46,443 nt of DNA from Flavobacteriales bacterium (GTDB lineage: Bacteria > Bacteroidota > Bacteroidia > Flavobacteriales_D > Sanyastnellaceae), in contig JADFAK010000059.1 in assembly GCA_015665315.1 (NCBI GenBank), forward strand, positions 1 through 46,443, given 5' to 3'. The first letter of the stretch is position 1. Each line of letters starts with the position of its first letter. The translations under genes and the position numbers were made by a program. Positions 1 through 46,443 of the stretch are shown here, one piece after another. The notes beneath the pieces were generated by a model. The model was not told where the DNA came from, did not search any database, and worked only from the letters and a program-made list of their open reading frames with translations.

Positions 1-3000
1 CTGCACGAAAGAAGCTATTCCGCAGTTGTCTGAAACATTTGCGCTAGCTAAATAATCTTGTACTATGGCCGAACAGGATGCAGTTGTATTCACTACTTGA
101 TCGCCTGGGCAATCGAATGTTGGAGGCACATTGTCTTGAAGAATTGCAGTAAAAGAACAGTTGGTTGTGAGCCCAGCTAGATCGACAACTTCCACCTCAA
201 TAATGGTGTTGGCGTTGATCAGGGTACCTGGAGCTGGAGATTGTGTAACAGACAAAATACCACAATTATCACTAATCACTAAAGAGGTCGTATAATCAGG
301 CAAGATAGCCTCACACGATGCGTTTAGATTAAGTGTTTGATCTCCGACACATGTAATTTGAGGTGCGCTTATATCTTGCACTGAAACGGTAAAACTGCAC
401 GACGTTGACAAGCCATTGTCATCACTAACCTCCAAATTTATTGTGTGCACACCGGTTGTCAATACTGTAGACGGTGCCGGAGATTGGTTCCAAGATATAC
501 CTGAGCAATTATCATAGGCCAGCACAGTCGTGCTATAATCGGCGAGGACGTGTTGACAATCACCATCGGCTGCTACAACCTGATTTCCTGGGCAGTTTAC
601 CGTGGGTGGTAAGACATCCTCAACAACTATGGAGATCTCACATGATGACACTAAGCCAGCGAGATCTTCAGCTTTTACACCAATTGTCAGGGGCCCTGCA
701 TTGAGTACGGTTCCTGCGGCAATCTCTTGGGAGAAATCATTTACCGCACAATTATCATTCATGGTAACGAGTTCCTCAAAATCGGGGATGGTCATCTCAC
801 AATTCTGGTCGGCCTGAAGGGTGATTTCGCTAGGACAGCTAATATTCGGAGGTGTATCGTCCTCTAGGGTCAGGAAGAACTCGCAGAAAGTCGCATTTCC
901 GCTATCATCTTGAACAGATATAGATATATTTTGACTGATAAAAATGATCGATCCTGGGACTGGTGATTGGCTAATCGTAGTCGCGCTGCAGTTGTCGCTC
1001 GCATTGATCAAAGGGCTGAAATCTTCAATTTCGTATTGGCAAGTATTGTCTACAGATCTTGTTTGATCGGCCAGACAATCGACGACTGGCGGAGTGTTAT
1101 CTTCAGGAAGTAGCTTGAACTCGCAGTCGCTGGAATTTCCAGCGTCGTCGGTTACGGTTATTGTCACCAATGTAATCGTCGACGCAATAGTCCCGGGAAG
1201 CGGAGTTTGCGTGTAGGTCAACGAAGCGTCGCAATTGTCGGTTGCCGCGACCAAGGGAATATAATCCGCCACTATGAAGGTGCAATCATCTTCAAGGTCA
1301 ATACTTATATCTCCTGGACAGTTGTCGATAATGGGATCAGTTTGATCGGCAGTCAGCACCCAAAACGAACAGGTCGTAAGTGGCAAGAATGAAAGTCCGG
1401 TCGAAAGGAATACTTGTGTATCACTGTTGATTACCGTTCCCGCAGCTGGCGATTGGTAGATAGCGGCAACGGGCCCGCAACCGGCATCGGCTACAACAGC
1501 ACCAGTATAATCGGGTAAGACATATTCGCAATTGGCAGACAAGGTAACATTTTGATCTCCGGGGCAAGTTGGCGCACCCAGATCAACGACCAAAGCGACG
1601 GCTACAGTAAACGAGCAATCGCTTGAATTGCCAGCATCATCGGTTGCGGTTATAGTGACAAGCGTAGCACTTGCTATAATGGTTCCTGGAGCTGGAGTTT
1701 GAACCAAGTCCACGTTGGAATCACAGTTATCGCTTACGGTCACACCTCCTGTATAATCTGGTAGCACATAATCACAATCGGAATTTGGTGCCAATGCGGA
1801 GTTCCCTGGGCAGGAGATGCTTGGTGCAGTATTATCTTGTAGTTCTACATTAAAACTGCATGTTTCGTTTGCTCCAAGTCCATCGGTCGCTGAAAGAGTG
1901 ACTGTTTGATCTGAATTGATAATCGTTCCTGCGGGCGGACTTTGAGTTATGTTGGCCGATCCACATGCGGTGAGGACGAAAGTTGCTGTATAGTCTGGCA
2001 AGACTGCCTCGCAAGCGTCATTGGCGTTCAGTACTTGGTCGGAAGGGCAATTTACTTGCAGCGTTCCAACCGGTTGAATTAGTAACAAGGTGAATGAACA
2101 CGACCCGATATTGTTCGCCTCATCTTCGGCATAAACAGTGATGGTGGTCGTTGAATTAACTACCGTTCCGACCGCTGGGTCTTGGCTCATAGTTAAGTCG
2201 GCCGAACAATTATCGGTTGCCAAAACGGAATTCGTAAAATCTCCGATGACGTATTGGCACGATGCGTTTGGCATCATCGATTGCGTTGCAGGGCACACAA
2301 CATTGGGTGATTGTTGGTCCACTACATGAATAGGAAATGTGCAATAAAGAGTTCCATCGGGCTGGTAGATCGACGCGGTGGTGACACCTAAAGCAAGGGC
2401 CGTTCCTTCGGCTGGATCTTGGGTATATCCGATGGCTTCGCACGTGGAGACTGTGTATGGTGAAATTAGGTCTTCAACTATATAGGTACATGAATTGGTC
2501 GCGCCAACAGTGAGTTCTGTAGGACATTCCACAACTGGTTGTTGTACGCTAATATTAAGAATATTGGACCCAGCTGAAGAACAGCCAGGAGTTGAAACAA
2601 TAGCTCTGATTAGAATATCATCCCAAAGTGCAAACGTATAGGCGTCATTCGTAAATCCAGCTCTTGGAGACCAAGACAATCCACCATCTGTGCTGTTGAT
2701 CCACTGAATGTTACCAGAGTAGCCATTTAATTCAATGCTTACGTTTTCGCCGGCACAAGGACTGGATGTTGTGATGGTTGCAATTCCGGAACTTGGCGGC
2801 GCTGCGCAACACGACGTCACGCCAGAACTAGCCAACTGATACGTATAGATGAATGAGTTGTCGTTTCCAGAGTTAATCGCGTTGGGATTGTAGTCTGATA
2901 TTCCAACTACACAGCTGTTTCCTTCGGCATCCATCGCAACATTGTGAACGATTGTCGTTTCACCCGAACCAAGTAAAAAGGCATTGAGGCATTGACCGTT

Positions 3001-4320
3001 CGTATTAAATTCAGCTACGAGTCCGCTTTCAACGCTTGGCGAGCTGACAGACACACCGTCGGGAAGGAATAATTCCCCTTGGAGTGAGCCGACGATCGAA
3101 ATGTTTCCCTGTCTGTTGGTTTGTACACTAGTTAGCTCAGTAGCATCGCCCACGTCATAGCATACCTCGTACCAATTATCAATTCCGGTAGACTTATTTA
3201 AAGAAGTGAGGAAAAGCTCTTTCGAGTCTCCTGAATTTGCGATGTTTCCGGAAGGGAACCATATCCAGTGGGAAAAATCGGACTCCATAATTCCTGCCAC
3301 ATACACGGCATTGCAGTCGACATCAATTGAACATGAACTGGACTTTCCAGCGTAATCGCAATAGATAGGCTGCGACCAATCGAACGCGCCTGAAGCGTCT
3401 ATTTTTGTGACGAAGAAATCAAATTCACTATCACTTGAGGGCAAACTGTAGCTAAGTTGGGCATCACCTGCTCCATCGTAGAAGAAACACTCTGGTCCTT
3501 TCCATCGACCGACTATATAAACGTCCTCTCCGTCACATGAAATTCCAACTCTTGATTGCTTAAACGTTTCGTTATGGACAAAATCATCATCTGTCGATCC
3601 TACAGTGGCAGACCAAAGTTGAACCCCATCAAAATCTCTTTTTATAGTGACGTAGCCGGTCGAGCTGTTCGAATAGCCATTTACTTCACCACCAAAAGTG
3701 AGAAAACTCGTATCTGTGTCAAAACCACCAAGTATGGCGAGGCCATCATCCCCTACATCCAGCGATAGACCTAGATCATGTCCGTCTCCTCCATCAACCT
3801 CAATCCAACGTATAACTCCGTCTGAAGTGAAAGAAGCTGTAAAAATATCGTAATCATTGGCAGAATTGATATGTGACACATCTTGTGAGATAGAACCATC
3901 AGCACTAGGAAGAGTAAAACTTTTTTGAAAGGTTCCGGTGATGTAAATGTTGGCGTCGGGGCCAACTTCAATATCAAATAGCTCATCCTTTTTATCCGAG
4001 CCAAAAGTCATGAGCCAAAGAATCTCACCTGAGTAGGACAACTTTGCCAGGTAGCAATCATCAGATCCTTGTCCTTGGAGGTTTATTTCTCCAATTCCAG
4101 TGCCGGCGCTCTCATTTCCAAAGAAATCTTCCGCAACAGTACCATCTTTGATCATCCCTCCAACATAGATCGCCGAGGTCTCATAATCCATAGCAACCGC
4201 ATTGGCTGCCTCAAAGTTCGAATTGACAGAGACCAACTCGAAGTTGGTGTCCTGAGCCAATACGGGCAGGCACGCCATGCAAAGTGCGAATAGTAATATT
4301 GTTTTCGTGGTGCGTATCAT
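1..4320 (-). CDS. Large secreted HYR-repeat surface protein (C-terminus cut by window edge)
   Basis: The reading frame is open from an ATG at 4320 down to base 1, giving 1440 codons with no stop, so the gene runs off the left edge. The first 20 or so residues form a signal peptide ending near LPVLAQ. Residues about 20-520 contain repeated 'IYVGG/IYITGTF ... GEILW' blades typical of SBBP-type beta-propeller proteins. From about residue 595 there are eleven HYR-like Ig-fold repeats of roughly 75-85 residues, each starting CPxxQ and carrying C-x-Y/F-x-LPDY and D-N-C motifs; the last is incomplete. HYR repeats usually serve adhesion in extracellular proteins. A T9SS C-terminal domain would be expected beyond the edge but cannot be seen. 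The product is probably a surface adhesin. Domain types are confident; the ligand is unknown. Confidence 0.9.
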   Translation of the reverse strand, partial: MIRTTKTILLFALCMACLPVLAQDTNFELVSVNSNFEAANAVAMDYETSAIYVGGMIKDGTVAEDFFGNESAGTGIGEINLQGQGSDDCYLAKLSYSGEILWLMTFGSDKKDELFDIEVGPDANIYITGTFQKSFTLPSADGSISQDVSHINSANDYDIFTASFTSDGVIRWIEVDGGDGHDLGLSLDVGDDGLAILGGFDTDTSFLTFGGEVNGYSNSSTGYVTIKRDFDGVQLWSATVGSTDDDFVHNETFKQSRVGISCDGEDVYIVGRWKGPECFFYDGAGDAQLSYSLPSSDSEFDFFVTKIDASGAFDWSQPIYCDYAGKSSSCSIDVDCNAVYVAGIMESDFSHWIWFPSGNIANSGDSKELFLTSLNKSTGIDNWYEVCYDVGDATELTSVQTNRQGNISIVGSLQGELFLPDGVSVSSPSVESGLVAEFNTNGQCLNAFLLGSGETTIVHNVAMDAEGNSCVVGISDYNPNAINSGNDNSFIYTYQLASSGVTSCCAAPPSSGIATITTSSPCAGENVSIELNGYSGNIQWINSTDGGLSWSPRAGFTNDAYTFALWDDILIRAIVSTPGCSSAGSNILNISVQQPVVECPTELTVGATNSCTYIVEDLISPYTVSTCEAIGYTQDPAEGTALALGVTTASIYQPDGTLYCTFPIHVVDQQSPNVVCPATQSMMPNASCQYVIGDFTNSVLATDNCSADLTMSQDPAVGTVVNSTTTITVYAEDEANNIGSCSFTLLLIQPVGTLQVNCPSDQVLNANDACEAVLPDYTATFVLTACGSANITQSPPAGTIINSDQTVTLSATDGLGANETCSFNVELQDNTAPSISCPGNSALAPNSDCDYVLPDYTGGVTVSDNCDSNVDLVQTPAPGTIIASATLVTITATDDAGNSSDCSFTVAVALVVDLGAPTCPGDQNVTLSANCEYVLPDYTGAVVADAGCGPVAAIYQSPAAGTVINSDTQVFLSTGLSFLPLTTCSFWVLTADQTDPIIDNCPGDISIDLEDDCTFIVADYIPLVAATDNCDASLTYTQTPLPGTIASTITLVTITVTDDAGNSSDCEFKLLPEDNTPPVVDCLADQTRSVDNTCQYEIEDFSPLINASDNCSATTISQSPVPGSIIFISQNISISVQDDSGNATFCEFFLTLEDDTPPNISCPSEITLQADQNCEMTIPDFEELVTMNDNCAVNDFSQEIAAGTVLNAGPLTIGVKAEDLAGLVSSCEISIVVEDVLPPTVNCPGNQVVAADGDCQHVLADYSTTVLAYDNCSGISWNQSPAPSTVLTTGVHTINLEVSDDNGLSTSCSFTVSVQDISAPQITCVGDQTLNLNASCEAILPDYTTSLVISDNCGILSVTQSPAPGTLINANTIIEVEVVDLAGLTTNCSFTAILQDNVPPTFDCPGDQVVNTTASCSAIVQDYLASANVSDNCGIASFVQ

Positions 4321-4389
4321 AATCGTTGTTCATCTCCATTGTTGGAGAATCCCCAATTAGTAATAGGTTGCGCCACATCTTACGCTATG

Positions 4390-4448
4390 AAAAAAAGAAG
4401 GTTACAATTCCAATGAATGCCCTAGCATGCATTGGGAGAGTAACCTTC
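4390..4448 (-). terminator. Rho-independent terminator downstream of the 4487-6376 gene
   Basis: Read on the minus strand, an imperfect inverted repeat (AAGGTTAC ... GTAACCTT with an inner CAATGCAT/ATTCATTG stem) is followed by CTTCTTTTTTT. It lies about 40 nt past the stop codon of the T9SS gene and separates it from the HYR gene. Confidence 0.8.
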
Positions 4449-4486
4449 AATAATGACTGACAGAGCAGTCTGACAAATTGCTAGAT

Positions 4487-6376
4487 TTATTGAATCACTA
4501 AGGGATATGTAAAGAATTGGCCGTCGAGCTGAATTCGCACCAAATAGACACCTGTTTCGGCATGCAGTTGAAGTTCAATTTGTTCTGATTGCACATTGGG
4601 CAAGATCGATGAGTAGACTGATTTTCCTGTAAGATCAGTTACGTCAATCATACCCGACTCAAAAGGAGCCAGTCCGCCAATAAAAAATCTCCCGTTGGAA
4701 GGGTTCGGAAAAAGGGTTGGTGCATCGGCCTTTAATTCATCAACAGCAGTGCAGTTGGCAACAGTGATGATAGTGGCATCTGTATGCGAACAGCCTTCAT
4801 CGTTGTAAGCGGTGAGAATGAAGGAATAAGTTCCTGCTCCCAACTCAGCTCCGTCTACCACCATAAATTGGTTTTCACTTCCATCTTGCCAAGTGTACAA
4901 GTAGCCAGCTGGGCCATAAATAAGAATATCTTCATCATCGCAAATTGTTTGGTCGGCCCCAAGATCAAAAGTAAACTCCTCGCTCAATTGCACATTTACA
5001 TTGTGGGTGTATTCACATCCGTTATCGTCTTCTACATACAATGTGTAAACTCCTGCGTTTAGGTTCTCGATGTTCTGCGTATCCATTTGAAAGTCTTCGG
5101 GACCTGTCCATGAGAATTCATAGGGAGCTGTTCCCCCAGTCAAGTTGACGATCACCGATCCATCCCCAGAAAGCGGACATTCGACAGTTGTAACATCATA
5201 GCTACCATAGAAGTATTCAGGCTCTGTGATCGTGAACGTTTCGGTGAGTGTTTCAGTCCCACAAGCATTTGTAAATACCGCCGTATACTCACCTCCATTC
5301 AGGTCGTAGATAAAATTATCTGTCGACTCAAAGGAATTCGGACCGGTCCACGTAGTTGTGAAGTCACTTCCCCAACCCGTTACATAGGGCAGGATATTTC
5401 CTGTTCCTTGCTCGCCCTTGTTAACCGGACAATTCACATTGCCGACACTGGCGGAAACAGAAGCCTCTTCTTCGTACGTGGAAACCGAAAGCATTATTTC
5501 GCCCGCATCACCGTTCCAACCATCGATTTGGATGAAGTACTGGGCGCCTGGTTCCAAACACGAGGCGTACATTTGAGAGGCAAAGAAATTAGCTCCGCCA
5601 CATCCTCCATTGGCATCATCGTTGGCCGTCACCAAGGTGAATCCCGACATATCGGCACAATCCTCACCAGCATATAGGGCAAGCTGGGTATCGGGAACCG
5701 TTCCTTCATTGCACGTAGAAATAAGTAAGGCCCCTTCTTCGGGCGCAATGAATGAAGCCCAAACCGAATTGGTTACTGCTCCTTCACACCACACGCCAAA
5801 CACCGCGCAGTTGCCACCACCAGGGCTTACTTCATTCACCCCGGCAAAAGCTCCTATACTATTCAGTGCATAGGTTCCATTGTCTATCTCCACCGGTAAT
5901 GCTTGGCAAGGTTGGTTGTAGTCAACCACGTCGACATTTCCGACTTCGATCGTCCATACATTGCCAAATCCACTTCCGTAATAGACATTTGTCAAAATGC
6001 CATCCTGAAGCAACTCAATGACCAAGCCTCCATCGCCATAACTATCTACGAATATGAGATCGATTACCTGGCCAGTGGTGACACAAAAGGCGTCGGTTGT
6101 TATTGTAGACAGACTAGGATAAATATCTTCTCCAGTTGCTCCATCGTTACCATTTCCATCGCAACCTACATCCAGGTCGTTACCTCCCCAAGCAATAGTG
6201 CCATCGCCGCAGGAATCTCCATTGTAAACGACTTCCCAGTAATTTTCATAGCCCCAATCGTCGGTATACATGACGAATTGAATCTCAGTTTGGTCGACAT
6301 CACATTGTCCGAATGAATGGCTAGCTGAAAAGCAGAAGACTGCGCACAGAAGTAAAAATTTATGGTAAAAGTTCAT
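4487..6376 (-). CDS. T9SS-secreted protein with DSYGDG module and SprB-like repeats
   Basis: This 629-residue protein starts with a signal peptide (about residues 1-23, ending SFGQ). A module with the D-S-Y-G-D-G motif sits at residues 111-116; the same motif recurs in the proteins at 9972 and 19778. The middle part (about 160-310) is a Cys-containing beta-sandwich-like region rich in Asn/Gly. Two SprB-like Ig repeats follow, around residues 310-480. The last 75 residues (TLFPNPSNGRF ... GVYLVRIQL) are a type A T9SS sorting domain, so the product is exported across the outer membrane and probably anchored or released. No enzymatic motif was seen. A TAACTTTG box lies 25 nt upstream of the ATG. 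Function is unknown; an adhesive or matrix role is inference. Confidence 0.9.
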   Translation of the reverse strand: MNFYHKFLLLCAVFCFSASHSFGQCDVDQTEIQFVMYTDDWGYENYWEVVYNGDSCGDGTIAWGGNDLDVGCDGNGNDGATGEDIYPSLSTITTDAFCVTTGQVIDLIFVDSYGDGGLVIELLQDGILTNVYYGSGFGNVWTIEVGNVDVVDYNQPCQALPVEIDNGTYALNSIGAFAGVNEVSPGGGNCAVFGVWCEGAVTNSVWASFIAPEEGALLISTCNEGTVPDTQLALYAGEDCADMSGFTLVTANDDANGGCGGANFFASQMYASCLEPGAQYFIQIDGWNGDAGEIMLSVSTYEEEASVSASVGNVNCPVNKGEQGTGNILPYVTGWGSDFTTTWTGPNSFESTDNFIYDLNGGEYTAVFTNACGTETLTETFTITEPEYFYGSYDVTTVECPLSGDGSVIVNLTGGTAPYEFSWTGPEDFQMDTQNIENLNAGVYTLYVEDDNGCEYTHNVNVQLSEEFTFDLGADQTICDDEDILIYGPAGYLYTWQDGSENQFMVVDGAELGAGTYSFILTAYNDEGCSHTDATIITVANCTAVDELKADAPTLFPNPSNGRFFIGGLAPFESGMIDVTDLTGKSVYSSILPNVQSEQIELQLHAETGVYLVRIQLDGQFFTYPLVIQ

Positions 6377-6401
6377 GATGATTACTTGAAGGTTTGTCCG
6401 T

Positions 6402-6409
6402 CAAAGTTA
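6402..6409 (-). promoter_or_regulatory. Bacteroidota -7 box for the 4487-6376 gene
   Basis: TAACTTTG on the minus strand matches the phylum consensus TAnnTTTG and lies 25 nt before the ATG at 6376. No convincing TTG at -33 is visible. Confidence 0.5.
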
Positions 6410-6447
6410 CAGATTCTCCTACAAGTCTGAAACATCATGACATTTGA

Positions 6448-6455
6448 TATCTTTG
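6448..6455 (+). promoter_or_regulatory. Bacteroidota -7 box that sets the start of the CvfB-like gene
   Basis: TATCTTTG matches TAnnTTTG exactly and ends only 5 nt before the ATG at 6461. Transcription would start at or within a few bases of that ATG, so the frame-compatible ATG at 6437 cannot be on the transcript and the mRNA is likely leaderless. Confidence 0.6.
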
Positions 6456-6460
6456 CAGCG

Positions 6461-7528
6461 ATGGATAATGTTGAAGTAGGTTCTATTTGCAAGTTGAAGG
6501 TCGCCGTGATGAACGGCCGCATTCCTTTGCTCGATTTTAATGGCGGAATAATTCCTTTACCGGCTATCGATGCTCCTTTGGGGACAGATCTAGATTCAGA
6601 AATCGAAGTTTTTCTGTATTACGATGAGGAAGGAGATGTGATTGCAACGACTAAGCTCCCTGTGCTTTCGCTCGATGGTTTTGCAAGTGTCGTTATTGAA
6701 TCAACGGGAACTGCTGGCGCCTACGCCGATATTGGCACGCGACGGGATTTGATGATTCCCACTCGCGAACAAGTGAGTGAATTAAAAAGAGGTTCGCACT
6801 GCGTTATTACCTTGAAGAACGACCCCATCCGCAAGCGACTTTACGGTTCGACTAAAATCCGGGACTACTGTGACAATTCCAACATTGAATTGGAGCGCGG
6901 CGACGAAGTTCAGGCCATGATCTATGACCGTTTTCAAGATGGCCGACGTGCTCTAGTCAACAAGAAGTACTACGGCGTGATCATGTGGAACGACATCATT
7001 CAAACAATCCGTGTAGGAAACACCTTGAGGGCATTCGTCAAAAAGATTGAAGGCGACACCTTGTTCATTTCTCCTCAGAGAGAAGGAAAAGCCGGACTAG
7101 AAGACGCCAAGGTTTTAATCATGGATTACCTCAACGCCAATGGTGGTTATGTGAGGCTCACTGACGATTCAGATCCCGAAGAAATCAAGCTTCGATTGAA
7201 AATGAGCAAGAAAACCTACAAAAAAGCTGTAGGCATGCTGTACAAGACGGGGGATGTGCTCATCACCAAACGAGGGATTAAATTGAATAAGACGGGCGAG
7301 ATCCCTGAGGATGCCGATCGCTACGCTGCCGATCCAGAACCAGAAGACGATCGATCCATTTACCGACCGAATCCAAGACCAGGCAGTCGACCAAGAGCGC
7401 CTAAGCTTCCTCCTAAGAAAACTGACGCGCCGAGAACAAGAAGATCGGATAACGACCGATCAGACAACAATAGATCAGGTGATTCATCTGGCTTCAAATC
7501 GCTAAAAGACAGAATTACCAAAAGATGA
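6461..7528 (+). CDS. CvfB-family S1 domain RNA-binding protein
   Basis: This 355-residue protein matches the CvfB/YitL layout: tandem S1-type OB folds (about residues 1-210) followed by a winged-helix domain (about 215-285; LRLKMSKKTYKKAVGMLYK and a V-L-I-T-K-R-G-I-K-L hairpin). The family is cytoplasmic and RNA-binding, and is known as a virulence-gene regulator in Staphylococcus. The protein has an extra C-terminal tail of about 70 residues, rich in Arg, Pro and Asp, which looks disordered and could add RNA contacts. I chose ATG 6461 over ATG 6437 because a TATCTTTG promoter box lies between them. The stop codon overlaps the yaaA start by 4 nt, so the two are translationally coupled. Confidence 0.85.
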   Translation: MDNVEVGSICKLKVAVMNGRIPLLDFNGGIIPLPAIDAPLGTDLDSEIEVFLYYDEEGDVIATTKLPVLSLDGFASVVIESTGTAGAYADIGTRRDLMIPTREQVSELKRGSHCVITLKNDPIRKRLYGSTKIRDYCDNSNIELERGDEVQAMIYDRFQDGRRALVNKKYYGVIMWNDIIQTIRVGNTLRAFVKKIEGDTLFISPQREGKAGLEDAKVLIMDYLNANGGYVRLTDDSDPEEIKLRLKMSKKTYKKAVGMLYKTGDVLITKRGIKLNKTGEIPEDADRYAADPEPEDDRSIYRPNPRPGSRPRAPKLPPKKTDAPRTRRSDNDRSDNNRSGDSSGFKSLKDRITKR

Positions 7529-8298
7529 TTGCGCTATTATCCCCGGCCAAGACGATGGATTTTGAGCCACAGAATCAAACCGTAGAATTTACCGAGCCTC
7601 GCTTTTTGAAAGAATCTGAATACTTGATTCCAAAATTAAGGAAGCTTAGCACAAGGCAAATCGAAAAACTCATGAAGATCAATCCAGATCTCGCAGAGCT
7701 TAACCGATTGCGCTTTGAGTCATGGCACACCCCCTTCACCCCACAAAATGCCAAACAAGCGATCCTCGCCTTTCGAGGTGATGTATATCGTGGCTTGTCG
7801 GCCGAAAATTTCAACGAGGCCGATTTAGCGTTTGCTCAGAATAAGGTGAGGGTACTTTCTGGCTTGTATGGATTGCTCAGACCATTGGACCTAATTCAAC
7901 CCTACCGACTTGAAATGGGCTTGCGATTTAAAGTGACCGAGTCGAAAACAAACTTGTATAAATTCTGGGGATCACAAATTTCAGACCTGCTCAAAGCAGA
8001 CCTTGCTGGTGGAATGATTCTCAACTTAGCTTCGAATGAGTACTTTGCGGCCATAAATAAAAAGGACTTTGAAGGAAGGATCATTAACTTCCATTTTCGC
8101 GACCTAAAAAATGGTGAATACAAGCCTTTGATGACCTATGCCAAATTAGGTCGGGGCTACATGACGCGCTACATGATCGAAAACCGCATCACGAATCCAG
8201 AAGACTTGAAAAACTTCAATTTGAAGAAATATACATTCAACGATAGATTATCAGAAACTAATGAATGGGTGTTTACCCGAGATGAAATCGAATTATGA
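7525..8298 (+). CDS. yaaA: YaaA family (UPF0246) peroxide stress protein
   Basis: This 257-residue protein matches the family in length. It starts with the characteristic MIALLSPAKTMDF and carries the family blocks FRGDVYRGL, LSGLYGLLRPLDLIQPYRLEM and NLASNEYF. In E. coli YaaA lowers intracellular free iron during peroxide stress and protects DNA from Fenton damage; it has a DNA-binding fold and acts in the cytoplasm. The start overlaps the CvfB-like stop by 4 nt (ATGA), and its own stop overlaps the FKBP gene in the same way. It therefore sits in the middle of a tightly coupled operon. Family assignment is firm; the physiological role here is transferred from E. coli. Confidence 0.93.
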   Translation: MIALLSPAKTMDFEPQNQTVEFTEPRFLKESEYLIPKLRKLSTRQIEKLMKINPDLAELNRLRFESWHTPFTPQNAKQAILAFRGDVYRGLSAENFNEADLAFAQNKVRVLSGLYGLLRPLDLIQPYRLEMGLRFKVTESKTNLYKFWGSQISDLLKADLAGGMILNLASNEYFAAINKKDFEGRIINFHFRDLKNGEYKPLMTYAKLGRGYMTRYMIENRITNPEDLKNFNLKKYTFNDRLSETNEWVFTRDEIEL

Positions 8299-8987
8299 CA
8301 AACAAATTAAAGTACACCGGTTGGCTAGCAATAGCCGTATTTACTGTTTCATGTTCTACCGCTCAAAAAAGCAGTGAAACAGTCCTTGAAAATCAAATGG
8401 ACTCTTTGAGCTACGCCATCGGTGTGAGCATGGGAGAGAGTATCAATCAGCAACCTCTTATTGAGGTGAATGTGGAAGCTGTAAAGAGCGGACTTGAGAA
8501 GCAAATCGCAGGAGGCAACGAATGGGAATTGGCTGATGTGGACGCATTCTTGAGAAAGACGATGACAGAAATGGCCCAAGCTGAGCAACTAAAAGCAAAG
8601 GCCGATGGTGAGAAATTCCTCGAAGAAAATGGCAAGAAAGACGGAGTCATCACAACTGCTAGCGGATTGCAATATCAAGTAGTTCAAGAAGGAGAAGGCG
8701 CAAGTCCAGACTTCAACGATATCGTTACTGTTCATTATTCTGGTACGTTGACCGATGGAACACCATTCGACAGCTCTGTAGAAAAAGGTGTTCCAATGAC
8801 CCGTCCGGCCAATCAATTGATCGCTGGATGGACCGAAGGCTTGCAGTTGATGAAACCGGGAAGCAAATTCAAATTCTTTATTCCAAGTGAATTGGGATAT
8901 GGTGAGCGTCCTCCTGGGGCCGTGATCCCTCCTCACGCAGTTCTCGTTTTCGATGTAGAGTTGATCTCTTTCGAAACTGTTGACTAA
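8295..8987 (+). CDS. FKBP-type peptidyl-prolyl cis-trans isomerase lipoprotein (Mip/FkpA-like)
   Basis: This 230-residue protein has a lipoprotein signal with lipobox TVSC (Cys20), so the mature protein should be anchored in the periplasm or outer membrane. Residues about 35-115 form the helical FKBP_N dimerisation region (SYAIGVSMGESI). Residues about 118-228 are the FKBP catalytic domain, with conserved GTLTDGTPFDSS, PANQLIAGWTEGLQLMKPG and GYGERPPGAVIPPHAVLVFDVEL. It should catalyse prolyl isomerisation and assist folding of exported proteins. The ATG overlaps the yaaA stop by 4 nt. The MtfA-like gene begins 6 nt downstream. Confidence 0.95.
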   Translation: MTNKLKYTGWLAIAVFTVSCSTAQKSSETVLENQMDSLSYAIGVSMGESINQQPLIEVNVEAVKSGLEKQIAGGNEWELADVDAFLRKTMTEMAQAEQLKAKADGEKFLEENGKKDGVITTASGLQYQVVQEGEGASPDFNDIVTVHYSGTLTDGTPFDSSVEKGVPMTRPANQLIAGWTEGLQLMKPGSKFKFFIPSELGYGERPPGAVIPPHAVLVFDVELISFETVD

Positions 8988-8993
8988 GACATC

Positions 8994-9788
8994 ATGATTG
9001 GGGCTTTACTTGCGGTAATAGTGATCGGCTTTGTGCTGTATCAATTGTACTATTACCGCAAGAAGTCTCGATTGAAGAAAGGCTTAACATTCCTTCCTAT
9101 CTGGAGGGATATTCTCGTTGAACGAGTTCAGTTTTACAACAAACTAGATACAGCTCAACGCGCGCGATTCGAATCGGATCTTCTCAGGTTTCTGAATGAA
9201 ACAACGATTACTGGCGTGAAATGCAAAGTTGACGATGTCGACAAAGTACTCGTTGGCGCAAGTGCCGTCATCCCCCTCTTTGGCTTCGATAACTGGGGAT
9301 ACCCCAACTTGGACGAAGTCCTCCTTTACGGCAATAGATTCTCTTCCGATCACGATATAGGCTCGAACCACAACACACTTGGCATGGTGGGCACGGGGTA
9401 TATGAATGGCACCATGATCCTCTCCAAGCCCGACTTAAAATCAGGCTTCCTCGGAAAAAAGGACGCTCGAAATGTGGGCATCCATGAATTTACCCACTTG
9501 GTAGACAAATTTGACGGTGCCGTGGATGGAATTCCTGAACATCTTTTAGAACACCCTTATTCTATTCAATGGATAGAATTGATTCGCAAGAAGATGATCG
9601 AAATTCAAGAAGACAACTCAGATATCAATCCATACGCTCTCACCGGACCCGAAGAATTTCTTGCCGTCGCCTCTGAATACTTTTTCGAAGATGCCCCACG
9701 CATGGCAAAAAAACATCCGGAGCTTCACCAAGCTATGTCCAACATGTTCAAGCACTACCCTTCGGAGAAATCCACATCTCAAGCGTAG
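8994..9788 (+). CDS. MtfA-like zinc metallopeptidase (M90 family)
   Basis: This 264-residue protein has an N-terminal membrane segment (residues 1-20), followed by a cytoplasmic-type metalloprotease domain. The zinc motif is HEFTHLVD, with H164, E165, H168 and D171, followed by GAVDGIP. A second family block, TGPEEFLAVASEYFFEDA, should provide the third ligand. E. coli MtfA is cytosolic and linked to glucose-PTS regulation through Mlc. No Mlc is visible here, and the membrane anchor points to a different role. It is the last gene of the operon starting at 6461. Family is confident, substrate unknown. Confidence 0.9.
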   Translation: MIGALLAVIVIGFVLYQLYYYRKKSRLKKGLTFLPIWRDILVERVQFYNKLDTAQRARFESDLLRFLNETTITGVKCKVDDVDKVLVGASAVIPLFGFDNWGYPNLDEVLLYGNRFSSDHDIGSNHNTLGMVGTGYMNGTMILSKPDLKSGFLGKKDARNVGIHEFTHLVDKFDGAVDGIPEHLLEHPYSIQWIELIRKKMIEIQEDNSDINPYALTGPEEFLAVASEYFFEDAPRMAKKHPELHQAMSNMFKHYPSEKSTSQA

Positions 9789-9971
9789 CCAGGGCGCAAT
9801 GACATTTGCCCTTGTGGCTCAGAATTAAAATGTGAAAAATGCTGCGGAAAGTAAAGTTATAGGAGAACTTGTCAGAATAGACCGACCTCAAATTTCTTCC
9901 CTCAATTGTAACCATTGCCCTTAAAATCATGTAAGCACGTGTCAAGCAGGCTTTTATCTGCTGCCACTACC

Positions 9972-12900
9972 ATGAATTTAAAAACCATTTCATTTTTCGC
10001 AGTTCTCCTTGGATTATTCAGCATTAACGGTGTGTCTCAAGACGAAAACCCATGTGCTTCTGGAGATATCTACCAAGATATGATTCAGAATGATCAAGTC
10101 TTTTCTCGAAGTATGTTCTACTTGAATCAACGACTTTCGGAGATGGCCCATGATGACGAATTTCGGGCGAGCGAAGAGATTTATACGATCCCGGTGGTCG
10201 TCCATATTATCCACGAAGGTGAAGGTATCGGACAATCGAGTAATATCACAGACGAACAAATCTTTAGTGCGATTACCGCGCTCAACGAGGACTTCAGAAA
10301 GATTGCAGGCACCAATGGTGATGGAGATGGCGTCGATGTAGGACTTGAATTTTGTCTTGCCTCGCGTGACCCCGACGGAAATCCTTCTACTGGAATCGTG
10401 CGAGTCAATGGTTCTAGCGTGCCCAACTATGCGGATATGGGGATCGAAGCCTCAGGTGGAATTGGGGCCGACGAGGCGACCGTGAAAGCGCTGTCAACTT
10501 GGCCTCGAGAAGATTACATGAACGTATGGATCGTCAATGAAATAGAAGACAACGATGCTGGTGGCGGTATTCAAGGTTTTGCCTACTTCCCTTTCAATAA
10601 TCCATTGGACGGGATTTGTCTGTTGTACAACGCGTTTGGAACCGTTGGAAACCTCAAATCGAACACCGATATGGGAAGAACATTCACCCATGAGGTCGGA
10701 CACTTTTTAGGACTTTATCACACCTTCCATGACACCCAAGACTGCGACGGCGAAAGCAACTGCGGCACACAGGGAGACCGTGTATGTGACACTCCTGCAA
10801 CCCCTTTAGCAACTCTATGCTCTTCTCCCGCTTGTGGAACTCAACAAGTAGAGAATTATTTGGATTACACCTCTGAGACATGTCGAAACATGTTTACAGA
10901 AGGCCAAAAAGTCCGCATGCGAGCTACCCTATTGACCGACCGCGAGACACTTCTTGATTCATTTGGTTGTGTCCCAGTAACCGATTACGACGCGGGAATA
11001 GCATCAATCGAATTTCCAGGATTTTCAATATGTAGTTCTTCATTCGAGCCAGAAATTATCCTGACAAATTATGGAAGTATCACCTTGACCTCGGTAACAT
11101 TCTCCTACCAAATCGACAATGGGCCGGCCCAAAACTACACGTGGACTGGCAGTCTAGCTCAAGGTTTGTCTGAAAACGTGAATTTACCCATTATCTCAGC
11201 ATCGACTGGCGTACGAAACATAAGTGTGACTTGCTCGAATCCCAACGGGGTGAGCGACGAAAACACAGGCAACAACTCAATCGACAAGACATTCGAAATA
11301 TCCAGCGGCGAGGCTATGCAATTGGAAATAAACATCGATTACTTCGGAACGGAAACCTCATGGATGGTTCACGATGATGGAGGTGCTGTTGTTGCCAGCG
11401 GAGGCCCCTATGTGAACAATGCGCAAGGAACCATCTACAACGAGTCAATCTGCGTAAGCGGTGGTTGCTATTCTCTGACCATGTATGATAGCTATGGTGA
11501 CGGAATGAGCTTTTTGTCTGGTTCATATACCTTGCTAGATGGCGCAGGAGAATTGGTCGCCGAAGGAGGAGGAAACTTTGGTCCCGAAGTAAGCCATGAC
11601 TTTTGTGTCGATGAGGTTATTTCAAATGATCCGCCTACGGCAAATTTCAATACGTCGTCCAATACGGCATGCTCAGGAGGTCAATTGGATTTTTATGACG
11701 CTAGCGCAAATGGTCCTACCTCGTGGGCATGGACTTTTGAAGGTGGAGTACCAGCTACTTCGAGCAATGCGTCTCCCCAAAATATTACCTACAACAATCC
11801 CGGCACCTATGACGTCACACTTACAGTGAACAATGATGGCGGGTCAGACACCTATGTTTCAACTATTACGGTGGCTGCTGGGCCAACAGTTTCTTTGTCA
11901 CCAAGCGACATATCTTGCCACAATGGAAACGACGGATCAATCACTGCCAATGTCACGGGTAATGGACCTTACGATTACAACTGGAGCAGTGGAAGTACTT
12001 CGTCATCGGCTACCGGTTTGACCACAGGCAATTATTCAGTCATGGTCACGGACGACAACGGATGCACCAATCAGGCCAGTCTGTTTTTGGCCAATCCAGC
12101 CGATATGAACTTATCCCTAATCGTCGACGATCCACTATGTAATGGTGGTGCCGACGGAAACATCCAAGCCAATGCATCGCTCGGAAATGGGGGGTACTCT
12201 TATGTTTGGAGCAATGGCGACACCGACTCAAATGCCAACGGCCTAGCTGCAGGAGACTATTCTGTAGTCGTGACCGATAGCAACGGTTGTACAAAAACTG
12301 CTTCGGCCACAATCGACAATCCACCAGCCATTCAGCTTTCAGTTTCTAGCGAACCGACCTCTTGTCCTGGAACTGGCGACGGAAGTGTACTAGCCAATGC
12401 AACAGGAGGAGCGGGAGGCTTTTCGTACGCTTGGAGCAATGGATTGACAATCAACGAAATCAACGGTTTACCAGCGGCAAATTACAGCGTAGTGGTAACC
12501 GATGCGAACGGATGTACTGCCAACAACGCAGTGACTATCCAATCACCCGATCCGATTGAAGCTCAGTTGTTTGACTTTGACATCGCATGTGGTGGAAGCT
12601 TAGGCTCGGCCAACATCGACCCGATAGGAGGCACAGGCGCTTTGACCATATCGTGGAGTTCTGGAGATTCTGGAATGGCCATTGATGAATTGGAAGTGGG
12701 AGAATATTCTGTCACGATTACCGATGCCAATAATTGTACTGTTTCGGAGCAATTTGAAATTACATCGAGCGATGCGCTTAGTGTGCAATTATCGTTCGAA
12801 GAGATTACTTGTCATGGATCTTCAAATGGCTCAATTTTAGCTAGCGCAAATGGGGGTTCTGGTTCGTACACATACAGCTGGAGCCAAGGATCAACACAAG

Positions 12901-14321
12901 ATGAAATTACCAATCTCGGTCCGGGTACCTATTCAGTTGAAGTAGTTGATTCCGAGGGTTGTCCTGGAGAAGCTTCAATTACCATTGATGAGCCAGCAAA
13001 CCTCTCGGTTGTGCTATTCAAAAGCGATATTTCCTGCTACGATGAAAACGATGGATCTATTACATCGACCATCAATGGTGGAACAACTCCATACGAATAC
13101 CACTGGAATACCAATTCACTTGCACCCAACTTGGCCAATTTGAGTCAAGGAACTTATTCTCTAGCGGTGACCGACGATCATGGATGCGAAAAGAGCGCGA
13201 CGATTAGCGTTGTTGAGCCTTCAGAATTGGTTATCAGCCTTGATCTGCTTGCCAACGAGTCATGTGAAGGAAATGATGGATCGGCCCTTGTAAATATTAT
13301 GGGCGGAACACCAGACTACCAACTATTCTGGACCAATGGATCTACCAGTCAGCAAAACAACAATCTTTCCGCAGGAAGCTATTCCGTTACAATTACCGAT
13401 GGAAATGGCTGCCAGGCTACAGAAACATTGAATATCATTCACGACTGCGAGACGGCCGTTCCTACTACCAAGTTGACGGCTGATGATTGTGGCAGTGTGG
13501 GGTTAACATTGGACGATTACATTACGTGTAACGCTATTGAAGACGCCGAAATGTACCAATGGAAATTCGAAAATGCTGCCATTGGATTGTGGGAAGAAGA
13601 AATGACATTGGGAAATAACACCAGCTTCCTTCTAGCTGAAGTACAATCACTTGGGTACGGAGTTACCGTGAATGTCTCTATCAAGACCTTAGTCAATAGT
13701 ATGTGGTCGGCCTACGGCGAAGTATGTCAAATAACCATGGCCACTACAATCCCAATCACGCAACTCATTGCAGCCGATTGTGGAATGACCAGCCTTTCAG
13801 TGGGCGCTTCGATTAACTGCGAGCCCGTTGCAGGGGCCTACGCTTATGAATGGCAAATTACTGGGACCGACTACGAGAATACCTTCGTCACCTACATGAA
13901 TTCTATTTCGATAGAAGAGAGCATGTCTTTAGAGGATCTTACCGAATACCATGTGGCAGTCCGCACTCAAGTAGGCAACGATTGGAGCGACTGGGGGGCA
14001 ACTTGTTCAGTGACCACCGACTTTGGAACATTTGTTGAAGAAGGAAGCAATGACGACCCATCGCTACAAATATTCCCGAATCCGAACAATGGAGAAAAAA
14101 TATCTATCGAAATACGTAACCCTTTACAAGGAGCTGACGTAATAATGCTTGAACTATTTAGTGCCTCGGGTCAATTGGTTGATACAATTGAGATACCAAC
14201 CGACTCTGGCGGCTACTTGAAAACAACTTACACATTTGAAAACAAACTGTCGGCCGGAATGTACTTTATCAAGTACTGGATGAATGACAGTGCCCTCGAG
14301 CAGAAGATGATAGTTAGATGA
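9972..14321 (+). CDS. M43 (pappalysin-type) metalloprotease with PKD and SprB repeats, T9SS-secreted
   Basis: This is a 1449-residue protein. I start it at ATG 9972, which gives a proper signal peptide (MNLKTISFF ... NGVSQ); an ATG 57 nt upstream adds an unsuitable polar leader. The catalytic motif is HEVGHFLGLYH (H240, E241, H244, H250), followed by a C-x-x-x-F-T-x-G-Q-x-x-R-M block typical of M43 proteases. A DSYGDG module follows (506-511), then a PKD domain (about 553-635), seven SprB-type repeats of about 73 residues (about 637-1157), two related FN3-like segments (about 1158-1355), and a type A T9SS sorting domain (LQIFPNPNNGEK ... GMYFIKYW). It should be a cell-surface or secreted endopeptidase carrying adhesin repeats. 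Confidence 0.93.
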   Translation: MNLKTISFFAVLLGLFSINGVSQDENPCASGDIYQDMIQNDQVFSRSMFYLNQRLSEMAHDDEFRASEEIYTIPVVVHIIHEGEGIGQSSNITDEQIFSAITALNEDFRKIAGTNGDGDGVDVGLEFCLASRDPDGNPSTGIVRVNGSSVPNYADMGIEASGGIGADEATVKALSTWPREDYMNVWIVNEIEDNDAGGGIQGFAYFPFNNPLDGICLLYNAFGTVGNLKSNTDMGRTFTHEVGHFLGLYHTFHDTQDCDGESNCGTQGDRVCDTPATPLATLCSSPACGTQQVENYLDYTSETCRNMFTEGQKVRMRATLLTDRETLLDSFGCVPVTDYDAGIASIEFPGFSICSSSFEPEIILTNYGSITLTSVTFSYQIDNGPAQNYTWTGSLAQGLSENVNLPIISASTGVRNISVTCSNPNGVSDENTGNNSIDKTFEISSGEAMQLEINIDYFGTETSWMVHDDGGAVVASGGPYVNNAQGTIYNESICVSGGCYSLTMYDSYGDGMSFLSGSYTLLDGAGELVAEGGGNFGPEVSHDFCVDEVISNDPPTANFNTSSNTACSGGQLDFYDASANGPTSWAWTFEGGVPATSSNASPQNITYNNPGTYDVTLTVNNDGGSDTYVSTITVAAGPTVSLSPSDISCHNGNDGSITANVTGNGPYDYNWSSGSTSSSATGLTTGNYSVMVTDDNGCTNQASLFLANPADMNLSLIVDDPLCNGGADGNIQANASLGNGGYSYVWSNGDTDSNANGLAAGDYSVVVTDSNGCTKTASATIDNPPAIQLSVSSEPTSCPGTGDGSVLANATGGAGGFSYAWSNGLTINEINGLPAANYSVVVTDANGCTANNAVTIQSPDPIEAQLFDFDIACGGSLGSANIDPIGGTGALTISWSSGDSGMAIDELEVGEYSVTITDANNCTVSEQFEITSSDALSVQLSFEEITCHGSSNGSILASANGGSGSYTYSWSQGSTQDEITNLGPGTYSVEVVDSEGCPGEASITIDEPANLSVVLFKSDISCYDENDGSITSTINGGTTPYEYHWNTNSLAPNLANLSQGTYSLAVTDDHGCEKSATISVVEPSELVISLDLLANESCEGNDGSALVNIMGGTPDYQLFWTNGSTSQQNNNLSAGSYSVTITDGNGCQATETLNIIHDCETAVPTTKLTADDCGSVGLTLDDYITCNAIEDAEMYQWKFENAAIGLWEEEMTLGNNTSFLLAEVQSLGYGVTVNVSIKTLVNSMWSAYGEVCQITMATTIPITQLIAADCGMTSLSVGASINCEPVAGAYAYEWQITGTDYENTFVTYMNSISIEESMSLEDLTEYHVAVRTQVGNDWSDWGATCSVTTDFGTFVEEGSNDDPSLQIFPNPNNGEKISIEIRNPLQGADVIMLELFSASGQLVDTIEIPTDSGGYLKTTYTFENKLSAGMYFIKYWMNDSALEQKMIVR

Positions 14322-14357
14322 TATAGGGTGGAGACCAAATTTATTTGGTCAACAGAG

Positions 14358-14397
14358 AGCCCTGCAATCCTCACGGAGAGCAGGGCTTTCGCTTTTA
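14358..14397 (+). terminator. Rho-independent terminator after the M43 protease gene
   Basis: A perfect 8-bp stem AGCCCTGC/GCAGGGCT with a 14-nt loop is followed by TTCGCTTTT, 37 nt after the stop codon. A smaller ACCAAA/TTTGGT hairpin lies just before it. Confidence 0.85.
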
Positions 14398-14419
14398 TAA
14401 ACTTTTCTAATTCCTACGT

Positions 14420-15451
14420 TTATTCTCCTCCAGCGCTTGCTATCGGATACACGATGTGAGTTACCCATTTAGCTGGATCGGGTTCTGTAGAAGGATCCGT
14501 GATATACATCTCGTATGGAGCACCAGTGACTTGTATTTGTTCACAAGCAATATGGGCGTCCATCGCTTGCCACGTTTCTCCCGAAGACTCGTATGGACCA
14601 AGGTGCACACCTACAAGGTAATCACCTGCTGCAAAAGTTCCTGAAGTGAAACCCTCAGGTGCCTTCTGCTCGCCAATTACCGGAATTGCAAACTCCATAT
14701 CGGCTTCATAGGTAGCTTCATCAAATGTATGGTAAACTGCAAATGGCATGACCGTTGTGTCCATGGCTATTCCATTGGTTAACATATACTGCATAATGGC
14801 ACCATAATTCGCACCATAGGTTTCCGCCGAAATCGCATCAACTTTCAAATGAGCAGCTTTGCCCAAGTAGTGAAGATCTCCACGTTTTTCAATCGTGGGA
14901 GTAAAATCTGACTTTGGCAAGGCTTCGACCAGCTCCTTTAGATTATTAAGTCCCTTTTCGAAATCGGGACCAACAGCTTCGTCCATGTCCATAAAGAGTG
15001 ACATGATCGTCATGGGGAACTTAAACTCTCCGAAGAAGCCCCAAGCTACTTTCACTCCGCCGTCGACTTTCTCCATGGTCATGTAACCATCCGACTCTGA
15101 CTCAAACGGTCTAGTGAAGTTGAGATGGTATTCCATTTTATTCTCCGATAGACCAGTACATGTCATCATACCAGCTCCAACTTGGTCGCTTGCGCTTTCC
15201 CATGTGTAGCTGCTCCCAACTGTTCCCATCTCCCCATTGTAAGTGTACACAATGTCGTCGGCTTTCTCGTTCCAAGGACTCCATACATTCCATTTCTCCC
15301 AATTGGTGCTTTGTTCGTATACATCGCCATAACAGCCGTCAATAACAACTGATCTTTCAACCTCATAGGATCCATCAGTAATAAGTCCCGCTATCAGCAA
15401 GACCGCAACAAGAATGGCAACTATTGCCAGTAAAACCTTCAGAAATTTCAT
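14420..15451 (-). CDS. Membrane-anchored SRPBCC domain / GyrI-like domain protein
   Basis: This 343-residue protein begins with one transmembrane segment (about residues 4-26). Residues about 30-180 match an SRPBCC/polyketide-cyclase-like fold as found in Bacteroidota proteins (VERSVVIDGCYGDVYEQSTN, WNVWSPWNEK). Residues about 185-340 match a GyrI-like small-molecule-binding (effector-binding) domain, with GPYESSGETWQAMDAHI and a C-terminal E-P-D-P-A-K-W block. Both domain types bind hydrophobic or drug-like ligands. No DNA-binding domain is present, so it is not a typical BmrR-like regulator. The topology suggests a periplasmic ligand-binding protein. Function is inferred only at the fold level. 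Confidence 0.75.
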   Translation of the reverse strand: MKFLKVLLAIVAILVAVLLIAGLITDGSYEVERSVVIDGCYGDVYEQSTNWEKWNVWSPWNEKADDIVYTYNGEMGTVGSSYTWESASDQVGAGMMTCTGLSENKMEYHLNFTRPFESESDGYMTMEKVDGGVKVAWGFFGEFKFPMTIMSLFMDMDEAVGPDFEKGLNNLKELVEALPKSDFTPTIEKRGDLHYLGKAAHLKVDAISAETYGANYGAIMQYMLTNGIAMDTTVMPFAVYHTFDEATYEADMEFAIPVIGEQKAPEGFTSGTFAAGDYLVGVHLGPYESSGETWQAMDAHIACEQIQVTGAPYEMYITDPSTEPDPAKWVTHIVYPIASAGGE

Positions 15452-15558
15452 AAATAGGTGGTTTGGTTATTGAATGTTTTTGGTGCTAGGTTGAACTCAA
15501 ATGTAAATAAATTTTACTTGTTTAGCAGTTCGTTCAAAAAAGCCAAGATCACGAAACC

Positions 15559-16848
15559 ATGGAAAACACAGCATTGATTACCAATGACGCAGTAGTTTTA
15601 GGAATGTTGCTGGGCATTCTCGCTCTGGTATTCGTTACTTCTTCGAGCAAGAATCCGGGACTCCAGAAGTTCTATAAATTCGTACCAGCACTCCTACTTT
15701 GCTATTTTTTACCAGCACTCCTAAATACGTTTGGGATTGTTGATGGACATGAAAGCAAACTCTACTTTGTGTCTTCACGCTACCTCTTACCCGCCAGTTT
15801 AGTGCTACTTTGTTTGAGTGTAGACATGAAGGCCATCCTAAACCTAGGTCCCAAAGCACTGATCATGTTCTTCACCGCTACCCTGGGAATTGTATTAGGA
15901 GGTCCCATGGCCTTGTGGCTCGTGAGTATGATAAATCCAGATGTGCTTGGTGGTGATGCTGTAGATGCTTTTTGGCGCGGACTGTCAACTATTTCGGGAA
16001 GTTGGATTGGCGGTGGAGCGAATCAAACAGCGCTTAAAGAAATTTCAGAGACAACCGAATCTCAGTTTTCAATCATGCTCTTGGTTGACGTATTTGTTGC
16101 CAATATTTGGATGGCCTTTCTATTGATTGGTGCCGGTATGAGTAAGAAGCTTGACAAAGTGTTGAAGGCCGACTCGACAGCTATTGATGATCTGACTTCG
16201 AAAGTAGAAAACTACCAAGCTAGCATTGCACGTGTTCCGACATTCAATGATTTAATTGTCATGCTTACTATCGCGTTTGGATGCGTGGCTGTTGCTCATT
16301 TTGCGGCCGATGCCTTGGCTCCGTTTTTTGAAGACTATATTGATGGGGTTCGACTTGCCAATCCTGATTCGGCGATTATATATCTCAGTTCATTGGGCAA
16401 GCAGTTTTTCTGGTTAATTCTACTCGCAACAATTCTCGGTGTTGGATTTTCTTTTACGCGCTTACGCAAATACGAGGGAGCCGGAGCATCAAAAATGGGA
16501 AGTGTTTTCTTGTATATACTCGTAGCATCTATAGGGCTTCACATTGACTTTAACGAAGTCATTGACAACTGGAAGGACATACAATGGGTGATCTACATCG
16601 GTTTAATCTGGATGTTGGTGCACATCGTCATTCTATTGGCGGTTGCCAAGATTGTAAAAGCCCCCTTCTTCTTCGTAGCCGTTGGTAGCCAAGCCAATGT
16701 CGGTGGAGCGGCCTCAGCACCAATTGTGGCTTCAGCCTTTAGTCCAGCCCTTGCACCGGTAGGTGTTTTATTGGCCGTTCTTGGTTACGCCATCGGAACT
16801 ATTGGCGCTATTGTATGCATGGAGCTTATGCATGCGATTTCGATGTAG
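15559..16848 (+). CDS. DUF819 family integral membrane protein
   Basis: This 429-residue polytopic inner-membrane protein has about ten hydrophobic segments and Gly-rich motifs typical of DUF819 (GGPMALWL, SGSWIGGGANQTALKE, VGSQANVGGAASAPIVA). The family (YjcL-like) is fold-related to sodium-coupled transporters; its substrate is unestablished. It is transcribed divergently from the SRPBCC/GyrI-like gene with 107 nt between them. A loop of about 50 residues near 195-245 is charged and likely cytoplasmic. No partner gene hints at the substrate. Confidence 0.88.
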   Translation: MENTALITNDAVVLGMLLGILALVFVTSSSKNPGLQKFYKFVPALLLCYFLPALLNTFGIVDGHESKLYFVSSRYLLPASLVLLCLSVDMKAILNLGPKALIMFFTATLGIVLGGPMALWLVSMINPDVLGGDAVDAFWRGLSTISGSWIGGGANQTALKEISETTESQFSIMLLVDVFVANIWMAFLLIGAGMSKKLDKVLKADSTAIDDLTSKVENYQASIARVPTFNDLIVMLTIAFGCVAVAHFAADALAPFFEDYIDGVRLANPDSAIIYLSSLGKQFFWLILLATILGVGFSFTRLRKYEGAGASKMGSVFLYILVASIGLHIDFNEVIDNWKDIQWVIYIGLIWMLVHIVILLAVAKIVKAPFFFVAVGSQANVGGAASAPIVASAFSPALAPVGVLLAVLGYAIGTIGAIVCMELMHAISM

Positions 16849-16967
16849 GACATACTTAACCTCAGTCTGTAATCCCTTGATAATTAACCCCTCAGAATTA
16901 TCTGAATCGGATTTATTTTGTCTATCCGAAACAATTTTGTGTCAGCTTGCGTACCATAAGCGCGTAA

Positions 16968-17435
16968 ATGACACACATGCGAACTATTACTATTCTACTT
17001 ATACTATTGTCTTCTTGGGCAATGAAATCTCAAGAGGCAATTAGCGAGACTTATGTTCTAAAGTCCCTCGTTTCAGTTTCCACTGCGGATGCCAAGCCTG
17101 CTATAGATTACTTGCGGGCCAATTTACCTGAGGGTGCAACGCTAACGATCAATCCAGTCAAGCAAAACATCACCATCATTGGCAAGAATTTGAATATTCC
17201 TGTTCTTATCGACGAACTGAAAGTCAACGGCCACACCTATGTTGTGAAGACCGGCCCTTGTGATGACTATTACAAGGCTCAAATCCAAAAAGAAATTTAC
17301 ATCTCTGAGAAATCAGCTGAATACAATGCCGCCACAGCAGTGGATTCGCTCGTATTTACACAAGCTGAATTCAATGAATTTAGTCCGCAAAAACAGGCCA
17401 GAATTGTACTTAGTGACAACACAAAGATTAAGTGA
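16968..17435 (+). CDS. Small secreted protein of unknown function, coupled to the T9SS gene at 17432
   Basis: This 155-residue protein has a signal peptide (about residues 1-21, ending in K-S-Q). ATG 16977 (MRTITILLILLSS) is an alternative start giving a better signal sequence. The mature part alternates a compact alpha/beta region (AKPAIDYLRANLPEGATLTINPVKQN, as two short stretches) with a charged C-terminus (F-T-Q-A-E-F-N-E-F-S). I recognise no family. Its TGA stop overlaps the GTG start of the next gene by 4 nt, so the two are translationally coupled and probably act together. The gene at 19404 holds the same position relative to a related large gene but shows no evident sequence similarity. 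Confidence 0.7.
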   Translation: MTHMRTITILLILLSSWAMKSQEAISETYVLKSLVSVSTADAKPAIDYLRANLPEGATLTINPVKQNITIIGKNLNIPVLIDELKVNGHTYVVKTGPCDDYYKAQIQKEIYISEKSAEYNAATAVDSLVFTQAEFNEFSPQKQARIVLSDNTKIK

Positions 17436-19300
17436 ACCTAGTTAGACCACATATCACCATTGGTCTGCTCTTGGTGAGCATGATTGGCCTGGGACAATGT
17501 CCGAATGACAACTCGTTTTATGCCGATTTATCGCCTTCGGCAGTCAGCGAAACGCAGACTGAATCATGTGCCTGGGGAGGAGATTACTTCACGGTTACCG
17601 TTGAAGACGGTTCGACCTACACCTTTTCAACCTGTGGAACGAGTTGGGATACCATGCTCGCGCTTTACAAACCAGACGATACGCTACTCGATCACAATGA
17701 TGACAGCTGCGGTTGGCAGTCCCAAATTACTTGGACTTCCGACTTTGATGGCGTTGTTTGGGTCTTGATCGATGAATATTATTGCAGCGACAACAACGAT
17801 TGCGGTACGGTAGCCGTCACTTGGGATTCTTCCAGCACAGATAGCGGAAATACCACACCTCCAGTGAATGAGACTTGTGCCGACGCAATTGAAATCAGTT
17901 GTGGTGAAGCCATTGCTGGCTATACTAGTTATGCCGACTACGATGATAGTGAAGTTTCAGATTGCGGTGTGCCCCTTGACGCCCCAGGCGTTTGGTACTC
18001 CTTCGAAGGAACCGATCAATACATAACTTTTAGCCTTTGTGGCACAACCAACTACGACAGCCAAATCAACGTGTATTCAGGAACTTGTGGCAATCTTATT
18101 TGTCGCGGTGGAAGCGACGATAAATGGGGTTGCGGAAGCAGTTCAGACCTCGTGGTGTATTGCTTGTCTGGCACGACATACTACATCCTCGTCCAAGGCT
18201 ACGATGACGAGACTGGAAACTTTACTCTTTCATGTGACTGCGAAGATTCAACGAACCAGCCACAGGATTGCAGCGGTGGTATTACTATATGTGACGACAG
18301 CACTTTTGGTGGCAACGCCAACGATGCTGGAGACGTTCAAGAGCTTACCTACCAAAACAACGACTGTTTAAGTGTTGAACATCAATCGCAATGGTTCTTT
18401 TTTAGTCCCACTACACCCGGAACTATCGAATTTACGATCGACCCGTCCAACGGAATTGATTACGATTTCGCCATTTGGGGACCATACGACTATCTCACTT
18501 GTCCGCCCACAGAAGATCCTCTACGTTGCACCTACTCAGCGCTCTACGAGCCCACAGGTTTGGTGATTGGCGCAGGTGATTCATCTGAACCACCCTCAGG
18601 AGATGCTTGGGTTGAAGCCATTACCGTGAGCAACGATGACGTCGACAAGATGTATGTCATGCTTATTGACAACTGGACAGCCGACAATACTGCTTACAGC
18701 TTTACTTGGAATTTGACCGGGGTTATATTGAACTGCTCCATCCAACTACCAGTAGAATTTTTGTACTTCTCAGGAGAGGTACGCACATCGAGAAACGAAC
18801 TGCGCTGGGCGACAGCTTCGGAAGTGAACAACTCACATTTCGAAGTCGAACGTTCCAGAGATTTAGACACGTGGGAAGTGATCACCATTATTCCGGGTAT
18901 GGGCACTGTTTACGGTGAAACTGAATACCTCGTCAACGATCCAAATCGACCTTTTGGAGTAGCCTATTATCGCTTGAAACAAGTCGACAACAATGGAGAA
19001 TTTAGTTATTCCGATATCGTATCCTTAGAATACCGAGAATCTGTTGAATTGCTTTCATTGTACCCAAATCCAACGCGTACCAACATCAATGTTTCAGTAC
19101 AATCTCAGGAGTCTATTGGCGCGACATTTGGCATTTTTGAACTCACCGGACGAAAAGTTATGGACTTCTTGCTTCCACTTGAAGCAGGTGTGAACCTTTT
19201 CACCTTCGACATCTCTTCGCTCATGCCTGGATTGTATACCATCCAAATATCGGATGATGAACAAAATTCACTGGTAACGGAGAAAATGTTCAAGAAATAG
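17432..19300 (+). CDS. T9SS-secreted multidomain protein with 'GIDYDFAIWGPY' domain, GTG start
   Basis: This 622-residue protein starts at GTG 17432, a choice supported by the 4-nt overlap with the preceding stop and the good signal peptide (to about residue 22). Two Cys-rich beta-sandwich segments (about 25-135 and 145-270) resemble bacterial pre-peptidase-type domains (YTFSTCGTSWDTML, WYSFEG, YYILVQGYDDETGNFTLSC). Residues about 276-435 form a domain shared with the protein at 19778 (TICDDSTFGGN, GIDYDFAIWGPY, YEPTGL, DAWVEAITV, DNWTADNT). An FN3-like segment follows (about 437-535; LRWATASEVNNSHFEVERS). A type A T9SS sorting domain ends the protein (SLYPNPTRTN ... GLYTIQIS). No catalytic motif was found; it is probably a surface structural or binding protein. 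Confidence 0.88.
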   Translation: MNLVRPHITIGLLLVSMIGLGQCPNDNSFYADLSPSAVSETQTESCAWGGDYFTVTVEDGSTYTFSTCGTSWDTMLALYKPDDTLLDHNDDSCGWQSQITWTSDFDGVVWVLIDEYYCSDNNDCGTVAVTWDSSSTDSGNTTPPVNETCADAIEISCGEAIAGYTSYADYDDSEVSDCGVPLDAPGVWYSFEGTDQYITFSLCGTTNYDSQINVYSGTCGNLICRGGSDDKWGCGSSSDLVVYCLSGTTYYILVQGYDDETGNFTLSCDCEDSTNQPQDCSGGITICDDSTFGGNANDAGDVQELTYQNNDCLSVEHQSQWFFFSPTTPGTIEFTIDPSNGIDYDFAIWGPYDYLTCPPTEDPLRCTYSALYEPTGLVIGAGDSSEPPSGDAWVEAITVSNDDVDKMYVMLIDNWTADNTAYSFTWNLTGVILNCSIQLPVEFLYFSGEVRTSRNELRWATASEVNNSHFEVERSRDLDTWEVITIIPGMGTVYGETEYLVNDPNRPFGVAYYRLKQVDNNGEFSYSDIVSLEYRESVELLSLYPNPTRTNINVSVQSQESIGATFGIFELTGRKVMDFLLPLEAGVNLFTFDISSLMPGLYTIQISDDEQNSLVTEKMFKK

Positions 19301-19403
19301 CCCCATTCTGGGACAAAACGCCTTGCTTCAAGCTTTTATAGTTTCATTTCCCATCTAGTTTAACTAAATTGGTAGCACCTTTGAGAAAACAACGTGCTAT
19401 TTT

Positions 19404-19781
19404 ATGCTTTCCTACACAGCTAAGCTTTTTTTTATTGCCTTTTTGACATGCTATGCGTGCCTAACAAATGCGCAATTTAATGCGGAGGTTATGCTTTTGC
19501 CAGAGACGGCAGTTAGCGAGATCGAAAGCGCAGCATCTTCCAGTTCAATTCTTTTTAAAAATGAGAGCCTAAAGGCAAATGGTTCAGTAAAGATCGAAGC
19601 CTCAAGTCCGGAAGAACTCCTTGCTTTTTTAGAACATGAAAAGGGCATCGGACTACTCAAAGCGTTTTTTAGTCTGACCAAATACCCCGATCTCCAAGAA
19701 CGGTTCAAAGCAGTCAGCTACGACACTCGAAAAGCAGAACTCCTGCTCGAACAACAACCAAACGAAATCGACGCTGAATGA
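19404..19781 (+). CDS. Small secreted protein of unknown function, coupled to the T9SS gene at 19778
   Basis: This 125-residue protein has a signal peptide (about residues 1-23, ending LTNAQ). The mature part is short and charged, with a predicted helical C-terminus (EELLAFLEHEKGIGLLKAFF, then YPDLQERFKAVSYDTRKAELL). I recognise no family. Its stop overlaps the start of the following T9SS gene (ATGA), as in the pair at 16968/17432. Position and secretion suggest a periplasmic or outer-membrane partner of the downstream protein; this is inference from context only. Confidence 0.68.
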   Translation: MLSYTAKLFFIAFLTCYACLTNAQFNAEVMLLPETAVSEIESAASSSSILFKNESLKANGSVKIEASSPEELLAFLEHEKGIGLLKAFFSLTKYPDLQERFKAVSYDTRKAELLLEQQPNEIDAE

Positions 19782-21514
19782 AGTCCTTCCTGGCCATAGC
19801 TCTTTTCTTGATGGCGGTTGTTGCTTCCAACGGACAATGCAATAATTACACATTTGCATTTGGCGGAGGTACGTGGGATTCTGAAATCACTTGGAACATC
19901 ACCAATGCAGGAGGAACGGTCCTTTCATCGGGCGGGGCGCCTTCATCGGTAACTTTATGTTTGGATTACGGCTGCTATACGATCAACATGTTCGATGCGT
20001 TTGGCGATGGCTGGAATGGTGGCACGTACTCGGTTACTGATTCAAACGGTGTTCCCGTCGCCTTTGGCTCGCTAGACACAGCAGATAGCGGTGACGGTTC
20101 TTCTTGGGGAACAACTGTAGAGTGCTTCAGCGCACCTGTTCCCTGCAACGATACACAATATGTCCTTACTGTGGGTGGGGGAACTTTCGACAGCGAAATT
20201 TCTTGGGCCTTTTCATACGACGCAGGCACACAAATAGCCAACGGCGGTGCACCTGCATCCGTGGTTCTTTGTCTGACCGACGGTTGCTACAACATGCTCA
20301 TGCTTGACTCTTATGGAGACGGCTGGAACGGCGCAACTTGGACTCTAACAACTACTGGAGGTGCGGTAGTGGGCAGTGGCTCCATGAATTCAGGAGCTTC
20401 CTCTTTGGCCTATATCGAAGTGGGAACAGGATTTTGCGATGTTTCTTACCCTTCCCAGGATTGTCTGGGAGCGGTTACCATTTGCGACGACCAAACTTTT
20501 GACGGAAACAGTGATGGATCAGGAATGGTGGATGAGTTAAACGCCACAAATGCAGGATGCCTGGCCTATGAAAATCAAACTTCATGGTTTGTATTCTCTC
20601 CTACCACAACTGGAACCATTGAATTTAGCTTGACCCCATCCAACGGCATTGACTATGACTTCGCGATTTGGGGTCCCTATGCCGAAGTCTCTTGTCCGCC
20701 CCAACAGGCACCACTTCGTTGCTCATGGTCGGCATTGTACGAACCTACAGGCTTGGAATTAAATACTACTGAAGGAGATGTGAGCGAAGGCGCTGGTGGA
20801 GATGCGTGGGTAGAGGCCATCACGGTAACCGCCGCTGAGATCGATATGTTCTATATCATGTTGGTGGACAACTGGACAGCCGATAATACATCCTTTACTA
20901 TGGACTGGGATTTAACGGGTGTAGTTCTCAACTGTCAAATCATGCTCGCCGTTGAATACCTCAGTTTTGAGGGAACTCCCATGGCCGATCACAACTTGCT
21001 CGAATGGACTACCGCTTCAGAAGTTAACGCCTCGTACTTTGAAATTGAACGATCTAGCGACCTGCTCAATTGGTCGTCTGTAGGGTATGAACTCGCCTCA
21101 GGGTTTTCTCAGAGCGAACAAAGTTATTCATTCAAAGACCAAGATCGTACGAACCAAATTCAATATTACCGACTCAAGCAGTTTGACACCGATGGGCACT
21201 ATTTCTATTCCGAGACAATCGCCATCGACCCAGAAATCCATTTGACAATTGGAAAGATATATCCAAATCCAAGCAATGATTCCTTCCGAGTGAATGTGAG
21301 TTCGTCATTGGGACACATTGGCTTGGACTATGCGATCTACGACAATGCTGGCCGCGAGGTCGACTCAGGGGTTCTCAGTACGGTGACTGGTTCAACTGCC
21401 TATGTCGTGTCGACTGAAGAATTAAGTAATGGGTCATATATATTTGCGATTCAAGATGCTGCTGGCACTGTCCTCGAACATGACCACTTTACGGTCGATC
21501 ATTCGAATGAATAA
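19778..21514 (+). CDS. T9SS-secreted protein with two DxxGDGW modules and 'GIDYDFAIWGPY' domain
   Basis: This 578-residue protein has a signal peptide ending near SNGQ20. Two tandem modules of about 105 residues carry DAFGDGWNG (73-81) and DSYGDGWNG (177-185), each preceded by a conserved G-G-A-P and a C-L-x-x-G-C-Y block. Residues about 228-390 are the domain shared with the protein at 17432 (TICDDQTFDGN, GIDYDFAIWGPY, DAWVEAITV, DNWTADNT). An FN3-like segment (LLEWTTASEVNASYFEIERS) and a type A T9SS sorting domain (KIYPNPSNDSF) complete it. The start overlaps the preceding stop by 4 nt. The last 16 bases overlap the convergent nucleotidyltransferase gene. It looks like a duplicated and diverged relative of 17432. 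Confidence 0.88.
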   Translation: MKSFLAIALFLMAVVASNGQCNNYTFAFGGGTWDSEITWNITNAGGTVLSSGGAPSSVTLCLDYGCYTINMFDAFGDGWNGGTYSVTDSNGVPVAFGSLDTADSGDGSSWGTTVECFSAPVPCNDTQYVLTVGGGTFDSEISWAFSYDAGTQIANGGAPASVVLCLTDGCYNMLMLDSYGDGWNGATWTLTTTGGAVVGSGSMNSGASSLAYIEVGTGFCDVSYPSQDCLGAVTICDDQTFDGNSDGSGMVDELNATNAGCLAYENQTSWFVFSPTTTGTIEFSLTPSNGIDYDFAIWGPYAEVSCPPQQAPLRCSWSALYEPTGLELNTTEGDVSEGAGGDAWVEAITVTAAEIDMFYIMLVDNWTADNTSFTMDWDLTGVVLNCQIMLAVEYLSFEGTPMADHNLLEWTTASEVNASYFEIERSSDLLNWSSVGYELASGFSQSEQSYSFKDQDRTNQIQYYRLKQFDTDGHYFYSETIAIDPEIHLTIGKIYPNPSNDSFRVNVSSSLGHIGLDYAIYDNAGREVDSGVLSTVTGSTAYVVSTEELSNGSYIFAIQDAAGTVLEHDHFTVDHSNE

Positions 21515-22515
21515 GCCCATTTGCGCTTGTCGCGTAGAAAATCACTTAAATATTCCTCGTCCGGAGTTTCTCGCAAACTAGATTTGGCGAATGCCTGATT
21601 CATTTCCAACAAGGTCTTTTCGAGCTTGATTACCAGTTCCTCGTAGGTGAATTGACACTGTCGCACACGCATTAAAAAATCACGGTCACTTGTCCTCCGA
21701 ACTATTAACTGACCGGTGCGGGCCAACTCGATGCCCATGTACGCCAATCGAAAAGCATGCATCATATTCTTCGTGTTGTAATCGGCAGGAACTGGACTCC
21801 CCTCTTTCGCCAAATGTTGCCACTTCCAATAGGCGCGAAAGGACTTTAGGTAGGCCTTCCATTCGGTTTCACGCAGACTAGCCCAGGCCAGGATTTGCTG
21901 CCCTTTCCTTTCTTGGAAAATCAGTTCGCCGTCCTCATCGGTAAGACTATTGGCCGTGCTTGATTCCACGATCTGGATGAAGTTTCCCTCTTTGACAAGG
22001 CTCAGCTGCTTTTCATCGTGCATGGTGCGCCATTCGGCAAATGTCTCTATCTCGACTCTTCCAAGAATGTCTAGAAAATCCAAGGCTGTTTGGGGGGTAT
22101 CTTCCTTAGGGAAATTGATCAAACCCTTTACTTTTCGGGCTTTCCTTATTTGCGAAAGCGCATAACCAGCGAAGGTATCTTTGCACTGTTTAGACAGCAC
22201 TTTTGAATGATCCAGGCTCGACATCCAATCATTTCCTTTTTGGATGCAATCGGCCGGCATGGCAATCAACTCGATCACTGTAGGATTGCTTTTGGCTAGC
22301 AATCGAATGAATTTTCCCAGCTCGTACAAGACGTTGTCATTGCTTTCATTCGACACATCTTCGGCGTAATTTCCTCGCAGAAAACTGTCTTGATCGGCAA
22401 TAAAAACCCCACGATGGTCGATATCAGAATCTTCCGAAGCCAATCCATAGGCATGACTTCCTGCAACACACTGAAACAAAACAGACTCGGTCGGTACAAG
22501 CTTCAGGTCAACCAA
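21499..22515 (-). CDS. RlaP-type predicted nucleotidyltransferase
   Basis: This 338-residue protein has the polymerase-beta-like nucleotidyltransferase signature near the N-terminus (GSHAYGLASEDSDIDHRGVF, about residues 18-37), with the two metal-binding Asp residues in SDIDHRG. The remaining all-alpha portion matches the length of the RlaP group (PF10127), named for association with RNA ligases in some genomes. No RNA ligase is visible here. It follows ribA by only 3 nt and shares its transcript. The 3' end overlaps the convergent T9SS gene by 16 bases. Biochemical function is not established for this group; nucleotidyl transfer to RNA or a small molecule is plausible. Confidence 0.85.
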   Translation of the reverse strand: MVDLKLVPTESVLFQCVAGSHAYGLASEDSDIDHRGVFIADQDSFLRGNYAEDVSNESNDNVLYELGKFIRLLAKSNPTVIELIAMPADCIQKGNDWMSSLDHSKVLSKQCKDTFAGYALSQIRKARKVKGLINFPKEDTPQTALDFLDILGRVEIETFAEWRTMHDEKQLSLVKEGNFIQIVESSTANSLTDEDGELIFQERKGQQILAWASLRETEWKAYLKSFRAYWKWQHLAKEGSPVPADYNTKNMMHAFRLAYMGIELARTGQLIVRRTSDRDFLMRVRQCQFTYEELVIKLEKTLLEMNQAFAKSSLRETPDEEYLSDFLRDKRKWAYSFE

Positions 22516-22518
22516 GGG

Positions 22519-23112
22519 TCAGAGATTAAGTCCTTTGATCAAATGTCCCATGCTCGTCACTTTTGTGCGCAAGTATCCTTCATTTTCGGCGCGTGCTTGG
22601 ATTTCTATGGGTAGTCTTTTAACTACTTCTATGGAGCCTTCGGCAAATGCTTCAATTTTTTCAGGATTGTTGGTGAGTAGATTGATGCGAGAAATCCCGA
22701 GATCGGCCAAGATCTCAATGGCCACTGAATAGTCACGTGAATCGCTATGAAAACCCAAGGCTTGGTTGGCTTTCACCGTATCGAGGCCTTCATCTTGTAG
22801 GTTATAAGCTCGCATTTTATTGACCAAGCCTATGCCTCTTCCCTCCTGTCTCAAGTAGATCAATACGCCACCTTTGACGCCAAAATGTGAAAGAGACGCA
22901 TCCAATTGTTCTCCGCAATCGCAACGAACAGAGCCAAACACATCGCCTGTCATGCACTCGGAATGAATGCGCACGTCGATAATCTCTTCACTAGGCAGGT
23001 CACCATGGACAAGAGCCAAATGAGGATATCCCTCTACACCACTATCGTAAGCCACCATGTCAAACGTTCCATGAACGGTGGGTAACTTTGCATCTGCTAA
23101 CTTCTGAATCAT
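22519..23112 (-). CDS. ribA: GTP cyclohydrolase II, stand-alone
   Basis: This 197-residue protein matches the family in length and carries all catalytic elements: the zinc cysteines in HSECMTGDVFGSVRCDCGEQ (C53, C64, C66), YLRQEGRGIGL with the catalytic Arg (about 86-96), and LLTNNPEKIEA near the C-terminus. It converts GTP to 2,5-diamino-6-ribosylamino-4(3H)-pyrimidinone 5'-phosphate, the first step of riboflavin synthesis. The RibBA fusion at 35146-36297 has a degenerate version of this domain, so this gene probably supplies all cyclohydrolase II activity. A TATCTTTG box ends 7 nt upstream of the ATG, implying a very short or absent leader and no FMN riboswitch. Confidence 0.97.
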   Translation of the reverse strand: MIQKLADAKLPTVHGTFDMVAYDSGVEGYPHLALVHGDLPSEEIIDVRIHSECMTGDVFGSVRCDCGEQLDASLSHFGVKGGVLIYLRQEGRGIGLVNKMRAYNLQDEGLDTVKANQALGFHSDSRDYSVAIEILADLGISRINLLTNNPEKIEAFAEGSIEVVKRLPIEIQARAENEGYLRTKVTSMGHLIKGLNL

Positions 23113-23119
23113 CCTTCTG

Positions 23120-23127
23120 CAAAGATA
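23120..23127 (-). promoter_or_regulatory. Bacteroidota -7 box for ribA
   Basis: TATCTTTG on the minus strand is an exact TAnnTTTG match. Only GCAGAAG separates it from the ribA ATG, so the transcript is almost leaderless. Confidence 0.6.
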
Positions 23128-23148
23128 TACAATTCAGTGTCCAACCAT

Positions 23149-24213
23149 CTAGTTGCAGATAGTTCCGAAGGCGCCCAAGAAAATTAGGAGGTCGGTCGTG
23201 TTGACTACCATGTCTGAATTCAAGTCTCCAAGGCAATCATTGGGATCGGGAAACATGCACGAACCATCGTCTTCCGTTGCCAAGGCATTGTAATTGGAGG
23301 CCGTCGAATAAGTACATCCCAGCACATTAAAGCTCCAAAAAGCAACTCCTACATCTGAGCCTGTTCCGTTAAAAATGAAGGGAGATCCTCCAAAGATAAA
23401 CTCGCCTGCATTCCAAACTCCAGCAGCCACAGCCACGACTTCTCGCTGGTGTCCGCTAGCACCCCACTGAACGTAGTCTTCCATGGCAGCGGTACTCGTG
23501 AAGGCATTTGTGTTGTACAAACCAAATTCACCATCGCCACCGCTCAAAGAACTCCATTCAAGCAGAACCGTCTCGCCGGGCGATAAAACGAAATCGCCAA
23601 TTTGGCTAGGCACCAATTGTACTTCGAGGTAGCTCGGAAAATTGCATAGGTACCATTCCGAGATGTCTTCTTCAACTGTTCCCATATTTGTGAGTTGAGC
23701 AGTATTTTGATTTAGATCGACGTTTGTGATACGTACATTGCTGATGGCAAGCACCCAAAAAGCACTACCATAATCTCCTTGTCCGCCCACAAAGGCAAAT
23801 GGCCCCGTCCCCGGAACGAATTGTCCGGCAAACCAAACTCCTGCCCCTACCGCAACACCTTCACGAAAATGACCTGCGCTTCCCCATTCGACATAATCCA
23901 CGATAGCGGCAGAGCTTCCAAAGCTCGTTGAAGAATACAATCCGCACTCGCCATCGCTTCCAGACAATGCTGGCCAAGTGAATGTGAGTGTTGCCCCTGG
24001 TACCATATTAGTAGCTAGGCCCGTTAGCGAAGAAATGGGGTCGTAATCTGGGAAATTGCACATTGAATATGGACCAACGTCGAGATCGGCATCTCCCAAG
24101 TTAGTGAGCTCTACATCACCCGTGGCGGGATCAATCATCGTGATTCGTACATCGGCTTGGGCAGAACAGTATAGGGCGGCGAAAAGGGCGCCTAGAAAAG
24201 TAAGAGTCTTCAT
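23149..24213 (-). CDS. Secreted protein with two lamin-tail-like repeats and dockerin-like C-terminus
   Basis: This 354-residue protein has a signal peptide (to about residue 19, YCSAQA). It contains two homologous segments of about 145 residues (about 20-160 and 160-300). Each starts with an IR(I/T)T motif and contains CNFP(D/S)Y, a GECGLY/GEFGLY motif, DYVxWG and GVW(F/N)AG. This is the pattern of lamin-tail-like (LTD) beta domains. One GCT...DDGSC repeat follows, and then a 28-residue tail with a single Ca-binding-loop-like sequence (GDLNSDMVVNTTDLLIFLG). No T9SS sorting domain is present; the same tail ends the neighbouring protein at 24409. Function is unknown; it is probably an extracellular structural protein. 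Confidence 0.8.
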   Translation of the reverse strand: MKTLTFLGALFAALYCSAQADVRITMIDPATGDVELTNLGDADLDVGPYSMCNFPDYDPISSLTGLATNMVPGATLTFTWPALSGSDGECGLYSSTSFGSSAAIVDYVEWGSAGHFREGVAVGAGVWFAGQFVPGTGPFAFVGGQGDYGSAFWVLAISNVRITNVDLNQNTAQLTNMGTVEEDISEWYLCNFPSYLEVQLVPSQIGDFVLSPGETVLLEWSSLSGGDGEFGLYNTNAFTSTAAMEDYVQWGASGHQREVVAVAAGVWNAGEFIFGGSPFIFNGTGSDVGVAFWSFNVLGCTYSTASNYNALATEDDGSCMFPDPNDCLGDLNSDMVVNTTDLLIFLGAFGTICN

Positions 24214-24239
24214 TTTAAGTATTTATGTGGTTAATACGC

Positions 24240-24247
24240 CAAAGGTA
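24240..24247 (-). promoter_or_regulatory. Bacteroidota -7 box for the 23149-24213 gene
   Basis: TACCTTTG on the minus strand matches TAnnTTTG and lies 26 nt before the ATG. It sits downstream of the terminator of the preceding gene, so this gene has its own promoter. Confidence 0.5.
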
Positions 24248-24344
24248 CAATAGGTCTTGAAAGCTTTGAGTACGCAAAATGCGAAATTGATGTAGTTGTT
24301 TGACTCCCACGTGAAGCACGATGACAGACGGAACTATTGTTGGC

Positions 24345-24384
24345 GAAAAAAAAAAGAGGCTGCCTCCGAATGGAAGCAGCCTCT
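24345..24384 (-). terminator. Rho-independent terminator of the DDGSC-repeat gene
   Basis: On the minus strand a perfect 9-bp stem AGAGGCTGC/GCAGCCTCT is followed by ten T residues. It lies 25 nt after the stop codon at 24409 and is one of the strongest terminators in the window. Confidence 0.92.
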
Positions 24385-24408
24385 CAATTCACATAGTATC
24401 GAATCCAA

Positions 24409-26751
24409 TTATGGACAAGATGTTCCAAATAATCCAAGGAAAATTAGGAGGTCAGAAGTATTAATCTGCCCATCATCAGTGTAATCACCCAAACAAGTAT
24501 TTACACAAGTTCCATCATCTGTATTCGCATATGGATTGTAGTTGTCAAAGCTTGGATCCGTACATCCCAAAGCAACAGCAATACATCCACCATTGTCTAC
24601 ATTGGCCGATGAATCGTAGTTGAACGCCAAAGGATCCGTACATCCTGCAACTGCAGCTATACATGAACCATCGTCGGTGTTGGCAAGAGAATCGTAGTTG
24701 ATAGCCGAACAATCGGTACATCCCATGGCAACAGCGATACAGCTACCATCATCCGTGTTGGCAGATGAGTTGTAGTTCAATGCTGTTGAATCAGTACATC
24801 CTAGGCAAACGAAGATACAAGACCCATCGTCCTCAGTAGCTGTGCTGTCATAGTTTGACGCACTTGGGTAGGTACAACCAGGATTTGTAAGGATACATGA
24901 TCCATCATCGCATCCTGCAGTCGAGTTGTAGTTAATTGCAAGTGGGTTTGTACATCCTGGGAAAGTACATGATCCGTCGTCGCATCCGGCTGTTGAATCA
25001 TAGTTACAAGCTGTTGAAACCGTACATCCTGGGAAAGTGCATGATCCGTCGTCACATCCTGCTGTTGAATCGTAGTTACAAGCTGTTGAAGAAGTACATC
25101 CTGGGAAGGTGCATGATCCGTCGTCACATCCTGCAAGCGAATCGTAGTTACAAGCTGTTGAATTCGTACATCCTGGGAAAGTACATGATCCGTCGTCACA
25201 TCCTGCTGTTGAATCGTAGTTACAAGCTGTTGAAACTGTACATCCTGGGAAGGTACATGATCCGTCGTCACATCCTGCTGTTGAATCGTAGTTACAAGCT
25301 GTTGAAACTGTACATCCTGGGAAAGTACATGATCCGTCGTCACATCCTGCTGTTGAATCGTAGTTGCAAGCAGTTGAATTTGTACATCCTGGGAAGGTAC
25401 ATGATCCGTCGTCACATCCTGCTGTTGAATCGTAGTTACAAGCTGTTGTATCGATACATCCTGGGAAAGTACATGAACCATCGTCCACATTTGCAAGTGA
25501 ATCAAAGTTACATGCTGCAGAATCAGTACAACCGTTTACAACTGGAGGGAAAGTCAAGAACTCACCAACGACTTGTGGGTTTGTTCCATCCTGCGCTCTA
25601 TATTGTAGGTTGAAGGTCAAATCAACGATACCATCTGTTGTAAGCTGTGCCAATAAAACACGCCCTGATCCGTCAGGAAAGGCAGCTGGCTCAGTGTCAG
25701 GGAATACATACCATGCACCACCACTAGCACTGCTTATATCTAATGAACCGCCAGCTTCAAACGGACCTTCGTTGGCGTTTACAAAAGAAACACCGTTGGG
25801 TCCTGACTCAGCACCTATTGTTACCCAAGAATCATATTCCAATGGTGGAACAAATGGGAACATAGCTGGATCAATCGAATTCGAAGTGAATCCACCGTTG
25901 GCGTCTTGGTAAAATGAAGTCGTCGTGTTGATAGACAATGGCGACACATCTTGACCGTAAACAACGACCATTTGATCGAGTGGGTTTGTGAAGTTGGCAT
26001 AAACACGGTATGTGTTCATTCCTCCTACTGTGTTCGAAGCAACTTCTTCCCATGAAAGGAATGTGTAAGAAGGTGCAGGGTAAATACATGACCCATCGTC
26101 TTCAGTTGCAAGCGAATCGTAGTTCGTGGCTGAAGGATCAGTACATCCTGGAACACCAGAAATGTTGAGGACTACGCCAACTTCTTGAAACGATGTTCCC
26201 GCCTGATCTCTCCATTGAATATTCAATGTCATGTCAATGAGTCCATCTGTTGTAAACTGACCAAGAAGAACTTGCCCGTTTACATCTGGAAAAGTCGCTG
26301 GATCACCTGGCAATAAAAATAGGGATCCACCAACGAGATCGTTGACTGTGAATCCACCGCCAGCTTCAAAAAGCGTGAAATACGTGTCCAGACCAATAGT
26401 GTTCAAGGTACTTCCTACGTTATCAGCAAAGGCCAACGTAAAGAACGAATCCCACTCCATTTCTGGAACTAAACCAAAAAATCCAGGGTTGATATCCAAC
26501 GATGTCGGACCACCAAAGGCATTTTGATAAAAAGAAGTTGTTGTTGATACAGACATCGGTTGCGTATCAAAGCCATACATGGCGATCAACTGGTCCGTAG
26601 GGTTGTCAAACTCTGCATATACTCTCCATGTTGTTTGACCGGGTATGGCGTTCGATGCATAAACTTCTGCAACGATACCAGTAAAAGCGGCAAAGCCCAA
26701 TGAAGGTATAAGAAATAAACAGAGAGAGACGAATAGATTTCGAATACTCAT
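24409..26751 (-). CDS. Secreted DDGSC-repeat protein with dockerin-like C-terminus
   Basis: This 780-residue protein has a signal peptide (to about residue 21, LGFA). Two homologous domains of about 190 residues (about 22-205 and 225-405) share (W/Y)RVYA(E/N)F, NP(T/L)DQ, TTTSFYQ, FEAGG and a TTDG(L/I)(I/V)D(M/L)T motif. They are separated by one GCTDPSATNYDSLATEDDGSC unit. Fourteen further units of about 24 residues follow (about 405-750), each with a GCT start, an N-Y/F pair and a D-D-G-S-C end. The last residues are a dockerin-like tail (GDYTDDGQINTSDLLIFLG) shared with the 23149 protein. The Asp-Asp-Gly motifs suggest calcium binding and the paired Cys suggest disulfides. I know no assigned function. 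No T9SS domain is present. Confidence 0.88.
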   Translation of the reverse strand: MSIRNLFVSLCLFLIPSLGFAAFTGIVAEVYASNAIPGQTTWRVYAEFDNPTDQLIAMYGFDTQPMSVSTTTSFYQNAFGGPTSLDINPGFFGLVPEMEWDSFFTLAFADNVGSTLNTIGLDTYFTLFEAGGGFTVNDLVGGSLFLLPGDPATFPDVNGQVLLGQFTTDGLIDMTLNIQWRDQAGTSFQEVGVVLNISGVPGCTDPSATNYDSLATEDDGSCIYPAPSYTFLSWEEVASNTVGGMNTYRVYANFTNPLDQMVVVYGQDVSPLSINTTTSFYQDANGGFTSNSIDPAMFPFVPPLEYDSWVTIGAESGPNGVSFVNANEGPFEAGGSLDISSASGGAWYVFPDTEPAAFPDGSGRVLLAQLTTDGIVDLTFNLQYRAQDGTNPQVVGEFLTFPPVVNGCTDSAACNFDSLANVDDGSCTFPGCIDTTACNYDSTAGCDDGSCTFPGCTNSTACNYDSTAGCDDGSCTFPGCTVSTACNYDSTAGCDDGSCTFPGCTVSTACNYDSTAGCDDGSCTFPGCTNSTACNYDSLAGCDDGSCTFPGCTSSTACNYDSTAGCDDGSCTFPGCTVSTACNYDSTAGCDDGSCTFPGCTNPLAINYNSTAGCDDGSCILTNPGCTYPSASNYDSTATEDDGSCIFVCLGCTDSTALNYNSSANTDDGSCIAVAMGCTDCSAINYDSLANTDDGSCIAAVAGCTDPLAFNYDSSANVDNGGCIAVALGCTDPSFDNYNPYANTDDGTCVNTCLGDYTDDGQINTSDLLIFLGLFGTSCP
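24505..25536 (-). repeat. Coding tandem repeat array, 72-bp unit
   Basis: The repeat codes for the 14 DDGSC units. The core from about 24959 to 25530 has an exact 72-bp period: TGGGAA landmarks recur at 24959, 25031, 25103, 25175, 25247, 25319, 25391 and 25463 (first G of GGG). Copies differ by only a few bases. Flanking copies toward the C-terminus are diverged and 78 bp long. Because the unit is a multiple of three, other frames also stay open and give false ORFs on both strands. Confidence 0.95.
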
Positions 26752-26803
26752 AAACGTGAATTTTGGTTAAGGTGAAACACTAAGGTATTTGCACTAAGGT
26801 TCA

Positions 26804-26811
26804 CAAAAATA
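26804..26811 (-). promoter_or_regulatory. Possible -7 box for the DDGSC-repeat gene
   Basis: TATTTTTG on the minus strand fits TAnnTTTG and lies 52 nt before the ATG at 26751. No good -33 element was found at the normal spacing. Confidence 0.4.
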
Positions 26812-26893
26812 GGAAATAGTTGCTACAAATCATATTTACTGGGCGATGAAATTTATGGTTCTGTCGATAAATGGCTTTTATTCGTAGAGAATC

Positions 26894-28549
26894 CTAGCCT
26901 TTGTCAAGAAAATATTGAAGCAATTGTTCTGTAGATCGATCGTGCATATTCGAGACCGTTTTACGACAAATCTCGTCGTAAATAGGGGCGGCCAATTGCT
27001 TGCCCAATTCAACTCCCCATTGATCAAAACTGAATATTCCCCACAAATAACCCTGTACGAATATTTTGTGCTCGTACATGGCGATTAATTGTCCAAGCGA
27101 CTCAGGATCAAGCTCCTTGAATAAGATCGACGTGCTGGGCCGGTCTCCTTCAAATGTGCGATAGGGGGCCAACTTCAACGCCGATTCCTCATCCATACCC
27201 TTGGCCAAAAGCTCTTCGTACGCAGCCTTTTCAGTTTTCCCAGTCATCAAGGCTTCGGGCTGTGCCAAGAAATTGGCCAATAACATTTCATGGTTCGATC
27301 TGTTTGCATTTCCCAAGCGACAAGCGCAAATGAAGTCACAGGGTACAATTGTGCTTCCTTGATGCAATAATTGGAAATATGCGTGCTGCGCATCCGTTCC
27401 CGAAGATCCCCAAACGATCGGACTCGTGTGTAAATTCACCTTTCTCCCTTGTCGATCAACACTTTTACCATTGCTCTCCATTTCAGCCTGTTGGAGGTAA
27501 GCCGGAAAATATTGAAGTAAGTCGGTATAAGGAATGATCGCGTGCGTTTCGTAGTTCAAAAAATTCCGGTTCCAAATACCCAATAAAGCCATCATCACAG
27601 GGACGTTGTGCTCAAACGCTTCATTCCGAAAATGTTCATCCATCTTCTCCCCACCTCGCAATAAAGATTTGAAATTGTCGAAGCCCACGGCCAGACATAC
27701 GCTCAGCCCCACGGCCGACCACAATGAAAATCTTCCCCCTACCCAATTCCAAACTTGAAATACGCGATCAGACTGGATACCAAAGGACTCAACTGCCGAT
27801 TGGTCGCTGCTCACACCGACAAAGTGATGCTGCACAGCGTCATGACCTAAGGAAGCAACAATCCATTCCTTCGCTAGCTTGGCATTGGCCATCGTTTCTT
27901 GTGTCGTAAACGTCTTAGACACGACTACAAAAAGTGTTGTTTCTGGATCTAGTTCTGCCAAGGCAAAATGCATGGCATTTCCATCCACGTTCGACACATA
28001 ATCAACTTTGAGACGTGTCCTGTAATGCGCCAAGGCTTTGGTCACCATGTGCGGACCCAAATCTGATCCGCCAATGCCAATGTTTATGACATGGTCAATC
28101 TTTTTTCCTGTAAATCCGCGAATTGATCCGCCCAACACGCCATCCACATAGAGCTTCATAGCCTGCAATTGCAGGTCTACCTCGCCATGAACAATCGCAT
28201 CCTTGGGATCATTTGACGCCGAAGCACGCAAAACTGTGTGCCTAACCGCCCGACCTTCAGTTTCATTGATTGGAGCGCCGTTGAACAAAAGTTCTATTGC
28301 CTCCGACAAGCCACAATCGTTGGCCATTTTCAATAATCGGCTCTTTGCCTGAACCGATAGGCGATTTTTCGAGTAATCAAAAAGCAGCTCTTCCGTCTCG
28401 ATTGAAAAATCCACATGGCGATTCGCATCATGGAACAATTCTTTCAGCGTCGTTTCCCGCTCTTTTGTGGCTAGGTCGATTAAATCTTGCAGACCGTCCC
28501 ACGTGTTCAAATTCTCCTTTTTAAGCATCTCTTTCAATCCTACAAGCAT
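26894..28549 (-). CDS. pgi: Glucose-6-phosphate isomerase
   Basis: This 551-residue protein matches the long-form family. Both signatures are present: VGGRFSLWSAVGLS and GIFSFDQWGVELGKQLA. The active-site region INIGIGGSDLGP and the SKTFTTQET phosphate-binding loop are also intact. It interconverts glucose 6-phosphate and fructose 6-phosphate in the cytoplasm, in glycolysis and gluconeogenesis, and pairs functionally with the class II aldolase at 38687. It is a single gene divergent from the arylsulfotransferase-like gene, with 75 nt between the starts. Confidence 0.98.
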   Translation of the reverse strand: MLVGLKEMLKKENLNTWDGLQDLIDLATKERETTLKELFHDANRHVDFSIETEELLFDYSKNRLSVQAKSRLLKMANDCGLSEAIELLFNGAPINETEGRAVRHTVLRASASNDPKDAIVHGEVDLQLQAMKLYVDGVLGGSIRGFTGKKIDHVINIGIGGSDLGPHMVTKALAHYRTRLKVDYVSNVDGNAMHFALAELDPETTLFVVVSKTFTTQETMANAKLAKEWIVASLGHDAVQHHFVGVSSDQSAVESFGIQSDRVFQVWNWVGGRFSLWSAVGLSVCLAVGFDNFKSLLRGGEKMDEHFRNEAFEHNVPVMMALLGIWNRNFLNYETHAIIPYTDLLQYFPAYLQQAEMESNGKSVDRQGRKVNLHTSPIVWGSSGTDAQHAYFQLLHQGSTIVPCDFICACRLGNANRSNHEMLLANFLAQPEALMTGKTEKAAYEELLAKGMDEESALKLAPYRTFEGDRPSTSILFKELDPESLGQLIAMYEHKIFVQGYLWGIFSFDQWGVELGKQLAAPIYDEICRKTVSNMHDRSTEQLLQYFLDKG

Positions 28550-28591
28550 TGTTTGATTCCTTCAAAATGTCTGTCTACCAAGATACATTAC

Positions 28592-28599
28592 TATCTTTG
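28592..28599 (+). promoter_or_regulatory. Bacteroidota -7 box for the arylsulfotransferase-like gene
   Basis: TATCTTTG lies 25 nt before ATG 28625. It supports that ATG over the in-frame ATG at 28487, which would place the start inside the divergent pgi gene. Confidence 0.6.
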
Positions 28600-28624
28600 T
28601 AGCCTATTGACCAAAATCACAAAT

Positions 28625-30535
28625 ATGAAAAAACTTATACTTTCTATTGTCCCTATCATGTTGTCTGCACTGTGTATCGGACAAATAACTGTATCCAACA
28701 TCACGGCAGAAAGCGAAGTTAACAATGTCCTTCGCTATGACGTAAGCTTCGACACCAACGAAGATTGTTACTCGTATCTAAAGTACTACAGATCAGTGAC
28801 CGATTCATTGGGCAACCCGCTGGACACGGTGTGGGTAAATTCTGAAATGATCGGACCTACCTCTTCGCACTCATTTCACATTGTGGAAATGGTGGCCGAG
28901 CAAACCTACGGGTTTCAAATTAACGCCTTCAACGAAGGTTCTTGTGTGCAAACGGATTACGAGACATTTCAAACGGCTCCGCTTCCTGATGTAGTCCCTG
29001 TCTTGGATACTACTTTATTCTTTGATGCGGAAGCTGAGCTTACTGGTTACTACCTCACCAACACAGTTCTCGTTCCGGACAAGACAGTTCAGATTTTCAA
29101 CCGTAAAGGTGAAGTTGTATGGTATGACTACCACAGTGGTGAACCCAATGTCGGAAATTCGCAGACCTGCCAAGCTTTCAATGTGACGGAAGATGACAAT
29201 ATGATCCTCCTAGAATGCCATGAAATCACCTTACGTGATTACGACAGCAATATCCTTGAATACGTTGATATGAATGGTACGGAATACGATACCTTATATT
29301 TCCACCACGACGCGATTGTCAACGAAGCAGGTAACTTTGTTGTTATTGCTGGTGCCGGAAGAGAAATTCCTTCGGGAGACTCGACTTTGTTGGTAATGGA
29401 AGAAAATCTCCTCGAAATTACTCCGTTAGGCGAGGTAGTTTGGGAATGGACTTCGTATGATCACTTCGATCCAACTGGTGCGACTAATCAAAATGGATTC
29501 TACTTGTCAACTTTTGGAGCCGAAAGTATCAATTGGCTACATGCCAATGCCGTTTTCCAAGACAACGACGGACACTACCTCGTTTCGTTCAAAGAACTCG
29601 ATCAGATTGTTAAAATCAATAGCTCATCGGGTGATGTCATGTGGAAACTAGGGGGTGAAGATCCAGACATCGAATTCCTTCCTTTCGACTACTTTGGCGA
29701 TCAGCATGCAATTAACCGAACTGCTGTTGGAACTTACATGATTTACGACAACACCGGCCTAGATACCTTGAGCCGATTGATGGAATTCTCATTGGACTTC
29801 TATGATGATCCGGTGGCAATCAACGAATGGGAGTATGTTCTTCCAGCCGATCTATTCTCCAATATCCTTGGCTCTGCCGAAAGGTTGCCAAACGGAAATC
29901 GATTCGGATGCTCAGGAAATAAAGGAACTATTGTCGAAGTAAACTCGGCCGCAGAGCCTGTGTGGAGACTTCGCCAATCGGCCTGGATGTACCGCTGCTT
30001 TTTCCTAGAAGCTCCATTCCCTGCCCCTGCCGAAATCGAAGACATTACCATGGGAGACAATCCTACTTTATTGTGTGAGACTGAAGCTGCATTCGCCTTG
30101 AATGCCGAGCCAGCTGGCGGATACTGGAGTGGTGATGGTGTTGCCAATGGCATGTTCGACCCAGCAATAGCCGGAGTAGGTACACACGTCCTTAAGTTCA
30201 AATGGGGATGGAATACCGAAACAATCGAAATTGAAGTGAGCGATCAAGTTCCTCCATGCGCTGTCTCAGTCGAGGAAGAAGCTGATCAACTGGCGATTCA
30301 ACTATATCCAAACCCTGTTGGGAACCAACTCACCGTTCAATTCAACAACCAGATTTCTGGAAAAACAGTCATCCAGATTGTTGATGTTACCGGTAAGGTT
30401 GTACGTTCACAAGAGGTGAATGGCTCAGTGCAGACGATCAACATAGATGTCGCAGATTTGGCCAACGGACTCTACACGCTTTCAATCAGCGGTGCCGACA
30501 ACTTTACATCTGAGCACTTCGTAATTTCGAAGTAG
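28625..30535 (+). CDS. Arylsulfotransferase-like (ASST family) protein, T9SS-secreted
   Basis: This 636-residue protein has a signal peptide (MKKLILSIVPIMLSALCIGQ). After an FN3-like segment (about 20-125), residues about 140-500 form the six-bladed ASST-type propeller, with His-containing motifs HHDA (H227, H228), LHANA (H306) and DQHAINR (H361) and repeated 'GEVVW' blades. Known PLP-independent aryl sulfate sulfotransferases move sulfate between phenols using a catalytic His; the acceptor here is unknown. A type A T9SS sorting domain (QLYPNPVGNQL ... GLYTLSIS) ends the protein, so it works outside the cell. The start is chosen by the promoter box at 28592 and the signal peptide. A strong terminator follows. 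Confidence 0.87.
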   Translation: MKKLILSIVPIMLSALCIGQITVSNITAESEVNNVLRYDVSFDTNEDCYSYLKYYRSVTDSLGNPLDTVWVNSEMIGPTSSHSFHIVEMVAEQTYGFQINAFNEGSCVQTDYETFQTAPLPDVVPVLDTTLFFDAEAELTGYYLTNTVLVPDKTVQIFNRKGEVVWYDYHSGEPNVGNSQTCQAFNVTEDDNMILLECHEITLRDYDSNILEYVDMNGTEYDTLYFHHDAIVNEAGNFVVIAGAGREIPSGDSTLLVMEENLLEITPLGEVVWEWTSYDHFDPTGATNQNGFYLSTFGAESINWLHANAVFQDNDGHYLVSFKELDQIVKINSSSGDVMWKLGGEDPDIEFLPFDYFGDQHAINRTAVGTYMIYDNTGLDTLSRLMEFSLDFYDDPVAINEWEYVLPADLFSNILGSAERLPNGNRFGCSGNKGTIVEVNSAAEPVWRLRQSAWMYRCFFLEAPFPAPAEIEDITMGDNPTLLCETEAAFALNAEPAGGYWSGDGVANGMFDPAIAGVGTHVLKFKWGWNTETIEIEVSDQVPPCAVSVEEEADQLAIQLYPNPVGNQLTVQFNNQISGKTVIQIVDVTGKVVRSQEVNGSVQTINIDVADLANGLYTLSISGADNFTSEHFVISK

Positions 30536-30555
30536 TATAAGAACATGAAAGCTTT

Positions 30556-30596
30556 AAAAGGCGCAAGACGGTTTCCTTCGTTTTGCGCCTTTTTTC
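30556..30596 (+). terminator. Rho-independent terminator between convergent genes
   Basis: An AAAAGGCGCAA/TTGCGCCTTTT stem is followed by TTTTTTC on the plus strand. On the minus strand it ends in TTTTAAAG, so it may also serve the convergent xerD gene ending at 30613. Confidence 0.88.
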
Positions 30597-30612
30597 ATGC
30601 ATAAAGCAAATG

Positions 30613-31542
30613 TTATTTCTTCTTTCGAGAAGATCTCTCCTTAGCGTATCGCGGATGGTAGTCTAAGACTTCTTGCTTTAGATACTCTCTATCCAAATGG
30701 GTGTAGATCTCAGTCGTGGTGATCGATTCATGCCCAAGCATTTCCTGCACAGCACGCAAGTCAGCCCCACCCTCCACTAAATGGGTCGCAAATGAATGTC
30801 TGAACGTGTGAGGTGATACACGCTTCTTCAACCCTATTTGCTCGCAGAGCTGCTTAATAATCGTAAACACCATGACCCTTGTCAACTGAGCACCCCGACG
30901 ATTGAGGAAAACGCAGTTCTCATGTCCATCCTGAATATCCACGTGCACGCGCACTTCATTCATGTAAATATTGATGTACTTGATGGCCGTCGAACCAATA
31001 GGCACAAGCCTCTCCTTGTCTCCCTTTCCAATCACGCGCACAAATCCCTCGTCGAAGAATAGACCCGACTGCTTCAATGAAACCAACTCACTCACCCTGA
31101 GTCCGCATGAATACAAGGTCTCCAACATCGCTCTATTTCGCGGACCTTCCGGCTTACTTAGATCGATCGCCTTGATTAGCTCTTCTATTTCCGAATAGGC
31201 AAGCGTGTCGGGTAACTTTCTTCCCAAGCGCGGACCTTCGATCAGCTCTATTGGATTGTCGGCAAGAAGGCCTTCAAGCACCAGATACTTGTAAAAACCT
31301 TTGATTCCACTGATTATGCGGCCTTGTGTTCGGGCCGACAAACCGAGTTCGTTGATCCATGTCAAAAATTGTTCAAAATCTTGGATTGTAATTTTCAGGT
31401 ATGAGACATCCGGACGGTTGTCCTCCATGAACACCTGAAGCTTTGATAGATCGTTGAGATAGGCCTCAATGCTGTTCGCAGCAAGAGATTTCTCGAGCTG
31501 TAAATACGACTTGTAACTCTTTATGGCTATTTTCCAATTCAT
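30613..31542 (-). CDS. xerD: Tyrosine recombinase XerD (chromosome dimer resolution)
   Basis: This 309-residue protein has the full XerC/D layout: an N-terminal SAM-like core-binding domain (about 1-95) and a catalytic domain with R149 (SCGLRVSEL), K173 (GKGDKERLVP), H245 and R248 (SPHTFRHSFATHL), H271 (MLGHESITTTEIYTH) and Y280. It resolves chromosome dimers at dif with a partner or alone. No integrated element or att-like repeats surround it, so it is the housekeeping enzyme and not a phage integrase. A terminator-like hairpin ends 13 nt before the start codon. Confidence 0.95.
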   Translation of the reverse strand: MNWKIAIKSYKSYLQLEKSLAANSIEAYLNDLSKLQVFMEDNRPDVSYLKITIQDFEQFLTWINELGLSARTQGRIISGIKGFYKYLVLEGLLADNPIELIEGPRLGRKLPDTLAYSEIEELIKAIDLSKPEGPRNRAMLETLYSCGLRVSELVSLKQSGLFFDEGFVRVIGKGDKERLVPIGSTAIKYINIYMNEVRVHVDIQDGHENCVFLNRRGAQLTRVMVFTIIKQLCEQIGLKKRVSPHTFRHSFATHLVEGGADLRAVQEMLGHESITTTEIYTHLDREYLKQEVLDYHPRYAKERSSRKKK

Positions 31543-31545
31543 CTA

Positions 31546-31580
31546 AAAAGACAAACCCCTAAGGACGTTTCCTAGGGGTC
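31546..31580 (-). terminator. Terminator-like hairpin directly upstream of the xerD start
   Basis: On the minus strand ACCCCT-AGGA pairs with TCCT(T)AGGGGT around a 4-nt loop with one bulged base, followed by TTGTCTTTTTAG and then the xerD ATG at 31542. It can terminate transcription from the SPOR-like gene (stop at 31682), but it also lies inside any xerD leader starting at the box 31622-31629. Confidence 0.75.
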
Positions 31581-31621
31581 TGATTCTAAAATTACCTAAA
31601 CAAATTCTATTATTAATTAAC

Positions 31622-31629
31622 CAAAATTA
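31622..31629 (-). promoter_or_regulatory. Possible -7 box for xerD
   Basis: TAATTTTG on the minus strand matches TAnnTTTG. It lies about 80 nt before the xerD ATG and upstream of the hairpin at 31546-31580, so its transcript would carry the hairpin. Confidence 0.4.
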
Positions 31630-31681
31630 CTATTTGTATATGTGCTCAGAATTCCGAAGAATTAGAGTACTGCATCCATAT

Positions 31682-33097
31682 TTATTGGTACCACTGCTGC
31701 TTCGAAATCATCAAAGCCTCTTGCACTGTGATACGTTCGCCGTTGTTGTAGGCGCTTACAAACGGTCCGTTAAAATTGTACGTTCCGTTGATTCTTTCAC
31801 GACTATCTCTAGCTCCTTTATATTCTGCATGTGAACCAGTCGTGTACTTTACCCATCCCTCGTGATGTTCGATATTGAACTTCTCTGTGAAATTGTGACG
31901 TTTCTGGAAATACGATTTTCCCACGGTGTTGTGCCCCGCTACGATCTGCACCTTGTAAGAGATTCCCGTTTCAGGGTCTGGCACTGTTGTCGCTTTCGGT
32001 GTATCCTTTATTTTCGTTGAGTTATCCGCCACGCTGTTATCAACCGGCTCTTCGTCAACCTGCTTCACCACCTCCTTCACAGGCTCCTTTGTCGATTCTT
32101 TGGGAGTCACTTTAGGTGCTACTTCTTCGGCAACATCCTCGATGGTCTCCTCAACAAGCTCTTCGGTTTCTTCAATCGTTTCAGCTACAAGATCTTCGGT
32201 TGTGTCAATCGTCTCTTCTACAACCTCAGCAATATCGCTGTTATCAGCACTTGAATCACCATCAATTACGGGGATTTCCATTGGCGAATTATTCGCAACG
32301 AACGAGAATGTTCCGTCTATTTCCGGACTTGACATAGAAGACATGGCTTGCAAACGATAACTTACAGTGAAGGAACTGGTCGAAGGGGCATCAAACCACA
32401 CATACTTAATCCCAGCACTTTCAATCGTGGCAATGGCACCATCCGAATCGTCTTCTTCAACTGCAAAACCAGGAGGAACCTTTTCCATTATCTTGGCAAA
32501 CCCTTCTAAGTCGGCATTCGTCACTTCCAATTTCACGAGATATTCAGTCGACGAAATTTCAGTCACATAGCGCTTGCACTGCATCGATCCATCTTCTGTC
32601 GTTCCTTGGTTTGACCCCGGTGGATTATCGCTTGCAACATCACCGTTTTCTTCTGGATCCTCATCTCCAGCAACTCCAATAGCGATCAACTTGCTTTGAA
32701 GGTCGTAATCAACTCGCTGATTCTCCTTGATATATGAGAATGCACCTTTGACGACTAGATTGCCATTTGCCGAAGGCTCAGCAGTAATGTTGTAGCTAAC
32801 AGTAAACTCTTGTTTATCCGGCAAAGTCATCCATATATACTTCGCCTTCTGACCAGAAAAAGTAAATGAAGCCCCCTCAGTAGCCACGGGTGCTGCGCTC
32901 AATCCGCCAGGCAAGATCAATTCCAACTTCGCAAATCCAGCTATATCTCCCTTATTGATGCTTATCTCCACCAATTTAGTTTCGCCTACCTGAAGCGTCG
33001 TTGGTGTATTGTCTTCAATAATTACTCCGTCATCGAAGAACAGTTGAAAAACGAAAACTCCTAAGAAGTTGAGTATAAGTAAAGGGTACTTGATCAT
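31682..33097 (-). CDS. Envelope protein with duplicated domain, acidic linker and SPOR-like C-terminus
   Basis: This 471-residue protein begins with a hydrophobic signal or anchor (about residues 1-20). Two copies of a domain of about 100 residues follow (about 40-140 and 180-280). They share GFAK(L/I), a PGG/PPG turn, a K-Y-(I/V)-W core and F-T-V-S-Y. I do not recognise this domain. Residues about 285-360 form a low-complexity acidic Thr/Glu linker. The last 90 residues (SYKVQIVAGHN ... GPFVSAYNNGERITVQEAL) have the pattern of Bacteroidota SPOR-like domains, which in other proteins bind denuded peptidoglycan. It is likely a periplasmic protein linking outer or inner membrane and cell wall. 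The role is inferred from architecture. Confidence 0.75.
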   Translation of the reverse strand: MIKYPLLILNFLGVFVFQLFFDDGVIIEDNTPTTLQVGETKLVEISINKGDIAGFAKLELILPGGLSAAPVATEGASFTFSGQKAKYIWMTLPDKQEFTVSYNITAEPSANGNLVVKGAFSYIKENQRVDYDLQSKLIAIGVAGDEDPEENGDVASDNPPGSNQGTTEDGSMQCKRYVTEISSTEYLVKLEVTNADLEGFAKIMEKVPPGFAVEEDDSDGAIATIESAGIKYVWFDAPSTSSFTVSYRLQAMSSMSSPEIDGTFSFVANNSPMEIPVIDGDSSADNSDIAEVVEETIDTTEDLVAETIEETEELVEETIEDVAEEVAPKVTPKESTKEPVKEVVKQVDEEPVDNSVADNSTKIKDTPKATTVPDPETGISYKVQIVAGHNTVGKSYFQKRHNFTEKFNIEHHEGWVKYTTGSHAEYKGARDSRERINGTYNFNGPFVSAYNNGERITVQEALMISKQQWYQ

Positions 33098-33287
33098 TTT
33101 TGGCTGCTTTGTATCCCAAAATTGGGGGCTGAATCAACTCTGCAAACAAATCTATCGGCATTTACCCCTATTTTCGAAGGGGTCCCTTGTAGTTTCAAAC
33201 AGAAATTTGTGGATAAGGGTCGAATACCATTCCGCTATCACCAACAGAAAACTTGCGCTGGGAATGATGAAAAATGAGCGAGAAAAA

Positions 33288-34454
33288 TCAAAGCAAATTC
33301 TCGTACAGCTGGCGCATATCAGCCACTAAGCGTTGATGAGAATATTTCGGAGCCACATGCTTTCCTGCGTGACCAAATCGATCTCTCATTTCCTGGGATT
33401 CTATCATTTGGCTCAAGCCTTCGGCAAATGCATCTAGATCGTCGCTCGGAACTAGTAAGCCCGAAACACCATGCTCCACAATGTCGTTCACGCCACCCAC
33501 ATTGGTAGAAATAACAGGCACTCCGGCCGATTGGGCTTCAATCAGACTTACAGGAGTACCTTCATTGTACGAGGTCATAGCCACGATATCAGATCCTGCC
33601 ATCACACTGTCAACATCCTTTTCCCAACCAGTAAATATGATCCCAGAATCTTTGTCCGTCGAATACATCATGTCTCTCTCGGCACACCAAGATTTCAATT
33701 CATCTTCCAATTCTCCTCCGCCGACGACCAGACCTATAATAGGTTTAGAACTAGTGACCATGACTTTTTGCATCGCTTCCAAAAAGAGCTTATGGTTTTT
33801 AATACCTGTGAGTCTGCCTACAATAGAAACCACCACCTTATCATTCGCCAAAGCCCACTTGGTCCTAAATGCTTCTCGCTTTGCATCCATCGATTCTGAA
33901 AACCTGCTCAAATCAAAACCAAGTCGTATAATATGCGTCTGCTCAGGCGAGCAAATCCTATACTTCTCAGTCAGATCATAGTGCTGCTCAGGGGAGATGG
34001 CGACGATGACATTCGATTTTTTAGCCAAATACCTCTCGGCTTGCATGAAAACCTTGGTCTTAGCTGGTGAAAAATAACCATCAAACACATGTCCGTGAAA
34101 AGTATGAACGACCGCAGGCACTTTCATCCTCGAAGCAGCCAAGCGACCAATTGCACCTGCCTTCGCTGCATGCGTATGTACGATGTCTGGTTTAAAGTCA
34201 GCTATCCGCTTACATAACCATTTATAGGCTTGTCGGTCCTTAAAAAAGTCGACCGATCGATGCATATGGGGCACATATTCAAAGGGTTGCTTTAAATCTT
34301 CCAGTAAATAAGCCGATGATTTTTCGTGTGGGTCGTGCATCCCTCCTACCAACATAGTCTCGTAATCATCGCCCATGTACTTGGCCAAGTAACTCGCGTT
34401 GTAGGTTGGTCCGCCAAGATTAAAGCGATTTAGAATTCGAAGAATGCGTGGCAT
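33288..34454 (-). CDS. Glycosyltransferase family 4
   Basis: This 388-residue protein has the GT-B fold of family 4. The N-terminal half contains RFNLGGPTYNAS, DIVHTHAAKAGAIGRLAA and HTFHGHVFDGYF. The C-terminal half has VSIVGRLTGIKNHKLFLEAM and the donor-binding region NEGTPVSLIEAQSAGVPVIS followed by VGGVNDIVE. It transfers a sugar from an activated donor, probably in cell-surface polysaccharide synthesis. No other polysaccharide genes are adjacent. I start it at ATG 34454 (MPRILRILNRF) and not at GTG 34484, because the longer form adds ten residues with no family match and overlaps a promoter-like CAAAGTAA (minus TTACTTTG). Confidence 0.92.
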   Translation of the reverse strand: MPRILRILNRFNLGGPTYNASYLAKYMGDDYETMLVGGMHDPHEKSSAYLLEDLKQPFEYVPHMHRSVDFFKDRQAYKWLCKRIADFKPDIVHTHAAKAGAIGRLAASRMKVPAVVHTFHGHVFDGYFSPAKTKVFMQAERYLAKKSNVIVAISPEQHYDLTEKYRICSPEQTHIIRLGFDLSRFSESMDAKREAFRTKWALANDKVVVSIVGRLTGIKNHKLFLEAMQKVMVTSSKPIIGLVVGGGELEDELKSWCAERDMMYSTDKDSGIIFTGWEKDVDSVMAGSDIVAMTSYNEGTPVSLIEAQSAGVPVISTNVGGVNDIVEHGVSGLLVPSDDLDAFAEGLSQMIESQEMRDRFGHAGKHVAPKYSHQRLVADMRQLYENLL

Positions 34455-34544
34455 ATAGTAGGAATCGAAGGCTGATGAACGCACAAAGTAACCGAATCAC
34501 ATGCGAATGCCAAGAAGTTCGGAAAGGAATTGTGTAAAATAAGA

Positions 34545-34568
34545 AATCCGCCCCCTTTGGGGCGGATT
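34545..34568. other. Perfect GC-rich hairpin with no obvious parent gene
   Basis: A 10-bp perfect stem AATCCGCCCC/GGGGCGGATT has a 4-nt loop. On the minus strand it is followed by TCTTATTTT, which fits a terminator. However, no minus-strand gene lies between it and ribBA, whose 3' end is near 35146. Confidence 0.65.
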
Positions 34569-34686
34569 GTCTTAACCAAATTATCACTTAAAATACTTAA
34601 CTACTATATTTAACCTTTCTTAAAGTATGCCTCAAAAGTAGAAGATCGGTTGGGCGTAATTCGTAGGACACAAGATCATAGAATAC

Positions 34687-34702
34687 GTAGGAATATTCCT
34701 AC
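34687..34702. promoter_or_regulatory. 16-nt perfect palindrome upstream of rpmE2
   Basis: GTAGGAATATTCCTAC is a perfect inverted repeat, 34 nt upstream of the -33 element of the rpmE2 promoter. The size and symmetry fit a dimeric regulator site, but the regulator is unknown. Confidence 0.4.
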
Positions 34703-34736
34703 AAAGTCATTCAATGCAATTTTCCTCTTGTAGGTC

Positions 34737-34768
34737 TTGTTCAAATTAAGAAAGTTTCATTATCTTTG
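34737..34768 (+). promoter_or_regulatory. Bacteroidota promoter of rpmE2
   Basis: TTG at 34737-34739 and TATCTTTG at 34761-34768 are separated by 21 nt, matching the phylum consensus. The predicted transcript starts about 20 nt before the ATG. Confidence 0.75.
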
Positions 34769-34794
34769 CGCTCCATTTCGCAAAAAGAAGTATT

Positions 34795-35052
34795 ATGAAA
34801 AAAGACATTCATCCAGAAAGCTACAGAATGGTAGTATTTAAGGATATTTCAGCTGATTACCAGTTTTTGGGTAAATCTACTGCTGAAACAAGTGAGACAG
34901 TTACTTGGGAAGATGGAAACGAGTATCCTATGATTAAGTTGGAGATCTCTTCAATGTCTCATCCGTTCTTCACTGGAAAAATGCAGTTTGTTGATACGGC
35001 AGGTCGTATTGACAAGTTTAAGACGAAGTACGATAAGTGGAAGAAGAAATAA
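34795..35052 (+). CDS. rpmE2: 50S ribosomal protein L31 type B (zinc-independent)
   Basis: This 85-residue protein is the type B L31 ([38 protein letters not shown]). It contains no cysteine, so it belongs to the zinc-free form of this large-subunit protein. In bacteria with two forms the zinc-free one is often induced by zinc starvation through Zur; in Bacteroidota it is commonly the only form. It has its own promoter and terminator and is monocistronic. Confidence 0.97.
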
Positions 35053-35074
35053 TTCTTCTCTTACTCTAAATATT

Positions 35075-35107
35075 AAAGGCCGACTTATTGTCGGCCTTTG
35101 CTTTTTG
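35075..35107 (+). terminator. Rho-independent terminator of rpmE2, possibly bidirectional
   Basis: A perfect 10-bp stem AAAGGCCGAC/GTCGGCCTTT with a 5-nt loop is followed by GCTTTTTG. The AAA at the left arm allows weaker termination of the convergent ribBA gene. Confidence 0.92.
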
Positions 35108-35145
35108 TAGGTTTTTCGATAGCGTCATGCTACCGTAAAAAGGGA

Positions 35146-36297
35146 TTATACCTTCTGGGTAATCTCGATTGATTCGCTCTCAACGATCTCCAATCCATAA
35201 CCAACGATTCCCTTCATTCTTCTCGGGTTGTTCGTCAGCAAATTGATTTTCCTCACGCCCAAATGTCTCAATATTTGTGCCCCAATTCCAAAATCTTTCG
35301 AGTCCATTTTCGCCGGAGCTGAAAGTCCGCCTTCATCCTCACTCGTCTTGTTCAATTGCTCATAAGCGCGCAACTCATCCACTATGCCGTGGCCTTCGCG
35401 CAGCTTGTTGATGTAGACTATCACACCTTTTCCGCGCTCTTCGATAATTTCCATAGCACGGTGAAGCTGCTCGCCCCGTCCGAATTGCTCTGAACCAAAG
35501 ATATCACCCACCATGCTCGATGAATGCACCCGGACCAAAACTTCTTCATTTTCCTCCCAAGTTCCTTTGACGAGTGCAAGATGTTCTATCTGGTTGGTCG
35601 TTTGCCGATAGGCGTGCAATTTAAAATCGCCATACTTCGTAGGCATATCGACGACCATCTCATGCTCTATCAAGGTCTCGTTTTCCAATCGGTAAGCAAT
35701 CAAATCCTGAATTGAAACAAGCTTCATGTCAAACTTCTTGGCAATCTCCATCAATTGCGGGAGTCTGGCCATCGTGCCATCTTCATTCATTATTTCGACT
35801 ATCACCCCAGCCGGTTCCTTACCCGCCAATCGAGCGAAATCGATAGCAGCCTCCGTATGACCTGCTCTGCGTAGAACCCCACCCATCTTGGCTCGAAGCG
35901 GAAAAATATGCCCCGGTTTACCCAATTCACTCGGATGAATGCTCGGATCAATCAAGGCCTTGATCGTCTTGGCGCGATCCAATGCCGAAATTCCTGTCGT
36001 ACAGCCATGTCCGTTTAGGTCAACCGAAACCGTAAAAGGGGTCTCGTAGCTCGCCGAATTGGTCGACACCATCAGCTCAAGTCCGAGTTCATCACACCGG
36101 TCTTCCACCAAGGGAGCACAAATCAACCCACGTCCGTGCGTCGCCATAAAATTGATTATTTCCGGAGTGATCGACTCTGCTGCACAGAGAAAATCTCCCT
36201 CGTTTTCACGATCCTCATCGTCTACGACAATTATCACTTCACCATTGCGAATTGCCTCAATAGCATCCACAATTGTATCCAGTTGCTGTTCCATCAT
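35146..36297 (-). CDS. ribBA: RibBA fusion: intact DHBP synthase, degenerate GTP cyclohydrolase II domain
   Basis: Residues 1-205 are a complete 3,4-dihydroxy-2-butanone 4-phosphate synthase ([56 protein letters not shown]). It makes the four-carbon unit of riboflavin from ribulose 5-phosphate. Residues about 206-383 align without gaps to cyclohydrolase II, but the three zinc Cys are replaced by S261, F272 and R274 ([18 protein letters not shown]). The catalytic R-Q-E-G-R-G segment reads NKLREGHG, with Glu in place of the catalytic Arg. The second domain is therefore probably inactive as a cyclohydrolase and may be structural or regulatory. The stand-alone ribA at 22519 can compensate. The gene is 383 residues and has a TACCTTTG box 13 nt upstream. 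Confidence 0.93.
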
Positions 36298-36310
36298 ATC
36301 AAATTCGGCA

Positions 36311-36318
36311 CAAAGGTA
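36311..36318 (-). promoter_or_regulatory. Bacteroidota -7 box for ribBA
   Basis: TACCTTTG on the minus strand ends 13 nt before the ATG at 36297. The leader is far too short for an FMN riboswitch. Confidence 0.55.
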
Positions 36319-36398
36319 CTGAATAGAACAGTGTCAGACATGAAATCAATGGCTTTGCTTTGTGTGAAAAACTGTTTTCAAAACGCCAATTGTATGCG

Positions 36399-36406
36399 TA
36401 CTTTTG
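36399..36406 (+). promoter_or_regulatory. Bacteroidota -7 box for def
   Basis: TACTTTTG matches TAnnTTTG and overlaps an in-frame TTG at 36404, which therefore cannot be the start codon. The ATG at 36425 lies 18 nt downstream. Confidence 0.55.
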
Positions 36407-36424
36407 CATTCTGAATTTATTTCG

Positions 36425-37000
36425 ATGATATACCCTATTGTTGCGTACGGCGATCCCGTACTACGTGCAAAGTGCAAGGAGATTGAGGAGGACTATCCAG
36501 ATTTGGACAAGCTCATTGCCAATATGTTTGAAACCATGTACAGCGCCAAAGGTGTTGGCTTGGCCGCGCCCCAAATTGGAAAGGACATCCGTTTATTTAT
36601 CGTAGATGCATCACCATTTGCCGAAGGCGAAGACCCTTCACCTGAGTGTGCCGACTTCAAAAGAGTATTCATCAACCCGATTGTTTTTGACGAAGAAGGT
36701 GAAGTATGGGGCTTTGAGGAGGGCTGTTTAAGTATTCCCAATATTCGTGAAGAAGTAAAAAGAAAGCCGCGCCTTAAAATTGAGTACTACGACGAAAACT
36801 GGGAGCTTTATGAAGAAGAACTTGATGGTTTTGCCGCACGAGTTGTTCAACATGAGTACGATCATATCGAAGGAATACTGTTCACAGACCTAATCAACCC
36901 ACTCAAACGCACCCTAATTAAAGGCAAGCTGAAAGACATTAGCAAAGGCATCGTCGAGGTCAGTTATCGCATGCGTTTTCCAAAACAAAAAAGAAGGTAG
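36425..37000 (+). CDS. def: Peptide deformylase
   Basis: This 191-residue protein has all three metal and active-site motifs: GVGLAAPQ (43-50), EGCLS (99-103, ligand C101) and QHEYDH (ligands H143 and H147, catalytic E144). It removes the formyl group from the N-terminal methionine of new proteins. I use ATG 36425 because the upstream frame-compatible TTG lies inside the promoter box. A lipoprotein gene follows after one base, and an AlkB-type gene after that, so def leads a three-gene operon. Confidence 0.97.
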   Translation: MIYPIVAYGDPVLRAKCKEIEEDYPDLDKLIANMFETMYSAKGVGLAAPQIGKDIRLFIVDASPFAEGEDPSPECADFKRVFINPIVFDEEGEVWGFEEGCLSIPNIREEVKRKPRLKIEYYDENWELYEEELDGFAARVVQHEYDHIEGILFTDLINPLKRTLIKGKLKDISKGIVEVSYRMRFPKQKRR

Positions 37001-37001
37001 T

Positions 37002-37544
37002 ATGAAACGATTTATTCTGATTGCCCTTGTCGCCGGACTTGTAGGATGCAACAATAGCCCACAAGCCGATGTAACCGTTGCCGATGATAAAGAGTTGCTC
37101 CTTGAACGGATCCACGCCTGCGAAGCCAATGCTCTGAGCAGCGATGTGAAGCTGGACAAGGTGAAAGGCCACGAACTATTGAGGTCATACCTTGATTATG
37201 CCAACGCATATCGCGATGACTCAATTGCCGCGGTGTATCTGTTCAAAGCCGGAGACGTTGCCCGCAATTTGGGTCGGTACAAACAAGCAATTTCTATCCT
37301 AACCAACTTGCACGACGGATTCCCAAAGCACACCAAGAAAGCCGAGACAGCGTTTCTCATCGCCTTTATCCAAGACAACGACTTGCACGATCGCGAAATG
37401 GCGAAAAAAGCCTACGAACATGTAATCGAATTGTACCCTGAACATGCATTGGCCCGTGATGCCGAAGCAAGAATTCAGACGCTTTACATGACCGACGAGG
37501 AAATGATCGAGATGTTTCGCAAGAAAAACACACCTAGTTCATGA
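37002..37544 (+). CDS. Lipoprotein with TPR-like repeats
   Basis: This 180-residue protein has a lipoprotein signal with lipobox LVGC (Cys16). Residues about 65-165 contain two to three helical hairpins of TPR type (AGDVARNLGRYKQAISILTN, AKKAYEHVIELYPEHALARD), as in YbgF- or BamD-like periplasmic proteins. It is probably an outer-membrane or periplasmic scaffold protein. It begins one base after def and ends 24 bases before the AlkB-type gene. No enzymatic role is visible. Confidence 0.8.
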   Translation: MKRFILIALVAGLVGCNNSPQADVTVADDKELLLERIHACEANALSSDVKLDKVKGHELLRSYLDYANAYRDDSIAAVYLFKAGDVARNLGRYKQAISILTNLHDGFPKHTKKAETAFLIAFIQDNDLHDREMAKKAYEHVIELYPEHALARDAEARIQTLYMTDEEMIEMFRKKNTPSS

Positions 37545-37568
37545 TCAAATTTTAGGTAACTTCAACGG

Positions 37569-38621
37569 ATGAATTGGCGAGCGTTTAAATATTTGTCTGT
37601 CATTGAACTACCTATCACCGCCGTAATCGCATTCAGCTGCCACGGTTGGTGGACTTTTTCACCGGTTGTGTTCGCCTTCGTTTTGGTCCCCTTATTGGAA
37701 GTAATAATAGGTACGCACAAGGCAAATCTCTCTGAAGTCGAAAAGGAAATTGCTTCCCAAGACCCTATCTACGACCTCATTCTGTACTTGGTCCTTCCTA
37801 TCCAACTGGGTCTTATGATCTGGTTTCTCTTTTCCGTTCAAGAAGAAGGATTGAGCAGCCTTGAACTCATTGGTCGAATTTCTGGAGCTGGCATGTTGTG
37901 CGGGGTTATGGGGATCAATGTTGCCCACGAGTTGGGACATCGACCTAAGAAGGGCGAACAGTTCATGGCTAAATTCCTCCTTCTTACTTCGCAGTATATG
38001 CATTTCTTTGTCGAACACAACAAAGGCCACCACAAACATGTAGCGACAAGTGAAGATCCGGCAACAGCTCGAAGAGGGGAATCTGTATATGCTTTCTGGG
38101 TTCGTTCTATATTCAGGAGCTATGTATCTGCCTGGAAAATTCAGAACCAAGAAAGAAAGCGCAGAGGCTACACGTGGATTAGTTGGCAAAACGAAATGTT
38201 CTGGTATGCCATCATTCAACTGGGCGTACTGGTATCGATTGCCGTATTCTTCAATCCTATCACTGTGCTTTACTATTTAGGTGCAGCTTTGATTGGAATT
38301 CTATTACTTGAGACGGTGAATTACATTGAACATTACGGACTCCTCCGTTCCAAGGTGAATGAACGTCGGTATGAAAACGTACAAGTATGGCATAGCTGGA
38401 ACTCCGATCATGTCGTGGGTCGATTGATGCTCTTTGAGCTTACGAGGCATTCGGACCATCATTTCAATGCGCAGAAAAAATACCAGACGTTAGACAGTCT
38501 GGAAGAGGCCCCACAAATGCCTTTGGGTTATCCTGGCATGATGGTCATCTCCTTAATTCCACCGCTTTGGTTTGCCATCATGAACAAGCAATTCACACTT
38601 TTGGCGAAAAGGGGGAAATAA
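37569..38621 (+). CDS. AlkB-type membrane di-iron monooxygenase (alkane 1-monooxygenase family)
   Basis: This 350-residue protein has about six membrane segments and the eight-His arrangement of the AlkB family: HELGH (H120, H124), HNKGHH (H150, H154, H155), the family hallmark NYIEHYG (251-257) and HSDHH (H294, H297, H298). Known members hydroxylate the terminal carbon of medium-chain alkanes using rubredoxin and NADH. No rubredoxin or rubredoxin reductase is encoded nearby. Activity on alkanes is plausible, but a role on fatty acids or other hydrocarbons cannot be excluded. It is the last gene of the operon starting with def. Confidence 0.88.
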   Translation: MNWRAFKYLSVIELPITAVIAFSCHGWWTFSPVVFAFVLVPLLEVIIGTHKANLSEVEKEIASQDPIYDLILYLVLPIQLGLMIWFLFSVQEEGLSSLELIGRISGAGMLCGVMGINVAHELGHRPKKGEQFMAKFLLLTSQYMHFFVEHNKGHHKHVATSEDPATARRGESVYAFWVRSIFRSYVSAWKIQNQERKRRGYTWISWQNEMFWYAIIQLGVLVSIAVFFNPITVLYYLGAALIGILLLETVNYIEHYGLLRSKVNERRYENVQVWHSWNSDHVVGRLMLFELTRHSDHHFNAQKKYQTLDSLEEAPQMPLGYPGMMVISLIPPLWFAIMNKQFTLLAKRGK

Positions 38622-38656
38622 TTCGGATAATTCGTGTGCTGCCTGACTCAAAATTC

Positions 38657-38664
38657 TAATTTTG
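38657..38664 (+). promoter_or_regulatory. Bacteroidota -7 box for the class II aldolase gene
   Basis: TAATTTTG matches TAnnTTTG and lies 22 nt before the ATG at 38687. The -33 region has no clear TTG. Confidence 0.5.
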
Positions 38665-38686
38665 CCAGCGAATAAAAGACAATACA

Positions 38687-39754
38687 ATGAGTAGATTCAG
38701 ATCAGGCGTTCTCCATGGAGATGAGGTAACAGACTTACTACGTCACGCAAACGAAAACAACTATGCACTTCCCGCGGTAAACGTGGTGGGTACTAGCTCC
38801 GTAAATGCGGTGATTGAAACGGCTAAAAAGGTCAATTCTCCTGTGATTGTTCAATTTTCAAGCGGTGGTGGAATCTTCTACGCAGGCAAGGGCTTGTCCA
38901 ATGAAAACCACGCTGCTGCCATTGCTGGTTCTGTTTCAGGTGCCTTGCACGTGCACGAAATGGCAAAAGCCTATGGCGTTCCTGTCATCCTTCATACCGA
39001 TCACTGCGCCAAGAAACTGCTCCCTTGGATCGACGGTCTGCTCGATGCGGGCGAGAAATTCCACGCGCTTACCGGTCAGCCATTGTACAGCTCACACATG
39101 CTGGATCTCTCCGAAGAACCAATCGAAGAAAACATCGAAATCTCTAGCAAGTATTTCGAGCGCATGAATAAAATTGGGATGACCATTGAAATCGAACTGG
39201 GAATCACCGGGGGGGAGGAAGACGGTGTCGATAATTCAGGCGTAGATAGCAGTAAACTGTATACGCAACCGGAAGAGGTAGCTTATGCCTATGAAGAATT
39301 GCTCAAAATCTCTGATCGCTTCACGGTAGCTGCTGCATTTGGTAATGTGCACGGCGTTTACAAGCCAGGTAACGTTTCGCTCGAGCCAATCATTCTCAAA
39401 AATTCTCAGGAGTTCATCCAGAAGAAATACAATACAGGCAATAATCCAGTAAACTTCGTCTTCCACGGAGGTTCAGGATCGGAGCCTGCTCAAATCAAAG
39501 AGGCCATCGAATACGGAGCCATTAAAATGAACTTAGACACCGATATGCAATGGGCATTCTCTTGCGGTGTTCGAGATTATATGGCAAGCAAAGCCGATTA
39601 TTTGCAAGCCCAAATTGGCAATCCTGAAGGGGACGACAAGCCAAATAAGAAATACTACGATCCGCGCGTATGGATGCGTGAAGGTGAACTCACCTTCATT
39701 GACCGATTGGAAGTTGCCTTTCAAAACCTGAATTGCATCAACCGCAACAGCTAA
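38687..39754 (+). CDS. fbaA: Fructose-bisphosphate aldolase, class II
   Basis: This 355-residue protein matches the class IIA aldolases in length. It has the zinc-site region HTDHCAKKLLPWIDGLLDAG, LDLSEEPIEENI, a second His in NVHGVYKPGNV, and the phosphate-binding FHGGSGS. It cleaves fructose 1,6-bisphosphate to dihydroxyacetone phosphate and glyceraldehyde 3-phosphate, with a zinc cofactor, in the cytoplasm. It has its own promoter box 22 nt upstream. Only a short CCCCAATTTTGGG inverted repeat follows the stop, so readthrough into the nuclease gene is possible. Confidence 0.97.
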   Translation: MSRFRSGVLHGDEVTDLLRHANENNYALPAVNVVGTSSVNAVIETAKKVNSPVIVQFSSGGGIFYAGKGLSNENHAAAIAGSVSGALHVHEMAKAYGVPVILHTDHCAKKLLPWIDGLLDAGEKFHALTGQPLYSSHMLDLSEEPIEENIEISSKYFERMNKIGMTIEIELGITGGEEDGVDNSGVDSSKLYTQPEEVAYAYEELLKISDRFTVAAAFGNVHGVYKPGNVSLEPIILKNSQEFIQKKYNTGNNPVNFVFHGGSGSEPAQIKEAIEYGAIKMNLDTDMQWAFSCGVRDYMASKADYLQAQIGNPEGDDKPNKKYYDPRVWMREGELTFIDRLEVAFQNLNCINRNS

Positions 39755-39802
39755 AACTTAGTATCCATTCCCCAATTTTGGGTTCATAAAATTATTCTAG
39801 GC

Positions 39803-41050
39803 ATGAAAAAATCTGTCCTCTACCTGCTCTTTGCAGTATTGGCGTTTCACGCAAATGGACAGATCAAAATGATGTCCTACAATATCCTCAACTATCCGAC
39901 TAGTGAGCTACTCGGCCGTGCCGACACCCTGCAGGGATTAATTGATTACGTCGAGCCCGACATTCTTATGGTTCAAGAGTTGAAATCGGCTTGGGGATTG
40001 GAACAACTGCTCACCATTTCATTTGCCAATCAAGAGGGGAACTTTGCTGCTTCTGAATTTGTTCCGCAACAAGGAAATCCAGGTAATTCAAATTCGCTTC
40101 AGCAGGCAATCATCTACGATACAGATAAACTCACGCTGTATTCTCAAGCCGAGGTAATTACCACCTACCGCGATGTGAATGAGTTTGTCCTTTATTTGAA
40201 CGACGAACTATTGGCCGACGGGGCAGATACTACCTTCTTATATATGTATGTGACTCACCTAAAAAGTAGCTCGGGCAATGCCAATGAGCAACTGAGGTTG
40301 GAAATGGTAGAGGCTTGGCGAGAGTACCTCGACGAAAACGTAGCTGACGACGCCATGGTTATTATGGCTGGCGACTTTAACTTGTATTCTTCGACCGAGC
40401 CCGCTTACGAACTTCTACTCGGTGAGGACGAGAACATTCCTATGAACGACCCGCTGGATGCGCCAGGAGTTTGGACCGATAGTGGTTATCCGAACAAAGA
40501 ATACCTGACGCAAAGCACGCGATCACAAGTGATATTTGGCGACGGCGCTAGTGGCGGATTGGACGACAGATTTGATTTTATTCTGGTAAGCGACAATCTA
40601 ATGGATCAAAGCAACTCGGTCCACTACCTAGAGGATAGCTATCTCGCCTTGGGCAACAATGGTACATGCTACAACCAAGACATCTTGGACTGCGATCAGT
40701 CGAATGAAGTGCCCTACTCGATTCTTCGCTCCTTGTATTATATGTCGGACCACCTCCCTGTTATCATGGAACTTGAGACGTCTATCGAGTTTGGCCTGAG
40801 CGTTGATGAGACGGCGCAGCGCGTGATGAATAGGATGTATTACAACGACCAAGCGAAACAAATCGTTTTCAAGGGATTGCAGAATTCAAGCGCCGAATAT
40901 CAACTGGTTTCGACCAATGGTAGCTTGATCACCAAGGGCAATTTGACCAAAGGACAAAACTATATTCCTTGTAACATCGAAAATCCTGGTTTGTATTTAT
41001 TCCTCATCCCTTCAACCGGAGAGACACTTCGATTTTACGTCCAAGATTAA
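39803..41050 (+). CDS. Secreted endonuclease/exonuclease/phosphatase family protein with T9SS-like tail
   Basis: This 415-residue protein has a signal peptide (MKKSVLYLLFAVLAFHANGQ). The EEP-fold catalytic motifs are present: MSYNILNYP, PDILMVQELK (metal-binding Glu), MAGDFNLYSS (catalytic Asp and Asn) and SDHLPVIMEL (catalytic His). The C-terminal 70 or so residues resemble a short type A T9SS sorting domain (IVFKGLQNSSAEYQLVSTNG, GLYLFLI). It should hydrolyse phosphodiester bonds outside the cell, for example in DNA scavenging; the substrate could also be a phospholipid or sugar phosphate. Confidence 0.87.
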   Translation: MKKSVLYLLFAVLAFHANGQIKMMSYNILNYPTSELLGRADTLQGLIDYVEPDILMVQELKSAWGLEQLLTISFANQEGNFAASEFVPQQGNPGNSNSLQQAIIYDTDKLTLYSQAEVITTYRDVNEFVLYLNDELLADGADTTFLYMYVTHLKSSSGNANEQLRLEMVEAWREYLDENVADDAMVIMAGDFNLYSSTEPAYELLLGEDENIPMNDPLDAPGVWTDSGYPNKEYLTQSTRSQVIFGDGASGGLDDRFDFILVSDNLMDQSNSVHYLEDSYLALGNNGTCYNQDILDCDQSNEVPYSILRSLYYMSDHLPVIMELETSIEFGLSVDETAQRVMNRMYYNDQAKQIVFKGLQNSSAEYQLVSTNGSLITKGNLTKGQNYIPCNIENPGLYLFLIPSTGETLRFYVQD

Positions 41051-41145
41051 TAGGGAATAATTGAATCGCCCACTTGCCAACTGCTTAGCCAGACAATAAA
41101 CCGTTGGTACAATAGTTGCAGCATGGTGGCCTACATTGGACTAGC

Positions 41146-41176
41146 TTTGTCCATCCAATACAAAAGAATATTTTTG
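41146..41176 (+). promoter_or_regulatory. Bacteroidota promoter of the first M1 peptidase gene
   Basis: TTTG at 41146-41149 and TATTTTTG at 41169-41176 are separated by 19 nt, a full consensus match. The ATG at 41195 lies 18 nt after the box. The promoter lies downstream of the in-frame ATG at 41123, so that start is rejected. Confidence 0.75.
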
Positions 41177-41194
41177 CCTCACGAAACACCACAC

Positions 41195-43048
41195 ATGATG
41201 AATAGATTGATCCTTCTCTGCTTGATTTTATTAGGCGCAACAAGTGCAAATGCTCAAAGTGATCGCTGGCAACAAAAAGCTGAATATGTAATGGACATCG
41301 ACATGGATGTTCAGAGTCACCAGTATGCTGGTACGCAGACCCTTACCTATTACAACAATTCACCAGACATGTTGGACAAGGTATTCTACCACCTTTACTT
41401 CAATGCCTTCCAACCTGGAAGTATGATGGACGTGAGAAGTCAGAACATTTCTGATCCAGATCCCCGTGTTGGAGATCGTATTGGCAACTTGTCACCTGAA
41501 GAACAAGGCTGGATCAAAGTAAAGTCTTTGACAATGGATGGGAAGAAAGTAGACTATGTTGTTTCTGGAACCATTCTAGAAGTGAGTCTGCCAAAAGGAA
41601 TCAAGCCAAACTCAAAGACTGTCTTCAAAATGGAATGGGACGCTCAAGTACCACTACAAGTGCGTCGATCGGGAAGAGACAATGCTGAAGGTGTTGAATA
41701 CAGCATGACTCAGTGGTACCCAAAGATGTGTGAATACGATTATGAAGGATGGCACTCAAACCCGTATATCGGTCGAGAATTCCACGGTATTTGGGGGGAT
41801 TTCCAAGTCAACATTACGATTGACAGCAAATACACACTCGGCGGAACAGGGGTCGTACAAAATGGCAACGAAGTAGGAAAAGGATACGGTGATACGCCAG
41901 TACAGCGCGGACCGCAAAAACAAAAGACTACGTGGAAGTTTAAAGCGGAGAACGTCCATGATTTTGCCTGGGCTGCAGATCCAGATTACCACCATGATAT
42001 GAAGACCTTGGAAAACGGGACGAAGCTTCACTTCATTTACCAGGACGATGAAGAATACAATGCCAATTGGGCAGAAATGCAGGACTTCATGGTCAAAGCA
42101 TTCGAATACATGAACGTTCACTTTGGTGAATACCCTTATCCTCAGTATACTTTTATCCAAGGGGGTGATGGCGGTATGGAATATCCAATGATCACGCTGA
42201 TTACTGGAAAGCGAAAAGTTTCAAGCCTTGTTGGTGTGAGCGTGCACGAATCTGCGCACTCATGGTACCAAGGCGTGCTGGCTACCAATGAAAGTCTGTA
42301 CGAATGGATGGACGAAGGTTTTACGTCCTACGCCACATCTGAAACCATGGAACAACTATTCGCTGGACGATCTTACCCACCACATCACTGGGCCTACGAA
42401 GGGTATTACAACATCGTTCGCGAGGGAATCGAAGAGCCATTAATTACACATGCCGATCACTACAACACCAATTCGGCCTATGGCACTGCCGCATATAGCA
42501 AAGGAGAGGTCCTTTTGGCTCAGCTAGGCTACGTCATTGGTGAAGAGAACTTACAGCAAGTTCTTCTCGATTATTTCGACACATGGAAATTCAAACATCC
42601 CAACCCAACAGATTTCAAGCGTATCGCTGAAAAGCAAAGCGGCCTTGAATTGGACTGGTACTTCGAGTATTTTGAAAAGACCACCAAGACCATAGATTAC
42701 AAGGTGAGTCAAGTACTTGGTCAAGACGGAAAAACGCAAGTTACTTTGGAACGAGTTGGACTTATGCCGATGCCTCTTGATGTCCTAATCACATTTCGAG
42801 ATGGCTCTACGAGCATGGTGAATATCCCTTTGCGTATAATGAGAGGTTCTAAGCCTTTGGCAAATGAAGATACAAGTCTTGCTGAAGATTGGCCGTGGAC
42901 GAATCCTACTTACCAATTGAATATCGACAGACATATTGCCGATATCCAGAGCATTGAAATCGATCCGAACAATCAAATGGCCGACATCGACAAGAGCAAC
43001 AATCGTTTTGCCCTAGAAGAAGGGGTAGAATTTATTTGGAAGCACTAG
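41195..43048 (+). CDS. Secreted M1 family metallopeptidase
   Basis: This 617-residue protein has a signal peptide (MMNRLILLCLILLGATSANA); the start could be either of two adjacent ATGs (41195 or 41198). The zinc site is HESAH (H351, E352, H355) with third ligand E374 in MDEGFTSY. The substrate-anchoring motif is GGMEY, in place of the common GAMEN. It should be an aminopeptidase in the periplasm or outside the cell. The start is fixed by a full promoter between 41146 and 41176. BioY begins 3 nt after its stop, so they share a transcript. No T9SS domain is evident. Confidence 0.92.
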   Translation: MMNRLILLCLILLGATSANAQSDRWQQKAEYVMDIDMDVQSHQYAGTQTLTYYNNSPDMLDKVFYHLYFNAFQPGSMMDVRSQNISDPDPRVGDRIGNLSPEEQGWIKVKSLTMDGKKVDYVVSGTILEVSLPKGIKPNSKTVFKMEWDAQVPLQVRRSGRDNAEGVEYSMTQWYPKMCEYDYEGWHSNPYIGREFHGIWGDFQVNITIDSKYTLGGTGVVQNGNEVGKGYGDTPVQRGPQKQKTTWKFKAENVHDFAWAADPDYHHDMKTLENGTKLHFIYQDDEEYNANWAEMQDFMVKAFEYMNVHFGEYPYPQYTFIQGGDGGMEYPMITLITGKRKVSSLVGVSVHESAHSWYQGVLATNESLYEWMDEGFTSYATSETMEQLFAGRSYPPHHWAYEGYYNIVREGIEEPLITHADHYNTNSAYGTAAYSKGEVLLAQLGYVIGEENLQQVLLDYFDTWKFKHPNPTDFKRIAEKQSGLELDWYFEYFEKTTKTIDYKVSQVLGQDGKTQVTLERVGLMPMPLDVLITFRDGSTSMVNIPLRIMRGSKPLANEDTSLAEDWPWTNPTYQLNIDRHIADIQSIEIDPNNQMADIDKSNNRFALEEGVEFIWKH

Positions 43049-43051
43049 TCT

Positions 43052-43630
43052 ATGTTCGCTAAGTCCCTTCGTCTTCACAAAAATGAAGCGGTTCGCGTGC
43101 TACTAAGTGTGTTAATCGGAATCGTACTTATCTCTGTTATTTCACCTTTGAGCGTCGATCTAACTGGTCAATTGCCCTTCACATTGCAGACCTATATCAT
43201 TATTCTGGTGGCCGTAGTGTTTGGCTGGAAGATCGGACTGATGGCTACGGGTGGTTATATCTTAGCTGGGATAGCTGGTTTACCTGTATTTGCTGAGTAT
43301 GGTTCAGGTATCGAACGAATTCTAGGACAATATGGCGGGTTCTATTTCGGATTCCTGATGGCAGCCGCTGTTTGCGGATACCTTGCGGAGAGTGCTACTC
43401 CTAAGTCCTACGTGCGAAACATTTCGATTTGGCTCATAGGGCATCTGATCGTTTTACTTCTCGGTTTTAGTTGGCTCTGGAAAATCGTTCCTCCCGAAAC
43501 CAGTTGGACGGATCAACTTGAACCACTGATTCCTGGAATGATGATAAAAGTTGCGCTAGGACTAATAACCGTTCACATTTTAGGGAGATTCATTGAGAAT
43601 AGAGAAAAGCTTCAGAAAAGTCGGACTTAA
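43052..43630 (+). CDS. bioY: BioY family biotin transporter (ECF S component)
   Basis: This 192-residue protein has about six membrane segments and BioY motifs (DLTGQLPFTLQTYIIILVA, GGYILAGIAGLPVFAEYGSG, GGFYFGFLMAA). It is the substrate-binding component of energy-coupling-factor biotin uptake; some BioY proteins transport without the ATPase module. No ecfA or ecfT genes are nearby. It starts 3 nt after the first M1 peptidase gene and lies 55 nt before the second. Confidence 0.92.
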   Translation: MFAKSLRLHKNEAVRVLLSVLIGIVLISVISPLSVDLTGQLPFTLQTYIIILVAVVFGWKIGLMATGGYILAGIAGLPVFAEYGSGIERILGQYGGFYFGFLMAAAVCGYLAESATPKSYVRNISIWLIGHLIVLLLGFSWLWKIVPPETSWTDQLEPLIPGMMIKVALGLITVHILGRFIENREKLQKSRT

Positions 43631-43685
43631 AAACACTATGCTTCCGTGCCGACTTTGTACATTTAAGACCCCAACACCAAATCAC

Positions 43686-45569
43686 ATGAAATACACGAAC
43701 TATTTATTGCTTTTTGCGCTGACTTTTGCCTTGGCTTCATGCGGACAAACCGAAGAAAAGCCGAAAGAGCACAGCGACAAGAACAAGATGAAAATCGCCA
43801 ATATGAAACTAGCTAGTGATGCACATTCATATTCCAAGCCAGAAGATGCTGTAGTTAAGCACTTGGACTGGGATGCCGTAGTCGATTTCGATCAAAAGAT
43901 TATATCGGCAACCGCCAACTATAAAATCGAAAACGTTTCGGGAACCGACGTGATTATCTTCGACGTCAACCACTTAAACCTAATGGAAGTTCGCGTAGAG
44001 GGTGAACTTACTGAATTTCACATCGGTCCGGACAAGAAATATCTTGGTCAGCCTTTAGAAGTTCCTATCACTGCCGACTCAAAAACCGTTTCTATCAAGT
44101 ACGAAACAAGCAAAGGTGCTGAAGCTCTATTGTGGGTTGATGGCGACGAGCCTTTTCTATTTACGCAGTCACAAGCAATTCTCGCTCGTACTTGGATTCC
44201 TTGTCAGGACAGTCCAGGTGTGCGGTATTCATACAATGCAAGGGTCAAAGTTCCTAGTAACCTGATGGCCCTAATGAGTGCCGAGAATCCGCAAGAAAAA
44301 AATGCAACTGGTGAGTATACCTTTAAAATGGAGCAGCCAATTCCTTCCTATTTGATGGCTTTGGCAGTTGGTAATGTTGAATTCCGTGCCATAGGAGAAC
44401 AAGCGGGTGTTTATGCCATCCCATCTCTTATCGAGGCAGCCGAATATGAGTTCCAAGAAATGGACGACATGCTCTTAGCTGCTGAGGAATTGTACGGCAA
44501 GTATGTTTGGGGGCGTTACGACCTTCTTATCCTTCCTCCGGCATTCCCTTTTGGTGGAATGGAGAACCCTAGACTTACTTTTGCGACGCCAACGATCATC
44601 GCTGGAGACCGATCGCTTGTTGCTTTAGTAGCGCATGAGTTGGCTCATAGCTGGTCAGGTAACTTGGTAACGAATAGCACCTGGGATGACTTCTGGTTGA
44701 ACGAAGGTTTTACGGTTTATTTCGAGCAGCGCATCATGGAGGCAGTTTACGGACGAGAGCATTCAGAGATGCTAGCCAAGCTCACCAAGCAAGAACTAAT
44801 CGCAGAAGAAGAAGATATTCGTGTTACGCAGAATATGCCAAATGACACGAAGTTGAAGTTGGACCTCTTGGGACGTAATCCTGACGATGGACTTACTGCC
44901 ATTCCATACAACAAAGGTTATTTCTTCTTGCGATTGATGGAAGAAACCGTGGGTCGAGACAAGTTTGATGCCTTTCTAAAAGCTTACTTCACGGAGCACT
45001 CTTTCCAAGTGATGGACACAGATAACTTCTTGGCTTACTTGAATGACCGATTGCTTACGGATGAAGATCGCGCGGCCATCGATATTGATGCGTGGGTATT
45101 TGGAGTAGGTATTCCTGCCAATATTCCCAACGTGGAATCTGACCGCTTAGAACGAGTTGATTCAGTACTTACTGAATGGGTAGCTGGAAACGCGAAGATC
45201 TCAGACATTAAGTGGGCTTCTTGGGAGTACCAAGAGAAATATCGTTTTATTTCTGAATTGCCTGAATCTGTTTCTGCTGCGCAAATGGCTGAACTGGATG
45301 CGGCATTTGAAATCCTCAAAACGGGCAATAACGAAGTTCTTTTTGCTTGGTTGGAAAAGAGCATTAGAAAAGATTATAAAGCAGCCTATCCGCGTGTTGA
45401 GAGCTTCTTGGTAAGCGTAGGCCGACGAAAATTCTTGACTCCACTCTATCGAGCGATGAAGGAAACAGGGAAACTCGATATGGCCAAAGCAATCTATGTC
45501 AAAGCCAGACCGCACTACCATGCTGTGGCCGTAGGCACCATGGATGAATTATTGGATTATTCTGAGTAA
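43686..45569 (+). CDS. M1 family metallopeptidase lipoprotein, LTA4-hydrolase-like
   Basis: This 627-residue protein is a predicted lipoprotein with lipobox LASC (Cys20). I start it at ATG 43686; earlier in-frame starts overlap bioY and give no signal peptide. Motifs are GGMEN (290-294), HELAH (H317, E318, H321) and NEGF with third ligand E340. The last 150 residues or so form the helical C-terminal domain of leukotriene A4 hydrolase-type M1 enzymes. It should be an aminopeptidase tethered in the envelope; epoxide hydrolase activity is known only from some family members. A terminator follows. Confidence 0.93.
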   Translation: MKYTNYLLLFALTFALASCGQTEEKPKEHSDKNKMKIANMKLASDAHSYSKPEDAVVKHLDWDAVVDFDQKIISATANYKIENVSGTDVIIFDVNHLNLMEVRVEGELTEFHIGPDKKYLGQPLEVPITADSKTVSIKYETSKGAEALLWVDGDEPFLFTQSQAILARTWIPCQDSPGVRYSYNARVKVPSNLMALMSAENPQEKNATGEYTFKMEQPIPSYLMALAVGNVEFRAIGEQAGVYAIPSLIEAAEYEFQEMDDMLLAAEELYGKYVWGRYDLLILPPAFPFGGMENPRLTFATPTIIAGDRSLVALVAHELAHSWSGNLVTNSTWDDFWLNEGFTVYFEQRIMEAVYGREHSEMLAKLTKQELIAEEEDIRVTQNMPNDTKLKLDLLGRNPDDGLTAIPYNKGYFFLRLMEETVGRDKFDAFLKAYFTEHSFQVMDTDNFLAYLNDRLLTDEDRAAIDIDAWVFGVGIPANIPNVESDRLERVDSVLTEWVAGNAKISDIKWASWEYQEKYRFISELPESVSAAQMAELDAAFEILKTGNNEVLFAWLEKSIRKDYKAAYPRVESFLVSVGRRKFLTPLYRAMKETGKLDMAKAIYVKARPHYHAVAVGTMDELLDYSE

Positions 45570-45607
45570 AATTTAGGATCAGCGTTCAGTTGATTAAGCA
45601 CATACTG

Positions 45608-45647
45608 CCGAGTCATTGGAATTTGTTTTCGATGGCTCGGTTTTTTT
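45608..45647 (+). terminator. Rho-independent terminator after the M1 lipoprotein gene
   Basis: The stem CCGAGTCAT/ATGGCTCGG is followed by TTTTTTTG, 39 nt after the stop codon. Confidence 0.88.
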
Positions 45648-45888
45648 GTGCTTTAGGCGAATCAGCATCTTGATGGTGTGATTACCATGTAGCGGTCAAC
45701 GTAAAATTCTCAACCATCCCTCCGATCGATGATCAGGCTCCTTTTCACGATTTTGGCCCGTTGGACCACTTTTCACCGTGGCTGGGCGAATAAATTTGGG
45801 AGACTCAAAGTGTTGTGCACCTGTTTCGTTGCGCATTCGAGATATTGCTTCCTTTTCTCGTCACGCTTTTTAATTCAATTCTTCCCCA

Positions 45889-45921
45889 CAAAAAAAACCT
45901 CGCTGGATAATCCCGCGAGGC
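45889..45921 (-). terminator. Rho-independent terminator of the CHU_C-domain gene
   Basis: On the minus strand the stem GCCTCGCGGGA ... CCAGCGAGG (core CCTCGC/GCGAGG) is followed by eight T residues. It lies 23 nt past the stop codon at 45944. Confidence 0.88.
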
Positions 45922-45943
45922 TTTGAATTTTCTTGAGTCCAGA

Positions 45944-46443
45944 CTATCGAATAACAGTCACAGATCCTTGTTTGATGTATCGTTCGGCGGTACTAATTGA
46001 GTACACCGTTAAATGCCATTCATAGAGGTCGGTATTGGCGTAATGTTGTCCGCCATTGACTTCTCCTAACCATGGAATGGTCATATCAGTCGTTCTGAAT
46101 ACTTTTTCTCCCCATCGATCGAATATGATTAACTCGAAGCGAGAAGGGTCGATATCTGATCCCTTTACAAGGAATACATCATTCACTCCATCCGCATTCG
46201 GTGTAAACGCATTCGGTACGTAGACATTAAACAAGTCGTAGATGACCGTGTACTTCATCACAGTCGACTGGCAACCATTGGCATCAATCACCGTGAGCGA
46301 CACTGGATAATTTCCGCCTACGTCGTACGGGAAGTCAAATATTGGATTCTGCTCAAAAGCACCTCCTAGAACTTGGATCGTATCAAATACCCACAACCAT
46401 TCTACAATCGAACCTTGTGAATCATCCCAGAATTGAATTTCAG
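45944..46443 (-). CDS. C-terminus of a gliding-motility-associated (T9SS type B) surface protein, partial
   Basis: The frame is open from the right edge to a TAG at 45944, giving about 166 residues. The N-terminal part (WDDSQGSIVEWLWVFD, then GGNYPVSLTVIDANGCQS) is the end of a PKD domain. The rest (VYVPNAFTPNADGVNDVF, IFDRWGEKVF, YEWHLTVYS) is the CHU_C-type gliding-motility C-terminal domain, a type B T9SS sorting signal. Such proteins are exported and attached to the cell surface through PorV-independent routes. The gene is cut by the window edge, so its main part is unseen. A TTG at 46396 is only an internal codon. Confidence 0.93.
   Translation of the reverse strand, partial: EIQFWDDSQGSIVEWLWVFDTIQVLGGAFEQNPIFDFPYDVGGNYPVSLTVIDANGCQSTVMKYTVIYDLFNVYVPNAFTPNADGVNDVFLVKGSDIDPSRFELIIFDRWGEKVFRTTDMTIPWLGEVNGGQHYANTDLYEWHLTVYSISTAERYIKQGSVTVIR

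Follow-up and report, generated by a model that had tools for sequence, protein, structure and literature searches.

How does a protein from the Bacteroidota, a phylum thought to place its large surface proteins mainly via the T9SS, come to end in half a dockerin rather than in a T9SS sorting domain? The question is raised by two adjacent genes, P1 and P2, in the window, by which we mean the whole stretch of 46,443 nucleotides of a Flavobacteriales contig that was analysed. All positions given here are those of the window, and all features of P1 and P2 lie on its (-) strand.

P1 (23149..24213) encodes 354 residues, with a signal-peptide-like N-terminus, two lamin-tail-like body repeats, a single GCT unit and, as its tail, a half-dockerin. 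The two-repeat body was assigned by inspection together with one weak match to the Pfam LTD model, covering residues 157-222 (23548..23745; 22.5 bits, E=0.00016, short of the curated cut-off of 34.3). The GCT...DDGSC unit, recognised in the sequence at 23257..23319, directly precedes the tail (23152..23235), which consists of a single calcium-loop-helix repeat, has a Cys close to either end and contains the loop DLNSDMVVNTTD. P2 (24409..26751) is larger, at 780 residues, and comprises a signal-peptide-like N-terminus, two copies of a domain that we call D1, GCT units and again a half-dockerin tail (24412..24495). Its Cys-rich array of GCT...DDGSC units, likewise read from the sequence, occupies 24496..25540, and the two D1 copies are separated by one further unit. 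The P2 loop is DYTDDGQINTSD, with Thr at position 3, a residue that we counted against a calcium-docking reading.

The C-terminal sequences of P1 and P2 are CLGDLNSDMVVNTTDLLIFLGAFGTICN and CLGDYTDDGQINTSDLLIFLGLFGTSCP, respectively, and their 28-residue terminal motifs are 64% identical. The common ending that the initial annotation had described is therefore real: both open reading frames are present as given above, both tails fit the pattern, and by inspection a GCT...DDG(S/T)C unit stands directly before each tail, with the long array in P2. Because P1 and P2 have one repeat each, where a complete dockerin has two, we use the label half-dockerin. Searched as whole proteins, neither matches Dockerin_1 or dockerin_GC at E≤1, and neither matches a T9SS type A or type B sorting domain (PF18962/TIGR04183 or a type B model) at E≤1.

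The repeat in the source genome and its dockerin character

The tail motif corresponds to one member of a tandem repeat, and the whole pair is the commoner form in the source genome: the 74 repeat-bearing reading frames that were fetched comprise 45 with a tandem pair and 29 with a single copy. The idea that the tail is peculiar to P1 and P2 is rejected by this count. One gene probably appears twice among the 74, since F122 and F619 lie at the ends of different contigs and the repeat of the former does not differ from the first one of the latter. The P1 tail as query gave 113 matches in its own genome at E≤10, and a repeat profile, trained on the same tails, found 127 stretches of at least 15 bits in the fetched frames (some counted twice in overlapping loci), compared with none in each of five residue shuffles, whose best score was 5.7 bits. 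The resemblance between tails is thus not due to chance. Ordinary internal EF-hands, the outcome that the initial annotation had set against its own reading, were not what the profile mainly found: the last repeat lies no more than 11 residues from the end of the frame in 71 of the 74 frames and 20 to 32 residues short of it in the other three, and among 25 loci from named records it is C-terminal in 23. A signal-peptide-like start, by our own heuristic, is present in 61 of the 74 frames, and five have an additional upstream repeat match of at least 15 bits. The carriers are varied, with tails placed C-terminally on many unrelated bodies; family-model scans covered 45 (Pfam and NCBIfam) and 12 (Pfam only) of the 61 signal-peptide-like frames.

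By sequence and predicted fold, the pair form of the tail is a dockerin. A profile of 30 of the 45 pair tails, compared with the PDB, has as its best match the Cel48 dockerin of B. cellulosolvens (2y3n; E=1.2e-8), with the alignment spanning both repeats. The AlphaFold2 model of one Flavobacteriales pair tail (L107; pLDDT 95.7) superimposes in Foldseek on 2y3n_B with a TM-score of 0.87, an rmsd of 1.0 Å and 45% identity, and its best 32 Foldseek rows are all cellulosomal or other cohesin-dockerin entries. Of the 45 tail proteins of the source genome that were scanned, just 4 match Pfam Dockerin_1 at E≤0.001, whereas 11 match NCBIfam NF041540 (dockerin_GC) at the same threshold, the best of them over its cut-off. 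NF041540 shares with the pair tails two C-terminal loop-helix repeats, and some pair tails exceed its 29 bits (L052 at 33.0 and L107 at 29.9; L111, at 26.4, lies below). It differs in that most Flavobacteriales pairs show an FGCxxxC linker and a Cys at either terminus, and in that P1 and P2 have a single repeat: the P1 C-terminus aligns with positions 35-67 of 67, the second half of the model, at 15.3 bits and so below the cut-off, whereas the P2 C-terminus gives no match. Among tails of Planctomycetota-type loci, five match NF041540 at E<0.01, and one of these (L119, 33.3 bits) is over the cut-off. The description of the tail as half a dockerin thus fits, and the tail is most probably a single repeat, a calcium loop plus helix, of the GC-type dockerin of NCBIfam.

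The loop and its cysteines were compared over clean repeats, leaving out four single tails (F122, truncated where its contig stops; F1126, a fragment; F1180 and F264, in which a diverged second repeat follows) and two atypical pairs (F401 and F437). Ligand-type residues, under a permissive set, occupy loop positions 1, 3, 5 and 12 in 25 of 25 single repeats and in both R1 and R2 of 43 of 43 pairs, the count for R2 being biased in that R2 was located by the same ligand pattern. In 31 of the 43 pairs a Cys among the first three residues is accompanied by one at the end; ten pairs have neither, two have only the first and none has only the last (Fisher p=3.4e-8, kinship among sequences ignored); both end cysteines are present in 24 of 25 clean singles. 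For the pair form, this pattern suggests a C1-C4 and a C2-C3 bond, symmetric about a pseudo-twofold. The GCT unit, noted initially for both proteins, accompanies the tails of P1 and P2 but is not a fixed companion genome-wide: with a regular expression, a unit was located in the 25 residues preceding the tail for 8 of 25 single-repeat tails and for 8 of 42 pair tails (F619 also being left out here; p=0.25). These counts are lower bounds, because the expression overlooks divergent units, among them the one directly before the P2 tail. An obligate association of the unit with the half tail is therefore unsupported as a general rule.

Exchange with the T9SS domain and distribution

The statement that nearly all other large secreted proteins here carry a T9SS type A or type B domain was largely right: type A was found over both Pfam and NCBIfam cut-offs in five of ten chosen large window ORFs, and no type B domain was listed for the ten. 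The ORF at 1-4320 extends beyond the edge of the window. The exchange was examined on a single shared body, that of the choice_anch_B proteins. Among 68 classified, non-redundant proteins, which are not a random sample, 32 end in a T9SS type A domain, 29 in a dockerin and seven in something else, and none of the 68 carries both. Frames with fewer than 250 aligned residues, cuts by a locus end, runs of N near the end and near-identical copies were left out of this set, except that L169 was retained (its pair is whole in L061); L194_1903 was assigned to T9SS by eye. A quick tree requires at least two switches between T9SS domain and dockerin. The replacement of one by the other is thus supported on this body, where tail and type A domain (TIGR04183/PF18962) take the same position but differ in sequence and fold.

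Most genera of the Flavobacteriales family to which the source genome belongs bear many copies of the tail; g3 and g6 have 0-2 weak matches per genome. Across the phylum, a sample of 395 genomes contains four with a match at E≤1e-6, and this same family contributes two of them. The half tail is retained on P2-like proteins in eight genera (g1, g7, g13, g15, g16, g17, g18 and g20), which disfavours its being a degenerate remnant of the pair.

Cohesins and the D1 domain

The initial annotation had called for a search for a cohesin-like partner, and none was found by Pfam at E≤0.001 in the source genome or in 107 of 114 genomes of the family. The other seven have a match at this threshold, over the cut-off in five; by eye, one of the matched proteins ends with a dockerin pair and another with a T9SS tail. 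Of the 25 named loci, 23 come from 22 genomes, and among these one genome has a Pfam cohesin match; its position coincides with that of one already counted, so that it is probably the same genome as one of the seven. In the source genome, a PF00963 match on C62 (20.9 bits, E=0.00106, below cut-off) was set aside, as on inspection the host protein reads as an Ig-like adhesin.

The D1 domain of P2 (copy 1, 26143..26694; copy 2, 25543..26067, with 45% identity to copy 1) was considered as a cohesin. It is all-beta in a low-confidence model, and neither Pfam nor the PDB offers a convincing match to its sequence. Pfam cohesin is absent from 12 D1 sequences at E≤1, and hhalign of a D1 profile with seven sequences of the family matched by Pfam cohesin, five of them above its cut-off, gave a probability of 0.07%. 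The model, built from the two window sequences, is weak (pLDDT 44.6); it reaches a TM-score of 0.45, on target length, with cohesin 2vo8 in Foldseek, and with VIA-align several cohesins have Z of 5.2-5.8, tied with unrelated beta-sandwiches. With sequence and profile-profile comparisons negative, D1 as a cohesin remains a lead only. The copy numbers of D1 and tail rise together (Spearman 0.82 over 114 genomes and 0.89 over 21 genus means), though the counts are "at least" values, kinship is ignored and D1 proteins themselves bear tails; both are nearly missing from g3 and g6.

A docking tail and its alternatives

From the first reading, the half-dockerin fits and the replacement of the T9SS domain is supported on one shared body; the sorting signal is the less likely reading, and no cohesin partner came to light in the source genome at E≤0.001. 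We think it probable that the tail is a calcium-dependent docking tail that keeps exported proteins on a surface receptor, with no recognisable cohesin as partner, and similarly likely that the GC-type repeat, as pair or half, is a widely used C-terminal docking tail in this Flavobacteriales family. The repeat would fold upon binding calcium after export, and a disulfide between its terminal cysteines may clamp it; the clamped repeat could then bind a receptor that is no recognisable cohesin, so that the carrier, though lacking a T9SS sorting domain, would be kept on the cell surface or assembled there.

The main rival, which we consider unlikely, is that the T9SS reads the tail directly as a sorting signal, which would then be a counterpart of the type A and B domains in the shape of a dockerin. 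The exchange on choice_anch_B bodies agrees with it, as does the presence of SprA in all 13 Bacteroidota handles tested (11 distinct genomes). However, nine genomes that bear C-terminal relatives of the tail, eight of them titled Planctomycetota, give no SprA match, which makes it unlikely that the tail is simply a T9SS signal, although these nine are MAGs that may be incomplete and the tails of L123, L127 and L129 are distant (35-44% identity). Conversely, four genomes tested from g3 and g6 have SprA yet few or no tails, and where the end of their choice_anch_B proteins could be called, it is a T9SS domain. Known T9SS sorting domains, moreover, have a beta-sandwich fold, from which the dockerin fold predicted here differs.

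In another reading, the tail is a mere stability cap, calcium-dependent and partnerless. The conserved calcium ligands and cysteine clamp are consistent with a cap, as is the result of the cohesin search in the source genome, but the alternation, on one body, between tail and dedicated sorting domain and the C-terminal placement of the tail on many unrelated bodies better fit targeting or attachment, and we regard a cap as very unlikely. We give as little weight to pairing in trans, in which P1 and P2, or copies of each, would form a complete two-loop dockerin with two inter-chain disulfides. EF-hand loops usually function in pairs; the bonds suggested for the pair form and the retention of both end cysteines in nearly all clean singles are in keeping with such pairing, as are the adjacency of P1 and P2 and a sister genome in which these neighbours too retain half tails. 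An intra-chain bond is equally possible, however, and the stretches fetched from G047, G044 and G046 show no P1-like gene beside the P2-like one; the half-dockerins of Ruminococcus flavefaciens are also said, in a passage of PMC8063739, to be functional unduplicated. Building on the docking tail that we prefer, one may imagine a second surface-assembly system beside the T9SS, with disulfide-clamped whole and half dockerins on dozens of exported proteins per genome and a receptor unrelated to cohesin, P2 being a core scaffold and D1 the receptor domain or part of it; in this extended form the proposal is decidedly doubtful.

A dockerin that replaces the T9SS domain on dozens of proteins, with no recognisable cohesin, raises the questions of what holds these proteins and by which route they exit, and it would carry single-repeat dockerins well beyond cellulosomes. 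Cellulosomal type I and II dockerins (PF00404; PDB 2y3n) share the calcium loop pattern and the two-helix fold predicted here, but in the present case the carriers are varied, single-repeat versions occur and no cohesin is recognised at E≤0.001. The half-dockerins of R. flavefaciens differ in their setting, the cohesin system of a Gram-positive rumen bacterium. What they have in common with the tails of P1 and P2 is the non-duplicated single repeat, the same passage of PMC8063739 mentioning "functional nonduplicated half-dockerins". In the open-licence PMC literature we found no paper on the GC-type dockerin, none joining choice-of-anchor with dockerin, and none combining dockerin with single repeat, EF-hand and Ruminococcus flavefaciens; papers on dockerin and Flavobacteriales were, judged by title, not about such tails, and dockerin occurred in none among the matches listed for Cryomorphaceae, Schleiferiaceae and Crocinitomicaceae. 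Related systems are described for the Cloacimonadota, with C-terminal dockerins on secreted peptidases and glycosidases and a cohesin scaffoldin with a C-terminal surface-attachment domain (PMC8542988), and for freshwater Planctomycetes, with dockerins on secreted peptidases (PMC6461901); in contrast to the present case, cohesins are reported there to be encoded in the same genomes. The "planctosome" model proposed for the latter includes a lamin tail domain (PMC6461901).

Tail repeats in the genome and their domain identity

Both reading frames of the initial annotation, P1 (354 residues; 23149-24213, minus strand) and P2 (780 residues; 24409-26751, minus strand), are present as stated and share a C-terminal tail, a dockerin-like loop-helix repeat. 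The window sits in contig C24 of a 4.6 Mb draft genome, where a search with the P1 tail alone returns 113 matches (E≤10), many of them set close together in pairs. A repeat profile was built from the fetched match sites and every frame of at least 60 residues was read, a frame being counted if its match reached at least 15 bits; all counted frames have at least one repeat in their final 90 residues. This yields 74 distinct tail frames, which are not always genes, with two copies in 45 and one copy in 29 over those final residues; F122 and F619 are probably a single gene divided between two contigs. Real matches of at least 15 bits number 127, against none in five residue shuffles of the frames, the profile having been trained on the very tails it scored. 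Most frames, though not all, have a C-terminal tail behind a signal-peptide-like start: in 71 of 74 no more than 11 residues separate the last repeat from the frame end (stop or contig end), five of the 74 have one further upstream match, and simple scoring of hydrophobicity gives 61 a start of the signal-peptide type. Two short secreted-looking frames of 101 and 98 residues (contig C5, near 34709 and 36042) consist mostly of one dockerin repeat and a second, diverged repeat, and a tail protein on contig C57 (701-3964 of locus L078) has 11 stretches of the Pfam Dictyostelium repeat PF00526.

The consensus of the paired form, from 30 of the 45 pairs, is CxGDFNxDGxVNTxDLLxFLGxFGCxxxCxxDLNxDGxVNTxDLLxFLGxFGxxC. 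Searched against the PDB, the pair profile ranks dockerins first (2y3n, 1.2e-8). A pair tail encoded by a Flavobacteriales MAG, modelled with AlphaFold2 (pLDDT 95.7), superimposes on 2y3n_B with a TM score of 0.87 and an rmsd of 1.0 Å in Foldseek; cellulosomal and other cohesin-dockerin structures take up the first 32 rows, with mostly calmodulin-like proteins thereafter. The domain kind is already known and named: the NCBIfam model NF041540 (dockerin_GC) matches 11 of 45 scanned tail proteins at E≤0.001. Pfam Dockerin_1 also matches this genome several times above cut-off, and does so in two of 14 control genomes. Against the GC-type model the P1 tail gives an alignment to the second half (15.3 bits, under cut-off), and we therefore call the P1 and P2 tails half-dockerins; the P2 C-terminus gives no match to the same model. 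Functional, non-duplicated half-dockerins are mentioned for Ruminococcus flavefaciens in PMC8063739.

Ligand-type residues are retained in all 25 clean single tails, and 24 of these have a cysteine at both ends, one with two more. Of 43 clean pairs, 31 have a cysteine among the first three residues as well as one at the end, 10 lack both and two have the first alone; the two middle cysteines occur together in 41. This pattern suggests a clamp between both domain ends and a second bond in the linker; the bond may form within one chain or between chains.

Distribution and exchange with the T9SS domain

The pair profile (E≤0.001) matches 111 of 114 genomes of the window's family. Matches per genome are mostly 20 to at least 58 in genera g1, g5, g13-g18, g20 and g21, 4 to 14 in g8-g12, and merely 0-2, all weak, in g3 (nine genomes) and g6 (seven). 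A phylum-wide sample gives matches at E≤1e-6 in four of 395 genomes, two of them within the family. The 25 loci with named records come mostly from Flavobacteriales MAGs (L107 is labelled Cryomorphaceae) and Planctomycetota, chiefly Phycisphaerae, with a few others; judging by identical match places, L107 belongs to family genome G044 and L111 to G047. The tail is C-terminal in 23 of them and internal in L124 and L126.

That the tail stands in place of a T9SS domain is supported on one shared body, that of the choice_anch_B proteins (TIGR04312), present at E≤1e-20 in 109 of 114 family genomes. In a non-random, non-redundant sample of 68, drawn from the best-scoring loci, from 15 selected genomes and from 20 selected stretches, 32 end in a T9SS type A domain, as called with a profile from eight domains of this genome, 29 in dockerin repeats and seven in another C-terminus; none of the 68 has both. 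This genome itself has five with the T9SS end and one with a dockerin pair, and in g3 and g6 the 14 matching genomes give 12 T9SS ends and two uncallable ones. A quick tree implies at least three changes of C-terminus, or at least two for T9SS versus dockerin alone, the exact number being unsure because of long branches. One swapped protein, L208, has a single repeat behind a Cys-rich GCT...DDGSC (GCT) unit, as in P1 and P2. The third C-terminus (L149, L153, L154, L159, L161, L162 and L166; g18 and g21) has a YxDDGS/YSDGS/YNDGT-like stretch, then KxF near the end, and is matched by neither the T9SS nor the dockerin profile. Elsewhere in the window, a large M43-like metalloprotease is encoded at 9915-14318; it combines six SprB repeat stretches with a PKD domain and carries a T9SS domain of type A.

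P2-like proteins, which combine two to five copies of D1 (the domain repeated in P2) with GCT units and one terminal repeat, occur in g1, g7, g13, g15, g16, g17, g18 and g20. In sister genome G028 the gene order is that of the window, glucose-6-phosphate-isomerase-like, P2, P1 and ribA-like (neighbour names being our reading of the sequences), and its P1 and P2 have a single tail each. The ribA-like gene directly follows P2 in G047, with P1 absent between, and the isomerase-like gene still precedes P2 in G046 and G044. As far as these sequences go, the half form is stable.

Docking tail or secretion signal

Does the tail serve the T9SS directly? SprA, taken as the T9SS marker, was found in all 13 tested Bacteroidota handles (11 distinct genomes), including four from g3 and g6. 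Nine other genomes with tail relatives, all MAGs of unknown completeness, gave no SprA match; the titles of eight name Planctomycetota or one of its classes, and that of the ninth (L121) an uncultured bacterium. Since the relatives are C-terminal there too, the tail seems useful without T9SS, three of the nine (L123, L127 and L129) having distant tails only, at 35-44% identity. These genomes weaken the case for T9SS use of the tail in Flavobacteriales, and we regard a direct T9SS signal as unlikely. Pairing of half tails in trans is a slimmer prospect still, as is a mere stability cap, which we rate equally improbable.

We judge a calcium-dependent docking tail to be the most likely reading, with moderate confidence, from the pair's domain identity, position, ligand pattern and cysteine pattern, the exchange with the T9SS domain and the conservation of the half form. 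Such a tail would bind calcium and dock on a receptor, and its proteins would be located at the surface. As far as searches of open-licence PMC papers show, wide use of the tail replacing the T9SS domain in a Flavobacteriales family is new, as are the large number of half forms and the lack of a recognised cohesin.

Candidate partners

The cohesin-like partner sought for the tail did not appear in this genome, Pfam cohesin reaching E≤0.001 in seven of 114 family genomes, all others. Among the family's cohesins above the Pfam cut-off are L133 (G042:C45:55590-55889) and L132 (G039:C4:11046-11321); by eye, the C-terminus of one of these proteins is a dockerin pair and that of the other a T9SS type A domain, a layout like that of an adaptor and an anchor. 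D1 (window 26143-26694 and 25543-26067) has no convincing sequence match in Pfam or the PDB and no Pfam family, and is present, often in tandem, in 102 of 114 family genomes. In frames with a readable end it co-occurs with dockerin tails and never with a T9SS tail. Its copy number tracks that of the tail, as would be expected of a partner and equally of a frequent passenger domain.
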